64,000 nucleotides of DNA from Teredinibacter franksiae (GTDB taxonomy: Bacteria; Pseudomonadota; Gammaproteobacteria; Pseudomonadales; Cellvibrionaceae): assembly GCF_014218805.1 (NCBI RefSeq), contig NZ_JACJUV010000002.1, positions 1 through 64,000 on the forward strand, given 5' to 3'. The translations under genes and the position numbers were made by a program. Below the pieces are notes generated by a model that saw nothing but the letters and a program-made list of their open reading frames with translations, was not told the origin of the DNA and did no database searches. Positions 1 through 64,000 of the stretch are shown piece by piece; the stretch's first letter is position 1, and every line of letters starts with the position of its first letter.

Positions 1-616
1 GCGCGCAACATTATCTTGAGTTGCGAGTAGGGCTTGTGGGTCGATATCGGTTCCCGTGGCATGGCTGGCGCCGAGCAGTAGCGCGGCAATCCCGAGTATA
101 CCCGAGCCACAGCCATAATCGATGACGTTTTGTCCATCAAGCTTTTGTTCTGCTAGCCATTGCAGGCAAAGAAAGGTGGTGGGGGGGTACCTGTACCAAA
201 TGCTAGCCCTGGGTCGAGTAGCAGGTTTACAGCATTTGGGTCGGGCGAGGGGTCCAGCTCGGGCAGATCCACAGGTTGTCAGCACATTGAATTGGGTGGT
301 AATGGCTCATCCACTCCCGTTCCCAGTCTTTATCTTCGAGTATGCGCCAAACGGCAGAATCCAGGGTTTCGCCTGCTTGTTGGTGATAACTTTCCTGAAT
401 GTTTTTCAGGGTTGTTTTTGTGTCGATATCGGCTTCGTATAGGCCTGTTACCCGAGTTTCCCGCCAAAGAGGGGTTTCACCCAGTTGGGGTTCGAAGATG
501 GGTTGGTTCGCGTTATCTTCAAGGGTGACAGCCAGTGAGCCGCTGTCCAATAAGGCATCTTCCGCAATGGGAGCCTTGTCGCGCGAACTGTCTATTCGCA
601 GCTGGAGCCAGGGCAT
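1..616 (-). pseudogene. prmA: Ribosomal protein L11 methyltransferase, 5' part with one frameshift, cut by window edge
   Basis: PrmA trimethylates ribosomal protein L11 using S-adenosylmethionine. The start at 616 gives MPWLQLRIDSSRDKAPIAED and runs in one frame to the family motif WICPSW near residue 118. The frame then breaks. From about 255 downwards another frame carries the continuing PrmA sequence ([20 protein letters not shown], then [20 protein letters not shown], the SAM-binding glycine loop) to the window edge. A single missing base near 244-258 explains the break. The THPTT motif after the glycine-rich segment reads TPPTT here, next to a run of seven G at 181-187 on the plus strand. 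The gene follows accC in the same direction, the usual gammaproteobacterial order. I infer a functional gene with sequence errors rather than real decay. Confidence 0.85.
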
Positions 617-643
617 AGGGGTACCTCAGGGGTGTGGGGTGCT

Positions 644-667
644 GTCGCAACCCCTAGGGGTTGCGAC
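644..667. repeat. Perfect 24-bp palindrome between accC and prmA
   Basis: Two 12-base arms (GTCGCAACCCCT and its exact reverse complement) abut with no spacer in the 60-bp gap between accC and prmA. As RNA it would form a strong GC-rich hairpin just upstream of prmA. No T-run follows on the minus strand, so it is not a standard intrinsic terminator. It could be an mRNA processing or stability hairpin, or a protein-binding palindrome. Confidence 0.7.
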
Positions 668-676
668 ATGGGTCGG

Positions 677-2021
677 TTAGAGGCCGAGTTTCTTTTCAAG
701 GTAATGGATGTTCACGCCGCCATCGATAAAGGCTTCATCGCGAACTAGGTCCATTTGTAGACTGGTGTTGGTCTTGATACCGCTTATTACGAGTTCGTCC
801 AATGCGCCTTCCATTCTTTTGAGTGCGCTTTTACGGTCTTCTGCGTGGGTAATGACTTTGGCAATCATGGAGTCGTAGTAGGGTGGTACTTTGTAGCCGC
901 TGTAGAGGTGGGTGTCTACTCTAACACCCAGACCGCCTGGAGCGTGGAAATTACTGACAAGTCCGGGTGAGGGCATGAAAGTGGTTGGATCTTCAGCATT
1001 AATACGGCACTCGATGGCATTGGCCGTTTACGCGAATGTCTTCTTGGCGCAAACTTAATTTTTCGGCCTGCGCATATCACGAATTTGTTCCTTGATCAGA
1101 TCGACGCCAGTGATCATTTCTGACACATGGGTGTTCAACCTGAATACGTGTATTCATTTCGATGAAGTAGAAGTGACCGTCTTCGTAGAGAAATTCGAAA
1201 GTGCCAGCACCTTTGTAGCCTATTGCGTTACAAGCTTTAATGCAGGAATCAAACACCTTTTGCCGGGCCTCTTCGTTTATAAGGAGGGGCTGGTGCTCTT
1301 CAATAACTTTTTGGTGGCGTCGCTGCATGGAGCAGTCACGGTCGAATAGGTGGACGGTGTTGCCTTGACCATCGGAAATGATCTGTACTTCTACGTGACG
1401 GGGATTTTGTAGGAATTTTCCATATAAACCGTATCGTCACCAAAAGCGGCTTTGGCTTCCGCTTTGGTTACTTGGACGGGAGGTCCAAAGGCTGGCTTCG
1501 GTGTGCACAACACGCATACCGCGACCGCCGCCGCCAGAGGCAGCCTTAATAATGACCGGGAAGCCAATTTTGCGGCCAATTTTTACGCAGGCTTCTGGGT
1601 CGTGGGGCAATGGGCCGTCAGAGCCGGGAACGGTCGGTACGCCTGCTTTCTTCATGGATTGAATGGCGGATACTTTGTCGCCCATTAGGCGAATAACATC
1701 GGCGTCTGGGCCGATAAAAACAAAACCGCTTTTTTGAATTTGCTCTGCAAAGTCAGCGTTCTCGGCGAGAAAGCCATAGCCTGGATGAACCGCAATCGAG
1801 TCCGTTACTTCCATCGCAGAAATGATGGCTGGGATGTTGAGATAGCTATCGGCGGATGCGTTTGGACCAATGCACACGGACTCGTCGGCTAGCCGAACAT
1901 GCTTCAGATCTCTATCGGCTTTTGAGTAGACGGCGACAGTTGTAATGCCTAGCTCACGGCAGGCGCGAAGCACACGCAGTGCAATCTCGCCTCGGTTTGC
2001 AATGAGGACTTTATTGAACAT
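677..2021 (-). pseudogene. accC: Acetyl-CoA carboxylase biotin carboxylase subunit, broken by about five frameshifts (probably sequence errors)
   Basis: AccC carboxylates the biotin on AccB with ATP and bicarbonate, the first step of fatty-acid synthesis. The start at 2021 gives [20 protein letters not shown] and is intact to [12 protein letters not shown], including the ATP-grasp motif [11 protein letters not shown]. The frame then shifts at about 1475-1490 (one extra base), 1416-1421 (one A missing), about 1128 (extra T), about 1070 (one base missing) and about 1018 (one base extra). Family sequence continues after each break: [47 protein letters not shown], and finally [15 protein letters not shown] to the stop at 677. 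Conservation survives in all pieces, and accC is normally essential, so I infer consensus-sequence errors. It sits 21 bp after accB. Confidence 0.88.
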
Positions 2022-2042
2022 GGTGTTTACCCTCTTTGCGTC

Positions 2043-2507
2043 TTAGGCAATAACAAGCAGTGGCTGATCAAATTCTACGGGTTCGCCATCGTCGGCCAGA
2101 ATGGCTTCGATAACACCCGATTTGTCTGCTTCGATCTGATTCATCATCTTCATCGCCTCAACAATGCAAATGACATCGCCAGCTTTTACCGATTGCCCTA
2201 CTTCAACAAAAGGTGAGGAGTCGGGGCTGGGGGAGCGGTAAAAGGTGCCTACCATAGGTGACACTACTTGATGACCACTGGGGGCCGCCGCTGGAGGTGC
2301 TTCAGCCGGCGCTACTGGAGCAGCCGCTGCTGGGGCGGCGGGTACCGGCTGATAGGCTGGTTGATACATCGGTTGCATCGCAGGGTTGGCCGCTGAGCGC
2401 GAGCCACGGCTAATGCGCACAGATTCTTCCCCTTCCTTGATTTCCAACTCTTCAACGTTGGATTCTTCCAGTAACTCAATCAGTTTCTTAATTTTGCGAA
2501 TGTCCAT
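2043..2507 (-). CDS. accB: Biotin carboxyl carrier protein of acetyl-CoA carboxylase
   Basis: This 154-residue protein carries the biotin that shuttles carboxyl groups from AccC to the AccAD carboxyltransferase. The N-terminal helix ([20 protein letters not shown]) is typical. A Pro/Ala-rich linker spans about residues 40-80. The C-terminal biotinyl domain contains [15 protein letters not shown], with biotinylated Lys120 in the MKM motif. The length matches the family. It lies between aroQ and accC on the same strand, so aroQ-accB-accC-prmA probably form one transcription unit. In E. coli AccB autoregulates accBC; I saw nothing here that would show this. Confidence 0.96.
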
Positions 2508-2559
2508 TATGGCCTCTCGGTAACAAGCGCTTTTAGTTAGGGTGAAATATAGGAGAAAG

Positions 2560-3006
2560 CTATTCTTGGCTTTCTAAATGTATAAATGCTGCCTGCAGAG
2601 CTAATTCGTAACTCTGAGCGCTGAAGCCGCAGATAACACCTTTTGCCAAATCAGAAAAATAAGAATGATGACGAAAGGGTTCGCGGCTGAATACGTTAGA
2701 CATGTGGCACTCCACAAAGGGGATATCCACTGCCGCCAGCGCGTCTCTAAGTGCGACGCTGGTGTGAGTAAAACCGGCGGGGTTGATCACAATAAAATCG
2801 ACACCTTCATTGCGAGCGTCGTGAATGCGATCGATCAGTTCGTACTCAGCATTACTTTGAAGGGCGTGAAGATGATGTCCCTTTTCAATACATAGCGAGG
2901 TAAGCTTTTGGTTGATGTCGGCAAGAGTCGTAGAGCCGTAGACTTCGGGTTCGCGGGTGCCCAACAGATTTAGGTTGGGGCCGTGTAACACCAGAATCGT
3001 TGCCAT
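2560..3006 (-). CDS. aroQ: Type II 3-dehydroquinate dehydratase
   Basis: This cytoplasmic enzyme of the shikimate pathway dehydrates 3-dehydroquinate to 3-dehydroshikimate. The 148 residues fit the small dodecameric type II family. Visible motifs are [17 protein letters not shown], holding the catalytic Tyr at 23; [17 protein letters not shown] in the middle; and [18 protein letters not shown], with the catalytic His and the flexible-loop Arg region. It is the first gene of the aroQ-accB-accC-prmA run, 53 bp upstream of accB, so the run's promoter probably lies in 3007-3243. That gap contains a weak inverted repeat (TGAAAGT/ACTTTCA near 3164-3192) and nothing else I could identify. Confidence 0.96.
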
Positions 3007-3243
3007 TGGGCTTTTCCTACCTGTTTGAGTGAGAGAATGCTTTCGAAGTCAAAATTGATTCTAAATTGCGGCGATTTGTACCGATATTGTTATAGTCGGT
3101 GGATAAATGTGCTGCACTTTAGCGTTGAACGCGATTTTGCCCAAATTACCGCACCTTGTCTATTGAAAGTTGCGACTTAACTCACTTTCAGCGAAGTTGA
3201 CCTCTAAATTAGCGAAGATCACGAAAAAATACCTAGTTAATAC

Positions 3244-5019
3244 TCACTCGGCGATAGATCGGTTCAGCGCATCAATAATGCTATCGGGGGTTAAAAGTTG
3301 GGGCAGTATTTCCGGCTCCGCGTTGATTGTATTTGGGAATACCATATACAGAGGAATACCGCTTCGGTTGTAGCGTTTGAGTAATGCGGCAATGTCGTCA
3401 TCAGGGTTGGTCCAGTCACCAACTAGAAGCGTTACGCCAAGCTCTTCCGCACGGGCAAAAAATGCCTTGGAACTGAAGGCTACAGTTTCGTTCACTTTAC
3501 ACGTTATACACCAGTCTGCCGTGAGGTTTACGAACACAGGTTTTCCTGTCTGATTTAAGGCCTGAAGGCGCGCGGGCGTATAGGGCTCCCAGTTTTCGTA
3601 GTGGTTGGATGCGCTTCCAGTGAAGGAGCGGATTTGCCAGGTGAGGTGTGCAGCTGCAAGGAGGCAGACAACAATAAGGCCGCGAAGCGCAAGCTTTTTC
3701 CCTAGAGTCTGAGGTGAAAACTGGGTAAGCCAGAGCGCAAAGGTGATGAGCAGTGCGCCGGTTAATACATACGCGGTTCCTGTGCTGCCTGATTGGTGGC
3801 CGAGCACCCAGAGTAGCCAGATGCAGGTTGCCAGCAATGGAAAGGCGAGAATCTGTTTGAGTGTTTCCATCCATGCGCCGGGTTTGGGCATGTAGTTCGC
3901 CAGCTTTGGGCTGTAGCTCAGAGCGAGAAACGGCAGTGCCATACCAAAGCCAAGGCTGGCAAAAATAATTAATGCTACGAATACCGACTGCGTTAGCGCC
4001 ACTCCCAGAGCCGGAGCCATAAAAGGTGCCGTGCAGGGGCTGGCTACAACAGCGGCAAGCACGCCGGTAAAGAACGAGGACCGTACGCCGCTGCCAGAGG
4101 TAAGCGCCTGGCCGGCGCCCATAAACTGAGTGCCGATATGGAACATGCCAAACAGGCTCAAGCCCATTACCAAAAAAAGGTAAGCGAGAATGGCGACAAA
4201 GACGGGCTGTTGGAGCTGGAAGCCCCAGCCCAGCATTTCGCCTGCTTGGCGTGCGGTCAGGATAATAGCGGCCGCAACCAAAAAAGAGCCCACTACACCG
4301 GCGGTATAGGCCCAGCCATGGGTGTGCTGCTTGTGGTCGGCGTGGCCACTGGAGGCAAAGCTTAAAGCTTTGAGTGACAGAACTGGAAAAACGCACGGCA
4401 TTAGGTTAAGAATGAGCCCTCCAAGTAGAGCACCTAAGATAATGGCGGGCAGAAATGGGCTTTCGGGTGGTGTGTTTTGAGCCTGCGTGACGGGGTTGGC
4501 GGCACTCGCTGTTGTTTTGAGCTGAGACCCCTCTAGTTCAGTGACTGCACCCTTGGCGTCAACTTGGAAATATTGTTTTCGCGGAGGGTAACAGAGGCCG
4601 GCGTCTGCGCAGCCCTGAGAGGTAACTTTTAATTCGTAGGGCATAGAAATGCTGGGTAATACACTGCGTAGGTAGGTGTTCAGGTAGTAAACTTCCAGCT
4701 CCTTGTCGAAGTACTCATCGAACTTGCGTTTTCCAGGCTCGAAAATCAGCTCAAGTGTTTCAGTTGATTTTGCATTTTTGGCTTCCAGTTTGAATTGATG
4801 CTGATACAGGTAGTAGCCCGGTGCTATTGTCCAGTGCATCTGGATCTGCGAGTCTGTTGTATCGACTAAAACCTGATAGGCATCTTCAACCCGAAGAAAT
4901 TCGTCTTCGTTGCTGTCGGCAAAGCTAAAATCGTCCGCGAGGCTTGTCGTGCTAATCAGTGCCGTTAGTAGGCTTAAAAGGGTGAGCGCGCGAATTTTGG
5001 AAAGGCAAAGATTTGTCAT
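3244..5019 (-). CDS. dsbD: Thiol:disulfide interchange protein DsbD
   Basis: DsbD carries electrons from cytoplasmic thioredoxin across the inner membrane to reduce periplasmic proteins such as DsbC and cytochrome c maturation factors. The 591 residues show a signal peptide (residues 1-28), a periplasmic alpha domain with Cys137 and Cys143 (GCADAGLCYPP), a multi-helix membrane domain from about 188 with redox cysteines in LMPCVFP (Cys209) and ASPCTAPF (Cys329), and a C-terminal thioredoxin-like gamma domain with WCITC (Cys504, Cys507). All six catalytic cysteines are present. It is transcribed toward aroQ and diverges from the lipoprotein gene at 5222. Confidence 0.95.
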   Translation of the reverse strand: MTNLCLSKIRALTLLSLLTALISTTSLADDFSFADSNEDEFLRVEDAYQVLVDTTDSQIQMHWTIAPGYYLYQHQFKLEAKNAKSTETLELIFEPGKRKFDEYFDKELEVYYLNTYLRSVLPSISMPYELKVTSQGCADAGLCYPPRKQYFQVDAKGAVTELEGSQLKTTASAANPVTQAQNTPPESPFLPAIILGALLGGLILNLMPCVFPVLSLKALSFASSGHADHKQHTHGWAYTAGVVGSFLVAAAIILTARQAGEMLGWGFQLQQPVFVAILAYLFLVMGLSLFGMFHIGTQFMGAGQALTSGSGVRSSFFTGVLAAVVASPCTAPFMAPALGVALTQSVFVALIIFASLGFGMALPFLALSYSPKLANYMPKPGAWMETLKQILAFPLLATCIWLLWVLGHQSGSTGTAYVLTGALLITFALWLTQFSPQTLGKKLALRGLIVVCLLAAAHLTWQIRSFTGSASNHYENWEPYTPARLQALNQTGKPVFVNLTADWCITCKVNETVAFSSKAFFARAEELGVTLLVGDWTNPDDDIAALLKRYNRSGIPLYMVFPNTINAEPEILPQLLTPDSIIDALNRSIAE

Positions 5020-5221
5020 GGGGTAAGCAGGCCAATTACGAATTTTGCGTATGGATCGCCAAAGCAGTAACCTCTCTGGCGCGACGGTTTAGTAAAGTAC
5101 GGATCTATGACACTCGTTGGATTCTACCGTTCAGTGTAAACAAAGATACCCTAAACTGCCGTGCAACGATCACACAAAGAACGTTTTTGGTGCCAATATA
5201 TAAGGTGTTAGCTGAAACTAA

Positions 5222-5983
5222 ATGAAGAAGCAATATTCAATCTTTTGTACTTGGGTGTTATTGGGGGTAATCAGTATTCTGCCGGCTTGTGGTAACCAGC
5301 CTGTAAAATCCGTGGCGATAAAGCCGAGCGCCGCCATAGAAAGTAGCGCCGAAACATTTGTTGCCCGCCCCGACCCGGTGGCGGCAGCAAGGAGTACCTT
5401 GGAGCAAAAATTTTTAGAGCAGGCCGAGCGCGCGTTTGCCCGGGGAAGGCTAACCTCCCCGCCGCACGATAATGCCTATGATAAGTTTCATTCTGTACTG
5501 ATGATTAACCCTAACAACCAGACCGCGCGCTCTGGGTTACAGGCGATTTTAATTCGCTATGCCGAAATGATTAGAAAAGCTCATGCCACTAGCCAATACA
5601 CAAGGGCGAGAGTGTTAATGGCGCAGGCCGATGTTTATTATCCAGGGCATCGTTTACTGATGCAGCTCAAAAAGGATATTCAGCAAACGCGGAAGGTATA
5701 CGAGCAGCCAGGCGTGAGGCCAATAGCGGATATTAAATCGTTACAGGAATTTGAGCTGCCTGCGGATACCCTTCGAGAGAATAAAGAGGCGTTATTGCCC
5801 TTGTTGGGGAGTATTGCACAGCGCATTAAGGCGACCGACGAAAGCATAATGATTTATGCGCGCACCGATGCCGAGGGCCGGTGGATTTATAGCCAGCTCA
5901 GGGAAGCTGTTCCCGGATATCGAGTAAGAGGGGATATTCGCTTGGCTAAAAGACCAAAAGTAGCCATTCTGCCGCCCTTGTGA
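5222..5983 (+). CDS. Predicted lipoprotein of unknown function
   Basis: I do not recognise a named family for this 253-residue protein. It begins with a lipoprotein signal peptide, MKKQYSIFCTWVLLGVISIL, followed by the lipobox PAC with lipidated Cys23. Residues 65-160 look alpha-helical and may form TPR-like repeats (LEQAERAFARGRL, KFHSVLMINPNNQTARSGLQ, ARVLMAQADVYYPGHRLLMQL). The C-terminal 75 residues (DTLRENKEALLPLLGSIAQR, IMIYARTDAEGRWIYSQLRE) could be a small peptidoglycan- or protein-binding domain, which is speculative. It diverges from dsbD and precedes the copper chaperone gene. The residue after the lipidated Cys is Gly rather than Asp, so outer-membrane sorting is likely. Confidence 0.75.
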   Translation: MKKQYSIFCTWVLLGVISILPACGNQPVKSVAIKPSAAIESSAETFVARPDPVAAARSTLEQKFLEQAERAFARGRLTSPPHDNAYDKFHSVLMINPNNQTARSGLQAILIRYAEMIRKAHATSQYTRARVLMAQADVYYPGHRLLMQLKKDIQQTRKVYEQPGVRPIADIKSLQEFELPADTLRENKEALLPLLGSIAQRIKATDESIMIYARTDAEGRWIYSQLREAVPGYRVRGDIRLAKRPKVAILPPL

Positions 5984-6124
5984 GCTTGTTAAACCCGCAC
6001 CTGCTATTTTTATAGACCAATGTGGCATTAACCTCTGCCTGGCTTAGGGCTACAATGGCAGGTGAACGTGTTAATCGATTGTGTTAAATGGCCAAAAACA
6101 ACTATCTATGGAGAGATTTTAAAC

Positions 6125-6595
6125 GTGATATTTCTAGGGTCTTTCACTGGCCGCTTCTTTGTTCCCCTGTTGCTTTTGTGCCTTATGGCTTGCTCTGAGC
6201 GAGGTTCGACGAACACGGAGGCTTTGCCGTTGGTTGAGCTACACTCTGCGGTGATGGCTGTTCCGCCACCGGGGCTGCATACGGGGGCGGTATATTTCGT
6301 ACTGCGCAACAATTCTGACCAAACCTTGATCGTGAATCATATACATTCCCCCATATCCGATCATATTGAAGTACATCGAAACTATTATGAGGAGGGGCTT
6401 ATGAAAATGCGGCCAGTTCCTCATGTTTCCGTTGTGGCTGGTGGCAAAATGCGCTTTGAGCCGGGCGGCTACCATTTAATGGTGTTCGATATGTCACCAA
6501 CGCCGGAAATTGGGAGCTCTTTCGAGTTGACCATAGAGTTTGAAAACGGCATTACTGCCACTGGGATTGTAGTAGCCAAGAGATTGGCTCAGTAA
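6125..6595 (+). CDS. Copper chaperone PCu(A)C family lipoprotein
   Basis: PCuAC proteins bind Cu(I) in the periplasm and deliver it to the CuA site of cytochrome oxidase. Counting from a GTG start at 6125, His84-X10-Met95-X21-His117-X-Met119 reproduces the family's copper site exactly (segments VHRNYYEEGLMKMRPV and PGGYHLMVF). I prefer this start because GGAGAG at 6110-6115 precedes it by 9 bases. It also puts a lipobox (LMAC, Cys23) right after the hydrophobic stretch. The frame stays open upstream to an ATG at 6062, which would give a poor signal peptide. The usual extra Met after the first His is Asn here. It may be co-transcribed with the DUF2333 gene 10 bp downstream. Confidence 0.85.
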   Translation: MIFLGSFTGRFFVPLLLLCLMACSERGSTNTEALPLVELHSAVMAVPPPGLHTGAVYFVLRNNSDQTLIVNHIHSPISDHIEVHRNYYEEGLMKMRPVPHVSVVAGGKMRFEPGGYHLMVFDMSPTPEIGSSFELTIEFENGITATGIVVAKRLAQ

Positions 6596-6605
6596 AACAT
6601 GGACT

Positions 6606-7685
6606 ATGAATATGTTTAAGAAAATTTCAGGTTCTACAGAAGGCCTAAAGCAAGTGGTCGAAACGCGCTGGCAGGACTTTAAAAGTGATTTGTCGGAATC
6701 TAACCGCTGGATTCGTTTTGGTCTAATGGGGGTTGCTGTTTATTTACTGATAGCGGTGTCTGTGGGGGTATATTGGAGTTTCGAGCCCGATCTTATGGAT
6801 TTACGCGAAAAGGCTTTGGCGGAAGTCGGTGGGGAAGAGGACCGCCTGGTAACCGGCGTTGCTACAACCGCCAGTTTAATTAGTGTGGTAGATACACTTC
6901 TACATAAGCCGGGTGGTTATCTGTCCAACGATATTGCGCCACCAGGTGTGTGGCTAGACAATATTCCCAACTGGGAATACGGCGTGGTAATACAGGTGCG
7001 CGACCTCGCTAAAGCAATGCGGGAAGCCTTTAGTCGTTCCCAGTCGCAGTCGACAGAAGATAAAGACCTAGCATTGGCTGAACCCCAGTTCAACTTCGAC
7101 AATCGCAGTTGGTTGTTGCCGCCTACAGAAAAAGAATACCGGGAGGGCATGAAGTATTTGCGTTCTTATCTTTTACGGCTTACCGACGAAGAGCAGCAGA
7201 ACGCGCAGTTTTATACGCGCGCTGACAACATCAATTATTGGCTGGGGACCGTTGAAACCCGGTTGGGCAGCTTGTCCCAGCGTCTTAGTGCCAGTGTAGG
7301 TCAGCGTCGATTGAATACAGATTTGGACGGAACACCAGGGGCTCACCAGTCGACCCGTTCGCCGAAAGACCAGGAAATAAAAACTGGTTTTTTTGAAATT
7401 GACGATGTTTTTTATGAGGCTCGTGGCAGCGCATGGGCTTTGACCCATTTTTTAAAAGCGATTGAAATGGATTTTGCTGATGTACTAGAAAAGAAAAATG
7501 CACGGGTGAGTTTGCAGCAGATAATTCGCGAACTGGAGGGCACACAACAGACGGTTTATAGCCCAATGATTTTAAACGGTAGTGGTTTTGGTATGTTGGC
7601 CAATCACTCGTTAGTGATGGCCAACTACATTTCCCGTGCCCATGCGGCGATTATTGATTTACGCGACTTGCTTTCCCGCGGTTAA
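6606..7685 (+). CDS. DUF2333 family inner-membrane protein
   Basis: This 359-residue protein has a single N-terminal membrane segment (about residues 38-58, IRFGLMGVAVYLLIAVSVGV) followed by a large, probably periplasmic, mostly helical domain. Conserved stretches such as NDIAPPGVWLDNIPNWEYGV and RDLAKAMREAFSRSQSQS match what I remember of DUF2333, a family of unknown function common in marine gammaproteobacteria. The start ATG AAT ATG lies 10 bases after the copper chaperone stop; a second in-frame ATG follows two codons later. It converges with the adenosine-kinase-like gene (16-bp gap). No terminator hairpin is visible in that gap. Confidence 0.82.
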   Translation: MNMFKKISGSTEGLKQVVETRWQDFKSDLSESNRWIRFGLMGVAVYLLIAVSVGVYWSFEPDLMDLREKALAEVGGEEDRLVTGVATTASLISVVDTLLHKPGGYLSNDIAPPGVWLDNIPNWEYGVVIQVRDLAKAMREAFSRSQSQSTEDKDLALAEPQFNFDNRSWLLPPTEKEYREGMKYLRSYLLRLTDEEQQNAQFYTRADNINYWLGTVETRLGSLSQRLSASVGQRRLNTDLDGTPGAHQSTRSPKDQEIKTGFFEIDDVFYEARGSAWALTHFLKAIEMDFADVLEKKNARVSLQQIIRELEGTQQTVYSPMILNGSGFGMLANHSLVMANYISRAHAAIIDLRDLLSRG

Positions 7686-7701
7686 ACCGAGTTAAATACG
7701 A

Positions 7702-8691
7702 CTAGCCCTCGAGCAGCTCCTGGTGTTGCTCTGGTGCCAGCCGTGGGCCGAACTGGGTTACCACTTTAGCGGCGGCCTTACTTGCCAAGGCTCCCGCACT
7801 AGCAAAGTCCATTCCTCTACTGATACCAAACAAAAATGCCCCTGCGAACATATCACCAGCACCGTTAGTGTCGATAGCGGTTACCGAGTGTGCCGACACT
7901 TCGGTGTGGTTTTCCCCATCAAATAGCAGGGCGCCTTTGTTTCCACGCGTAATCGCATAGGTGCGCGCCGATTTTTTCAGGGCTTCTGCTGCGTCCGTTA
8001 GGGTGTCTGTTTTGGTGAAATTTATTGCTTCTGCTTCATTACAGAACAGAATGTCTACTTTTTCGCCAATCATTTCTGTTAACCCTTCATGGAAATAGTT
8101 AACAATTGCTGGGTCTGAAAGGCTGAGAGCGGTTTTAACATTATTCTCTTCAGCTAGCTCTCGTAGCCTGATGGCGGCGGGGCGGCCAGTGGCAGAGGTT
8201 ACTAGGTAGCCTTCAATGTAGGCGTATTTGGACTGTGTTAAAGCTTCTATGTCGATATCGTCTTCGGATATGTGTTCGCTTGTACCTAAAAAAGTATTCA
8301 TGGTACGTTCGGCATCCGCTGTAATCATCACTAGGCATTTACCGGTAATCCCTTCGCTGGAGCCGTTCCGGTTGTGGTAATCAACCCCTGCAGCGGATAA
8401 ATCATCGAGATAAAATTGGCCGTTATCGTCACTGGCAACACGACAGCTATAAAAATTTCTGGCGCCAAAATAACTTGCGGCGATAATGCTGTTTGCTGCT
8501 GAGCCCCCGCTTGCGCGCTTGGAGGCAACAAGGTGGGTGGAAAGTGCGCTAATCAGTTCGCGCTGACGCTCTTCGTCTACCAGAGTCATCACGCCTTTGT
8601 CTATTTCTAGGTCGGCTAAATCGAGATCAGTAACTTCAATCTCAGTGTCAACCAAGGCGGCGCCAATGCCGTAAATATCATAAATGCTCAT
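7702..8691 (-). CDS. Adenosine-kinase-like PfkB-family carbohydrate kinase
   Basis: This is a 329-residue ribokinase/PfkB-family kinase. The N-terminal signature region contains ASGGSAANSIIAASYFGARN. The C-terminal signature DTNGAGDMFAGAFLFG contains the catalytic Asp and the anion hole GAGD. The N-terminus (YDIYGIGAALVDTEIEV) and overall layout resemble bacterial proteins annotated as adenosine kinase, but substrate cannot be fixed from sequence; ribokinase- or inosine/guanosine-kinase-type activity is possible. It is monocistronic, with GGAGTT 8-13 bases upstream and a perfect -10 box further up. Confidence 0.88.
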   Translation of the reverse strand: MSIYDIYGIGAALVDTEIEVTDLDLADLEIDKGVMTLVDEERQRELISALSTHLVASKRASGGSAANSIIAASYFGARNFYSCRVASDDNGQFYLDDLSAAGVDYHNRNGSSEGITGKCLVMITADAERTMNTFLGTSEHISEDDIDIEALTQSKYAYIEGYLVTSATGRPAAIRLRELAEENNVKTALSLSDPAIVNYFHEGLTEMIGEKVDILFCNEAEAINFTKTDTLTDAAEALKKSARTYAITRGNKGALLFDGENHTEVSAHSVTAIDTNGAGDMFAGAFLFGISRGMDFASAGALASKAAAKVVTQFGPRLAPEQHQELLEG

Positions 8692-9170
8692 GTTTCAACT
8701 CCAGAGTGTAGAACAGCGATTATAGCGTCAATGGACGAGAGAAAAAGGCTCGTTGCAGCGTTTAGATGAGGCCGACGGCAGAAATCTGCTGAGTTCTAAG
8801 TGTCTTTACGGCATTTTTAGCATATTAAAAATGATTTTTTCCTACGGACTAGTGCAATATGTATGCAGGTGGCGCGAAACACATTTTTTTTGACTGGGTT
8901 TTGTGGATAATGTAATGGCTATTAATGAACTGCAGTGGCTTCTGAGGTTATTTGCACTCTTTTACTGGCATCATGCGTAGAAGCGCTATAGTTATTTGGG
9001 AAGAACTCTTTAATGATGGTGAAGGTGGAGAGTTCCCTATGGCGCACCCAAAAGCCGAGCAAAAGATAATCGAGCTTCAAATGGGCATTGGTGCAAGTGA
9101 CTTGTTCTGCTGAAGAAGCCACCGTGCCAGTACCATTGTTCGTACAAAATTGGGGAATATTAGAGGCGTT
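8692..9170. other. Intergenic region between divergent kinase and DUF1631 genes
   Basis: Apart from the kinase promoter, I see no gene, repeat or RNA element here. A short open frame of 24 codons begins at 9040 (MAHPKAEQKIIELQ) but has no clear ribosome site and no recognisable homology, so I do not call it. The 8800-8910 stretch is AT-rich and may hold upstream promoter sequence for the DUF1631 gene. Confidence 0.5.
8719..8747 (-). promoter_or_regulatory. Candidate sigma-70 promoter of the PfkB kinase gene
   Basis: On the minus strand a perfect TATAAT lies at 8724-8719, about 28 bases before the kinase start. A weak -35 (CTTTTT or TTTTTC) sits 16-17 bases further upstream. The consensus -10 and its position support it; the poor -35 lowers certainty. 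Confidence 0.45.
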
Positions 9171-11441
9171 ATGTCAAGACTTATCCGAGGTGATGAAGAT
9201 AAAACAGCCGACTCTTCCGGGGAGCATGCTCCGCTTTTACTTCCGTTATCGAATTCGGCTGTTGTATCCCATTTAAAAGCTTGCCAAAGCCTCGCGGCGG
9301 ATCATTCTCGGGACGCCTTTCGTCAATACCTCAAAGTGTTAGACGATGCTATTAGCGTTGAAATCGATGGCGCCAAGTCTGACCAGGAAGCTTCAGAGTT
9401 AGCCGAAGTTCAGCGCTCGATTCGCCAGAACCGGGAGGAGTTGGAGCGTTATTTTACCGGGTATCTGTCGGAAGGGTTTGTTAAGTTTAAGAAGCGCGAG
9501 CTACAAACCAGCGTGGGCGGTGGCGGTGAAGACGACCAGCTTTCATTGGTTGATAACGAAGACCTTGAAGAAACGATTGCCATTTCTTCAATTACCCAGC
9601 GAGCTGATTCCTATTTTGCTGAACCGATTTGGGCCCTGAATCAGCGGTTTGCTGTGCTTAATGGCGGTGAGCATGTTACTGAAGCCAGCAATCCCACCTC
9701 ACCTATTCAGTATTGTGAATCGCTGCGTAAAGCGTTGAAGCTTCTTCCTGTCGATCAAAAGGTAAAGCAGCTCGCCTATCGGTTATATGATGATCAACTT
9801 ATCGCCACGCTAAAAACCATTACGGAAGAAGTAAATCAATATCTGAAGCACGAAGGCGTGCTACCTAATCTGAAATACAGTACTCCCACGGGTAGCGCCC
9901 CGGCCTCTGCTCTTGTAGCCGGTGAGGATGCTCCTGCGGTAGAACAACAACAAATGACCGGGGCAGGTTTGCCGGACCCTAGTTTGCCGCCTGAAGAGTA
10001 TCAAGGTAGCTTGGTTCAAGCGATACGGGGCCTGCAAAGTCAGCTTGTTGGGGCCGCGGGATCCCCACTGCCACCCGGCGGGGTTATGGTTTCCTCCGAT
10101 GACCTAATGGGTGCTCTTCAAGCGCTACAGACAAGCGGCGCAGAGTCGTCCAGTATCGAAGGTGTACCGCAAGGTCAAATCGTACCACTGGATATCTCAG
10201 AAATAGTCGATCGCTTACATTCCCAGCTGCAGTCTGAAGAGAGTGATGGGGCTGTGGATAAGGGCGACATGCAAACCATCGATTTGGTGGGCTTGCTGTT
10301 TGAGTATATGCTCAATGACGAAAATCTACCGGATTCGGTAAAGGCTCTACTGAGCTATTTACACACCCCGTTTTTGAAAATTGCGTTTATTGATCCCGGT
10401 TTTTTCGAGCAGACAGAGCACCCCGCTCGTGTATTGCTGAATAGCTTGGCTGAAGCGGGTTCTCGCTGGGTGGGTAACGACGGCACTTGTCAGTACGACA
10501 TGTATACAAAAATTAAGGATACCGTTAACCGTATTCTTAAAGAGTTTGATAACGACGTTAAATTTATTACAGAGCTTTTACTTGAGTTTAGTAGCTACAC
10601 CAAAAATATTTTTCGTCGTCAGGAGTTGATGGAAAAACGCGCAACAGAAAAAGCCCAAGGTGAAGAAAAGCTACGAGAAGTAAAATTACGCGTGAACGAT
10701 GAAGTGCAGGGGCGTACTGATGGTCGCGAATTACCCTCCGCTGTCCTGCTGTTTTTACTACAGCCATGGTCGGATTATCTGAGTTTTGCATTGTTACGTT
10801 ACGGTGAAAAGTCAGATAAATGGGGTAAAGCGCTGGCGATTGTCGATGATATTCTTTGGTGTGTGGAACCAAAAGATGCCCCTGCTGATAAGACGCGTCA
10901 ATTAGAAATTCATGATGACTTAATTGCCGCGATCAAATCGGGCTTCGAAACTATCGGCTATGATCAAGCCAAGGGCAATAAATTAGTTGAGGCGCTTTCG
11001 TCGCTGATTAAGTTGGCGATGCAAAGCAAAAAAGCTGAGCCAGCGCCGGCACCCATGCGAGATAAGCTCGAGAGAATTGCGGCGGAGAAAGCTGGAACCA
11101 AGGAAGCTCGAAATGAAAATTCAACCCCCGAAGAAAAGCAAATGGTTGAAAGCCTCAAAATGATTGAGTTTGGTACTTGGTTTGAATTTGAGGGCGGCAA
11201 GCGCTTGAAAGTTGCTTGGTATAATGCGCGTACATCCCATTACATGTTGGTAGATCAAATGGGTAAACGTGTGGATATGATGTCTGGCCTTAATCTTGCT
11301 CGACAGATGATTGGCAGCAAGGCAAAAATTATTTCGGGTAGCTCTAAGCCCTTCTTTGAGCGAGCGCTGGAAAATATTTTCCATAAGCTTAACGAAAAAG
11401 CAGAAGCCATTAAGCCGGGAGAGGAAGATGAAGCCAGCTGA
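9171..11441 (+). CDS. DUF1631 family protein (first paralogue)
   Basis: This large, mostly helical, soluble protein of 756 residues belongs to DUF1631 as far as I can recognise (LSYLHTPFLKIAFIDPGFFE, HPARVLLNSLAEAG and ILKEFDNDVKFITELLLEFS are typical). The last ~90 residues (MIEFGTWFEFEGGKRLKVAW) resemble the beta-rich domain that ends this family. I chose ATG 9171, preceded by AGAGG at 9162-9166, over a TTG at 9150 that lacks a ribosome site. No signal peptide or membrane segment is present. It overlaps the downstream PilZ-like gene by 14 bp, so the two are probably translationally coupled. Function is unknown; the PilZ partner suggests a link to c-di-GMP signalling. A second copy lies at 55309-57807. 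Confidence 0.85.
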   Translation: MSRLIRGDEDKTADSSGEHAPLLLPLSNSAVVSHLKACQSLAADHSRDAFRQYLKVLDDAISVEIDGAKSDQEASELAEVQRSIRQNREELERYFTGYLSEGFVKFKKRELQTSVGGGGEDDQLSLVDNEDLEETIAISSITQRADSYFAEPIWALNQRFAVLNGGEHVTEASNPTSPIQYCESLRKALKLLPVDQKVKQLAYRLYDDQLIATLKTITEEVNQYLKHEGVLPNLKYSTPTGSAPASALVAGEDAPAVEQQQMTGAGLPDPSLPPEEYQGSLVQAIRGLQSQLVGAAGSPLPPGGVMVSSDDLMGALQALQTSGAESSSIEGVPQGQIVPLDISEIVDRLHSQLQSEESDGAVDKGDMQTIDLVGLLFEYMLNDENLPDSVKALLSYLHTPFLKIAFIDPGFFEQTEHPARVLLNSLAEAGSRWVGNDGTCQYDMYTKIKDTVNRILKEFDNDVKFITELLLEFSSYTKNIFRRQELMEKRATEKAQGEEKLREVKLRVNDEVQGRTDGRELPSAVLLFLLQPWSDYLSFALLRYGEKSDKWGKALAIVDDILWCVEPKDAPADKTRQLEIHDDLIAAIKSGFETIGYDQAKGNKLVEALSSLIKLAMQSKKAEPAPAPMRDKLERIAAEKAGTKEARNENSTPEEKQMVESLKMIEFGTWFEFEGGKRLKVAWYNARTSHYMLVDQMGKRVDMMSGLNLARQMIGSKAKIISGSSKPFFERALENIFHKLNEKAEAIKPGEEDEAS

Positions 11442-11778
11442 AGGTGAAAGTCGGGAGCTCGAGCGAGTTCCCGTGCAGCAGATTATCTTAGTTCGCGATG
11501 TATTACGCGATATTGAGGTAGGGCGGTTGGTTAACCTTCACGAAGAAGGTTTTATGCTTCTCTGTGGTAATGAGGTCAAAGAAAACTGCCTGTACCAGCT
11601 ATTATTCATGTTATCTCAGCCTATAGACGGTAAGTCTGAATTAAGTATTGGTGCCGAGTGCCTATGGATTCGTGAAACCGTGGGCGACGAGCGCAACTGG
11701 GCTGGCTTTTCTATCCTTGATATTTCCCCCGACGATTTAACGGTAATTTCTCGTTTAAAAACGCAGATAGATGCTTAA
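11428..11778 (+). CDS. PilZ-like domain protein coupled to DUF1631
   Basis: This 116-residue protein starts at ATG 11428 with GGAGAGGA directly upstream, inside the end of the DUF1631 gene. The frame is open further upstream to 11311, but that would only extend through the neighbour. The pattern IGRLVNLHEEGFMLL-type core (here VGRLVNLHEEGFMLLCGN), a central beta-rich stretch, and a C-terminal WAGFSILDISPDDL resemble PilZ folds. The canonical c-di-GMP motif RxxxR is not obvious (only RELERVPV near the N-terminus), so it may not bind the nucleotide. It ends 7 bp before the convergent hemL gene. Confidence 0.65.
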   Translation: MKPAEGESRELERVPVQQIILVRDVLRDIEVGRLVNLHEEGFMLLCGNEVKENCLYQLLFMLSQPIDGKSELSIGAECLWIRETVGDERNWAGFSILDISPDDLTVISRLKTQIDA

Positions 11779-11785
11779 TCGACTG

Positions 11786-13066
11786 CTATAGTCGCGCAAA
11801 GACTCTTCTAGCGGCCTCAACCGTAAACTCAATATCCGCATCGGTGTGTGCCGCCGACATAAAAGCCGCTTCATAGGAAGCTGGCGCAAGGTAAACGCCC
11901 TCCTTTAGCATGCCGTGAAAGAATTTATTAAATCTGTTTGTATCGCAGGCTATTACCTGTTGATAATTGGTAATGGTTCTCTCTTCAGTGAAGAAACCTC
12001 CCCACATAGTACCCACGTGGTTTGTGGTGAACGCAACGCCTGCCTGTGTGGCTACTGATTGAAGTTCATTTACCAGTTGTTGTGTTTTAGTAAACAGTGG
12101 TTGGTAAAAGCCTGGAGCAGAAATTTTTTCGAGGGTTTTTAAGCCGGCGGCCATTGCAACCGGATTTCCCGATAGCGTACCTGCTTGGTAAACAGGGCCA
12201 ACGGGAGCAATGTAGTCCATTATCTCTTCTCGGCCGCCAAACGCACCTACAGGCATGCCTCCGCCCATGACCTTTCCGAGTGTGGTAATGTCCGGTTGAA
12301 TACCGTAATAGCCTTGTGCGCCACTTAAGCCAAGGCGAAAGCCGGTCATAACTTCGTCCAGAATTAACTGCGCTCCAGATGCGCTGCACACTTCCCGTAA
12401 ACACGCTAAAAAGCCTGGTAGCGGAGGGATGCAATTCATGTTTCCTGCCACCGGCTCCACAATTACACAGGCAATTTGGTCCCCCTGCTGCTGAAATACC
12501 TCTTTAACTTGTTCAATATTGTTATAGCTGAGGGTAATGGTGTGCTCAGCTAGGCAGGCGGGAACACCTGGTGAGCTGGGTACGCCGAGTGTAAGCGCGC
12601 CGCTTCCGGCTTTTATTAACAATGAATCTGAGTGACCGTGATAACAGCCTTCAAATTTAATAATTTTATCCCGGCCAGTAAACCCTCGGGCGAGGCGAAT
12701 GGCGCTCATGGTGGCTTCGGTTCCAGAGCTGACAAAACGGACTTTATCCATCCCCGGCATAATCGAGCAAACCTTTTCCGCCAGCTCGGTCTCTATTTCC
12801 GTTGGCGCGCCGAAGCTCAAACCCGACTGCAGCTTTTCTGTTACTGCCGCGAGCACGTCTTCATCGGCGTGACCCAAAAGCATGGGGCCCCAGGAAAGTA
12901 CATAATCAATATAGCGCTTGTCGTTAATGTCGTAGAGGTAGGCTCCCTTCGCGCGTTTGACAAAAATGGGCTCTCCACCAACGGCCTTAAAAGCACGTAC
13001 CGGTGAATTAACACCTCCAGGGATGGTTTTTTGCGCACGGCTAAATGCGCTGGACATGTCCGTCAT
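11786..13066 (-). CDS. hemL: Glutamate-1-semialdehyde 2,1-aminomutase
   Basis: HemL converts glutamate-1-semialdehyde to 5-aminolevulinate, the C5 route into haem. The 426 residues match the family length. Motifs seen are [20 protein letters not shown] (cofactor phosphate region), [20 protein letters not shown], and [18 protein letters not shown], in which Lys265 forms the PLP Schiff base. It is transcribed on the minus strand after the thiD-like gene (39-bp gap). In pseudomonads thiE usually sits between thiD and hemL; it is missing here. hemJ, another haem gene, is encoded about 1 kb further upstream. Confidence 0.97.
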
Positions 13067-13105
13067 AATAGTCTCTTTTAAATCTGGTCGATTAGTGTAA
13101 ATGCT

Positions 13106-13951
13106 TCAGTGGCTCTTTCGGGCCGCGGGCAGGTTTTGGGGCGATTCTATATTTTTATCGGCCCAAAAAAAACGGTGGGGCGTGCGTGCGTGAAACCCTA
13201 GTTCGCGAGAAGCGCACATGGTTTGCCAAGTAAAGTTTTGCGCCTGGTTCATTGCCATAAGCGAGTCGCCGCCATGGGCTAGATACGCGCACACACTCAT
13301 GGCCAGGGTGCTACTGGCGCCGTGGCAGGTGGGCGGTTCCTGCTCCCAGTGATAGTGCTGTATAAGCCCCTTTTTGTTGAAGATACTGTTTTGGAAGTTG
13401 GGGTTCTCTGTGCCGGTTCCCGTAACTAGAGCGAAATCACAGCCGCTGCTGGTGATTGCATGTGCCGTGGTCGAAAGTGTGTCGGATTCCTGAGATATGG
13501 TGCGTGCTTCGTACAGTGAGAATATACCGATGTTAATGTTGGGTACAATTAGTGAAAGAAATGCATCTGGTAGGTCTTGAAGCTCCTCATCGTCGCTATC
13601 CCACAGGATAAGTGCTGGGTGAGCAACAACGGGTATGCCGGGGTAGTCTTGCAGAATTGTATGTACGGCCTCAACATTGACGACAGAACCCAAATAGCCC
13701 ACTTTGATGGCAGCAATCGACATATTCTCCAGCACAGATCGGGCTTGAGAAATGAGTAATGTTGAGTCTACGGGGGCTGCATCGGTGTTTTCGCCAGCGC
13801 CTGCGGCAAACAGGCTCGTTGCAATCGGCGCACAGTGGCAGCCAAGGCTGGCGGCAGTTTCTATGTCTGCCTGAAGACCGCCAGCACCGGCCGGGTCCAG
13901 AGCGCTGAAGGCGAGAATGATCGGAGGGTTAGAGTTTCCTTGATTCATCAT
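13106..13951 (-). CDS. ThiD-like (hydroxymethylpyrimidine kinase-like) protein, diverged active site
   Basis: The fold is that of ThiD, which phosphorylates HMP and HMP-phosphate for thiamin synthesis. The N-terminal substrate region SALDPAGAGGLQADIETAAS aligns well, as does IAAIKVGYLGSV. Other motifs have drifted. The usual DPVM segment is AHPALILW. The GxGCT anion-hole loop, which carries the catalytic Cys in characterised ThiD, reads GASST (about residues 214-218), so the Cys is replaced by Ser. The length (281) is normal. The C-terminal 30 residues are an unconserved tail. It may be a weak kinase, one with altered specificity, or non-catalytic. It lies directly upstream of hemL, as thiD does in Pseudomonas. 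Confidence 0.75.
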   Translation of the reverse strand: MMNQGNSNPPIILAFSALDPAGAGGLQADIETAASLGCHCAPIATSLFAAGAGENTDAAPVDSTLLISQARSVLENMSIAAIKVGYLGSVVNVEAVHTILQDYPGIPVVAHPALILWDSDDEELQDLPDAFLSLIVPNINIGIFSLYEARTISQESDTLSTTAHAITSSGCDFALVTGTGTENPNFQNSIFNKKGLIQHYHWEQEPPTCHGASSTLAMSVCAYLAHGGDSLMAMNQAQNFTWQTMCASRELGFHARTPHRFFWADKNIESPQNLPAARKSH

Positions 13952-14045
13952 GGAGCATCGCTTTTATTGATCGAGTCTAGCACAAAGGGATATCGCCGCT
14001 GAAAAACTGCTTACTTGCTGCAAGCTATTAAGTGTCGAGTATTCG

Positions 14046-14477
14046 TCATATAGGTTGCTTAAGTACCACCAGAATAACGGATACCAGTAAAATTATCGTT
14101 GGAAATTCATTGAACCAACGAAAAAAAACATGACTCTTGGTGCATTGCTCATCGCGCAGTTGGCGTAGATAGAACCCACAAACATGGTGGTAGCCAACAA
14201 GTAGTATGACTAGCGCCATTTTTATCCAGAACCAGGTGCTGGCCGCATAGTAAGGCCACTGAAAGTGAACCAGCCACCCACCAAACAGCAGCGTTGCCCA
14301 AAGTGACGGTATACCAATGCCCCTGTAGAGTTTTCGTTCCATAATTTTGAGCTGGTCTTTTACCGCCTGATTATCACTCATGGCGTGGTACACAAAAAGC
14401 CGCGGCAAATAGAACAGCACTGCGAACCAGCAGATAACCGCAATAATGTGTAGCGCTTTAACCCACAGCATCAACAT
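14046..14477 (-). CDS. hemJ: Protoporphyrinogen oxidase HemJ
   Basis: HemJ oxidises protoporphyrinogen IX in the inner membrane, the penultimate step of haem synthesis. The 143 residues form four membrane helices. The first contains the conserved haem-ligand His in [28 protein letters not shown]; the later HFQWPYY, FWIKM and YHHVCGFYLRQL segments are also family-typical. The start overlaps the end of the upstream CLC gene by 20 bp, so the pair is likely co-transcribed. It clusters with hemL about 1 kb away on the same strand. Confidence 0.9.
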   Translation of the reverse strand: MLMLWVKALHIIAVICWFAVLFYLPRLFVYHAMSDNQAVKDQLKIMERKLYRGIGIPSLWATLLFGGWLVHFQWPYYAASTWFWIKMALVILLVGYHHVCGFYLRQLRDEQCTKSHVFFRWFNEFPTIILLVSVILVVLKQPI

Positions 14478-16272
14478 GTTTAAACTCCTTGGGTTGGTAG
14501 TAATTTTCGATAGCCGCGAGGGTAATAATACCGTGCAGGTGCCCCTTTAGTGGTGAGTAAGTTCGAGACACATAGAGTGCGTCTGTACCTGTTTTTTTCA
14601 GGTAATCCAGAGCCTCAACAAGGTTCGCGGTATCGTGGATAGGTTGCAGCATATAGCGGCGACCGGGAATTTCGAGTAAATCTATCTGTGGCTCTTGTGG
14701 CTTGGTTGACTCTGGTACTACTTCGGGTGTGTTGTCGGCGAGTACTGCGGCTAAGTCAGCTGCTCGTAAGGCAACCTTTGTGTTGTCGTGGTCAAATACC
14801 AGCCACATGGGCTTGGACACCAGTTTTTCCACAATTTCGTCTGTTGAAACTTTTTGTGAGCAAAGTACGAATCGGGTATCCATAATGCTGCGTACGCCGG
14901 CACGACGAAGTGCTTGGCGGGCAGGGCCAAAGTCTAGGTCGCGGCCGCTGTATTTCAATTGCTGTACAAAAATGCTGTCGAGCTTAAAAAATTGTCGAGT
15001 AGACACGCAGGCGACAACGATAACCAGCATCGCCGGGAAGATCATGTTGGGGTTGTAGCTCAGTTCCAGTACGGCTACCAGGGCTGCCAAGGGTGCATTG
15101 AGCGTTGCGGCCATCATCGCGGTCATACCAATGACAACGTAAAAGCTCGAGTCTGTTTCTAGCGATGGAAATACCCATTGAATGGCAATGCCCATGGCCC
15201 CGCCGATACACGCACCGATGACTAGGAGCGGGCCTATTACGCCGCCGGGAATACCAAGCCCAATAACCACCGGGGTGACCAGTAATTTAGCGACAGCAAC
15301 CAGCAATAGGGTTCCAATCAGCATTTGGCCGGAGAGGGCGGCGTTAACCGTGTCGTATCCCAACCCCATAATTTCGGGAACAAATACCGCTACAGCCGCG
15401 GTGAGTGCGCCCGCTGTTAGCAGTCGTTGGTAGATTGATATGGCGTTGTAACGCAGCGCAAAGATATTGAGTCGGGTGTAGATCGCTGCACATACCGAAA
15501 TGACCAAGCCAACCACGACCATGTAGGGCAGCTCCGTTAGGCTTTGCATGTCGCTGGCGCCCACTAACAGGCCACTGCTTTCGCCAAAAGCGGCCTGACT
15601 CATCATGGTACCCATCACCGATGCCAGAATAACGGGTACAAAACCGACAATGGTGTACTCCATCACAATCACTTCCATAGCAAAGATGACCCCGGCCATG
15701 GGGGTATCGAAGCACGCTGAAATGGCTGCCGCAACTCCGCAGCCAACGAGCGTGTGCATGCTGTTGTTAGGCAGCTTCAACCATTGCCCAAGTTGACTGG
15801 CGGCCCCTGCTCCAAGGTGCACAGCAGGCCCTTCTCTACCCACAGACTGGCCGCTGATCAAGGCAATTACGGCGCAGCTAAATTGCACCAGCCAGTTGGC
15901 TATGGGTAGTTTACCTTGGTGGTTGTGCAGGCGATCAAGAACATGGGCAACGCTGGTTTCGCTGTTTTTAACGCCCGCGAATTTAATGATCACGGCAATC
16001 AAAAAAATACCGGCAAAAATGAGGAAAATGCGGTCGCTGGCGGCTAGGGATTCAAAGTTGTCTGAATGTCCGCTGATCATGAGGCGCAGGGGGGTGTCGA
16101 TAAGGAAGCGAAATACCACAATTATGGCACCGGTGAAGGCGCCTATGAGCAAACCGAGCAGGGTGAGTTGTGGCAGAGCATCAAAATAAGCCAAAGAGTG
16201 GCGAAAGGCGTTAAGGTGGTTGCTGAAGCGCTGTGTTAGTTTCTTTTTGCTGGATCTGTGTGAATCAGACAT
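14458..16272 (-). CDS. CLC-type chloride channel/antiporter with C-terminal CBS domains
   Basis: This 604-residue inner-membrane protein moves chloride, probably in exchange for protons. The filter and gate motifs are visible: [20 protein letters not shown] contains the gating Glu of ClC proteins, and [17 protein letters not shown] is the third filter loop. About ten membrane helices span residues 35-430. The last ~150 residues (from [14 protein letters not shown]) look like a CBS pair, which E. coli ClcA lacks. The start at 16272 diverges from argC, leaving a 110-bp gap with no obvious regulatory repeat. Its 3' end overlaps hemJ. Confidence 0.92.
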
Positions 16273-16382
16273 GCCTAACTGCTATCCCCGTGTTTGGGTG
16301 CCCTTTAGCTTTTGTTGAAAGAACTTTATCATACCCCGCTAATCTATTGTCGTCATTGGTAAAAATCTCTGGAGTAAAGACA

Positions 16383-17423
16383 GTGATCAAAGTTGGTATC
16401 GTGGGTGGAACCGGGTATACAGGTGTGGAATTGTTGCGTTTGTTGGCGCAGCATCCTGAGGCAGAGGTGGTTGTTATAACTTCTCGGGCAGAAGCCGGGA
16501 AGCCGGTGACAGAGCTCTTCCCTAATTTACGTGGGCACTATTCGCTGGTGTTTAGTGAGCCTTCCGTGGAGAGTCTATCGGCTTGCGACCTTGTTTTCTT
16601 TGCCACGCCCCACGGGGTTGCCCAGGCAATGATGAAGAGCTTGTACGACAGCGGTGTGCGCGTTATTGATTTGTCGGCCGATTTTAGAATTCGTAATATC
16701 GATACGTGGGAGCACTGGTACGGTCAAAAGCATGGGTGCCCAGAGCTGGTGGAGAAAGCGGTATACGGGTTGCCTGAAGTGAATCGCGAGGCCATAAAAA
16801 ATACGCAGTTGGTTGCTTGTCCAGGGTGTTACCCCACTTCCGTTCAGCTGGGTTTTTTGCCGCTGCTAGAAAATGGGCTGGTTGACCCTCAAACGCTTAT
16901 AGCCAACTCTGCTTCCGGTATTAGTGGTGCGGGCCGGCAGGCGAAGGTGGGGTTGTTGCTCGCCGAGGCTAGTGATAGTTTTAGTGCTTACGGTGTTGCG
17001 GGGCATAGACACTTACCTGAAATAGAGCAGGGGTTGCAGGGTTTCCAGCAAGCTGGCGACGCACCTGCGAAGGTGACGTTTGTGCCGCACTTATTGCCGA
17101 CAATTCGCGGTATTCATTCTACTCTCTACGCTACTCTAAAAGGGGATGCAGGAGATTTGCAGGCGCTATATGAGCAGCGCTACGCCAGCGAACCTTTCGT
17201 TGATGTATTGCCAAAAGGCATGTTCCCACAAACACGAACGGTAAAAAGCACCAATATGTGCAGGTTATCTATTCTTGAACCACAGGAAAGAGGTACTGTG
17301 GTGGTGATGTCGGTCATCGATAACCTTACCAAAGGGGCTTCTGGGCAGGGCGTGCAGAATATGAACATCATGTTCGGTTTAAATGAAACGCTGGGCTTAA
17401 CGGCTCCAGCTATTCTTCCTTAG
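16383..17423 (+). CDS. argC: N-acetyl-gamma-glutamyl-phosphate reductase
   Basis: ArgC reduces N-acetylglutamyl phosphate to the semialdehyde with NADPH in arginine synthesis. I use the GTG at 16383 ([20 protein letters not shown], the Rossmann loop), with GGAG about 10 bases upstream. The frame extends upstream to 16233 but that extension has no family similarity. The catalytic Cys lies in [15 protein letters not shown] (about residue 148), and [10 protein letters not shown] and [13 protein letters not shown] are conserved. The length of 346 is normal. argJ, another gene of the pathway, is at 44967. Confidence 0.96.
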
Positions 17424-17445
17424 AGAACCAAAATAGGTGACATAA

Positions 17446-18186
17446 ATGACGGTGGTAAAGGGCAGTAAGCATTATCCGCTTCGTGTTGTTGAATACCGCC
17501 CCTGGACGCGTGTATTGATGTTGTCTGTGCTTCTGATCATTGTGGGTAGTGCAGTCATGTTCAGTTATTACCTCGGCCATCGAGAAGGTATGGCGGGTCA
17601 GGAGCAGGCGCTGGAGGATGCTGCGCGGTTAAAAGTAGAACTAGAGTCTACCAGTGGCCAACTAGAACAGCTTGAACAGAAAGTCGCAAACGTTAATATT
17701 GGAGCAGAAGTGGACCGTCAGGCCAACGAGTCTGTTCGCCAGGAAGTCATTGTGCTGAAGGAGCAGGTTGCGCAGCTTGAGGAAGATAACAGCTTTTATC
17801 GCAACTTGATGGCGCCCACAGGCAACAAAAGAGGCCTTACCTTTGGTGCAGTGGAGATTGTAGACACCGATGCGCCGCGCACCTACAGCTTTAAAATTGT
17901 TATGCAGCAGTTGGCAACCAATCATCAGTTGCTCAATGGTACGCTTACATTTAACGTGGTTGGGCGTCTTAATGGCGTGGAGGCAACGTTCAATTTGAAT
18001 CAGTTGTCTGAGCAAGTAAATCAGGAGACCGTTCGTTTAAGGTTCAAATATTTTCAAACCATACAGGGCCGTATGTCACTTCCTGCCGAGTTCGAGCCAG
18101 AGCGTATAGAGCTGGTGGCGAAATCTACAGGCAAGAAACCGGTCACAATAGAAAAACGATTTGGCTGGCTAGTTGAGGAGTCCTAA
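17446..18186 (+). CDS. Membrane-anchored coiled-coil protein (DUF6776-like)
   Basis: This 246-residue protein has one membrane segment (about residues 24-46, VLMLSVLLIIVGSAVMFSYY), then a coiled coil (about 55-125, rich in E/Q/L heptads such as LESTSGQLEQLEQKVANV), and a C-terminal beta-rich domain (GLTFGAVEIVDTDAPRTYSF to FGWLVEES). I think it belongs to the family listed as DUF6776, found between argC and a bactofilin gene in related bacteria, but that label is from memory. It lies 22 bp after argC and 4 bp before the bactofilin gene. A structural or scaffold role with the bactofilin is an inference from position only. Confidence 0.72.
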   Translation: MTVVKGSKHYPLRVVEYRPWTRVLMLSVLLIIVGSAVMFSYYLGHREGMAGQEQALEDAARLKVELESTSGQLEQLEQKVANVNIGAEVDRQANESVRQEVIVLKEQVAQLEEDNSFYRNLMAPTGNKRGLTFGAVEIVDTDAPRTYSFKIVMQQLATNHQLLNGTLTFNVVGRLNGVEATFNLNQLSEQVNQETVRLRFKYFQTIQGRMSLPAEFEPERIELVAKSTGKKPVTIEKRFGWLVEES

Positions 18187-18190
18187 CAAC

Positions 18191-18658
18191 ATGTTTTCGA
18201 AGAAACAAGATAACCCATTCGCCAAAGGCGGGCATACCCTGCTTGACAACGCACTGGAAATAACCGGTGATGTTAAATTTGGTGGTATTCTCGATATTGA
18301 AGGCCGGGTGCGTGGCAATATTGGTGCCGAGCCAACCGGTGATGCTCTTGTTCATGTAAGAGTGAAAGGTGAGGTAACGGGCGAGATTCACGCTCCCCAA
18401 ATCATCATTAATGGCCATGTTCATGGTGATGTTTACTGCACTAAACACCTAGAGTTGGCCGCCAACGCCGTGGTTAACGGTGATGTTCACTATAAAGTGA
18501 TCGAAATGGTTAAGGGCGCTCAGGTGAATGGTAAGTTAATGCACATTACTGAAAATGTGGATACATCTCAGGCAGAGCCTGCTATGGCGGCGTCTGCGTC
18601 AACTCAGCCGAGAGGCGGCGTGGTTACCGAGGAGGGTACTTCGTCGACTAATACTTGA
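18191..18658 (+). CDS. Bactofilin (polymer-forming cytoskeletal protein)
   Basis: Bactofilins polymerise without nucleotide into filaments that position cell-wall enzymes or polar structures. The 155 residues start at ATG 18191, 10 bases after GAGGAG at 18175-18180. The central domain (about residues 18-118) is a right-handed beta-helix visible as repeating hydrophobic/Gly patterns: ITGDVKFGGILDIEGRVRGN, VKGEVTGEIHAPQIIINGHV, HGDVYCTKHLELAANAVVNG. A short N-terminal tail and a disordered Ser/Thr-rich C-terminus flank it. No membrane segment is present; the upstream coiled-coil gene could supply an anchor. Confidence 0.92.
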   Translation: MFSKKQDNPFAKGGHTLLDNALEITGDVKFGGILDIEGRVRGNIGAEPTGDALVHVRVKGEVTGEIHAPQIIINGHVHGDVYCTKHLELAANAVVNGDVHYKVIEMVKGAQVNGKLMHITENVDTSQAEPAMAASASTQPRGGVVTEEGTSSTNT

Positions 18659-18744
18659 CTGTTTTAGTGGGTTAAACGGATAATTTCACTTTAAAGGCTG
18701 TCCAACCTCCGTACCCTTACCTTAAAACAGGTGTAGTAACCCCT

Positions 18745-19098
18745 ATGAGTGAAGCCCAAGTATTTGTGCCCGAGCCGTTATTAGTCACAGAAAATGCACT
18801 GTGTAAGGTGAAAGGCTTGATTGATGAGGAGGGTAATCCCGACCTCAAATTACGTGTGTATGTTACCGGTGGTGGCTGCTCCGGGTTTCAGTATGGCTTT
18901 GCTTTTGACGAAGCCTGCGGAGATGACGATGCAAGAATCGAAAAACAGGGGATTACCGTTGTGGTAGACGCCATGAGTTACCCTTATCTTGTAGGCGCCA
19001 AGCTCGATTACCAGGAGGGTTTACAAGGCTCGCGCTTCACCGTGGAAAACCCCAATGCATCTTCCACTTGCGGGTGCGGCTCTTCTTTTTCAATATAG
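18745..19098 (+). CDS. erpA: Iron-sulfur cluster insertion protein ErpA
   Basis: ErpA is an A-type carrier that delivers [4Fe-4S] clusters to apoproteins, among them the IspG/IspH enzymes in E. coli. The 117-residue sequence has the three invariant cysteines, one in [11 protein letters not shown] (about residue 45) and two in the C-terminal CGCGSSF. The central [24 protein letters not shown] stretch is typical of ErpA rather than IscA. It stands 86 bp after the bactofilin gene and 15 bp before the DsrE-like gene. Confidence 0.95.
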
Positions 19099-19113
19099 GG
19101 TGTTGAGATAGCG

Positions 19114-19662
19114 ATGGTGAGCGGGGTTCGAACGGATTTTTTGTTGTGTCAACCTGTTATTGCAAGGGTCATTCTATTCTTCTTAGTAAGCCTTAGCTGC
19201 GCTTCGCTGCTCGCTCAGTCCGGCAGCGATAAAGGGGGCGCTTCTGTCGGTGGATACTTTAATGCAGTGCCACCTTCACTATCCCCTCTTGGCTCCCTAC
19301 CTTCGGGCTACCTCGCGCGTATCGAGCAGAATTCACCAGAAGAAATTGTTCAGGCTTTACTTCGCGCTGAGTCGCTGTTTCGCGACGGTGCTGCACTTCA
19401 GATAGCTGAGCCTCTGGTGTTTGTGCTGCACGGCCCTGAGGTTGCTATCTTCTTTCGAGAAAATTACGGTAAATATAAGTCTGTTGTAGATTTAGCTGCC
19501 AGGCTTTCGGCCCTAGAAGTGATCGATGTACGCGTATGCCGTACGCGAATGGGGGTGCTGGGGCGCGAAGACGGTGCCCTTGTTCCTTTCGTTACAACCG
19601 TGCCATTTGGTCCCGCTGAAGTTGAACGATTGATCGATAATGAAAAATTTGTCTATTTCTAA
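19114..19662 (+). CDS. Exported DsrE/DsrF-like protein
   Basis: The 182 residues begin with a long N-terminus and a hydrophobic signal segment (about 17-35, VIARVILFFLVSLSCASLLA) ending near LAQS, so export to the periplasm is likely. The C-terminal ~100 residues (PLVFVLHGPEVAIFFRENYG, VDLAARLSALEVIDVRVCRT, VPFVTTVPFGPAEVERLIDN) resemble DsrE/F-like alpha/beta domains, with one Cys (in VRVCRTRM) at the position where that family often has one. Actual sulfur-transfer activity is not shown. It follows erpA closely, so it may be co-transcribed. I recognise the fold with moderate confidence and no specific name. Confidence 0.65.
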   Translation: MVSGVRTDFLLCQPVIARVILFFLVSLSCASLLAQSGSDKGGASVGGYFNAVPPSLSPLGSLPSGYLARIEQNSPEEIVQALLRAESLFRDGAALQIAEPLVFVLHGPEVAIFFRENYGKYKSVVDLAARLSALEVIDVRVCRTRMGVLGREDGALVPFVTTVPFGPAEVERLIDNEKFVYF

Positions 19663-19691
19663 CTGACTCTCCTTTAGCCTTTTGTTATGGT
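19663..19691 (+). promoter_or_regulatory. Candidate sigma-70 promoter of rnpB
   Basis: CTGACT at 19663-19668 and TATGGT at 19686-19691 are separated by 17 bases. This would start transcription within a few bases of the expected RNase P RNA 5' end at about 19701. Each box has four matches to consensus. Confidence 0.4.
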
Positions 19692-19700
19692 TGTCCGCTT

Positions 19701-20073
<373 letters not shown>

Positions 20074-20218
20074 ATTTTTTTCTCTTGATTTGCCTCTTGG
20101 TTTTGGCATGAAGAGTTGTTGATTCAATAGGTTGCATACTTTAGTTGGATTGCTCTAGCGGTGAGTGGGTGCGACCATGCACTTTTTTAATACCGTCGGT
20201 TGCCAAATAGGGAGCATC

Positions 20219-22216
20219 ATGCTTGATGTAATATGGGATCCGAAATCCTGCGATGTCGTTGATAAGATCGTTCTTGGTGAAGAAATAGCCAGGCATCAAC
20301 GTAGCATGCTGGGCAGCGGCCAAGGATTTTGGGAGTGGGACCTCAGCACAAATAAATTGCGCTGGTATGGCATTTTTTGGCGCGAACTGGGCTACAACGA
20401 AGACGATATCCAGTTCATGAACGAGCCGGAGAGCCTGCTGAACTATATCCACCCTGATGATCAGGGAGCCTTTTACGATGCCATGGTTACCACCATCAAG
20501 GAAGGTGTGGGCATGGATCTCTGCTATCGCCTGCGCAGCAAGATGGGCTATTACCTCTGGGTTCGAGTTACCGGGCAAGCGTTTCGCGATGAAAATGGCT
20601 GGACACACCATGTTGCCGGCGTCAACCATAATATTTCTCAGCTAAAACAGGCCGAACAGGCTCTGCGAGCAAGTGAAGAGCGATACAGTCGTATCATTGC
20701 TGGAACCCGTGACGGGATTTGGGAGTGGGATATAGAGACTGATGAAATCGAGTTTTCCGATATTTGTTGGGAGCAGATTGGCTTCACCCCTTCCGATGTA
20801 AAAGCATTGAATTTACGCCGAATTACCGACTGGGAAGCGCGCATGAGCGAGCGTGACGTCGTGCGATTTAAAGAGGCGTTACGAGTGCATATCCTCGAAA
20901 AAGCGCCTTTCGATATTGAGTACCAGATTAAAGCGAAAGATGAATCTGTTCGTTGGATACGGGCTCGAGCGGAGGCTACCTTCAATGAGGGTGGGCGCGC
21001 GGTAAAAGTGTCCGGTAGCAACATGGAAATTACCGAGCTGAAAAACACCCAGTTGGCGGTAGTTCAGACGAAGGTTGCGGCTGAAAAGGCGAATCAGGCC
21101 AAATCAGAATTCCTTTCCAGCATGAGTCATGAGCTGCGTACACCGCTTAATGCCATTCTCGGATACGCACAACTTTTCGACTACGACAAGAACCTTACAA
21201 TTGAGCAATCGGGCAATATTGCCGAAATTCGACACGCAGGTTCCCATTTGTTGCACTTGATTAACGAGGTTTTGGATCTCGCTAAAATCGAAGCAGGGAA
21301 GATGACTCTTTCGCTTGAGCCGGTAATTCCTAATCGCGCATTAGATGATTGCTTGAAGTTAGTATTGCCTATGGCGGAAGAGCGTGGCATCCATATTAGC
21401 GTGGATAGCGGAGCTAATGGGGAGCGGCCGATATTTGCGGATAATACTCGTCTGAAGCAGGCACTGATTAACCTTGTATCCAATGCGCTCAAGTACAACC
21501 GGCGAGACGGAAAGGTCACTATTTCGCTCGAGAAGATTGAATCCAGCATGATGCGCATTAGTGTGCAAGATACCGGGAAGGGTATTCCGGAAGATAAGCG
21601 TGACCAAGTGTTTCAGCCCTTTAATCGTCTTAATCAAGAACTGGGGGCGGTAGAGGGTAGCGGCGTTGGTTTGGTTATTACCCGTCGCTTAGTTGAAATG
21701 ATGCAGGGCCGAATCGATTTCACCAGCGTGGAAAATGTTGGTTCTTGTTTCTGGATTGACCTGCCTCTGGCGGGTGACGGTGAGTTAAGTGTTTCCGCTA
21801 GAGCTGAAGATGTATTTTCCTCGCGCAGGCATGAACTCAATATTGAAGGATCAAGACGTATTCTTTATATTGAAGATAATCCAGCTAATACGCGCCTGTT
21901 TGCAAAAATTGTTGATCGTTTCGAGCAGTTGTCCGTTAGCACTGTCATGGAGCCGTTGCTGGGTATCTATGAGGCGCGTACGGCTCCGCCGGACCTAATA
22001 GTGTTGGATATCAATTTGCCCGACCTCGACGGTTATGAAGTGTTGGAGGTACTGTTAAACGATACGCGTACGCAAAACATCCCAGTGGTAGCGCTCTCGG
22101 CGAATGCCATGTCTGTGGATATCAACAAAGGCATGCAGGCTGGTTTTGTTGATTATTTAACTAAGCCTGTGGATGTAAACCGGCTTATTGAAGTGTTCAA
22201 TACCCATCTGAAGTGA
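20219..22216 (+). CDS. PAS-containing hybrid sensor histidine kinase
   Basis: The protein has two PAS/PAC sensor modules (LGSGQGFWEWDLSTNKLRW and IIAGTRDGIWEWDIETDEIE begin them), a HisKA dimerisation domain with phospho-acceptor His in SHELRTPLNAILGY (residue 304 from this start), a HATPase domain (N box NLVSNALKYN; G boxes DTGKGIPED and GSGVGLVITRRLVEMM), and a C-terminal receiver with phospho-acceptor Asp in IVLDINLPDLDGYE (about 597) and the conserved Lys in LTKPVD. No membrane helix is visible, so sensing is cytoplasmic. I prefer ATG 20219 (AGGGAG four bases upstream); a GTG at 20165 would add 18 residues. There is no response regulator or output domain next to it, so the partner is unknown. 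Confidence 0.88.
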   Translation: MLDVIWDPKSCDVVDKIVLGEEIARHQRSMLGSGQGFWEWDLSTNKLRWYGIFWRELGYNEDDIQFMNEPESLLNYIHPDDQGAFYDAMVTTIKEGVGMDLCYRLRSKMGYYLWVRVTGQAFRDENGWTHHVAGVNHNISQLKQAEQALRASEERYSRIIAGTRDGIWEWDIETDEIEFSDICWEQIGFTPSDVKALNLRRITDWEARMSERDVVRFKEALRVHILEKAPFDIEYQIKAKDESVRWIRARAEATFNEGGRAVKVSGSNMEITELKNTQLAVVQTKVAAEKANQAKSEFLSSMSHELRTPLNAILGYAQLFDYDKNLTIEQSGNIAEIRHAGSHLLHLINEVLDLAKIEAGKMTLSLEPVIPNRALDDCLKLVLPMAEERGIHISVDSGANGERPIFADNTRLKQALINLVSNALKYNRRDGKVTISLEKIESSMMRISVQDTGKGIPEDKRDQVFQPFNRLNQELGAVEGSGVGLVITRRLVEMMQGRIDFTSVENVGSCFWIDLPLAGDGELSVSARAEDVFSSRRHELNIEGSRRILYIEDNPANTRLFAKIVDRFEQLSVSTVMEPLLGIYEARTAPPDLIVLDINLPDLDGYEVLEVLLNDTRTQNIPVVALSANAMSVDINKGMQAGFVDYLTKPVDVNRLIEVFNTHLK

Positions 22217-22293
22217 CCATATTGTCAATAACAGCTGTTTTTATGCTGCTTTGATCTATGTCAGCCCTCTTTATAATCCCAAATAGTCTTGCT

Positions 22294-22324
22294 GTTAAAG
22301 TGAATTCTAGGAGTTCACTTTAAC
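22294..22324. repeat. 14-bp stem hairpin between the sensor kinase and mraZ
   Basis: GTTAAAGTGAA at 22294-22304 and its exact reverse complement at 22314-22324 enclose TTCTAGGAG. Allowing one G-T pair, the stem extends to 14 bp with a TAG triloop. It lies 78 bp after the kinase stop. The sequence after it is T-rich but has no continuous T-run. It could end kinase transcription or be an operator palindrome. Confidence 0.6.
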
Positions 22325-22357
22325 TTGTTGTGTTTGGTGACTTTTCTCTTTCTTTGT

Positions 22358-22371
22358 CAGCGCAAGCGCTG
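22358..22371. repeat. Short GC hairpin upstream of mraZ
   Basis: CAGCG and CGCTG flank a CAAG tetraloop. It lies 34 bp after the larger hairpin. Together the two could form a tandem terminator separating the kinase gene from the dcw cluster, although neither has a proper T-run. Confidence 0.35.
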
Positions 22372-22470
22372 TTTATGCATCCTGTAAAACCTTACTAATT
22401 TCAATAGCTTAGCTTACTTGTTGGCGGTTCGTTCCTTGACTTTATTTGGGCGGCAAATATAGTGTGTAAA

Positions 22471-22516
22471 GTGGTGCAAAGTGGAGTTATGTGGTTTTTA
22501 GTGGGTGTTTGTGTGG
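22471..22516 (+). promoter_or_regulatory. MraZ-type operator with four GTGG boxes at 10-bp spacing
   Basis: GTGG occurs at 22471, 22481, 22491 and 22501 (GTGGG), exactly one helical turn apart, with a fifth off-phase GTGG at 22513. MraZ is known to bind tandem TGGGN boxes spaced by 5 bases upstream of its own gene. A -10-like TATACT lies at 22525-22530, so bound MraZ would cover the -35 region of the dcw promoter. The array is about 110 bp before the mraZ start. Confidence 0.7.
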
Positions 22517-22623
22517 ATTCCCTATATACTTTCAGTAGGTATTTCATACATAGCGCTATTTAGCCGCTTTAGATAATTCAGTAAATGTGGCCCTTAATAC
22601 CGGGGTAACACAGGAGCGAGAGA

Positions 22624-23067
22624 GTGTTTCAAGGCAGTCATGCCATCAATATGGACGCCAAAGGGCGCATGGCAATTCCGGCTAAGTACCGGGATTCGCT
22701 GGCGAGTGCCTGTGACGGACGCATTGTGATGACCGCCCACACTCAGGATCGCTGCGTGCTTGTTTATCCAGAGCCTGAATGGCAGACAATTTTGCCAAAA
22801 ATAGAAGCGCTACCCACCTTTAATAAAGCATCGCTTAGAGCACAACGATTGCTAATTGGTTACGCCACTCCGCTGGAGCTGGACGGCAATGGCCGTGTGC
22901 TGGTACCACCCACGTTGCGTGATTACGCAAAACTGGACAAAAAGTTGATGCTCGTTGGTCTCGGAAAAAAATTTGAGCTTTGGAGCGAAGAAGCTTGGCT
23001 TGCATCTGTTGCAGATCTGGAAACTGAAGACGATCTGCCGGAAGCCATGATGTCCCTAACTCTCTGA
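22624..23067 (+). CDS. mraZ: Transcriptional regulator MraZ
   Basis: MraZ is a ring-forming, AbrB-like DNA-binding protein that represses its own dcw operon. The 147 residues contain two MraZ repeats: the first from [20 protein letters not shown], the second around [20 protein letters not shown]. Each holds the DxxGR signature (DAKGR, DGNGR). The start is GTG at 22624 with AGGAG at about 22612-22616. It is the first gene of the cluster, 9 bp before rsmH. Confidence 0.96.
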
Positions 23068-23076
23068 GTAGCGGCG

Positions 23077-24000
23077 ATGAAAAGTTCAAAACATTATTCG
23101 GTTCTGTTGCAGGAATCGGTGGACGCATTAGTTACAGATCCAGACGGCATCTACGTCGACGGCACTTTTGGTCGTGGCGGCCACAGCCGGGCAATTCTTG
23201 CGCAGCTAAGCGAAAAAGGCAGGTTGATCGCATTTGATAAAGATCCCGAAGCTGTTGCCGTGGCGAGTGAACTGAGTCAGGAGGACGGACGATTTAGAGT
23301 TGTTCATGAGTCTTTTGCAAAAATGGGTGAGCTGGAAGCCGAGGTTGGACATGTTAACGGTGTGCTGCTGGATCTGGGGGTTTCCTCTCCACAGCTGGAT
23401 ATTGCAAAGCGTGGATTTAGCTTTTTGAATGATGGCCCATTGGATATGCGCATGAACAACGCCGCCGGTCAAACGGCTGCGCAATGGTTAAACAGCGCCG
23501 AGGAGTCCGATATTGCATTTGTGTTCCGTGAGTACGGTGAAGAGAGGTTTTCCAAGCGAATCGCTAATGCGGTCGTTAAAGAGCGCGAGCGAGCGCCATT
23601 TGAGTCGACACTGAGGTTTGCCCAAGTTGTAACTGAGGCCAACCCCCGGTGGGAAAAGGGTAAGAACCCAGCAACACGTGTATTTCAGGCTGTGCGTATC
23701 TTCATTAATCGGGAGCTGGACGATTTAAAGGTGGCCCTAGAGGGGGCAGTAGAGTTACTGAAACCCGAAGGCCGGTGTGTAGTCATTAGTTTTCACTCGT
23801 TAGAAGACCGAATAGTGAAACGGTTTTTTCGAGAGCTGTCCCGTGGAAAGCAATTTCCTGCGGGTATGCCTGTTACCGATGACATGCTAGAGAAAAAATT
23901 AAAATTAATTGGCAAGGCATTGAAAGCGGGTGACGAAGAGTTACAGGAAAATAATCGTTCACGCAGTGCTGTACTACGTATAGCAGAGAAGCTGCACTAG
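23077..24000 (+). CDS. rsmH: 16S rRNA (cytosine-1402-N4)-methyltransferase
   Basis: RsmH (MraW) N4-methylates C1402 in the 30S P-site using SAM. The 307-residue sequence opens with [13 protein letters not shown] and the SAM-binding motif [56 protein letters not shown] and [16 protein letters not shown] are all family signatures. The length is normal. It follows mraZ at 9 bp and precedes ftsL by 24 bp, the standard dcw order. Confidence 0.97.
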
Positions 24001-24024
24001 AAAACTATTTGGCAGGCAAAGCGA

Positions 24025-24318
24025 ATGTACGAAAAGCATAATAGTGGGCGAATGCACACAGCAATGATTGTACTGCTTTGGGGTGGTTGTCTGGTTTCCG
24101 CTTTGGGGGTGAGCTATACCGCTTTTTTGTCTCGAAAGTCTACCCAAGAGCTAGAAGTACTGAGGCGGGAGTCGAGTAGTTTACAAGTGGTTTCCGGACA
24201 GTACCTGTTGGAAAAAAGTACCTGGGCGGCTTACTCGCGTATTGAGCGAGTTGCTGTGACGGAGCTGCAAATGAAAGTGCCTGAATCGAAAAAAACTGTG
24301 CTGGTGTATAAACAGTGA
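24025..24318 (+). CDS. ftsL: Cell division protein FtsL
   Basis: FtsL is a small bitopic division protein that pairs with FtsB and FtsQ and helps activate FtsWI. The 97 residues have a short cytoplasmic tail, one membrane helix (about residues 12-32, MIVLLWGGCLVSALGVSYTA) and a periplasmic coiled coil (STQELEVLRRESSSLQVVSG). Sequence conservation in this family is low; the call rests on topology, size and its place between rsmH and ftsI. Its last 4 bp overlap ftsI. Confidence 0.92.
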   Translation: MYEKHNSGRMHTAMIVLLWGGCLVSALGVSYTAFLSRKSTQELEVLRRESSSLQVVSGQYLLEKSTWAAYSRIERVAVTELQMKVPESKKTVLVYKQ

Positions 24319-26009
24319 AACAACAAAAGCAAATGTCATTTTGGCGGTTTTGGGTTCTAGCGGGAATGCTGGCCATTCTTCCGGCCCTACTCGTCTGGCA
24401 TTTAGCTAAGTTGCAAGTTATTCCTTCGACAGAAAAAGGCTTTGAGTTTTTGCAAAGTGAAGGTGAAGCACGCACTTTGCGTAGCGAGGTGCTAAACGCA
24501 TATCGTGGTGTGATTACAGACCGTAATGGTGAGCTATTGGCGGTTAGCACGCCGCTTAAATCGGTCTATGCAAATCCTGGACTATTAAAGGCCGAGCAGC
24601 TGCCCTTGCTCGCGAAGTTATTAGGCGTATCAACCGCACAGTTGAGTAAAAAATTAACGGTTTATGAAAATAAGCAGTTTGTGTATCTGGCGCGGCACCT
24701 TCCTCCGCAAAAAGCCGAAACTATTTTGGAACAACGGTTTTCGGGTGTGTCTGCGGAAACAGAATACCAGCGTTTTTACCCCGCTGGGGAAGTCGTTGCG
24801 CACATTGTAGGCTTTACGGATATAGACGATAGCGGCCAGGAAGGCGTTGAGCTTGCCTTTGATGGCCACTTATCGGGTGAGCAGGGCTATAAGCGTGTGG
24901 TTAAAGATCTAAAAGGCAATATCGTAAAAGAGACGGGTGTTTTAAAGGCGCCAGTCTCTGGGAAAGAGTTAATGCTGAGTATCGATTTGCGCTTGCAGTA
25001 TTTGGCGCATCGCGAATTAAAAACGGCTGTTAATCGTCAAAAAGCAAAGTCAGGTTCGGTTGTGTTGCTCGATGTGAAAACGGGTGAAGTGTTAGCGATG
25101 GTGAACCAGCCATCCTACAACCCAAATGACCGCACGAGTCTGCGCCCAAGCCAATTGCGAAACCGGGCGCTAACTGATGTATTTGAACCCGGCTCTACGG
25201 TTAAGCCGTTGACTGTAATCGCTGCCCTGGAAACTGGGCGATATTTTCCAGGCACTACCATTAATACTAGTCCTGGTTATGTCATGGTTGGTACGAAAGC
25301 ACTGCTTGATCCGAAAGACTACGGTGTTTTGAGCCTGACAAAAATTATTACTAAATCCAGTCAGGTAGGAATTACAAAGTTGGCGCTGGACATGAAACCG
25401 CAAGCTATTCGTGACATGTTTTTTCGTGCAGGTATGGGCCAAAGTACAGGGATTGGGTTCCCTGGCGAAAGTGTAGGCGTATTGCCTAACCGAAACCGTT
25501 GGCATCCTATAGAGCAGGCTAACTTAGCGTTTGGTTATGGCTTGAATGTAAATGCGGTTCAGTTGGCGCAGGCCTATGCGATGATCGCCGACAAAGGCAA
25601 TTTTAAAAATGCCAGTCTGCTCAAATTGAATGAAGCGCCCATGGTTACGCCTGTTGTGTCGGCATCAATTGCCGCGAGCGTTGCAAAAATGCTTAAAACG
25701 GTTCCGCAGCCCGGTGGCACCGCAACGCGCGCGCAAATTCCGGCTTACCCTGTTGCGGGGAAAACCGGCACTGCGCACAAGGTGGGTGCTCAGGGGTACG
25801 TCGACGATAAACACATAGCACTTTTTGCCGGCTATGCGCCGGCAGATGACCCTAAGGTTGTGGCGGTTGTCATTATCAATGAGCCAACAGATGGTCATTA
25901 TTTTGGAGGCGAAGCAGCGGCACCTGTTTTTGCCAGTATTGTTGAAGGTGCGTTAAAGATGATGCGCGTTCCACCAGCGCTTAATCAATCAATGGTTGCG
26001 GGGTTGTGA
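24315..26009 (+). CDS. ftsI: Septal peptidoglycan transpeptidase FtsI (PBP3), unusual SxN motif
   Basis: FtsI crosslinks septal peptidoglycan in complex with FtsW. The 564 residues have one N-terminal membrane helix, a pedestal region (AYRGVITDRNGELLAVSTPL) and a class B PBP transpeptidase domain. The active-site Ser294 is in GSTVK (Ser294-Lys297), and the KTGT motif starts at Lys483. The second motif, normally SSN in KSSNVG, reads KSSQVG here (residues 347-352): Gln replaces the conserved Asn at 350, codon CAG. The surrounding alignment is clear (VGITKLALDM), so the substitution is not an alignment artefact. The gene overlaps ftsL by 4 bp and abuts murE. Confidence 0.97.
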   Translation: MKQQKQMSFWRFWVLAGMLAILPALLVWHLAKLQVIPSTEKGFEFLQSEGEARTLRSEVLNAYRGVITDRNGELLAVSTPLKSVYANPGLLKAEQLPLLAKLLGVSTAQLSKKLTVYENKQFVYLARHLPPQKAETILEQRFSGVSAETEYQRFYPAGEVVAHIVGFTDIDDSGQEGVELAFDGHLSGEQGYKRVVKDLKGNIVKETGVLKAPVSGKELMLSIDLRLQYLAHRELKTAVNRQKAKSGSVVLLDVKTGEVLAMVNQPSYNPNDRTSLRPSQLRNRALTDVFEPGSTVKPLTVIAALETGRYFPGTTINTSPGYVMVGTKALLDPKDYGVLSLTKIITKSSQVGITKLALDMKPQAIRDMFFRAGMGQSTGIGFPGESVGVLPNRNRWHPIEQANLAFGYGLNVNAVQLAQAYAMIADKGNFKNASLLKLNEAPMVTPVVSASIAASVAKMLKTVPQPGGTATRAQIPAYPVAGKTGTAHKVGAQGYVDDKHIALFAGYAPADDPKVVAVVIINEPTDGHYFGGEAAAPVFASIVEGALKMMRVPPALNQSMVAGL

Positions 26010-27596
26010 GTGATGAATGATCGCGCCGCACGGACAGCCATGAGTAAAGCGCCCCGTACATTGAATCAATTGCTAAGTGTGTTTACGCATATTGAGCTGG
26101 AAGCTGACCCGATAATTCAAGATATAACATTGGATAGCCGCAAGGTAGGTGCTAATGGATTATTCTTGGCGATACTAGGCTCGGTTACCGATGGCCGAGA
26201 ATATATTGATCAGGCAATTGAAGCTGGCGCTGCGGCTGTTATTGCAGAGCTTGATGCTGAAACTGATGCCGAATCTGTTGAGCTGCTCAATAACATTCCT
26301 GTTGTACGGGTCCATAACCTTAACGAAAAAGTCGGTGTAATTGCTTCAGAGTTTTTTGGGCATCCATCGGAATCATTAAAAATAGTTGGCGTAACAGGGA
26401 CAAATGGAAAAACTACCTGTGCGCAACTTATGCAACAGCTGTTTAAGTTGTTGGGGGAAAAAGCGGCGACGATCGGCACTATGGGTTATGGCGCCGACCT
26501 GTCGTCGCTTACAAATACTGCTTTGACAACACCTGATGCGGTTGCTTGTCAACGCATTTTACGGCAGTTTGCTGAAGATGGTATCGAACGTGTATGCATG
26601 GAAGTTTCTTCCCATGCCATCAGTCAGTCTCGGCATGGTTCCATAAAGTTCGAAGGCGCAGTGTTTACAAATTTAACGCGTGATCATCTGGATTATCACG
26701 GTGATATGAATACGTATGCGACGGCAAAGGCGTCACTGTTTGCGTCGAGCCAACGACAATATGCGGTGATTAATTTTTGCGATGCCTATGGAGCCGGTTT
26801 GATTCTCGACAGTATTCCAGAGAATGTTCAAACGTTGGGTTTTGCCATTGAAGATAGCGAATTTTCGTTGCAGCAAGAGCAATTACTGCATTCGGTGTTT
26901 GCCACTCAGGCTCGGTACAGTGCGGAAGGTATTCAAGCGCTAATAACGTCTCCGTGGGGCGAGGCAGAATTACATTGCGCGTTGCTAGGTAAGTTTAATC
27001 TGTTCAATGTGCTTAGTGCTATTAGCGTAGCCTGTGCAGCCGGTTATCCATTTGGCGATGTAATGACTAAATTACATTTACTCAAGCCAATTGCCGGGCG
27101 TATGGAGCGTGTTGTTTGTGAGGGTGCCGATATTACCGTGTGCGTGGATTATGCCCACACACCGGATGCGCTAGAACAAGCATTGAAGGCCGCGCGGCTT
27201 CACACACAGCATCAGCTTTGGGTTGTGTTTGGTTGTGGAGGTGATCGTGATAGTGGAAAACGGCCGCAGATGGCAGCAATTGCTGAGCGGTTTGCCGATG
27301 TCGTGGTGATTACTTCAGACAACCCGAGAGGGGAAGCGCCGGGAATTATTTTGGACGATATCGCGGAAGGTTTTAAATTAGCGCCGAAAGCGGTTGACGT
27401 TGACCGCAGAGCAGCAATTCAGTTTGCGCTTACTGAAGCTAAGTCGGGCGACTTTATATTGCTAGCAGGGAAAGGACATGAAAGATACCAGATCGTCGAA
27501 GGGGCGAAATTGCCGTTTGATGATCGTATTGTTGCGCATGAGTTGCTAAAAGAGAGAGTAAGCCAAAATTTCGTTAAGCCGGGAGCTGCAATATGA
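26010..27596 (+). CDS. murE: UDP-MurNAc-tripeptide synthetase MurE (meso-DAP adding)
   Basis: MurE adds meso-diaminopimelate to UDP-MurNAc-L-Ala-D-Glu. ATP-binding GVTGTNGKTTCAQLM lies near residue 130. The C-terminal DNPR motif (TSDNPRGEAP) is the known marker for meso-DAP rather than lysine. LTRDHLDYHG and GGDRDSGKRP are also conserved. The start is ambiguous between GTG 26010 and ATG 26013, which are adjacent codons immediately after the ftsI stop. The length of 528 is slightly long at the N-terminus. It overlaps murF by 4 bp. Confidence 0.97.
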   Translation: MMNDRAARTAMSKAPRTLNQLLSVFTHIELEADPIIQDITLDSRKVGANGLFLAILGSVTDGREYIDQAIEAGAAAVIAELDAETDAESVELLNNIPVVRVHNLNEKVGVIASEFFGHPSESLKIVGVTGTNGKTTCAQLMQQLFKLLGEKAATIGTMGYGADLSSLTNTALTTPDAVACQRILRQFAEDGIERVCMEVSSHAISQSRHGSIKFEGAVFTNLTRDHLDYHGDMNTYATAKASLFASSQRQYAVINFCDAYGAGLILDSIPENVQTLGFAIEDSEFSLQQEQLLHSVFATQARYSAEGIQALITSPWGEAELHCALLGKFNLFNVLSAISVACAAGYPFGDVMTKLHLLKPIAGRMERVVCEGADITVCVDYAHTPDALEQALKAARLHTQHQLWVVFGCGGDRDSGKRPQMAAIAERFADVVVITSDNPRGEAPGIILDDIAEGFKLAPKAVDVDRRAAIQFALTEAKSGDFILLAGKGHERYQIVEGAKLPFDDRIVAHELLKERVSQNFVKPGAAI

Positions 27597-28987
27597 TGCT
27601 TTCCGAGCTTGGCGCCCGTACAGAAGGGCAGCTTATAGGCGATGACCAATCGTTTTCAGTCGTGAGTACAGATACGCGTACCTTGTCTCCCGGTGATTTG
27701 TTTGTCGCAATTCGTGGTGACCGTTTTGATGGTCATACTTTCGTTGAAAAGGCTGTTGAATGTGGTGCTTGTGCGGTCGTAGTTGAATCTCCACAGGATC
27801 ATGTGTATGCAACCCAGTTGGTCGTTAACGACAGTGTGGTGGCGCTTGGCCAGGCTGGTGCGCTAAATCGTACCGCATTCTCCGGAAAAGTTTTGGCTAT
27901 TACGGGGAGTAATGGCAAAACAACCGTGAAAGGCATGCTGCACAGTATTATGTCCGAGCATTGCTCTACCTTGGCAACTGAAGCAAATTTTAATAATCAT
28001 ATTGGTGTTCCGTTAACACTCATGCGGTTGAACGACAGCTACGGTGCGGCTGTAATCGAAGCCGGAACAAGTGGAAAGAGCGAAATAGCTTACTTGGCAA
28101 ATTTGATTCAGCCCGAAATAGCGTTGGTCAACAATGTTATGGCCGCGCATTTGCTGGGGTTTGGTAGTGAGGAAGCCATTGCTAAGGAAAAAGCCGAAAT
28201 TTATTCAGCAGGCAAAGTTAAGGTGGGTGTTGTGAACCTCAATTGTGCCTACAAAGATGTTTTTATGGCTAAGCTCTCGGGCAAAAAAATATTTGGTTTC
28301 GCCGTTGAAACTCAGACAGAAAAGCGAATTATACTGACCCCAGTATTTGCCGAGCAGGGGAATGCTGTGGTAGTCGCGTTAGTCCAGCCCCTTGGGGAAA
28401 ATGAATCGCTGTCGTTTAAATTTTTATGGCAGGGAAATGAGTTTCCTGTGCAATTAAACATTTGTGGTGCGCACAATATTGCGAATGCAGCGGCAGCGGC
28501 CGCATGCGCTTTAGCTGCGGATGTGCAAATAGAAAGCATAGTCTCGGGCCTTGAAAAATTTTCAGGCGTACCGGGTCGAATGCAGATAACACCGAGTGTG
28601 CGCTGCGCATTGCTTGTGGATGATACTTACAACGCGAATCCAGGCTCTATGCGAGCCGCTATTAACCATCTCTCGCAATATGACAAAAGCCTATTAATTG
28701 TAGGAGATATGGGCGAAATAGGTGAAGGTGAGTTAGCGGCGCACGAAAAGATGGGTTGTTACGCGCACGCCAAAGGTATTGAACAGGTTATTGGGGTAGG
28801 CGAGCTTAGCCGTACGCTTGTAAAGGCATACGGTAAAAATGGGATTTCATTTGGATCCTGTACTGAAGCAATCGAATACCTGGAAACAACGGATATTAGT
28901 GAGTTTAGCGTGTTGGTCAAAGGATCGCGTAGCGCCAAAATGGAGCGCATTGTCCAACAGCTTGAACAGAGTGGGGGGGGGATCTGA
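27593..28987 (+). CDS. murF: UDP-MurNAc-tripeptide:D-Ala-D-Ala ligase MurF
   Basis: MurF adds D-Ala-D-Ala to the UDP-MurNAc-tripeptide, finishing the cytoplasmic pentapeptide. The 464 residues show the N-terminal recognition domain ([20 protein letters not shown]), the ATP loop [14 protein letters not shown], the substrate/Mg region [13 protein letters not shown], and the late motif [15 protein letters not shown]. Start ATG 27593 overlaps the murE stop (ATGA arrangement). The stop shares its last base with the mraY start. The gene ends with a run of G residues (GGGGGG at 28975-28981), a place prone to sequencing slippage, but the frame is intact. Confidence 0.96.
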
Positions 28988-30069
28988 TGCTGGTTTGGCT
29001 GGCGGACTATCTGCAGGGTTTTATAAGTGGCTTTGGTGTTTTTAGATATCTCACCCTTCGGGGAATACTGGGGATTATGACTGCTCTGGGGATATCCATG
29101 ATTATGGGGCCTTGGGTGATCAAAAAATTGAATCATCTACAAATAGGGCAAGCCATTCGTGATGATGGCCCCGAGAGCCACCTTAGCAAGTCGGGCACGC
29201 CAACAATGGGTGGCACCCTGATATTGTTTGCAATTGTGACGTCTACTTTGCTGTGGTCCGATTTAAGTAATCGCTATGTACTGATTGTGGTGTTTGTGAC
29301 TATTGCCTACGGACTAATTGGTTGGGTAGATGACTATCGAAAGGTGGTTGAAAAAAACTCAAAAGGGCTGCCGGCAAGATGGAAATATTTTTGGCAATCG
29401 ATTGTTGGGTTGGTTGTTGCCGTTGCTCTATTTGTCACGGCGCAGTCACCGGCCGAAACTACGTTGTATATTCCGTTTTTCAAAAACTTTGCTTGGGAAA
29501 TGGGAGCGGCATTCATTGTTCTTACCTATTTTATGATTGTTGGATTTAGTAATGCGGTAAATCTAACCGATGGGTTGGACGGTTTGGCGATTATGCCAAC
29601 CGTTATGGTCGGCTCGGCGTTGGGAATTATTGCTTACCTAAGTGGGCATGCTAACTTTTCCGAGTATTTACATATCCCCTACCTACCAGGGGCTGGGGAA
29701 CTGGTAATTTATTGCGGTGCTTTGGCGGGAGCCGGTTTGGGCTTTCTTTGGTTCAATACATACCCTGCACAAGTCTTTATGGGCGATGTAGGGGCGCTCG
29801 CGCTAGGTGCCGCTTTGGGGGTAATAGCCGTTATTGTTCGTCACGAAGTGGTGTTCTTTATAATGTCGGGCATTTTTGTGATGGAAACGGTATCCGTTAT
29901 TTTACAGGTGGCGTCCTTTAAGTTGACGGGAAGAAGAATTTTTCGAATGGCACCCTTACATCATCATTTTGAATTAAAGGGCTGGCCGGAACCTAGGGTG
30001 ATTGTTCGATTTTGGATCATTACCGTTATGTTGGTGCTTATTGGGCTGGCAACATTGAAAATTCGTTAG
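28987..30069 (+). CDS. mraY: Phospho-N-acetylmuramoyl-pentapeptide transferase MraY
   Basis: MraY transfers phospho-MurNAc-pentapeptide to undecaprenyl phosphate, forming lipid I at the inner membrane. The 360-residue protein has about ten membrane helices. Family motifs are [22 protein letters not shown] (first Asp pair), [28 protein letters not shown] and the cytoplasmic loop [14 protein letters not shown]. All expected catalytic Asp and His residues are present. It is tightly packed between murF and murD. Confidence 0.98.
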
Positions 30070-30082
30070 GAATATTTTGTAC

Positions 30083-31444
30083 GTGAATGAATTAATTGCG
30101 ACAGATAAACAGGTAGTTATTTTCGGTCTAGGTGTTACCGGGTTGTCTGTTGTGCGCTATTTGCTTGCGGAGAAAAAGTCATTTGTAGTTATAGACACTC
30201 GAGAAAATCCACCGGGTAAAGCTGAGCTGCGTTCGATAGCGCCAGAAGTAAAAGGGTATTTCGGCGAGGTCTCAGCTGAAGTTAGAAAGATCATTGTAGC
30301 GGCAAGCGAAGTGGTATTAAGTCCAGGTGTGCCCAGGGAACACCAAGAAATTCAAATAGCGCTTGAAGCGGGTGTGAGCGTTGTCGGCGATATTGAATTA
30401 TTTTTGCGTGCAGTTAAAGCGCCGGTAATCGGTATAACGGGTTCGAATGGGAAAACCACGGTTACAACGATGATGGGTTTAGCAGCAGAGAAAGATGGGA
30501 AGAACGCGCGGGTAGCGGGGAATATTGGAACACCCGCGTTAGATGTGCTTGGTGAAAGCGTTGAGCTTTACATTTTAGAGTTGTCGAGTTTTCAGTTGGA
30601 AAGCATTGCAAGGCCGAATTTTACTGTGGCCTGTTTACTAAATGTTAGTGAAGATCATATGGATAGGTACGATTCGCTACAACGTTATTGCATGGCAAAG
30701 CAGCGAATTTTTCAGAGTGCCAACAACGTTGTATATAACCTAGAAGACAAGCTTACGCAGCCACCGGTTATTGAAAACGTAACGCGTTTTGGTTTTGGTT
30801 TGCGTGAGTTTCACGAGCAGGGTGAGCGTAAATACTGGTATAGCGAGAAGGGTGGCATGCTTTATGCCGAGTCTAATGCGGTTTTGTCGACTTCTCAAGT
30901 ACAGCTGGTGGGCCAGCATAATGTTGCAAATATACTTGCGGTCTTCGCCATGTCTGATGCTATAGGCGTGAGCCGTGAAGCTGTGATTGAGATGCTAAAA
31001 ACGTTTCCGGGATTACCGCATCGATGTCAAAAAGTAGCAGAAAAATACGGACTGGTTTTTGTGAATGATTCAAAAGCCACAAATGTAGGCGCAACTGAGT
31101 CTGCAATCGCTGGCTTGGCAAGAGACTATTCATCGATAACGCTAATAGCGGGTGGAGAAGGCAAAGGGGCGGATTTTTCCGCGTTAGCAAAGGTCATCGA
31201 TGAGCGCGTAGATTTGCTCATCCTAATCGGTCGAGATGGAGCTCTAATAGCTGAGGGTGTTACCGATAAATCGCGTGTGCTATTCGCAAGCTCTTTAGAT
31301 GAGGCGGTTGAGCTGGCGGTTAAAACAAGCCGAAAGGGCAGCTTGGTTTTACTTTCTCCGGCCTGCGCGAGCTTTGATATGTTTAAAAGCTTTGAAGACA
31401 GGGGTGAACAGTTTATTACCGCCGTAGAGAGGATGGTAGCGTGA
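30083..31444 (+). CDS. murD: UDP-MurNAc-L-alanine:D-glutamate ligase MurD
   Basis: MurD adds D-glutamate to UDP-MurNAc-L-Ala. The N-terminal Rossmann domain opens with QVVIFGLGVTGLSVVRYLL. The ATP loop is [16 protein letters not shown] near residue 117, followed by LELSSFQLE, NVSEDHMDRY and the C-terminal FVNDSKATNVGAT and LSPACASFDMFKSFEDRG. I favour GTG 30083 (TAGGA ten bases upstream); a TTG at 30077 in frame would add two residues. It overlaps ftsW by 4 bp. Confidence 0.96.
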   Translation: MNELIATDKQVVIFGLGVTGLSVVRYLLAEKKSFVVIDTRENPPGKAELRSIAPEVKGYFGEVSAEVRKIIVAASEVVLSPGVPREHQEIQIALEAGVSVVGDIELFLRAVKAPVIGITGSNGKTTVTTMMGLAAEKDGKNARVAGNIGTPALDVLGESVELYILELSSFQLESIARPNFTVACLLNVSEDHMDRYDSLQRYCMAKQRIFQSANNVVYNLEDKLTQPPVIENVTRFGFGLREFHEQGERKYWYSEKGGMLYAESNAVLSTSQVQLVGQHNVANILAVFAMSDAIGVSREAVIEMLKTFPGLPHRCQKVAEKYGLVFVNDSKATNVGATESAIAGLARDYSSITLIAGGEGKGADFSALAKVIDERVDLLILIGRDGALIAEGVTDKSRVLFASSLDEAVELAVKTSRKGSLVLLSPACASFDMFKSFEDRGEQFITAVERMVA

Positions 31445-32586
31445 CGGCAGGCTCCCTAACGATAAAAGATTATATGCCGCCCATGGCTGTCGATAGAGGG
31501 TTGTTGGCGGCTGTCGCGGCGCTGGTGAGCATTGGTTTGATAATGGTGACATCGAGTTCTCTCGATTTTGCCGATGCTGTTTACGGTGACGCTTGGTATT
31601 TTGCCAAAAAACAATTTATTTATCTTTCCCTTGGCGTGGTCGGCGGTTTAGTGGTCGCGTCTGTGCCAACGCCAATATGGGAGCGTTATTCGGGCTTATT
31701 ACTGTTGTTGGCTATTGTTTTTTTGGTGGCCGTTCTAATTCCCGGCATTGGTAAAATGGTTAATGGTAGTCGTCGTTGGCTTTATGTCGGCCCGGTATCT
31801 GTTCAGGCCTCTGAATTGGCAAAATTTTGTTTGATCGTTTACTTTGCCAGTTATTTGTCGCGAAAAAATCATGAGATTCGTTTTCAGTGGGGCGGCTTCT
31901 TCAAAATGATAGCGGTTATCGCTTTGGTTGTTTTTTTGCTGTTGTTAGAGCCCGATTTCGGTAGCGCCGTGGTTATTTGCTTTACGTTGGGTGCCATGAT
32001 GTTTGTGGCAGGTGTTCCGCTATTACGATTTCTATTGCTTGCTTTATCTGGGGTTGCAATGTTGTCGGCGATGGCCGTTTTGTCTCCTTATCGGTGGAAG
32101 CGCTTAGTTGCATTTATGGATCCGTGGTCGCAGCAGTTCGACGGGGGGTATCAGCTGGTGCAGTCCCTGATTGCATTTGGCCGAGGTGAATGGTTGGGGA
32201 TGGGGCTGGGTAACAGTATTCAAAAATTATTTTTCTTGCCAGAAGCCCATACGGACTTCGTATTTGCTATCTATGCGGAAGAGTTTGGGTTGGTTGGTGC
32301 ATTCCTACTGATTTTGCTTTTTGGTTTTTTTGTTTGGAAGTTAATAATACTGAGTCGGTTAGCCTTTTCCAGGAAAAAATTGTTTAGCTGTTACTTGGTG
32401 TTTGGCATAGCAATGATGATAGCGATACAGGCGTTTATCAATATGGGCGTTGCATCAGGGTTATTACCCACAAAGGGGCTGACATTACCGTTTATTAGTT
32501 ATGGAGGTAGTAGCTTACTTATTGCTTGTGCCTTGGTGGCGTTAATATTTCGTGTTTCGTGGGAAGAGCAATATGGCAACCACTAA
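31441..32586 (+). CDS. ftsW: Septal peptidoglycan glycosyltransferase FtsW
   Basis: FtsW is the SEDS-family polymerase that works with FtsI. The 381 residues form about ten membrane helices. The SEDS signatures include SRRWLYVGPVSVQASELAKF, LLLLEPDFGSAVVI (the catalytic Asp lies in the loop region that follows), LGNSIQKLFFLPEAHTDFVF and the C-terminal GLLPTKGLTLPFISYGGSSL. Start GTG 31441 overlaps the murD stop. The 3' end overlaps the probable murG start by 14 bp. Confidence 0.97.
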   Translation: MTAGSLTIKDYMPPMAVDRGLLAAVAALVSIGLIMVTSSSLDFADAVYGDAWYFAKKQFIYLSLGVVGGLVVASVPTPIWERYSGLLLLLAIVFLVAVLIPGIGKMVNGSRRWLYVGPVSVQASELAKFCLIVYFASYLSRKNHEIRFQWGGFFKMIAVIALVVFLLLLEPDFGSAVVICFTLGAMMFVAGVPLLRFLLLALSGVAMLSAMAVLSPYRWKRLVAFMDPWSQQFDGGYQLVQSLIAFGRGEWLGMGLGNSIQKLFFLPEAHTDFVFAIYAEEFGLVGAFLLILLFGFFVWKLIILSRLAFSRKKLFSCYLVFGIAMMIAIQAFINMGVASGLLPTKGLTLPFISYGGSSLLIACALVALIFRVSWEEQYGNH

Positions 32587-33712
32587 ACGTATACTGATTA
32601 TTGCGGGTGGAACTGGCGGGCATGTATTTCCGGGGCTGGCACTCGCGTGCGAGCTGCAATTGCGAGGCCATGAGATTCATTGGCTGGGTACTCCTGCAGG
32701 TATAGAGTCACGGTTAGTACCTGCCGCAGATATTCCCTTGCACCTTATTTCGGTAAAAGGCATTCGAGGAAAGGGCATTAAAGCGATTTTAATGGCACCG
32801 CTCAATATAGTGCGGGCCATATGGCAATCGGTGGTGATTATTCGCCGATTGAAATGTGATTTAGTCGTAGGCTTGGGAGGCTTTGTTTCCGGTCCTGGTG
32901 GTGTTGCAGCAAAGCTTTGCGCTAGACCTTTGGTTATCCATGAGCAAAACGCTGTGGCGGGCACGACTAATAGATTGTTGGCAAGAATTGCAGACTGTGT
33001 TCTTACCGCCTTTCCTTCGGTTTTGGGTAAAGCTATATGCATTGGAAATCCTGTTCGGACAAATTTTTTCAGCCATGGGCAGCCGCAAGTCGAACAGCGT
33101 TCTACGATAAATATTTTAGTGGTAGGTGGCAGTCGCGGTGCGCGATCATTAAATCAGCTACTTCCAGCAGCACTGCAGTATTTGGTAGGTAGTGCTCAGG
33201 TAAAAGAGATTGCGATATATCATCAGACGGGTGACAAACTATTAGCCGAAACTGAGCAGGCCTATAAAGATGCAGGTGTTGAATTGGACTCTTGTGAAAT
33301 GGAGCAGCTATCAGGCGGGAAAGTTTCGATTACACCTTTTATCGATAATATAGCGGAGAGTTATCACTGGGCCGATTTAGTGATTTGTCGTGCCGGTGCG
33401 TTAACGGTAAGTGAGCTGGCTGCATCGGGTGTGGCATCGCTATTGGTTCCGTTTCCGTTTGCTATAGATGATCATCAAACAGCGAATGGACATTTTCTTG
33501 TAAAGGCAGAGGCTGCTTTGATGTGGCAGCAAAAAGATTTGACGGCAAAGGCGTTAGCGAAAACTTTGGGCGGCTTTATTGACAATCCCGTGGTGTTAAC
33601 GAATATGGGCAAAAATGCTGCTACCTGTAGCAAGCCAAATGCGGCAGTGGATTTTGCTGATGCTTGTGAGAATATTTTTAAAAAAACTGAAGTGAACAGG
33701 GTTTTACTATGA
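32573..33712 (+). CDS. murG: UDP-GlcNAc:lipid I N-acetylglucosaminyltransferase MurG
   Basis: MurG adds GlcNAc to lipid I to make lipid II on the inner face of the membrane. I use ATG 32573 ([20 protein letters not shown]), with GGGAAGAG about 7 bases upstream; the open frame extends upstream to 32552 inside ftsW. G-loop 1 is [64 protein letters not shown] (G-loop 3) and [17 protein letters not shown] are all present. The length of 379 is within the normal range. Its 3' end overlaps murC by 4 bp. Confidence 0.96.
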
Positions 33713-35133
33713 AAGCTGATCGCCTGCATCACGTACCGGAAATGCGCAGAATTCGACGAATTCACTTCGTTGGAATTGGCGGTGCTGGTATGAGTGGTAT
33801 TGCGGAGGTACTACTTAATCAAGGGTACGAAATATCAGGCTCTGATTTAAAGGAGTCTGATATTACCCGCAGACTTTCGTTAATGGGCGTTGAAATATTT
33901 ATTGGTCATCATGCTTCGAATATTGAAGGCGTTGATGTGGTTGTTAATTCAAGCGCTATTGCCGATGTGAACCCGGAGCTTATGGAGGCCAGAAGGAGTC
34001 GAATACCGGTAGTTCGTCGTGCCGAAATGCTGGGCGAGTTAATGCGCTATCGCCACGGTATTGCCGTTGCTGGTACGCACGGTAAGACGACCACAACCAG
34101 TTTGATAGCGAGTATTTTTGCCGAGGGTGATAAAGACCCCACTTTTGTTATTGGTGGTTTGCTGAACAGTGCTGGATGCAACGCAGGTCTTGGTGAGAGC
34201 CGATATCTTGTGGCTGAGGCTGATGAGAGCGATGCGTCGTTTTTGCATCTACAACCGATGGTTGCAGTGGTTACCAATATTGATGCTGATCACATGGAGA
34301 CCTACGGCGGTGATTTCGCAAACGTTAAAAAAACGTTTTTGGAGTTTCTTCATAACCTACCTTTCTACGGTGTTGCCGTAGTGTGTGCAGACGATCCCGT
34401 TGTTACCGAAGTTATCCCAAAAATTTCCCGTGCAGTAATTACCTACGGTTTTTCTGAGGCAAGCGATGTTCAGGTATATGATCTTCAGCAAAATGCGGGG
34501 AAGCAGCGTTTTAAAATTAAACGCTCGGGTATGAGTGCGCCGCTGGAAATATCTCTGAATATGCCTGGAGAGCACAATGTGCTGAATGCCACAGCAGCCG
34601 TTGCCGTTGCAACGGATGAAGGGATTAGTGATGAAGCTATCCAGCAGGGTTTGGCGAAATTTATGGGGGTAAGCCGACGGTTTCAGATATACGGTGATTT
34701 TGACGTTGGTGATAAAGCTTCGGTGATGCTAGTCGACGACTACGGTCATCATCCTCGGGAAGTTGGCGCAACAATCAAGGCCATTCGAGATGGTTGGCCT
34801 GAGAGACGGGTACTGATGATTTATCAACCTCACCGTTATACCCGTACCCGGGATTTATACGAAGATTTTGTTGACGTGCTTTCAGGTGTAGACCAGCTGA
34901 TATTGTTGGAAGTGTATTCGGCTGGAGAAGAACCTATTCAGGGAGCTGATTCGCGCCACTTAAGCCGTAGTATTCGCAATCGTGGGCAGGTAGATCCAAT
35001 TTTTGTCGAAGGTATTGAAGGTGTGCCTGCTGTAGTAAAAGATATTGTACAGCCTGGTGATATTGTGATTACACAGGGGGCTGGCAATGTAGGCACCTTA
35101 GCCACAGAGCTGGCGAAGAGAAAATTTTGTTGA
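33709..35133 (+). CDS. murC: UDP-N-acetylmuramate:L-alanine ligase MurC
   Basis: MurC adds the first L-alanine to UDP-MurNAc. The 474 residues open with [20 protein letters not shown]. The ATP loop is [14 protein letters not shown] near 125, followed by [22 protein letters not shown] and [15 protein letters not shown]. The N-terminal extension before the Rossmann strand (about 10 residues) is typical. It overlaps murG by 4 bp and ends 4 bp before ddlB. Confidence 0.97.
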
Positions 35134-35137
35134 GCAT

Positions 35138-36106
35138 ATGGCAGAGTTAATGATGGAACAATATCAGGTTTCTTTCCGCAGCTTTTTAGCAGCAGGCAAT
35201 AGCTTTGGGAAAGTGGCTGTGCTTTATGGTGGCACATCGGCAGAGAGAGAAGTTTCTTTACGCAGCGGTCGTGCGGTTGCTGCAGGATTAAGAGAGCAGG
35301 GTGTAGATGTTGTTGAATGTGATGTTAATGAAAATGTGGTTGCACAAATAGCATCGTTGTCTTTCGATCGAGCATTTATTGCGCTACACGGTACTGGCGG
35401 TGAAGACGGGAGAATTCAGGGGTTATTAGACCTGTTGGGCAAACCCTATACCGGTAGCCGGCACGCAGCCTCTGCGGTTGGCATGGACAAATTAACCACT
35501 AAGCAAATATGGTTGAGTGACGGTCTATTAACGCCTCAATATAAAGTTGTAAGTCAAAGTTCAAATTTTGATGAAGTAATGTTGGAGTTGGGTGGGGAGG
35601 CGTTTGTTAAGCCTGTTCATGAGGGTTCGAGTATTGGCATGCGTTGCGTAGCCACGGGGTCAGAGCTTGAAGGCGCTATTACTGAAGCACTTCAGTACGA
35701 CAGTGTGGTACTTGCTGAGCGACGAATCAATGGGCCGGAATTTTCTGTCGGTGTGTTGAATGGCTTTGCCCTGCCTCCGGTAGGTTTACAAGCGAGTAAT
35801 GCATTTTATGATTATGACGCCAAATACCATTCGAATGATACGGTCTATCAGTGCCCTTGTGATTTAAGCGAAGAAAAAATTCAGCAGCTGCGTTCTCTTG
35901 CATTAAGTGCATTTCAAAGTGTCGGGTGTGTTGGTTGGGGGCGCGTAGATGTAATGCAAGATGAGTGTGGAGACTTCTATTTGTTGGAAGTGAATACAGT
36001 TCCGGGAATGACAGACCATAGTTTGGTTCCAATGGCGGCGAAAGCAATAGGCATGTCGTTTAGCGAACTTGTTTGTGAGATTTTATACACCAGTGTGGAT
36101 GCGTAG
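35138..36106 (+). CDS. ddlB: D-alanine:D-alanine ligase
   Basis: Ddl joins two D-alanines for use by MurF. The 322 residues are an ATP-grasp enzyme. N-terminal VAVLYGGTSAEREVSLRSG, HGTGGEDGRIQGLLDLLGKP, FVKPVHEGSSIGM, the substrate loop YDYDAKYHSNDT, and RVDVMQDECGDFYLLEVNTVPGMTDHSLVP are all present. Start ATG 35138 is used; ATGs at 35150 and 35153 are alternatives, and none has a strong ribosome site, so coupling to murC translation is likely. It ends 2 bp before ftsQ. Confidence 0.96.
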   Translation: MAELMMEQYQVSFRSFLAAGNSFGKVAVLYGGTSAEREVSLRSGRAVAAGLREQGVDVVECDVNENVVAQIASLSFDRAFIALHGTGGEDGRIQGLLDLLGKPYTGSRHAASAVGMDKLTTKQIWLSDGLLTPQYKVVSQSSNFDEVMLELGGEAFVKPVHEGSSIGMRCVATGSELEGAITEALQYDSVVLAERRINGPEFSVGVLNGFALPPVGLQASNAFYDYDAKYHSNDTVYQCPCDLSEEKIQQLRSLALSAFQSVGCVGWGRVDVMQDECGDFYLLEVNTVPGMTDHSLVPMAAKAIGMSFSELVCEILYTSVDA

Positions 36107-36108
36107 TA

Positions 36109-36984
36109 ATGGCTGAACGGGCTAAAAACAATAAAAACAGCAAGGTTTACACGCCTCGAGGTTCTCGTTCTAACGTAAGCTCTGGGCGGCCGAATAGTCG
36201 CGGTGCGGTGCGTAAAGGTAGAGTACAGGGTGGCCCTATTGTCAGTATTCCTTGGGCGTTGTTATTAAAAGGTGTGTGTTTCTCTACGTTGTTGGCGTTC
36301 GGTATTTGGAAAATAGATTGGCTGGCAATAAGTAATAAGGTGCAGCAGCAAGTTAATAAACCTGTTGCCAACGTGTCGGTGAAAGGTGAGTTTACGCATC
36401 TGTCGCAGTCAGACCTTCAGGCTCTGGTAACGGCGCATATACAGGGCAACTTTATGCAGGTAGATATTGAAGATCTTCGCGCTAATTTGCATACCAACCC
36501 ATGGGTACAAGCGGTACGTGTACAGCGCGTATGGCCAGACGGGTTATCGATTGACGTGCGAGAGCAAAAGCCCATTGCACGTTGGAATAGTACGGCTTTT
36601 ATCAGCAATGAAGGAGAAGTTATAACCATCGGAGATAATAGTCATTTGGCGTATTTGCCACTTCTTGCTGGGCCAGTAAAGCAAAGTTCGCTTATTACGC
36701 GAACTTACCTAGATATGACGGAAATGTTGGCTAGTCGTAATATTGGTTTAACGGGTATTGATGTTGATGCCACACATGCATGGCGAATTAAGCTTAGTAA
36801 CGGAATTGAAATTGTATTCGGACAATACGATGTGTTAAACAAATTGCGCAATTTTTTATTGGTGTTCGACCAAAAGCTTAGAGGTGTAAGTGAAAAAATT
36901 GTGCGCGTGGATATGCGCTACGACAGCGGAATGGCTGTGGCATGGAACAAAGATACTGAAAGCGATTTGCAGGCGAGTCGCTAA
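36109..36984 (+). CDS. ftsQ: Cell division protein FtsQ
   Basis: FtsQ is a bitopic divisome scaffold that recruits FtsL/FtsB. The 291 residues have a long basic cytoplasmic tail (about 1-45, rich in Arg/Ser/Gly), one membrane helix (IPWALLLKGVCFSTLLAFGI), then a POTRA domain beginning VANVSVKGEFTHLSQSDLQA with NPWVQAVRVQRVWPDGLSID, and a beta domain to the end. The length and arrangement are normal. ftsA follows after 38 bp. Confidence 0.95.
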   Translation: MAERAKNNKNSKVYTPRGSRSNVSSGRPNSRGAVRKGRVQGGPIVSIPWALLLKGVCFSTLLAFGIWKIDWLAISNKVQQQVNKPVANVSVKGEFTHLSQSDLQALVTAHIQGNFMQVDIEDLRANLHTNPWVQAVRVQRVWPDGLSIDVREQKPIARWNSTAFISNEGEVITIGDNSHLAYLPLLAGPVKQSSLITRTYLDMTEMLASRNIGLTGIDVDATHAWRIKLSNGIEIVFGQYDVLNKLRNFLLVFDQKLRGVSEKIVRVDMRYDSGMAVAWNKDTESDLQASR

Positions 36985-37022
36985 TTGATATGAATGAATA
37001 TAATCACAGAACAGGTGACTAA

Positions 37023-38249
37023 ATGGCATATTCAAGCGGGGGGCGCATGATTGTCGGTCTGGATATTGGAACATCCAAGGTTGTTGCAATAGTCGGAGAG
37101 ATCTCACCTGAGGGTGAATTGTCGATTGTGGGTATTGGTTCCCATAAATCCGTTGGCATGAAAAAAGGTGTAGTTGTTAATATTGAGTCCACGGTGCAAT
37201 CTATTCAGCGTGCAATCGAAGAAGCTGAATTAATGGCGGGCTGTGAAATTCACTCGGTATATGTTGGCATTGCGGGGAGCCATATTCGCAGTTTAAATTC
37301 TCACGGAATAGTGGCCATAAAAGACCGAGAAGTTTTTTCTCAGGATTTGGATCGTGTTATTGACGCTGCGCAAGCAGTAGCCATTCCGGCAGATCAAAAG
37401 ATTCTGCACATTTTGCCGCAGGAATATTTAATTGATGAGCAGGAAGGTGTTAAAGAGCCGTTGGGAATGTCGGGCGTTCGTTTGGAGGCAAAGGTACATT
37501 TAGTCACCTGCGCTGTAAATGCGGCGCAGAATATTGAAAAATGTATACGTCGCTGTGGTTTGGAAGTGGAAGACATTATTCTTGAACAGCTTGCTTCTAG
37601 TTATTCGGTGCTGACTGAAGACGAAAAAGAGCTAGGCGTGTGTTTGGTTGATATTGGTGGCGGAACAACCGATATAGCCATATTTACCGAGGGTGCAATT
37701 CGCCATACAGGTGTTATTCCAATTGCTGGCGACCAGGTAACCAATGATATTGCTATGGCGTTGCGTACACCTACGCAGTATGCAGAAGAAATTAAAATTA
37801 AATATGCCTGTGCGTTGGCAAAGCTTACCGGTGCGGAAGAAACGATTAAAGTGCCGAGTGTTGGTGACAGGCCTGCGCGGAACTTGTCGCGGCAGGCGTT
37901 AGCCGAGGTTGTAGAGCCTCGCTATGATGAGTTATTTACATTGGTGCAAGCCGAATTGCGCCGTAGTGGCTTTGAAGATCTAGTGGCCGCGGGAATTGTT
38001 TTAACCGGTGGTACCTCAAAAATGGAAGGTGTTGTTGAGCTGGCAGAAGAAATTTTTCATATGCCCGTGCGCCTTGGAGCCCCAATTTATGTCAAGGGGC
38101 TAAAGGACATTGTCGATAACCCAATTTATTCAACGGGTGTCGGCTTGCTGCTTTACGGTATGCAGCAAGGTGACGAAAGTGTTTATGGTTCTGAATCCAA
38201 TGAAGGTTTTTTTAGCCGTATAAAGTCGTGGTTTCAGAAAAATTTGTGA
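37023..38249 (+). CDS. ftsA: Cell division protein FtsA
   Basis: FtsA is an actin-like ATPase that tethers FtsZ to the membrane. The 408 residues open with [18 protein letters not shown] (phosphate 1 motif), and [20 protein letters not shown] is phosphate 2. [20 protein letters not shown] is the adenosine motif. The C-terminus [14 protein letters not shown] is the amphipathic membrane-targeting helix. The start used is ATG 37023; ATG 37050 is a possible alternative but would remove nine residues. It is upstream of ftsZ in the usual order. Confidence 0.97.
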
Positions 38250-38316
38250 TTTATTGCTGACGTATGTTGGTAAGTTAGTTACGTTAGTTTTCAAGGGGAA
38301 AAAGAGGGGATCTCTT

Positions 38317-39474
38317 ATGTTCGAATTAGTTGATAGCATTCCGCAAAATGCGGTTATTAAAGTTGTTGGTGTAGGCGGTGGCGGTGGTAACGCTGTTAAA
38401 CACATGATCACGAATACGGTAGATGGAGTGGAGTTTATTTGCGCCAATACCGATTCGCAGGCGTTAAAAGACGTAGACGCTCGTACGGTGTTGCAGTTGG
38501 GACATGGTATTACAAAGGGATTAGGTGCTGGTGCAAACCCGGAAATCGGTCGTCAGGCTGCAATGGAAGACCGCGAACGTATTGCGGAAGTTCTTGAGGG
38601 TGCCGACATGGTGTTTATTACAGCGGGTATGGGTGGTGGTACCGGTACTGGCGGCGCACCGGTCGTTGCCGAGATTGCCAAAGAATTGGGTATTCTTACC
38701 GTCGCAATTGTAACTAAGCCTTTTCCGTTTGAAGGGCGAAAGCGAATGGCAATTGCTGATGAAGGTATAAAGCAATTACAGGACCGAGTAGATTCTTTAA
38801 TTACTATTCCAAACGAAAAATTGCTAGCGGTATTGGGTAAGGCAACAACATTGCTGGATGCTTTTAAAGCGGCGAACGATGTACTGCTGGGTGCGGTACA
38901 GGGTATTGCCGATCTTATTATTCGCCCAGGCATGATAAATGTCGATTTTGCCGATGTTCGTACGGTTATGTCGGAAATGGGCATGGCGATGATGGGCAGC
39001 GGCAGTTCTACAGGTGAAAATCGTGCGCGGGAAGCGGCCGAAGCAGCTATACGCAGCCCGTTGCTGGAAGATGTTAATTTACAGGGTGCTAGAGGCATTC
39101 TGGTGAATATCACTGCCGGTATGGATCTTTCTTTGGGTGAGTTCTCGGAGGTGGGTGATACTATCGAAGAGTTTGCGTCTCACGATGCCACGGTTGTTGT
39201 GGGAACGGTCATCGACCCCGATATGTCCAATGAATTGCGTGTAACTGTTGTTGCTACTGGTTTGGGTAATCCAGCGCGTGCTGAAAAGCCTGTTGCTACG
39301 AAGGTTGTAGATAATACGCGCAGTGCCGATGGCCGCCCAAATTACGCCGAGTTGGATCGTCCAACCATTATTCGTCATAGCCAAACGGCCAAGGCTGCGC
39401 AGGCGGTTGAGTCGGAAGAGAAGGATCTGGAATATCTTGATATTCCCGCATTCTTGCGTCGTCAAGCGGACTAA
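38317..39474 (+). CDS. ftsZ: Cell division GTPase FtsZ
   Basis: FtsZ polymerises with GTP into the division ring. Start ATG 38317 follows AGAGGGGA at 38303-38310; the frame is open to 38254 but the extension lacks similarity. The 385 residues include the T1 loop [14 protein letters not shown], the tubulin signature [11 protein letters not shown], the T7 loop region around [13 protein letters not shown], and the C-terminal peptide [15 protein letters not shown] that binds FtsA and ZipA. It is followed by the 525-bp gap described separately, not by a close lpxC. Confidence 0.98.
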
Positions 39475-39492
39475 TTCGAATAAGCACATTTT

Positions 39493-39635
39493 GGTTAGCT
39501 GAAACAGTTGCTGTGGAGCGAGGCTTCGAGTACCCCGCTTCCCCCGATGATTTAGGGGGCACAGGACGTGGCTGCCCGCAGAACCTGGCGACAGGGAGCC
39601 GGAACTTTCTGAGTTTCGGCTCGTCTCAGCTAATT
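39493..39635 (+). ncRNA. Candidate structured RNA element between ftsZ and lpxC
   Basis: A compact, GC-rich stretch closed by an exact 8-bp inverted repeat (TTAGCTGA at 39495-39502, TCAGCTAA at 39626-39633, plus two outer G-T pairs). Inside, stems follow one another: ACAG/CTGT (39504-39514), GGAGCG/CGCTTC (39515-39541), CCCC/GGGG (39542-39558), CAC/GTG with loop AGGAC (39560-39570), CCTG-GCGA-CAGG (39584-39595, a GNRA tetraloop), and an 11-bp stem with loop TTCTG (39596-39622). It matches no RNA family I can name. It sits 18 bp after the ftsZ stop and upstream of the lpxC promoter, so it would be in the ftsZ 3' UTR or be a separate small RNA. No T-run follows. It could instead be a small mobile repeat; no target duplication was seen. 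Confidence 0.5.
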
Positions 39636-39999
39636 GTGTATATTTGCATCGAAAATTGATTTATCGCGAAGTTTTTGCCGCCAAAAGTGATAATCTTGGC
39701 AGCTACGCTTGGGAGAATTGAGTGGCTACCCGCCGTTTTTGGTGGGCGCTACAGGGAATCACTTTAACTACTTTTAAATTTGCTACTTGAATGAGTAGGG
39801 TAGGTAAAGTTGTAGGGGGGGAAGGCTTGGGCTTGTCGTGCGATTCGACCCAGCCGATGGAGCTGGTCTCAGGCGACCGAATGTGCTCTTGTATCCCCCT
39901 AAAGCGTGCTGTTCAATTATTAATCGACCCGGTTGGTTTGGGGTATGTCATCTGCTATGATGCGCGCCGCTTTCTGACCCACCCTAGAGATGTGATTGA
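39636..39999. other. Rest of the ftsZ-lpxC intergenic region
   Basis: No gene was found. Two further hairpins are visible: GCCGCCAA/TTGGCAGC at 39677-39703 (one mismatch) and CCCGCC/GGTGGG around a GTTTTT loop at 39729-39746. GCTAC occurs three times at 22-24-bp intervals (39702, 39726, 39748). A G-run of seven lies at 39815-39821. The last 70 bases hold the lpxC promoter. A 70-codon open frame at 39791 has no recognisable similarity and I do not call it. Confidence 0.5.
39933..39961 (+). promoter_or_regulatory. Sigma-70 promoter of lpxC
   Basis: TTGGTT at 39933-39938 and TATGAT at 39956-39961 are separated by exactly 17 bases. Transcription would start near 39968, giving a leader of about 32 bases. 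This indicates that lpxC can be expressed independently of ftsZ. Confidence 0.65.
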
Positions 40000-40914
40000 A
40001 TGATCAAACAACGAACCCTGAAAAATGAAATTCGAGCCACTGGCGTGGGTCTTCATACCGGTCAGAAGGTTTACCTGACCCTGCGCCCAGCTCCTATTGA
40101 TGCGGGTATTGTCTTTCGTCGGGTGGATCTAAACCCGGTCGTAGAAATTCAAGCAAAAGCAGAGAATGTTGGCGATACCACCCTCTCTACCTCATTAATG
40201 AACGGTGATGTCCGGGTTTCAACCGTAGAGCATCTTCTTTCGGCTATGGCGGGCCTTGGCATCGATAATGCCATTGTCGAAGTCAGTGCCGACGAAGTGC
40301 CCATAATGGACGGTAGTGCCGGGCCTTTTGTATTCCTTATACAGTCTGCTGGTATTCAAGAGCAGGCTGCGCCGAAAAAGTTTATTCGTATTAAGAAGAA
40401 GGTTGTCGTCAAAGATGGCGACAAAGAAGCCTGCTTCCTGCCGTTCAACGGCTTCAAAGTGTCTTTTACTATCGATTTTGACCACCCCGTGTTTAAAGGG
40501 CGAAAGCTTGATGCCACGGTTGATTTCTCCAGCACCTCATTTGTGAAAGAAGTATCACGTGCACGTACCTTCGGTTTTATGCACGAGATTGAGTACCTGC
40601 GATCCAAAGGGTTGGCGAAGGGAGGTAGTGTTGATAACGCCATTGTTGTCGATAAGTACCGTATCTTGAACGATGATGGCCTGCGCTACGAAGACGAATT
40701 TGTAAAACACAAAATTTTAGACGCCATTGGCGATTTATACTTACTGGGAACCAGCCTGATTGGCGAGTTTAGGGCGTATAAATCTGGCCACGGTTTGAAC
40801 AATAAATCGTTGTTGGAGCTGATAAAGCAAACGGATGCATGGGAGCTAGTAACGTTTGAGGATGAAGAACAGGCCCCCATTTCGTATGTTAAACCCCTAA
40901 TGGCCGCTTCGTAG
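40000..40914 (+). CDS. lpxC: UDP-3-O-acyl-N-acetylglucosamine deacetylase
   Basis: LpxC is the zinc enzyme that commits UDP-acyl-GlcNAc to lipid A. The 304 residues open with [20 protein letters not shown]. Zinc ligands are in [14 protein letters not shown] (His) and [14 protein letters not shown] (His and Asp); [17 protein letters not shown] and [20 protein letters not shown] are also conserved. The C-terminal [13 protein letters not shown] completes the family. As in E. coli and Pseudomonas it ends the dcw cluster. A degradation tag cannot be judged from sequence alone. Confidence 0.98.
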
Positions 40915-41173
40915 GTTGTTGTTGTGTAAGGCCCTTTTGTATAAAAACACCAAAACATAAGGGTTGAATCGAATATAGAGTTGAATTTTTGTGGTTAGGT
41001 GTGCCATAGTTTTGTCGATTTTGGCCTGCACATGAGCCATTTGGCGTTTAGAAGCCCGATTAGCTTGCGAGATGCTTCTATTTGCACAATTATTAACATA
41101 AAGAGTCTGACGAAATTTCGCGCGCTTTGTCGGACAAGGCTTTTCGAGCCCGCGCATTGGGCCTTGATAGACG

Positions 41174-42103
41174 ATGAAAATAATCGTAGTGAGCAAACGA
41201 CACGGCAGCACCCGCAGTTTTACGCTGGGTGGCTGGACACGTGCGTTGCTTTCAGCCTGTATTGTAGGTATTCCCGTTGGCGCAGCTACCTTCGCTGTCT
41301 CCTACCTCACTAACGAATCCTCAGACGTCATGACAGCCGATTCGGCCGTCGCTTGGAACGACTCCTTAGAAGAGCAAAAAGTTGACGTTGAACAAGCTCG
41401 CAACCTTGCCGAGAAAAAAGTAGCCGCCATTACCCTTCGGGTAGCCGAGCTACAAGCCCGGTTAGTTCGCTTAGATGCGTTGGGAGAGCGGCTGACCAAA
41501 ATGGCTAAGCTCGACAATGGCGAGTTCGATTTCAGTAGTGCACCAGCGCTTGGCGGCCCAGAGCAAAATCTGGATGAATCCAGCTATGCGCCACCGGATT
41601 TTCAACTGGTGTTGGAGCAGTTGGGCCAACAAATTGAAGACCGACAGCAACAGCTCAATACCCTTGAAGCCTTGATGGCCAAGCGCAAGTTGCAAAATGA
41701 CGTTTTCCTCGCCGGCCGGCCGATTAAAAAAGGTTGGATGTCTTCCCGTTATGGCCGTAGAAGTGACCCGTTTAATGGCCGTATAGCGTGGCACGCGGGT
41801 GTTGATTTTGCGGGTAAAGACGGTGCCGATATCGTCGCGGTTGCCGCAGGTGTGGTCACCTGGTCTGGAGAGCGTTACGGCTACGGTGAGTTGGTTGAAG
41901 TTAACCACGGTAATGGCTTCAAAACACGCTACGCCCACTGCAAATCAAACCTGGTCAAGGTTGGGGATGTAGTAAAAAAAGGGCAAATCGTTGCTCTAAT
42001 GGGGTCTAGCGGCCGCTCAACAGGGCCTCACGTACATTTCGAAGTATACAAAAATGGTAGAACGGTCGATCCGTCTGCCTATATCCATCGTACGAACCGT
42101 TAA
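41174..42103 (+). CDS. M23-family metallopeptidase (LytM-type)
   Basis: This 309-residue protein has an N-terminal membrane anchor (about 20-45), a coiled-coil region (about 55-165, NLAEKKVAAITLRVAELQAR) and a C-terminal M23 domain. The zinc motif is seen as WHAGVDFAGKDG (HxxxD) and GPHVHFEVYKNGRTVDPSAY (HxH), so the site is complete and it is probably an active periplasmic peptidoglycan endopeptidase. The region DPFNGRIAWHAG is typical. It is in the position between lpxC and secA where related bacteria carry an M23 gene. The 259 bases before it show no clear element. Confidence 0.93.
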   Translation: MKIIVVSKRHGSTRSFTLGGWTRALLSACIVGIPVGAATFAVSYLTNESSDVMTADSAVAWNDSLEEQKVDVEQARNLAEKKVAAITLRVAELQARLVRLDALGERLTKMAKLDNGEFDFSSAPALGGPEQNLDESSYAPPDFQLVLEQLGQQIEDRQQQLNTLEALMAKRKLQNDVFLAGRPIKKGWMSSRYGRRSDPFNGRIAWHAGVDFAGKDGADIVAVAAGVVTWSGERYGYGELVEVNHGNGFKTRYAHCKSNLVKVGDVVKKGQIVALMGSSGRSTGPHVHFEVYKNGRTVDPSAYIHRTNR

Positions 42104-42215
42104 GTTCGCTTCCCTTTTACGAGTAATAACTGCATATTGCTCGCTCAAAATATTCCTCTATTAATCTCATTACATACTGCGGGGCGGAAAAGCCCTACTA
42201 CTGGTTGGAAATCTT

Positions 42216-44948
42216 ATGTTAGGCAAACTCGTAAGGGCTGTATTTGGCTCCAAAAATGATCGTGAGCTGAAAAGGATGGGCAAGGTTGTCCTCAAAATTA
42301 ATGCACTTGAACCGCAAATGGAGGCGCTTTCAGACGAGGATCTAAAAGCCAAAACACAAGAGTTTCGCGAGCGCTACGAGAAAGGCGAAACGCTGGACCA
42401 GCTTCTGCCAGAAGCGTTTGCAGCCGCGCGTGAAGCCAGCCGCCGAGCCATGGGCATGCGCCATTTCGACGTGCAGTTAATTGGTGGCCTTACTCTGCAT
42501 GAAGGTCGAATTTCCGAGATGAAAACCGGTGAGGGTAAAACCCTCGTCGCGACATTAGCAACCTATCTAAATGCCATTCCCGGGCAGGGCGTACACATTG
42601 TTACGGTGAACGACTACCTTGCTCGACGAGACGCAAATTGGATGCGCCCTGTGTACGAAGCTTTAGGGATGACCGTAGGTTCGATTGTTTCCATGCAGGA
42701 CCAGCAGGAAAAATATGATGCCTATCGGGCAGACATTACCTATGGCACCAACAACGAGTACGGGTTTGATTACCTGCGTGACAATATGGCGCTGCGTAAA
42801 GAAGATCGTATGCAACGGCCGCTGTTCTTTGCCGTAGTGGATGAAGTGGATTCGATTCTCATCGATGAAGCGCGAACGCCTTTAATTATTTCCGGTGCTG
42901 CCGAAGACAGCTCCCTGCTTTACAAAAAAATTAATCAGATAATTCCTTCTCTGAAACGCCAGACGAGCAATGAAGAGGGCGAAGTACTAGAGCCGGGCCA
43001 CTTCGGTATTGATGAAAAACTGCGTTCTGTTGAGATGACCGAAGATGGTCATCAGCTGGTGGAAGATATCCTTATTCGTGAAGGGCTGCTAAAAGAAGAT
43101 GAAAGTCTTTATCAGGCGTCTAACTTGGGCTTGCTACACCACATTCAATCCGGTTTACGTGCTCACCACTTGTTTAGCCTCAATGTGGAATACATTGTTC
43201 AAGATAACCAAGTGGTTCTTATTGACGAGCATACCGGGCGGACTATGCAGGGTCGCCGACTCTCCGAGGGCTTGCATCAGGCAATTGAAGCAAAAGAAGG
43301 CGTTAATATTCAGGCAGAAAGCCAGACTATGGCTTCCACTACTTTCCAGAACTATTTCCGTTTGTACCCGAAGTTGTCGGGTATGACCGGTACTGCCGAT
43401 ACAGAAGCTTTTGAATTTCGTCAAATTTACGGGCTGGATGTTGTAGTTATACCCACTAACCGCCCGGTGCAGCGACAGGACCTCAACGATCTTATTTTCC
43501 TTAATATGGAAGATAAGTACGAGGCAATTATTGAAGATGTAAAAGCCTTCCGCGAAAAGAAAGCCCCTGTGCTGGTAGGTACGGCGTCGGTGGAAACCTC
43601 TGAAGAAATGTCAAAGCGCCTAAATCAGGCGGGTATTCACCACGAAGTGCTCAATGCAAAACAGCACGACCGCGAGGCCGATATTATTGCTGAAGCCGGC
43701 AGGCCAGGCGCCGTGACTATTGCCACCAATATGGCCGGTCGTGGTACCGATATTGTTTTGGGTGGTAAGTGGGAAGCCGAAATAGCCAAGCTTGAAAATC
43801 CGTCGGATGAGCAAATAGCGGCAATTAAAGCCGATTGGGCCATACGCCACGAAACAGTCATTGGCGCAGGTGGTTTACATATTATTGGTACTGAGCGCCA
43901 TGAGTCTCGCCGCATTGATAACCAGTTGCGTGGTCGCGCTGGGCGTCAGGGCGATCCGGGGCTTTCGCGTTTCTACCTATCGCTTGAAGATAATCTAATG
44001 CGTATTTTCGCCTCTGACCGTATGCGTTCCATTATGCAAACGCTGGGTATGGAAAAAGGTGAAGCGATTGAGCATCGCATGGTGACCAATGCTATCGAAA
44101 AGGCCCAGCGCAAAGTGGAAGGCCGCAACTTCGATTACCGTAAACAACTACTGGAATACGATGATGTAGCCAACGATCAGCGTCGGGTTATTTACGCGCA
44201 GCGTAATGACTTGCTGGATGCTGATGATATTGCAGACGCAATTTCGGGTATTCGAGAAGATGTCGTTTTTGGGCAAATGGTTAACTACATTCCACCGCAA
44301 TCTGTCGAAGAGCAGTGGGATATTACCGGTCTTGAAAAACGCATTAAAGATGACTACGGCCTGGAAATTCCGGTCCAAAAATGGCTGGACGAAGACAGTA
44401 ATCTTCACGAAGATACATTGCGTGAAAAGCTTGTTGCCACGTTTGATGAATTCTATAAAGACAAAGAAGAAAAAATTGGGCCGGTTATTCGTACACTCGA
44501 AAAACAACTGATGCTCAATGTGTTGGATTCCTTGTGGAAGGATCACCTGCAGAATATGGACAACCTGCGTCAAGGTATCAATTTGCGTGCCTATGCACAG
44601 AAGAACCCCAAGCAGGAATACAAACGTGAATCTTTTGAACTGTTTGAGCAGTTACTTGAAACATTAAAGTTTGACGTAACGCGTGTTTTATTCCGTATTG
44701 AACCCATTAGTGAAGAGCAAATGGCTGAAATGGATCGTCGGCGCCAAGCCGAGGCTGAAGCTGAAGCCAGAAAAATGAAGATGCAACACGAGAGTTTTTC
44801 GGCAATGCAACCCGAAAGCGAAGAGACCATGGAGCAGGTTAAGCCCGAGCAACCCTATGTTCGCGGAGGCAAAAAAATTGGCCGCAACGACGTTTGCCCC
44901 TGCGGTTCCGGTAAAAAATATAAAGCCTGTCACGGTAAAATAGCGTAA
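42216..44948 (+). CDS. secA: Preprotein translocase ATPase SecA
   Basis: SecA drives unfolded proteins through SecYEG using ATP. The 910 residues are typical. Walker A is [15 protein letters not shown] (about residue 103), the DEAD-like motif is [18 protein letters not shown], and [28 protein letters not shown] and [20 protein letters not shown] follow. The extreme C-terminus is the SecB-binding zinc finger, [14 protein letters not shown], with three Cys and one His. argJ begins 18 bp downstream, so they may share a transcript. Confidence 0.99.
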
Positions 44949-44966
44949 TTAGAGGGAGTTAAGTGC

Positions 44967-46202
44967 ATGGCTGTGGGCGTTGAAAACTGGCCAAAAATAT
45001 ACCCGATTGCGGGCGTTAAATTAGGTGTGGCGGCGGCTGGCGTAAAGTACGCCAACCGCAACGACGTTGTGTTAGTAGAAGTTGCCGAAGGTAGTCAGGT
45101 GGCTGGGGTATTTACCCAAAACGCATTTTGCGCAGCTCCTGTGACCTTGGCAAAAGAAAGCTTAGCCATAGAAGATATGTCAAAGCGATCGGTTCGCTAT
45201 TTTTTGGTGAATTCTGGCAACGCAAACGCCTGCACCGGGCAGGCGGGTATAGCTGCGGCAAAGCAAACGATGCAAACCGTTGCCGATTGCACCGGTGTAA
45301 TCCCGCAAGCGGTTTTACCCTTTTCTACCGGCGTAATCGGAGAGCTTTTGCCCGCGGATAAAATTAGTGCAGCAATTCCCGAGGCGATCAATTCGCTATG
45401 TGAGCAAAATTGGCTCGAAGCGGCCAAAACCATAATGACAACGGACACTCGACCGAAAGGTGCGAGTATTCGGGTTGAAGTGGACGGTCAGGTTTTTCAT
45501 GTAACCGGTATCGCCAAAGGCTCAGGCATGATTCGGCCCAATATGGCCACCATGTTGGGGTACGTAGCGACGGACCTGAAAATTTCCCGTGAAGTACTCC
45601 AAAACCTTTCCGCCTATGCGGCGAACAAATCTTTTAATCGTATTACGATTGATGGTGATACCTCTACCAACGATGCCTGTATGCTGGTTGCAACGGGCCT
45701 CTCGTCGGCACCCGCTCTAACCGATAGTGATGGGGCGTATTTTGAAAGAGTGCGCGATGCGATTGTTCAGGTATACCAAAGCTTGTCTCAGCAAATTGTT
45801 CGCGATGGTGAAGGCGCCACAAAGTTTGTTACCGTTAATGTTGCTGGTGGTGTAAACAATGACGAGTGTCTGCAAGTTGCCTACAGCGTTGCTCACTCAC
45901 CATTGGTTAAAACGGCGCTTTTTGCATCAGACCCAAATTGGGGTCGTATTGTTGCCGCTATAGGTTATGCCGGTATACCTGATTTGGACGATACCAAAGT
46001 CAAGGTGTCGCTAGATGATGTTGCCATCGTTACCGATGGCGGAAGAGCATCTTCTTATACGGAGGAGGCGGGTCAGGAGGTTTTTAACAAGGAGGCGTTC
46101 TCCATCAATATTCATTTGGGCCGCGGTGCTGCGCAAGAAACCATCTGGACTTCAGACCTTTCTCACCAGTACGTAACGATTAATGCAGAATACCGTACGT
46201 GA
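44967..46202 (+). CDS. argJ: Bifunctional ornithine acetyltransferase / N-acetylglutamate synthase
   Basis: ArgJ transfers acetyl from N-acetylornithine to glutamate, recycling acetyl in arginine synthesis. The 411-residue precursor self-cleaves at the Ala-Thr of the conserved RPNMATMLGYVATD (about residue 190), where Thr becomes the nucleophile. The C-terminal half carries GDTSTNDAC and DPNWGRIVAAIGYAG. Whether it also has the synthase activity cannot be told from sequence. It overlaps mutT by 4 bp. argC is in a different part of the window. Confidence 0.97.
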   Translation: MAVGVENWPKIYPIAGVKLGVAAAGVKYANRNDVVLVEVAEGSQVAGVFTQNAFCAAPVTLAKESLAIEDMSKRSVRYFLVNSGNANACTGQAGIAAAKQTMQTVADCTGVIPQAVLPFSTGVIGELLPADKISAAIPEAINSLCEQNWLEAAKTIMTTDTRPKGASIRVEVDGQVFHVTGIAKGSGMIRPNMATMLGYVATDLKISREVLQNLSAYAANKSFNRITIDGDTSTNDACMLVATGLSSAPALTDSDGAYFERVRDAIVQVYQSLSQQIVRDGEGATKFVTVNVAGGVNNDECLQVAYSVAHSPLVKTALFASDPNWGRIVAAIGYAGIPDLDDTKVKVSLDDVAIVTDGGRASSYTEEAGQEVFNKEAFSINIHLGRGAAQETIWTSDLSHQYVTINAEYRT

Positions 46203-46609
46203 CCAATAAGGTTGTACATGTAGCGGTGGGTGTTGTGCTTGATCAACAGCAGAATATTCTGATCTCACAGCGTCAAGCTGGCCAGCATTTAGCCGGTTTT
46301 TGGGAATTCCCCGGTGGCAAAATAGAGGCTGGCGAGCTGTGTGAGCAGGCCCTGTTTAGGGAGCTGGACGAAGAGCTGGGGATACAGGTCAAAGTCTCTG
46401 AAGCACTGATTGTTATCGAACACCAATACGCCGAAAAACAGGTAAAGCTTGATGTTCGCCTTGTCACGCAATTTTCTGGTGTGCCGAGTGGGCGTGAAGG
46501 CCAGGCGTTTAAATGGGTGCCCGCGTCTCAATTAGGCGCTATCGAATTTCCTGCGGCCAACAAAAAAATCATTGCCGCTTTACAACAGCGGTTATGCCTC
46601 CGGGGGTAA
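46199..46609 (+). CDS. mutT: 8-oxo-dGTP diphosphatase MutT (Nudix)
   Basis: MutT hydrolyses 8-oxo-dGTP to prevent A:T to C:G mutations. The complete Nudix box GGKIEAGELCEQALFRELDE, followed by ELGI, matches GX5EX7REUXEEXGU. The 136-residue length is that of a stand-alone MutT; the C-terminal ThiE-like domain found in some pseudomonad versions is absent. Start GTG 46199 overlaps the argJ stop. Its 3' end overlaps the convergent yacG gene by 18 bp. Confidence 0.94.
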   Translation: MTNKVVHVAVGVVLDQQQNILISQRQAGQHLAGFWEFPGGKIEAGELCEQALFRELDEELGIQVKVSEALIVIEHQYAEKQVKLDVRLVTQFSGVPSGREGQAFKWVPASQLGAIEFPAANKKIIAALQQRLCLRG

Positions 46610-46792
46610 GTCCTCCGACCAGCTGTCGCTTTCCTCCTCATTCCCTCCAATTTTGTTTTTCTCGGTAGCCCAACCACCAAAATCAATGGTTTTACAGCGG
46701 TCGCTACAAAAAGGACGCTGAGGGTATTCATTTGTCATCAGAACTTTTTTGCCACAGGACGGGCATTTAACAGCAATGGTTTTTACAGTCAT
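46592..46792 (-). CDS. yacG: DNA gyrase inhibitor YacG
   Basis: YacG is a small zinc protein that inhibits gyrase in E. coli by binding GyrB. The 66 residues contain CPSCGKKVLMTNEYPQRPFC and SDRCKTIDFGGW, giving the C-X2-C-X15-C-X3-C zinc set. The acidic C-terminus (EEESDSWSEDLPPEA) is common. It starts within 4 bp of the coaE stop on the same strand, so coaE and yacG are translationally linked, as in other gammaproteobacteria. Its end overlaps mutT. Confidence 0.95.
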   Translation of the reverse strand: MTVKTIAVKCPSCGKKVLMTNEYPQRPFCSDRCKTIDFGGWATEKNKIGGNEEESDSWSEDLPPEA

Positions 46793-47376
46793 AACTTTAA
46801 GTATTGTTGGTGCAGTGTTTCCACTTGTGTTTTGGTATGGGTAATGTCGCGGCTATTATCAATAATATCATCGGCTTTGGCTAGTCGTTGCTCGCGGCTC
46901 CACTGGCTATTCATGATGGCCCGAATGCTTTCACTGGTAGCACCGTCACGTGCTCCTGCCCTTGCCAACTGTAAGGCTTCTGGTACGTCCACAATCAATA
47001 CTCTATCCACACGTGTGTTTTGCCCTACCTCAAGTAGCAGGGGAGCGGTATAAATACGATATGGGCTTGTTGTCAGAGAGAGTGCGTGTTGGGTGGCTTC
47101 TTGGATTAACGGGTGGGTAAGTTGTTCCAACCACGCCCTCTCGGAAGGCTGAGTAAAAATAATGTCCCGAAGTTTACGACGGTTTAAATGACCGTTGTGG
47201 TCAAGAATGTGGGGGCCAAAGTGAAGGGCAATTTTTTCTAGGCAAGCGGTACCGGGGGCTACAATATTTCTTGCCACGATATCGGCGTCGACAATAGCGA
47301 TGCCTAGCTGAGCAAAAAAGTCGGTGACGGTGGATTTACCGCTACCAATGCCTCCTGTTATACCAATAGTGAGCAT
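46789..47376 (-). CDS. coaE: Dephospho-CoA kinase
   Basis: CoaE performs the last step of coenzyme A synthesis, phosphorylating the ribose 3'-OH. The 195 residues open with the P-loop LTIGITGGIGSGKSTVTDFF, followed by DADIVARNIVAPG and YTAPLLLEVG (substrate and lid regions). The length is normal. It follows pilD by 12 bp in the pilB-pilC-pilD-coaE-yacG order seen in pseudomonads. Confidence 0.97.
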   Translation of the reverse strand: MLTIGITGGIGSGKSTVTDFFAQLGIAIVDADIVARNIVAPGTACLEKIALHFGPHILDHNGHLNRRKLRDIIFTQPSERAWLEQLTHPLIQEATQHALSLTTSPYRIYTAPLLLEVGQNTRVDRVLIVDVPEALQLARAGARDGATSESIRAIMNSQWSREQRLAKADDIIDNSRDITHTKTQVETLHQQYLKL

Positions 47377-47388
47377 GGGCGATTAGGT

Positions 47389-48276
47389 TTAACCAACCTT
47401 GGAAAACTGTAAATAAGTGGCGGTAATGGTATCGCCCCAAAAAAAGGCGATCCAACCTGCGATAGCAAGGTAGGGGCCGAAGGGAATGGGCACGTTTTTA
47501 TCTCGGCCCATAATGATAATACCGGCAATACCTATAACTGCACCCACGAGCGACGAGAGAATAATAATCAATGGCAACATTTGCCAGCCCATCCAGGCGC
47601 CTAGTGCGGCGAGTAGTTTAAAATCGCCATAGCCCATGCCTTCCTTGCCGGTTAACAGTTTAAACAGCCAGTATACGCTCCAGAGCACGCCATAGCCGAA
47701 TATAGCGCCAAACACGGCGTGTTCGAGGCTGGCAAACAAACCGAATGAATTGGCAATTAAACCCATCCACATGAGGGGGAGGGTAATATCATCGGGGAGA
47801 AGTTTGTGGTCAACGTCGATCATGGTGAGTGCAATGAGGCACCATGTAAACAACACAGCCAAGCCACCTGTAAGGTTTAACCCAAGCGCATAAACACAAA
47901 ATACTGAAAGAATAGCGGTTACAGCTTCAACAATAGGGTAGCGAATCGAAATCCCTGCCTTACAGCTACTACATTTACCCCGTAACAGCACATAACTAAG
48001 AATGGGAATGTTCTGCCAAGGTTTAATAGCGGCCTTGCATTTGGGGCAGTGAGAGGCGGGGAAGGCGATGTTAAATTTAGCATCGACTTCATTTTTGCCG
48101 TCTGGGTTGTCTTTTAAAAATTCTTTACATTCCGCTTTCCATTTGGCGAACATGGAGAGCGGAAGGCGGTATATGACAACATTGAGAAAGCTGCCTACCG
48201 TTAGGCTAACAACAGCCGTGCAAAACAGAACCAGAATAATCGCTGTTTGTGGGTTTAAATCTTCAAAGCCCGCCAT
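47389..48276 (-). CDS. pilD: Prepilin peptidase/N-methyltransferase PilD
   Basis: PilD cleaves the prepilin leader and N-methylates the new Phe1. Start at 48276 (MAGFEDLNPQTAIIL) lies one base after the pilC stop; an upstream extension of the frame reads antisense-like through pilC and is unlikely. The N-terminal cytoplasmic domain has the four zinc cysteines in CPKCKAAIK and CSSCKAGISIRYP. The catalytic aspartates lie in MIDVDHKLLPDDITL and GMGYGDFKLLAALGAWMGW. About eight membrane helices are present. The product is 295 residues, as expected. Confidence 0.96.
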   Translation of the reverse strand: MAGFEDLNPQTAIILVLFCTAVVSLTVGSFLNVVIYRLPLSMFAKWKAECKEFLKDNPDGKNEVDAKFNIAFPASHCPKCKAAIKPWQNIPILSYVLLRGKCSSCKAGISIRYPIVEAVTAILSVFCVYALGLNLTGGLAVLFTWCLIALTMIDVDHKLLPDDITLPLMWMGLIANSFGLFASLEHAVFGAIFGYGVLWSVYWLFKLLTGKEGMGYGDFKLLAALGAWMGWQMLPLIIILSSLVGAVIGIAGIIIMGRDKNVPIPFGPYLAIAGWIAFFWGDTITATYLQFSKVG

Positions 48277-48277
48277 T

Positions 48278-49504
48278 TTATACAACCTGACCAATCTGGA
48301 AGATGGGCAGGTACATGGCAATCATTAAGCCACCCACAAGAATACCCAGCACAGACATAATGAGGGGTTCTAGGAGGGATGTTAGGTTGTCTACAAGGTT
48401 GTCTACGGCTTCTTCGTAGAAGTTGGCAACCTTATCCAGCATTTCATCAAGCGCACCCGATTCTTCACCAATGGTGGCCATTTGAATTAGCATGGGAGGG
48501 AAAATGCCAGTGTTGTTGATAGCAACATTCAGTTGGGTACCAGTGGATACTTCGTCTTTAATACGAAGCACGGCGGCTTCGTATAATGTATTGCCTGTGG
48601 CACCCGCTACAGATTGCAAGGCGTCAATAAGGGGTACACCGGCGGCGAAAGTAGTGGAAAGTGTACGAGCAAAGCGAGCAATAATAGATTGATAGACAAT
48701 GTCCCCTACAATAGGCGCCTTAAGCGCAGCCCTATCCACAAATTTTCGGAATGCCAGACTTTTTTCTTTTAATTTGCCAAAGCTCATTCCGAATCCAACC
48801 ATCCCGAACAGAATGATATACCAGTAAGCCTGCGCTAGTTCCGAAAGGTTGAGCACAAATAATGTAAATGCCGGTAAATCAGCGCCAAAGCTGCTAAATG
48901 TCTCAGCGAATTGGGGTACAACCTTAACCAATAAAATACCCGTTACAACAATGGCGACCACTACTACGGCAATGGGGTAAGTTAGCGCCTTTTTAATTTT
49001 TGCTTTTAATTGCTCGGTTTTTTCTTTATAAGTGGCGATACGATCAAGCATTGTTTCAAGGGCGCCAGATTGTTCGCCGGACTCAACTAGGTTACAAAAC
49101 AGTTCATCAAAATATTTTGGTCGCTTTCGAAGAGAGGCGGCAAAACCGCCGCCAGCCGCTACGTCTTCTTTAATGCCATTTATTAGGTCCGCCATTGTTT
49201 TATTTTCACTGCCGCCCGCAACAATATCAAAGCTTTGTACTAGCGGTACGCCCGCTTTCATCATTGTTGCCATTTGACGTGTAAAAAGGGCGATATCCAT
49301 GGGTTTAATTTTTTTACCACCGCCACCAAACAAAGGCTTAGGCTTGCGGCGAACAGTCTTAGCTCTAACCCCTTGTTTAAGAAGTTGTGCTTTCGCTAAT
49401 GCGGAGCTAGCACTGCTAACCTCGCCAGAAACTTTGTTGCCTTTTTTATCAACGCCTTTGTAAGTAAAAACTTCGGCGGTGGCTGTTGCTTGTGCTGTTG
49501 CCAT
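48278..49504 (-). CDS. pilC: Type IV pilus inner-membrane platform protein PilC
   Basis: PilC is the inner-membrane platform on which the PilB and PilT motors act. The 408 residues contain two GspF-type domains (about 75-200 and 275-400), with membrane helices near 180-200, 225-245 and 380-400. FTRQMATMMKAGVPLVQSFD and ARTLSTTFAAGVPLIDALQS are the matching N- and C-domain signatures, and TIGEESGALDEMLDKVANFY is conserved. The N-terminal 70 residues are a cytoplasmic lead-in. It follows pilB at 5 bp. Confidence 0.97.
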   Translation of the reverse strand: MATAQATATAEVFTYKGVDKKGNKVSGEVSSASSALAKAQLLKQGVRAKTVRRKPKPLFGGGGKKIKPMDIALFTRQMATMMKAGVPLVQSFDIVAGGSENKTMADLINGIKEDVAAGGGFAASLRKRPKYFDELFCNLVESGEQSGALETMLDRIATYKEKTEQLKAKIKKALTYPIAVVVVAIVVTGILLVKVVPQFAETFSSFGADLPAFTLFVLNLSELAQAYWYIILFGMVGFGMSFGKLKEKSLAFRKFVDRAALKAPIVGDIVYQSIIARFARTLSTTFAAGVPLIDALQSVAGATGNTLYEAAVLRIKDEVSTGTQLNVAINNTGIFPPMLIQMATIGEESGALDEMLDKVANFYEEAVDNLVDNLTSLLEPLIMSVLGILVGGLMIAMYLPIFQIGQVV

Positions 49505-49509
49505 ACGGA

Positions 49510-51237
49510 TTAATCCTTGGTAACTCGGTTGGCTTCTTCAAGGCTGGTTAATCCCGTGGCAGCCTTTCGAAGCGCAGATGTTCGTAAATCGCTAAAGCCT
49601 TCGTTGCGAGCAGCGTCGGCAATTTGGATGGAATTACCACCTTCCATGATAATACGTGAAATTTCTGGGGTGATGCTTACCACCTCGTACACACCAACAC
49701 GCCCTTTATACCCTTCATTACATTTGTCGCAACCTACGGGGTGAAAGATTGTGAGCTCATCTCGTGGAATGCCTATGGTGTCGAAGCCCTCTTCCGATAA
49801 AATTTCATCGGGAATATCATCGGCGGGTTTTTTACAGGCAGGGCATAATCGGCGCGCCAAGCGCTGGGCAATGATCAGGCTAACGGTGGTGGCCACGTTA
49901 AAGGTGGGTACGCCCATATTCAGCAAGCGGGTCAATGTTTCAGGTGCGCTGTTAGTGTGCAGAGTTGAAAGTACTAGGTGACCGGTTTGTGCGGCTTTAA
50001 TTGCAATTTCCGCCGTTTCGAGGTCTCGAATTTCACCCACCATCACTATGTCAGGGTCTTGGCGCAGAAAAGACCGCAAAGCCATCGCGAAGGTAAGCCC
50101 TACGCGGGTATTCATATTAACCTGGTTGATGCCTTCCAGGTTGATCTCTACAGGGTCTTCCGCGGTTGAGATGTTTCGCTCGGTCGTGTTGAGAATATTT
50201 AAGCCGGTATAAAGCGATACCGTTTTACCTGAGCCGGTTGGGCCCGTGACCAGAATCATACCCTGTGGTTGCGCCAGGGTGTCTAAGTACATTTTTTTCT
50301 GCTCTTCTTCGTAGCCGAGGGCGTCGATACCCAATTTTGCGCTTGAGGGGTCCAGAATACGCAGTACAATTTTTTCGCCAAACAGCGTCGGCAGAGAATT
50401 TACACGGAAATCGATCGCACGATTTTTGGATATCTTCATTTTGATGCGGCCATCCTGAGGAACACGCCGTTCGGAGATATCCATTTGCGACATAACTTTT
50501 AGTCGCGCCGCCAGCCTCGTTGCTAAGTTCACTGGGGGTCGTGCAACTTCTTTAAGAATGCCGTCTGTACGTAAGCGCACTCTAAAGGCCTTCTCGTACG
50601 GTTCAAAGTGTATGTCCGAAGCTCCAATTTTAATGGCATCCAATAGTACTTTGTTTACGAAGCGTACAATGGGTGCTTCATCAACTTCGGACGTATCCTC
50701 ACCGCCTGCTGGCCCGTCTTCATCGACGGCCTCTATATCGAGGTCGTCGAGAGAATCTTCGTCCAAGCCACCCAGCGCATCGCCCAAGCTTTCTTCTTCC
50801 GCGTTGAGGAAAACTTCAATAGCCGTGTGTAACTTGTCTGCCTCAGTAATAAGTGCTTCAGTCGTTAGGCCTGTGTTGAACTTGATTTCGTCAAGCGCAT
50901 GCAGGTTGGTTGGGTCTGAAAGCGCAACAAATAGTCGGTTTCCGCGTTTATGCAGGGGAAGAGCGTGGTGTTTTTTAATCAGCTTGGGGTCTACTACCCC
51001 CCTAGGAATGGCGTCCGTACTAATACTCCCAAGGTCGAATAAAGGAGTGCCAAATTCATCTGCCGCAGCAAGGGCGATTTGCTTGCCGCTAATGGAGCTG
51101 TTATTGACTAAAAAAAGAGGTAACGGCGTTTTTTCCCGTTTGGCGCCCTCAATTGCATTAATGGCGCCTTCTTCAGTAATCAGCTCATCACGAACCAATC
51201 GCCGTACGAGACCACTCAGGCTGACTGATGTGTTCAT
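49510..51237 (-). CDS. pilB: Type IV pilus extension ATPase PilB
   Basis: PilB powers pilus extension. The 575 residues have an N-terminal MshEN-like domain (about 1-150), which in related ATPases binds c-di-GMP, although I cannot confirm the ligand motif. The ATPase core has Walker A GPTGSGKTVSLYTGL, the Asp box DIVMVGEIRDLETAE and the His box TGHLVLSTLHTN. A tetracysteine zinc site is seen in CPACKKP and CDKCNEGYKG. It is the first gene of the minus-strand pil run; the region upstream holds the IS remnant. Confidence 0.97.
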   Translation of the reverse strand: MNTSVSLSGLVRRLVRDELITEEGAINAIEGAKREKTPLPLFLVNNSSISGKQIALAAADEFGTPLFDLGSISTDAIPRGVVDPKLIKKHHALPLHKRGNRLFVALSDPTNLHALDEIKFNTGLTTEALITEADKLHTAIEVFLNAEEESLGDALGGLDEDSLDDLDIEAVDEDGPAGGEDTSEVDEAPIVRFVNKVLLDAIKIGASDIHFEPYEKAFRVRLRTDGILKEVARPPVNLATRLAARLKVMSQMDISERRVPQDGRIKMKISKNRAIDFRVNSLPTLFGEKIVLRILDPSSAKLGIDALGYEEEQKKMYLDTLAQPQGMILVTGPTGSGKTVSLYTGLNILNTTERNISTAEDPVEINLEGINQVNMNTRVGLTFAMALRSFLRQDPDIVMVGEIRDLETAEIAIKAAQTGHLVLSTLHTNSAPETLTRLLNMGVPTFNVATTVSLIIAQRLARRLCPACKKPADDIPDEILSEEGFDTIGIPRDELTIFHPVGCDKCNEGYKGRVGVYEVVSITPEISRIIMEGGNSIQIADAARNEGFSDLRTSALRKAATGLTSLEEANRVTKD

Positions 51238-51455
51238 ATCTTCTCTGGTTACCCTGTATCTTCGAGAGGTTTTTTGCTGCGTGTTCCACTCAATTGTAGG
51301 TTAGCACGGCAAAGCCTGGAGATTTCCAGCCAAACTTTACCACTTTTTTGAGGTTCGGCCAGTAACCTGTTGTAAGTTTTAGGATTTTAAGTGAAACAGA
51401 GCATAAATTCAGTTTTGCATAGTGGCAAATATTGCGGTAATTAAAAATAGGTAAA
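51238..51455. other. pilB upstream region
   Basis: No gene was found between the pilB start and the left end of the IS remnant. The minus-strand pilB promoter should lie here, but I could not identify convincing boxes. Confidence 0.4.
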
Positions 51456-52055
51456 CCCCCAGTTCAGCTGGAGCGACTCGTCTAGATTCTAACTAATGCC
51501 GGGGTATAAGTAGCCTCAGGTCTCGATCAAAAGACAATTAGAGAAACCTGTGCAAGGCCCTAAAGTTTGCCCCATACGCGTTGGGACTATAAGTATCACA
51601 CTGTATTTATTCCGAAGAAAAGACAAAAGTTGATATTTGGAGCTATTGTTGAAAATATTTGGGTGGTGTTTTTCATGAATTAGCGCCTCAGAAAGGGAAA
51701 ATTATAGGGGAGGGCCATTTGATGCCTGATCATGTTCAAATGCGCTTGAGTATTCCGCCAAAACTGGAGGTATTCAATGTGGCTGGATTTATAAAGGGTA
51801 AAAGTGCAATATCAAGCGTTCTACATTTTAAGGGTAAGAAAAGAAATTGTAAGGGTTAGGTTAGAGATTGTTATGCTTCCACTGTTAGTTTGAATGAAGG
51901 CATCATAAGGGAGCGTATTCGGAACTAGGGAGAAAATGATACTCATCGAAGTCAGTTGAATCTTGATGTGCTAGTTGCGCACGCCTTGGACGGCTACTTG
52001 GGCATTTTAGGGCATCAGTCAATAAGCCTCCGGCCTTACAGGAGGTAAGTTCACT
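51456..52055 (+). mobile_element. Decayed IS200-like (IS200/IS605 family) insertion element
   Basis: The left end shows an imperfect hairpin (CCCCCAG, TTCA, GCTGGAG at 51456-51473). The right end shows CCTCC/GGAGG separated by GGCCTTACA (52027-52045). Both resemble the subterminal palindromes of IS200-type elements, which lack terminal inverted repeats. Between them is a broken TnpA gene. The size of about 600-700 bp fits an IS200 with tnpA only. Exact boundaries are uncertain. The element separates pilB from pilA and has clearly been inactive for some time. Confidence 0.7.
51564..51966 (+). pseudogene. tnpA: IS200-type transposase TnpA remnant
   Basis: TnpA of this family is a small HUH tyrosine transposase. 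In the first frame TRWDYKYHTVFIPKKRQKLI (51576 on) matches the family N-terminus. A shift near 51650-51662 leads to GGVFHELAPQKGKIIGEGHL, then MPDHVQMRLSIPPK and FIKGKSAISS, which end at a stop at 51857. The same frame after the stop continues with family-like STVSLNEGIIRERIRN, another stop, and THRSQLNL. The HUH-type segment reads HVQM, where HVHM is usual, so the second His is lost. No start codon survives (a stop precedes 51564). It is clearly non-functional. Confidence 0.8.
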
Positions 52056-52195
52056 TTGAGTTCGTCTTGCTGGCTGCAATTATTGTCTTTGTAGTGACAA
52101 TAATTGTCATTTATGGCAGCCTCAAGTGCTTGCTAACGAAGCCTCTTTTAAACTGAACCTTTGAAAACAGCTTGATATTCAAGGGGTTGGCTGAG

Positions 52196-52211
52196 TTGGC
52201 ATTGTTGTTGA
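52196..52211 (+). promoter_or_regulatory. Possible sigma-54 promoter of pilA
   Basis: TGGCAT, five bases, then TTGAA fits the sigma-54 pattern TGGCAC-N5-TTGCA except for the last base of the -24 box and A for C in the -12 GC. It would start transcription near 52222, about 34 bases before pilA. pilA in pseudomonads uses sigma-54 with PilSR. The -12 mismatch is the main doubt. Confidence 0.4.
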
Positions 52212-52255
52212 ATGTATGAGTTCAACTCTCAATCATTCCTGTTGGAGGAATTTAC

Positions 52256-52777
52256 ATGAAACAAGTACAGCAAGGTTTTACGCTTATCGAACTGATGATT
52301 GTTATTGCAATTATCGGAATCCTCGCAGCTGTGGCTCTACCGGCATACCAAGACTACACCGTACGCTCAAAAATCTCTGAAGTACTGATTGCCGCGACTT
52401 CACCAAAGGCTTTAATCAGTGAAGCTTTCCAGAGCGATGGTTTGACTGGCGCGCAAAATGCGGCTGCTGAGTATAACACCCGTAACGTAAACCAGAAATC
52501 TTCAAAGTTCGTTGCTGATATTACCATTGATGAAGCTACAGCTGGCATTACCGTGACCACTGGCGCGGCGGCTACATCAGGCCTGCCAACTGATGCAGCG
52601 GGGATGACTTTAGTTTTTAGCCCGAATGTTCAGTCGGCTGCACTTGCTCTTGGTGCAACGGGTGCAATTGACTGGGCTTGTGGTTCAACGACTCAAAATA
52701 CTGCCGCTACTCGTGGACTTGGAAGTGCGGTTGCTGGAACACTTCCAGCTAAATACGCACCTTCTGAATGTCGTTAA
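52256..52777 (+). CDS. pilA: Type IV major pilin PilA
   Basis: PilA is the pilus subunit. The 173-residue prepilin has a short leader MKQVQQG, cut by PilD before Phe8, giving [20 protein letters not shown] with the conserved Glu5. The N-terminal helix is followed by a variable beta region. Two cysteines near the C-terminus (DWACGSTT and PSECR) would form the D-loop disulfide. A strong ribosome site (GGAGGA) precedes the start. It is divergent from pilB and has its own terminator. Confidence 0.96.
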
Positions 52778-52820
52778 TAATACTGGGCGCTTGATTTGCT
52801 AAACCGCCCGATTTTATAGT

Positions 52821-52848
52821 AAAGCCCCGCATAGCCGGGGCTTTTTTA
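52821..52848 (+). terminator. Intrinsic terminator after pilA
   Basis: An 8-bp stem (AAGCCCCG and CGGGGCTT) with a CATAGC loop is followed by a T-run of six. It stands 44 bases after the pilA stop and would limit read-through into the accessory gene. Confidence 0.9.
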
Positions 52849-52908
52849 TGTCTGCTACTTTGTGAAATTTGTTTCTGAGGAAACCTACTTTATATAGGGA
52901 GAGGTTTT

Positions 52909-53664
52909 GTGATCGTTAAGGTTAAATGTAAAGCCGCATTATGGCACTTCATTTTTACTGCATTTGTTGCAATTATTTCGGCAGGCATAATTTTTGTTGC
53001 GTGGTTTCCTGCGCCATTCACAGGTATTGCCGGAGGCTTGGAGCTTTGGAAAATATTGATTGTGGTGGAGCTATCATTGGGGCCGCTGATGTCTCTGGTC
53101 ATTTATAACCCGTCTAAAGGCGTGCGCGAACTTATATTGGATTACAGTTTGGTTGCTGTTGTGCAGCTTGCTGCATTAATTTATGGGCTTGCGACGGTAT
53201 ACCAAGCTCGTCCGGTATTTTTTGTGTTTGTAAAAGATCGTTTTGAATTGGTGCTTGCTTCTGAATTCGATAAAGGTGATAGGCAGCAGGCTAATGCCTG
53301 GGAGCGACATTGGTATGGGGTGTCGTTAGTCTCAACCCGTCCGCCGCAAAACAGTGAAGAGCGAGCTGAGTTACTGTTTGGTGTAGTTGAAAGTGGCAGG
53401 GGAGTTCATCTCAGGCCAAAATACTACAGTGTCATCGATGTGGATTTGGTGCGTGAGCATGGACAGTCGCTAACAGCGTTACGCAACCTATTAATTCAAG
53501 CTGACGAGAGTTCTTTACTAACGGGTATACGCAATTTTGATGATGAGCATTATTGGTTACCCGCTGTTAACGGAAAGTCATATTTGATTGTTATTATGGA
53601 TGGCTCAAACAAACCGGTAACCTTTCTCCCTATTGACCCGTGGGAGCTTATGAAATCCGCATAG
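52909..53664 (+). CDS. TfpX/TfpZ-type type IV pilin accessory protein
   Basis: This 251-residue inner-membrane protein has three hydrophobic segments (about 12-36, 42-66 and 76-98), then a soluble periplasmic domain. The pattern AAFTG-type WFPAPFTGIAGGLELWKILI, ELSLGPLMSLVIYNPSKGVR and YQARPVFFVFVKDRFELV is what I know from TfpX/TfpZ proteins, encoded directly after pilA and needed for assembly of their cognate pilin in Pseudomonas and Acinetobacter. Start GTG 52909 has GGGAGAGG upstream. The end overlaps nadC (convergent) by 17 bp. Confidence 0.85.
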   Translation: MIVKVKCKAALWHFIFTAFVAIISAGIIFVAWFPAPFTGIAGGLELWKILIVVELSLGPLMSLVIYNPSKGVRELILDYSLVAVVQLAALIYGLATVYQARPVFFVFVKDRFELVLASEFDKGDRQQANAWERHWYGVSLVSTRPPQNSEERAELLFGVVESGRGVHLRPKYYSVIDVDLVREHGQSLTALRNLLIQADESSLLTGIRNFDDEHYWLPAVNGKSYLIVIMDGSNKPVTFLPIDPWELMKSA

Positions 53665-54490
53665 ACAAATCTACCGCCACCAGGTTCTTCGTTAAATCTC
53701 CAAACGAACAATAATCCACCTTAAGCTCAGTGCGCTTACCTAGATTGTCAATGGTTAAATTTCCGCTAAGCTCAAACTTGGATGCGCCTCGGTCTAGTAG
53801 CATGGCTTGTTCAATCATTGCTTCACTAAAGTTATCTAGCATTGCGATATCTGCGTTTGCGGCTATGGCTTCTTTGAGTTCGGATATGCTTTCTGTTTCT
53901 ATTTCTACCTTTTTCGCTGGGGCGATTTCGCGGGCTCTTTTAATCGCGGCGCTAATACCGCCGCAGGCGGCAATGTGGTTTTCTTTAATTAAAAACGCAT
54001 CAAACAAGCCTATGCGATGATTATGGCACCCTCCACAATTTACGGCATATTTTTGTGCGGTTCTTAAGCCTGGTATGGTTTTGCGGGTATCGAGTATTTT
54101 GATGTCAGTGCCCTCCACTAGTTTAGCGTAGTGGCTGGCTTTTGTGGCGATGCCGGAAAGTAGCTGAAGGAAGTTCATGGCGGTGCGTTCGCCGGTGAGC
54201 AGGGTGCGGGTATTACCCTGTAGGGTTACAAGTTTGGTGTTGGCTTTTATGCTGTCGCCGTCTTTTACGTGCCAGTCAATGGCTGTTAGCCCACCGAGTT
54301 GGTGAAAGGTTTCGGTTAGCCAGGCGGCGCCGCAGAAGGTGCAGTCTTCGCGGGTGATGATTTCGGCGGTATCGGTTTTGCTCGCGGGTATAAGCTCGGC
54401 GGTTATGTCGCCGTCGCCTACATCTTCTGTTAGGGCGTCTCTAACGTTGCGTTCAATATCGTCGCGAATCATGTCGAGCGTTATGTTCAT
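53648..54490 (-). CDS. nadC: Nicotinate-nucleotide pyrophosphorylase (carboxylating)
   Basis: NadC converts quinolinate and PRPP to nicotinate mononucleotide in NAD synthesis. The 280 residues include FCGAAWLTETF, RTAMNFLQLLSGIAT, ILDTRKTIPGLRTAQKYAV, NHRIGLFDAFLIKENHI and IEIETES-type VEIETESISELKEAI, all expected. The length is normal. It converges on the pilin accessory gene and is followed upstream by the aspartic protease gene. nadC, ampD and pil genes are neighbours in Pseudomonas too. Confidence 0.97.
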   Translation of the reverse strand: MNITLDMIRDDIERNVRDALTEDVGDGDITAELIPASKTDTAEIITREDCTFCGAAWLTETFHQLGGLTAIDWHVKDGDSIKANTKLVTLQGNTRTLLTGERTAMNFLQLLSGIATKASHYAKLVEGTDIKILDTRKTIPGLRTAQKYAVNCGGCHNHRIGLFDAFLIKENHIAACGGISAAIKRAREIAPAKKVEIETESISELKEAIAANADIAMLDNFSEAMIEQAMLLDRGASKFELSGNLTIDNLGKRTELKVDYCSFGDLTKNLVAVDLSMRIS

Positions 54491-54520
54491 GTAACCGGGT
54501 CTCTATATTTTTAGGTCAGG

Positions 54521-55045
54521 TCAGTTCAAGTGTTGGCGCAGGGTGAGGTACTTGCCCTGTTGGCTGAAGTCCAGCGTTTTCAAGGCGCTCATGCCGAGGA
54601 GTATTTCGTCGCCGTCCATACCGGGGTTTAGGGATGCTCGCACCTCGTTGAGTTTGATTGGGCCCAGTTCTAGGCTATCGATAGAGGTAGACCACACCTG
54701 AACAGTGCCATTGGCGGTGGATACGGGGAATCTAGCCCCCTGTTTTAGCTGAAGCTTACGCCCAAGGTTGGCGGGTATGGCCACGTGGGTGGCACCGGTG
54801 TCTAGCATGAAGGTGACCGGGTGGCCGTTGATTTTGCCTGTGGCCACGTAATGGCCGTAGCGATTGCGCTCCAATACAACTTCCCGAGCGCTTCCATTAA
54901 TGCCGCCTTCGAGCTGCTGATTAGGGTTGTAGAGATTTTCTTCTCTACTGGCAAAGAAGAGCGTGAGCCCAGCCAGAACGAGTACCCAGCTGAGGGTCAG
55001 CATTCCCTTTCCAAGGCCTTTACCTGGCGGAGGATTGTCGGTCAT
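54521..55045 (-). CDS. Membrane-anchored retropepsin-like aspartic protease (TIGR02281-type)
   Basis: This 174-residue protein has an N-terminal membrane helix (about 15-34, MLTLSWVLVLAGLTLFFASR) and a single-domain clan AA protease. The active-site motif is FMLDTGATHVAIP (Asp near residue 83), with a second conserved segment DEILLGMSALKTLDF near the C-terminus, as in families of bacterial retropepsin-like proteases. It probably works as a dimer on the periplasmic side. Its substrate is unknown. It lies 30 bp upstream of nadC on the same strand and diverges from the second DUF1631 gene. Confidence 0.85.
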   Translation of the reverse strand: MTDNPPPGKGLGKGMLTLSWVLVLAGLTLFFASREENLYNPNQQLEGGINGSAREVVLERNRYGHYVATGKINGHPVTFMLDTGATHVAIPANLGRKLQLKQGARFPVSTANGTVQVWSTSIDSLELGPIKLNEVRASLNPGMDGDEILLGMSALKTLDFSQQGKYLTLRQHLN

Positions 55046-55308
55046 GGGGCTCGCTGTACAAAGTGAAATAATGCGCTACTAGGGTTGAGGGATTTGATTA
55101 TAACAGGCCTACCTTATTAGGACAGAGAAGTATTAAGTGTGTCACGCTTTGTGAACTTGCCTGTGATACATTTCTCGAACCAGCCACGTTACCGTGGGCG
55201 CATACCCTCCTTACATTATACTGACTGAATAAAAGCCGACAAAATGTGTCGTTACCCGACTCTCGCTCTTGTCGGCGTTACGTTATAGCGGTCCAATGGA
55301 GGCATTCT

Positions 55309-57807
55309 GTGCCCGAAAATGCCAAGCAACCCAAAAATATTAAGGTCGTGCATTTGGAACCCGAAAGTCAAAGAAGGGCGCGCGCGCGTTTAGCTCGCCT
55401 CCCTGCTGCAGTCCATGCCCTGCATGAGAAAGGTAAGTTTCAACTAGCCGAAAAACTTAAGGTGTTTTTTGATCAAGCTGATGACTCTTTGTTCAGTCTC
55501 GCCGATAAAGCCAGCTCTAACCAAGAGCAAAATATCTATTTTGATTCGATGCGCGAGGTGCGTGTTCAGCGCCGAGGCTTTGAAAACCGTTTTGGCAATG
55601 CCATTGACGACGCTTTCGCCGCGCTGGTGACAAATGCCCATGCGGCGGCCGAAAAAGAGCTGTTGCTCGCTGCGGATGAGCTTTCGCTCGTTAACCACGA
55701 AGAGCTGGAAGAAATGGTGGCTTTGGATTCGTCTGTTTCTCGTGCCAGCAGTGAGTTTGGCAACGAAATCCAAGTGTTATCCCTACGCCTAGATACCTTG
55801 GTGCCGGTAAAAGTGTATGAAAAAAACAACCCGCTCGGGCCGTCTGTAATTGCTGATGCGTTTATGGGGCAGGCGAAACGGTTGGATATCGATATCAAAG
55901 CCAAGCTGGTTTTGTTCAAGTTGTTCGACCGCGTGGTTATGCAAAATTTGGCGTCTCTGTATTCTGCCGTAAATCAGATACTGATCGACAACAATGTGCT
56001 TCCACAACTCAGCCAGGGCGTTTCTTCGCCGGGGGCTGCCGCAAGGGCTGTTCCGGTTAAATCGGTGCAAGCACCGGCTGGTACAACTGCACAGAGCCCC
56101 AGCGAAAATAGTGAGGTGGTGTCGCTGCTAAAGGAGCTGTTAGCTGAACGGCAAAAAAATACAGCAGCAAGTGCCCATTCATCTGTATCAGAAGTTGTTC
56201 GGTTGCTGTCGTTGGCCCAGCAAGCCCCCGCACAGGTCAGCGGTGGGTTGGAGGGCAAGACGGCGCTGGACCTCATTACAGACATACAGCAACGCAGTGG
56301 CAGTACCGTTGGTGTTGGGCGCACAGAGCAGGAAATCATTAACCTAGTGGATATGTTATTTAAATTTATCCTCGAGGATCGCAACCTAGCAGAAGAGATG
56401 AAGGCTGTTATTAGCCGCATGCAAATTCCGCTGGTAAAAGTAGCGCTATTGGACAAATCATTTTTCGCCAAAGGTGGACATGCCGCACGGCGCTTATTAA
56501 ATGAGATGGCAACGGCGGCTCTAGGTTGGCAACCAGCCAAAGCTGGAGAGCAGGGCAGTAACGGTGACCCTCTCCATCAAAAAATGCAAAGCGTCGTACA
56601 AACGTTACTCAATCAGTTCGACACGGATGTGGCTATATTTACCGAGTTGTTGGCGGATTTCACATCGTTTGTTGAAAAAGATAGGAGGCGAGCTGAACTG
56701 CTAGAGCGGCGTACGCTCGATGCCGAAGACGGAAAAGCGAAAACCGAAATGGCGCGAATGACCGTTGCCGCCGAAATTGAGTTGAGAACTGTGGATGTGC
56801 AATTGCCACCGGTTGTTCTCAACCTTATCGAAGGGCCGTGGAATAACGTGTTGTTTGCAACGGTACTGAAATTCGGCAATGAATCTGAGGCTTGGCAAAC
56901 GGGCTTAAAAACGCTGGAAGATCTTATTTGGAGCACGCAGGTACCGGCAACGGCCGAAGATCGAAAGCGCCTTATTGCTATGGTGCCAGATTTACTTCAG
57001 CGCTTAAGGGCAGGGCTCGATTATATCGCATTCAACCCGTTTGAAATGTCGGAAATATTCAAGGCGTTAGAGTCGGTACATTTGGAGTGTATCCGCGGTA
57101 AACACAGTGAAGTCTCTTCGGTGGCCCCAGCGCAGAAAGTCGTCAATCCAGTGAAGGAGAGTGTTGCTGGGGGTAAAATTCCGCAGGAAAAAACAACCTC
57201 CCAGAAATCCGCCCTGCATAAAGCTGTTTCGAGGGAGGTTGATCTTAACCCCATTCCCGGTGCAGAGGGAGACACAGCGCAGGCGGGAGCGAAAGCTCAA
57301 AATACAGGTGACAGTATAGATGAGAGTGCGCTGGAGCAAGAGCTAACAGCTGCCGATGCAGAGCTTGGTGATGTGGATGATTTCCTCGCGGATGTTGATG
57401 CTGCACTGGATTTCACCGCCCCAGAAGAAAAGAAGCTTCAAACGAAGACCGCGAGTGTAAAACCGGTAACTAAGACAATATCGAATAAGCCTAAAGCGGT
57501 GGAGAAAGTAGCCGAGGCGCAACTACCCGAAAACGACCCTTTTATGCAGCAGGTAGCGTCGTTTGTTCAGGGGGCTTGGTTTGATATGACCGACGAAGAC
57601 AGTCATGTGAGTCGCTGTAGGCTGGCCGCCGTGATTAAGCCCACGGGAAAATACATTTTTGTTAACCGTAGCGGTATGAAAGTCGCGGAAAAACAGCAGC
57701 AAGAGCTGGCTTATCTACTTATGCAAAACCGTATTCGCGCATTGGATAACAGTATGTTGTTCGATCGTGCACTTGAAACGGTCGTAACAAGTTTACGTAA
57801 ACCTTAA
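55309..57807 (+). CDS. DUF1631 family protein (second paralogue)
   Basis: This 832-residue protein is soluble and mostly helical, with the same layout as the 9171-11441 product: an N-terminal helical domain (LPAAVHALHEKGKFQLAEKL), the central DRNLAEEMKAVISRMQIPLV and LNQFDTDVAIFTELLADFTS, and a terminal beta-rich domain (VQGAWFDMTDEDSHVSRCRL). An extra low-complexity region (about 615-735, rich in K/A/E/D) separates the core from the last domain. GTG 55309 is chosen because GGAG lies 7 bases upstream; the frame is open to 55246 with no similarity. It is single, next to ampD. Function is unknown. Confidence 0.84.
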   Translation: MPENAKQPKNIKVVHLEPESQRRARARLARLPAAVHALHEKGKFQLAEKLKVFFDQADDSLFSLADKASSNQEQNIYFDSMREVRVQRRGFENRFGNAIDDAFAALVTNAHAAAEKELLLAADELSLVNHEELEEMVALDSSVSRASSEFGNEIQVLSLRLDTLVPVKVYEKNNPLGPSVIADAFMGQAKRLDIDIKAKLVLFKLFDRVVMQNLASLYSAVNQILIDNNVLPQLSQGVSSPGAAARAVPVKSVQAPAGTTAQSPSENSEVVSLLKELLAERQKNTAASAHSSVSEVVRLLSLAQQAPAQVSGGLEGKTALDLITDIQQRSGSTVGVGRTEQEIINLVDMLFKFILEDRNLAEEMKAVISRMQIPLVKVALLDKSFFAKGGHAARRLLNEMATAALGWQPAKAGEQGSNGDPLHQKMQSVVQTLLNQFDTDVAIFTELLADFTSFVEKDRRRAELLERRTLDAEDGKAKTEMARMTVAAEIELRTVDVQLPPVVLNLIEGPWNNVLFATVLKFGNESEAWQTGLKTLEDLIWSTQVPATAEDRKRLIAMVPDLLQRLRAGLDYIAFNPFEMSEIFKALESVHLECIRGKHSEVSSVAPAQKVVNPVKESVAGGKIPQEKTTSQKSALHKAVSREVDLNPIPGAEGDTAQAGAKAQNTGDSIDESALEQELTAADAELGDVDDFLADVDAALDFTAPEEKKLQTKTASVKPVTKTISNKPKAVEKVAEAQLPENDPFMQQVASFVQGAWFDMTDEDSHVSRCRLAAVIKPTGKYIFVNRSGMKVAEKQQQELAYLLMQNRIRALDNSMLFDRALETVVTSLRKP

Positions 57808-57975
57808 TACCTTCTCCTCACCATAGCTTTTTTGCCTAGTAAGGGTGCGATTCACGGCTCTCGGCGTTATCATAAGCGCCAGAATTGGCCTGCAAGCGTA
57901 ACCTACACACAAGCGGTACCTACACAATAGAAACCGTGCTGGCCAGTATTCGTACAATCTGTGGGATGTCGATAG

Positions 57976-58521
57976 ATGGCGCAAGCAATCGAGCAAGGGT
58001 GGTACCAGCTGGCGGAGCAACAGGCTTCGCCAAATTGCAATCAGCGCCCTTCTAAAGTCGAAATATCTCTCCTTGTTATCCATAATATTAGCCTACCGCC
58101 TGGCGAATACGGTGGCGGCTATATCGAGCGTTTTTTTCTCAATAAGCTCCCCGTGGAAAAGCATCCTTATTTCGAAACCATCGCCAATCTGCAGGTGTCT
58201 GCTCACTGTTTAATCCAGCGCAATGGCGATATTGTACAATTTGTGCCCTTTCACAAGCGTGCCTGGCATGCAGGGGAATCTGTATTCCAAGGACGGGAAA
58301 ACTGCAATGACTTCTCTATTGGTATTGAGCTGGAGGGGACGGACACAGAGCCCTATACTGATCAACAGTATCAGGCGCTGGTAGCCTTAACAAAAGCCAT
58401 TATTGATTGTTTTCCAAACATAACACCGCAACGTATTAAGGGGCATTGCGATATTGCCCCCGATAGAAAATCAGACCCAGGCCCAGTGTTCAATTGGGCC
58501 CGGTATTTGTCTTTGCTATAA
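57976..58521 (+). CDS. ampD: 1,6-anhydro-N-acetylmuramyl-L-alanine amidase AmpD
   Basis: AmpD removes the peptide from anhydro-muropeptides in the cytoplasm during wall recycling and so keeps AmpC beta-lactamase induction low. The 181 residues contain LLVIHNISLPPGEYGG (first zinc His), SAHCLIQRNGDIVQFVPF, RAWHAGES and the C-terminal GHCDIAPDRKSDPGPVFNW (second His and Asp ligand). All three zinc ligands are present. It has no signal peptide, as expected for the cytoplasmic AmpD. ampE follows after 15 bp. Confidence 0.97.
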   Translation: MAQAIEQGWYQLAEQQASPNCNQRPSKVEISLLVIHNISLPPGEYGGGYIERFFLNKLPVEKHPYFETIANLQVSAHCLIQRNGDIVQFVPFHKRAWHAGESVFQGRENCNDFSIGIELEGTDTEPYTDQQYQALVALTKAIIDCFPNITPQRIKGHCDIAPDRKSDPGPVFNWARYLSLL

Positions 58522-58536
58522 AGCAGTGGAGCTTTC

Positions 58537-59376
58537 ATGAGCCTATTTATCGTGTTAATTGGTATCGCCTTTCTTCAGGTTTGGGGGGCGGCGAATCCTT
58601 TACACAAAGACCGGTGGTTTTATAGCTGGGTAAACCAAGTTGTTGGTAACAGCAAAATATCGGCCCAATGGAAAGCCGTTGTGGCGGTAGGTGTGCCATT
58701 GGCCATTCTTATAGCACTGGAAATTATTTTGGCTGAATTCTCGCAATGGTTACTGTTACCCTTGGGGGTTGTGGTGTTGTTGTACAGTTTCGGGCGTGGA
58801 GAGTTCGGCGATATTGTTGCTGAGTACACGAAAGCTTGCTACGTAGAAGACTGGCCCTCGGCGCTAGAGCGGGCCGGCCGTCTTAATGTTAGAACCGACG
58901 ATTTACGTGAAGGCGACTGGTCCCAGTTACATGAGCATGTACTTGATGAAGCGGGCTACAGGGGCTTCGAGCGAATGTTCGCTGTGCTCTTCTGGTTTTT
59001 TGTTTTGGGGCCGGTTGGCGCTCTTTTGTACAGGCTTACATTCCTTTTTTCCCACGAAGCACAGCCAGAGGATGACCTTGGTCGGCGACTGCGCTGGATT
59101 CTAGAATGGCCTGCTGTGCGGTTACTGGGGCTGTCTTTTGCACTTACGGGCAACTTCGTGGGTTGTTTTCGGCGCTGGCGTGAATGTGTTTTTTGCGCGA
59201 AGCGAACGACATCGGCCATATTGAGCCCGTTGATTCTTGGTGCTTTGCTGGTGGATGAAGATCTTACGCAAACCTGTGAAGTAACCCGCAAGGAGTTAAA
59301 CCTGCTTAACGGCCTTTATACTCGTACGCTGTGGTTCTGGTTGGCGGCAGCGGCAATACTGGTAATACTGATCTAG
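58537..59376 (+). CDS. ampE: AmpE-type regulatory membrane protein
   Basis: This 279-residue protein has about four membrane helices (near 1-15, 47-85, 148-170 and 265-279). Family-like segments include ANPLHKDRWFYSWVNQVVG, FSRGEFGDIVAEYTKACYVE (here FGRGEFGD), VLFWFFVLGPVGALLYRL and WILEWPAVRLLGLSFALTGN. AmpE is co-transcribed with ampD in many gammaproteobacteria and resembles CobD-like membrane proteins; its biochemical role is poorly understood. The pair ampD-ampE is intact here. Confidence 0.93.
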   Translation: MSLFIVLIGIAFLQVWGAANPLHKDRWFYSWVNQVVGNSKISAQWKAVVAVGVPLAILIALEIILAEFSQWLLLPLGVVVLLYSFGRGEFGDIVAEYTKACYVEDWPSALERAGRLNVRTDDLREGDWSQLHEHVLDEAGYRGFERMFAVLFWFFVLGPVGALLYRLTFLFSHEAQPEDDLGRRLRWILEWPAVRLLGLSFALTGNFVGCFRRWRECVFCAKRTTSAILSPLILGALLVDEDLTQTCEVTRKELNLLNGLYTRTLWFWLAAAAILVILI

Positions 59377-59675
59377 CCAAAAAGTGAATGCTCACTCTCT
59401 CGGCGGGCTATTAGTAGTATGGGCTGCGAGGCACATCTAAACCGCTGAGCGTGTTACTGAAACACTATTTGTTGACGGATATCGAAAACGGCTTGACCTT
59501 AGAATGCCATAGGAATAGTATTAACTTTCTTACCGGCTGGCTGTACATACATACAGTTCTCCTCCCTAAGCACGGATGCGGCCATAGTACCCTTGAGGAG
59601 CTTACCCGGCTCCTACCCTTGAGCTGCTTATGCAGTGCGCCAGTCGGTAAGGCTATTTTTCTTCTCCCTCTACCT
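59377..59675. other. Intergenic region between ampE and the convergent AmpG-type gene
   Basis: There is one short hairpin, AGGAGC/GCTCCT at 59596-59614 with loop TTACCCG, but no T-run on either strand. No gene was identified. Confidence 0.4.
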
Positions 59676-60908
59676 TTATTCCGCTCTATTTCCCCATAGT
59701 GGCGCAACCCATATCAGAAGTACCATGCCGGGTATGGCAAGCACAGCGCATAGATAAAAGAAGCTTTCCCAACCGATGGTCTCCACAATATAACCCGTAG
59801 AGGCATTTGCTACGGTTCTGGGTAAGGTCGCTATGGAGGTTAGCAGCGCCAATTGCAGCGCCGTGTGTTTAATACTGGTGGTTTTGGCGATAAAGGCCAC
59901 TATGGCTGCCGCCCCAAGCCCTACACCGAGGTACTCAAAGCCCACAACCAGCGCCAAAAGCCAGATTCCCGATTGAAAATGCGCGAGTGCGGCATAGCCA
60001 AATATCGATGTGAACTGAACAAGCCCGAATACCCAGAGTGCTTTATTAATGCCTATTTTAATCATGAGTAGGCCGCCGATGATACTGCCAAAGATCATCG
60101 GCCAAAATGCAGCATTTTTGGCGACAAGACCAATTTCCGTTTTGGTGAACCCCATATCGATGTAAAAAGGTGTGGACAGTGCCGTGGCCATACTGTCGCC
60201 CAATTTATAGAGCAGAATAAAGCCGACAATCTGTAGTCCTCGAGTAAAGCCTAATCTACCGAAATATTCCTTGAAGGGCTCAATAACCGCATCTTTTAAA
60301 CGGGTGGGAGTGTATAGGTGCTCGGGCTCTTTTACCGCCAGCGTCATGCCAATACCCACCAGCATGAACAAAGCGGTAACGAGGAAAACCGTATTCCACG
60401 CAAAGTGGTCGGAAAGAATCAGGGAAAGCGAGCCGGGAATAAACCCAGCAATTCTATAGGCGTTAACGTGGATAGAGTTGCCAAACCCTAGCTCGTGGTC
60501 GGGTAATATTTCTCTGCGAAACGCATCAATGACTACATCCTGAGTGGCGCTAAAAAATACCACTAAAAAGGACACAGCCGCGATTAGCGTAAGTGATGAC
60601 TGAATGGAGAAGAACGGCAGCATCGCAATTGAAAGCAACAGGCACACTTGAGTTAGCAGCAGCCAGCCTCGCCGCAAGCCGAGTAAAGGCAGTTGGAAGC
60701 GCTCGGTAAACGGCGCCCATAAGAATTTCAGGTTGTAAAGTAGCTGAATAGCCGCGAATAACCCAATTTCCTTCAGGCCAACACCCTCTGTTCGCAGCCA
60801 AGCGGGTACCAGTGTTATAAGAATATAAAGTGGCAAGCCAGAACTAAAGCCGGTGAATACGCACGTTAAGATGCGCCGGTTGAATACAGAAGACCAGAAT
60901 GTGTTCAA
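59676..60908 (-). CDS. ampG: AmpG-type muropeptide permease (MFS)
   Basis: AmpG imports GlcNAc-anhydroMurNAc peptides from the periplasm. The 410 residues form about 12 membrane helices. The family N-terminus is recognisable: FTGFSSGLPLYILITLVPAW and GVGLKEIGLFAAIQLLYNLK, then FLWAPFTERFQ and SATQDVVIDAFRREIL (typical AmpG loop). The gene is convergent with ampE and supplies the substrate AmpD acts on. Other MFS families are less likely given the DAFR/ATQDVV loop. Confidence 0.9.
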   Translation of the reverse strand: MNTFWSSVFNRRILTCVFTGFSSGLPLYILITLVPAWLRTEGVGLKEIGLFAAIQLLYNLKFLWAPFTERFQLPLLGLRRGWLLLTQVCLLLSIAMLPFFSIQSSLTLIAAVSFLVVFFSATQDVVIDAFRREILPDHELGFGNSIHVNAYRIAGFIPGSLSLILSDHFAWNTVFLVTALFMLVGIGMTLAVKEPEHLYTPTRLKDAVIEPFKEYFGRLGFTRGLQIVGFILLYKLGDSMATALSTPFYIDMGFTKTEIGLVAKNAAFWPMIFGSIIGGLLMIKIGINKALWVFGLVQFTSIFGYAALAHFQSGIWLLALVVGFEYLGVGLGAAAIVAFIAKTTSIKHTALQLALLTSIATLPRTVANASTGYIVETIGWESFFYLCAVLAIPGMVLLIWVAPLWGNRAE

Positions 60909-61050
60909 ATTCCCGCCAAATTATTGAATGAGCAGTGAGAAGGTTGGCCGCATTGTTACCAATGGGCCGAGGGAAGGCAAGGGCATACCCTTGAATAGCA
61001 GCGCCAGCAACCCCACTTGGTTAACAGATGTTCAGATATAGGAAGCTGTT

Positions 61051-61488
61051 TTGCGAGTTCTACTTGTTTTATTTGTACTAATTCCCATAGTCGAAATGTG
61101 GCTGCTGATTACCGTTGGTGGAATTATTGGCCCACTTCCCACTATTGGCCTTGTTCTGCTAACGGCCATGCTTGGGTTGGCGCTGTTACGTCAGCAGGGT
61201 TTTAGTACCTTAATGCGAGCTCGCTCGAAAATGGAAGGCGGGCAATTACCCGCCCGTGAAATGGCTGAAGGCATATTCCTGGCCATTGGGGGCGCTCTTT
61301 TACTTACACCAGGCTTTTTTACCGATGCCATCGGCTTTGCCTGCCTGATTCCGGGTGTACGCCAAGTCTTCATTGCATGGGGTATGCGCCAGTTTTCTGT
61401 GCGCACTAGCGGTTCTCACAGAGGCCAAGGCCAAGCGAACAACACGATTGAAGGTGAATTTCGCCGCGACGATTCAAAACCAGACTAG
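61051..61488 (+). CDS. fxsA: FxsA family membrane protein
   Basis: FxsA is a small inner-membrane protein; in E. coli its overproduction relieves phage T7 exclusion by the F plasmid. The 145 residues start with TTG at 61051 (RVLLVLFVLIPIVEMWLLIT, the conserved N-terminus), with AGGA about 8 bases upstream. Three to four hydrophobic segments cover residues 1-110; FLAIGGALLLTPGFFTDAIG is the family signature. The C-terminal tail is hydrophilic. It lies upstream of groES, a common arrangement in gammaproteobacteria. Confidence 0.93.
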   Translation: MRVLLVLFVLIPIVEMWLLITVGGIIGPLPTIGLVLLTAMLGLALLRQQGFSTLMRARSKMEGGQLPAREMAEGIFLAIGGALLLTPGFFTDAIGFACLIPGVRQVFIAWGMRQFSVRTSGSHRGQGQANNTIEGEFRRDDSKPD

Positions 61489-61651
61489 CGCACAAGCGTT
61501 TATCGGCTTGGATGCCCTTAATTGTTGGCCTATGTTGCTCTGGTTTGCGTTGATCGAGCTTGGGTCAGCTGAGTTAGGGGCTTCGTTGAGGCGGTTGCTT
61601 GGCTAATACGTAAAAGTGGCACTGAATATAAAGTTTTTACCATCAGGGGTG

Positions 61652-61679
61652 TTGAAATAAAAAATTAGGCACCCATTTA
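61652..61679 (+). promoter_or_regulatory. Sigma-32 heat-shock promoter of groESL
   Basis: TTGAAA at 61652-61657, a 13-base spacer, and ACCCATTTA at 61671-61679 match the sigma-32 consensus (CTTGAAA, CCCCATNT) in sequence and spacing. Transcription would start about 105 bases before groES. No CIRCE-type repeat is present. The rest of the fxsA-groES gap (61489-61791) shows nothing else. Confidence 0.8.
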
Positions 61680-61791
61680 GGGGTACACAAAGGTTTTGGG
61701 GGCTTCGGAGCTATCCGAGGCCGTATTCGTTACATGCTCCACTTCAGAGCATTATGTGTTCAAGAAACGCTTATTATTGGAGAAATCATCA

Positions 61792-62082
61792 ATGAAAATT
61801 CGTCCTTTACACGATCGTGTTGTGGTTCGCCGCAAGGAAGAAGAAGAAAAATCTGCTGGTGGCATTGTTCTGCCTGGTTCAGCAAAAGAGAAGCCAAATC
61901 AGGGTGTTGTAGTTGCTGTAGGTTCTGGCCGCGTATTGGATAACGGCGAGAGCCGTCCAGTTGATGTGAAAGAAGGTGACATCGTTGTTTTCGGTAAGTA
62001 CGCAGGTAGTGACACCATTGAAATCGATGGCGAAGAGCTGGTAATTCTCAGCGAAAGCGACATAAAAGCTGTTGTTGAATAA
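61792..62082 (+). CDS. groES: Co-chaperonin GroES
   Basis: GroES caps the GroEL chamber. The 96 residues start at ATG 61792 ([20 protein letters not shown]); the frame extends upstream without similarity. The mobile loop [18 protein letters not shown] and the C-terminal [17 protein letters not shown] are typical. It is followed by groEL after 75 bp, in the same transcript. Confidence 0.98.
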
Positions 62083-62139
62083 TCGGTAGGTAAACAACTT
62101 CCGAATTTAATACATTTAAATCAACAATTTGACTATTAG

Positions 62140-63801
<1,662 letters not shown>

Positions 63802-63827
63802 TTCAGCCCCTCATACTTTGCTATGCT

Positions 63828-63853
63828 AAACGGCCCCGTTGGGGCCGTTTCTA
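63828..63853 (+). terminator. Intrinsic terminator after groEL
   Basis: A 10-bp stem (AAACGGCCCC and GGGGCCGTTT) with a GTT triloop ends in TTT. It is nearly symmetrical, so it could also act in the opposite direction. Confidence 0.85.
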
Positions 63854-63991
63854 TGTGCACTAGATGAATGTTAGTGTCCACCATAAAATCTATTGTCACG
63901 TTAATAGTTGTTCTTAATTTCCATTTCGTCAGGACGGCTGTAGACTTCCCTCTATTAAATTGAACTTCATGTTCCTCAAGGAGTAATACAC

Positions 63992-64000
63992 ATGGCTTTT
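63992..64000 (+). CDS. Start of a further gene (first three codons only)
   Basis: ATG GCT TTT begins at 63992, preceded by AAGGAG at 63978-63983 with an 8-base spacer, a strong ribosome site. The window ends before any identity can be judged. Confidence 0.5.

Follow-up and report, generated by a model that had tools for sequence, protein, structure and literature searches.

A genus-restricted structured element between ftsZ and lpxC, with a candidate CsrA/RsmA site, in genomes most likely of Teredinibacter

The analysed window is a stretch of 64,000 nucleotides in which ftsZ is followed on the plus strand by lpxC. The ftsZ gene ends at 39474 and a structured element occupies 39493–39635 (+), its start lying 18 nt 3' of the ftsZ stop codon, exactly where the initial annotation had placed it. 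The element, its parts and the lpxC promoter are as follows.

39493..39635, + strand: whole element, ftsZ 3' UTR / ftsZ–lpxC gap (fold z −4.0; matched by a profile that leaves out this copy)
39516..39631, + strand: covariance-model match to this copy of the element, itself a training sequence
39495..39505, + strand: closing helix P1, 5' arm (inverted repeat with 39623–39633; P1 in the MFE of 6/6 aligned orthologues)
39623..39633, + strand: closing helix P1, 3' arm, with an invariant GTC at its start (inverted repeat; alignment)
39511..39516, + strand: 5' strand of an inner helix, CUGUGG, with partner CCGCAG at 39576–39581 (MFE and enforced fold; window sequence only)
39516..39524, + strand: GAGCGAGGC, which could supply the 5' strands of two stems (GAGCG with CGCTT at 39536–39540; GGC with GCC at 39574–39576, helix B)
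39528..39540, + strand: C-rich conserved block GAGTACCCCGCTT (invariant positions in six orthologues)
39541..39559, + strand: CCCCC-loop-GGGGG hairpin (fold of the window sequence; relatives have other sequence or a weak hairpin)
39560..39570, + strand: CACAGGACGTG, candidate CsrA/RsmA site (ACA(N)GGANGT in 7/8 genus gaps, resembling the CsrA/RsmA consensus)
39584..39595, + strand: CCTG-GCGA-CAGG hairpin (formed in the MFE of the window sequence; not evident in relatives)
39596..39622, + strand: hairpin E, 11-bp stem and 5-nt loop, with invariant GGAACTT at 39601–39607 (6/6 aligned orthologues)
39933..39961, + strand: lpxC promoter, hand-read as TTGGTT-17-TATGAT, separate from the element (second conserved island of the gap)

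The closing arms TTAGCTGAAAC (39495–39505) and GTCTCAGCTAA (39623–39633) pair at 10 of 11 positions, the outer eight exactly. The hairpin formed by 39596–39606 and 39612–39622 has ten exact pairs and one G-U pair, the eleventh, around its 5-nt loop, and the GCGA-loop hairpin can be read directly from the sequence at 39584–39595, so that all three of the named stems proved to be present. Folded as RNA, 39485–39645 reached −66.3 kcal/mol, whereas shuffled sequences averaged −51.2 (sd 3.7; z −4.0, with 0 of 200 shuffles folding as well), and the observation of a folded element after ftsZ is thereby confirmed. The minus strand was equally far from its own shuffles (z −4.1), and folding alone therefore does not give the strand. 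The remaining gap folded no better than chance (39646–39807, z −0.8; 39808–39906, z −0.8). Six internal hairpins had been proposed; the one with a GGAC loop was absent from the MFE of the window sequence, and approximately the full set was recovered once it was enforced, at a cost of 2.6 kcal/mol. The proposed GC richness was borne out against the three following non-overlapping windows (57 % in 39480–39619 versus 46, 51 and 45 % in 39620–39759, 39760–39899 and 39900–40039), but the contrast is small, with 55 % in one intermediate window and 50–56 % in the end of ftsZ.

A consensus scan of 39300–40010 found no promoter for the element and no terminator-like site at its end; the sole terminator-like site in that range lies inside ftsZ. 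The element was taken to be part of the ftsZ transcript because it begins 18 nt after the stop, no promoter was called for it and the sole terminator-like site is inside ftsZ. The hand-read lpxC promoter was not called by the same scan, and positions 39951–39974 (approximately), at its second hexamer, were conserved in all six genus relatives compared (G135 left out). The element lies about 300 nt before this conserved island, upstream of the promoter as had been described, and hence outside the leader of transcripts that start there. Nothing but the adjacency of lpxC speaks for a coupling to lipid A synthesis, which had also been raised: the promoter of lpxC is a conserved island in its own right, some 300 nt further downstream. 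The region 39808–39906 contains a pair of G- and C-runs (near 39815 and 39895) that enclose GGA; it was rejected as a second structured element on its z of −0.8 and on BLAST searches, which found it in its own genome and in none of the seven genus relatives.

The ftsZ–lpxC gap was read in all eight genomes of the genus and in 81 other genomes of the family, making 89 of the 143 with an lpxC match. The genus is most likely Teredinibacter, whose members are wood-digesting shipworm symbionts. The whole element was found between ftsZ and lpxC in six of the eight genus genomes (that of the window, G131, G133, G134, G135 and G136), and a partial copy was present at the same locus in G132 (covariance model, E 0.0014). 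The model was trained on the six full copies, for which matches are therefore expected, and G132 was outside the training set. No scoring match was obtained in G137, whose gap is identical to that in a public record of T. waterburyi and is too diverged to be called an empty site. Absence from close relatives, which would have counted against the element, was thus seen in one of the seven other genus members and by half in G132. BLAST and the covariance model both gave a single copy in the genome of the window, while G134 yielded two further weak model matches (E 0.06 and 0.56). Outside the genus, the best model match among 136 family genomes had an E of 0.079 (under stricter filters, given the number of genomes). 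The element is restricted to the genus and conserved in position. No report of it was found in the literature searched.

Homology was also assessed with profiles. One built without the window's copy matched the window's gap at the expected position (E 2.7e-10) and also the gap of G132, which had no part in the training (4.6e-5). The full copies form two clades, clade 1 (the window's copy, G131 and G134) and clade 2 (G133, G135 and G136). A profile of clade 1 alone matched G133 (4.3e-6) and G132 (2.5e-4) and left G135 and G136 unmatched; one of clade 2 alone matched G132 (0.0028) and G131 (0.065, ranked below a gap from another genus with 0.057) and left the window's copy and G134 unmatched. 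Because single-clade profiles match across only partly, the case for homology of the two clades is carried by the joint profile, together with the locus and the blocks they have in common. The window's copy is 61 % identical to G131, 49 % to G134 and 41–45 % to clade 2; G135 and G136 are 96 % identical to each other, so that the six copies amount to about five independent sequences. In G132 (L115), a perfect 12-bp hairpin, GCAGCCATGGGG-TTC-CCCCATGGCTGC, stands 27 nt 3' of ACATGGATGT in place of the element's 3' half.

The closing helix P1, which spans the element, was formed in the MFE of all six orthologues. Fold z-scores were −3.8 for the window's copy, −4.3 for G131, −4.1 for G136, −4.8 for G135, −7.2 for G133 and −1.9 for G134, the last being little better than shuffles. 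The plus-strand MFE was the lower in all six, while the minus-strand z was the better in three (the window's copy, G134 and G136). RNAalifold on a MAFFT alignment returned a weak consensus (−10.0) with a covariation term of +0.86, a penalty rather than a bonus, and 8 of its 24 pairs were changed on both sides. This poor result is explained by the helices of the two clades being out of register, and hand-made blocks and strand exchange were used for that reason; the hand-made alignment has G134 one base out of register at ACA(N)GGANGT, where the machine alignments are correct. Earlier hand-picked strands were biased, having been chosen after the folds were seen, and windows anchored on the invariant blocks were used instead, giving 18 exchanges between clades. 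For P1, cognate strands gave −20.7 to −34.6 versus a between-clade mean of −15.2, although the best exchange (−24.2) beat three cognate pairs, all of clade 1 (window's copy, −21.6; G131, −20.7; G134, −22.7). For helix B, cognate strands (−12.5 to −21.0) were at least as good as any of the 18 exchanges (mean −8.9, best −12.5), whereas helix E gave an ambiguous picture (−6.9 to −17.2 versus a mean of −7.7 and a best of −14.3). Strand exchange, which differs from a formal covariation test, supports a real structure. Beyond P1 and B, no secondary structure was common to both clades. A pseudoknot combining GAGCG/CGCTC and AGGC/GCC may also be envisaged; its stems would overlap in G132.

Three blocks stayed constant in the six orthologues while the stems changed, namely GA(G/T)TNNCCCNCT, ACA(N)GGANGT and GGAACTT, and a GTC was invariant as well. 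The C-rich block reads GAGTTCCCCGCTC in the partial homologue G132. ACA(N)GGANGT was present on the ftsZ strand in seven of the eight genus gaps and in 8 of the 89 family gaps, the eighth (L201) belonging to another genus, with one of 89 on the other strand; in the window's copy, the spacer base ahead of GGA is missing, the CACAGGACGTG loop having one base fewer than those of relatives. GGAACTT was found in all six aligned rows and, on the ftsZ strand, in 11 of the 89 family gaps, among them L216, L219, L221, L241 and L243 of other genera; on the opposite strand none of the 89 has it. Hairpins with a CCCC-containing C-rich loop occur 3' of ftsZ in several other genera (L199, L200, L202, L234, L245, L249, L251 and L256). 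C-rich loops as a general hairpin habit were rejected, none of the 34 perfect plus-strand hairpins of at least seven pairs in the window having a CCCC loop. In genus g19 (L198, L211, L225 and L231), ftsZ is followed by a CANGGANG block and directly by CT(G/A)TTCCCCGC, two blocks that the element also has, in reversed order.

ACA(N)GGANGT resembles the CsrA/RsmA consensus, with a conserved ANGGAN in consensus context, and the genome of the window has two csrA genes (above the CsrA cut-off). Binding by CsrA is the most specific reading of this block, which may thus be a candidate site. GGA trinucleotides had been offered initially as a speculative hint of CsrA, and one such GGA proved on comparison to be part of the block found in seven of eight genus gaps. 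The predicted accessibility of this GGA varies: its three bases were mostly paired in the window's copy (unpaired probability 0.04/0.14/0.42) and in G131 (0.00/0.00/0.02), roughly half accessible in G133 and G134 and mixed in G135, and G136 alone has them mostly open; presenting this GGA as a hairpin loop costs 1.7–5.3 kcal/mol. The GGA of GGAACTT was paired in all six predicted folds, except for its last base in G134. Across the 89 family gaps, ANGGAN hairpins of at least three pairs were found in 21 on the ftsZ strand and 3 on the other (shuffle mean 10.9, maximum 18, 100 runs), those of at least four pairs in 10 versus 2 (shuffles 4.7, maximum 10) and those of at least five pairs in 4 versus 1 (shuffles 2.0, maximum 5). 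The excess in family gaps is at most modest.

That no known RNA family fits was corroborated by Rfam 15, which gave no match above cut-off in the element region or in seven genus loci. The sole Rfam match over the middle of the element, H19_2 on the minus strand, scored 13.6 bits versus a cut-off of 50 and was rejected. The CsrB, RsmY and RsmZ models had no match in 38500–41000 (to E 5) or in 39474–39900 (to E 10), and RsmZ (RF00166), searched genome-wide, was found in none of the eight genus genomes, a search in which the named control genomes also fell below cut-off and which thus has no positive control. CsrA/RsmA-binding small RNAs (CsrB/C, RsmX/Y/Z and, in Alteromonas, Aln1a–c; PMC5864184) resemble the element in carrying GGA motifs within a compact fold and in the presence of csrA. 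In contrast to these RNAs, the element has one good site, or perhaps two, rather than many, has no visible promoter of its own, lies behind ftsZ, lacks an Rfam match and has its GGA often predicted as paired. Membership in the CsrB/RsmZ type of CsrA-titrating RNAs was rejected on the single consensus-like site in place of several unpaired ANGGA and on the mostly paired GGA predicted in the window's copy.

Two RNAs have been reported between ftsZ and lpxC: sRNA-Xoo8 of Xanthomonas (RF02243) and PA4406.1 of P. aeruginosa, which the Xoo8 authors suggest are related by position (PMC3039613). Another group has presented evidence that PA4406.1 is cleaved (PMC5870498). The element shares with them its place between ftsZ and lpxC. 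The Xoo8 model gave 11.2, 25.1 and 20.9 bits versus a cut-off of 90 in the window and genus loci. The window match (39923–40072) lies over the lpxC promoter and start, and that in G137 (L116) spans the whole gap, yet its alignment covers only the end of ftsZ and the lpxC end, most of the intervening gap being skipped. No L116 match remained once the lpxC side was removed, and none was found in 39474–39900 of the window. Similarity to sRNA-Xoo8 over the element was rejected, because the matches score under the cut-off and stem from the ends of the flanking genes. In comparison with PA4406.1, none of the blocks was found in six gaps (115–118 nt) of other Pseudomonas and near kin, and ACA(N)GGANGT was in no Pseudomonas-type gap among 79 distinct gaps scanned. 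Bacterial small RNAs derived from 3' UTRs (PMC9438474) share the position directly after a stop codon; the element differs in having no terminator-like site at its end.

Dispersed elements were observed in other Cellvibrionaceae (L123–L132 and most of L135–L164), consisting of a long inverted repeat around CAGGGATG and ACANGGANGT hairpins joined by approximately (C)GGAGC. Of 144 family genomes, 73 contain the pattern CAGGGATG-N(8–32)-ACANGGANGT, with 63 occurrences in G106, and a reversed control had four matches in all 144. Ten loci with such elements gave no Rfam match above cut-off. The dispersed elements might be candidate CsrA-binding elements. They share the ACANGGANGT hairpin with the ftsZ element and differ from it in their many copies per genome, their long inverted repeat and the lack of profile similarity. 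In the genome of the window (C1, near 1111838 and 3811648; L195, L196 and L197), short tandem repeats directly follow a hairpin with a T-run, and their units contain CAGGGATG- and ACANGGANGT-like hairpins.

A small mobile repeat had been the main alternative in the initial annotation, and the dispersed elements, in which a long inverted repeat likewise encloses ACANGGANGT hairpins, would give such a repeat its kin. However, the whole-genome search for further copies returned only the one, the same locus is occupied in seven of eight genus genomes (one partially), and the profile matched none of 45 loci holding these patterns (best E 0.08); a search of 50,697 phage records gave no match to the element and one of 72,556 plasmid records none to the gap. 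A remnant of a mobile repeat is thus very unlikely. A chance fold is more improbable still: scanning much raw sequence should turn up windows with a z of −4 here and there, but such a fold is contradicted by the conservation between species and by the control with exchanged strands. A 3'-UTR-derived small RNA that acts by base pairing, with the C-rich block (UUCCCC/UACCCC) as a seed against G-rich ribosome-binding sites, appears doubtful. Of the 89 family gaps, 12 contain GT[T/A]CCCC on the ftsZ strand and none does on the opposite strand, and the same loop recurs on different stems in two other genera (GGAG-UUCCCCA-CUCC and CGGAA-UUCCCCG-UUCCG). However, the motif was picked after the sequences had been viewed, 5 of the 12 gaps are from the genus itself, G131, G135 and G136 lack it, plain TTCCCC is found 18 versus 9 times on the two strands, and the scan of 39300–40010 offers such an RNA neither promoter nor terminator.

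The closest competitor, still unlikely, is a structured 3' UTR without CsrA, which would protect or trim the end of the ftsZ mRNA or pause RNA polymerase, the GGA block being kept for another reason such as an alternative fold of GAGUnCC with GGAACUU. The frequent predicted pairing of the candidate-site GGA is consistent with this, as is the pairing of GAGTTCC with GGAACTT over 7–8 positions without mismatch (G-U counted) in G133, G135 and G136, which was also the choice of RNAalifold. However, that pairing has an uncompensated mismatch in the window's copy, G131 and G134, and the constancy of ACA(N)GGANGT in seven of eight genus gaps would be left unexplained. The reading preferred here, a genus-restricted structured RNA in the ftsZ 3' UTR that is putatively bound by CsrA/RsmA at ACA(N)GGANGU, has, taken as a whole, about an even chance of being correct.

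Under the preferred reading, the element would be transcribed from the ftsZ side, within the ftsZ 3' UTR, and the RNA would fold as a closed domain in which P1 joins both ends around several short hairpins. CsrA/RsmA would bind ACA(N)GGANGU, and the GGA of GGAACUU would perhaps offer a second contact for the CsrA dimer. Binding might then tie the stability and processing of the ftsZ mRNA 3' end to CsrA, or the processed 3' UTR might serve as a weak CsrA-titrating small RNA. A bolder and distinctly less probable version is that the ftsZ message carries its own CsrA-binding domain, which is released by cleavage as a small RNA; free CsrA would then be adjusted with every round of ftsZ expression, and division would be coupled to the carbon-storage regulon. 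The element, unmatched in Rfam 15, is a candidate RNA family; should its RNA be produced and recognised by CsrA, a 3' UTR would link a cell-division gene to a global regulator.
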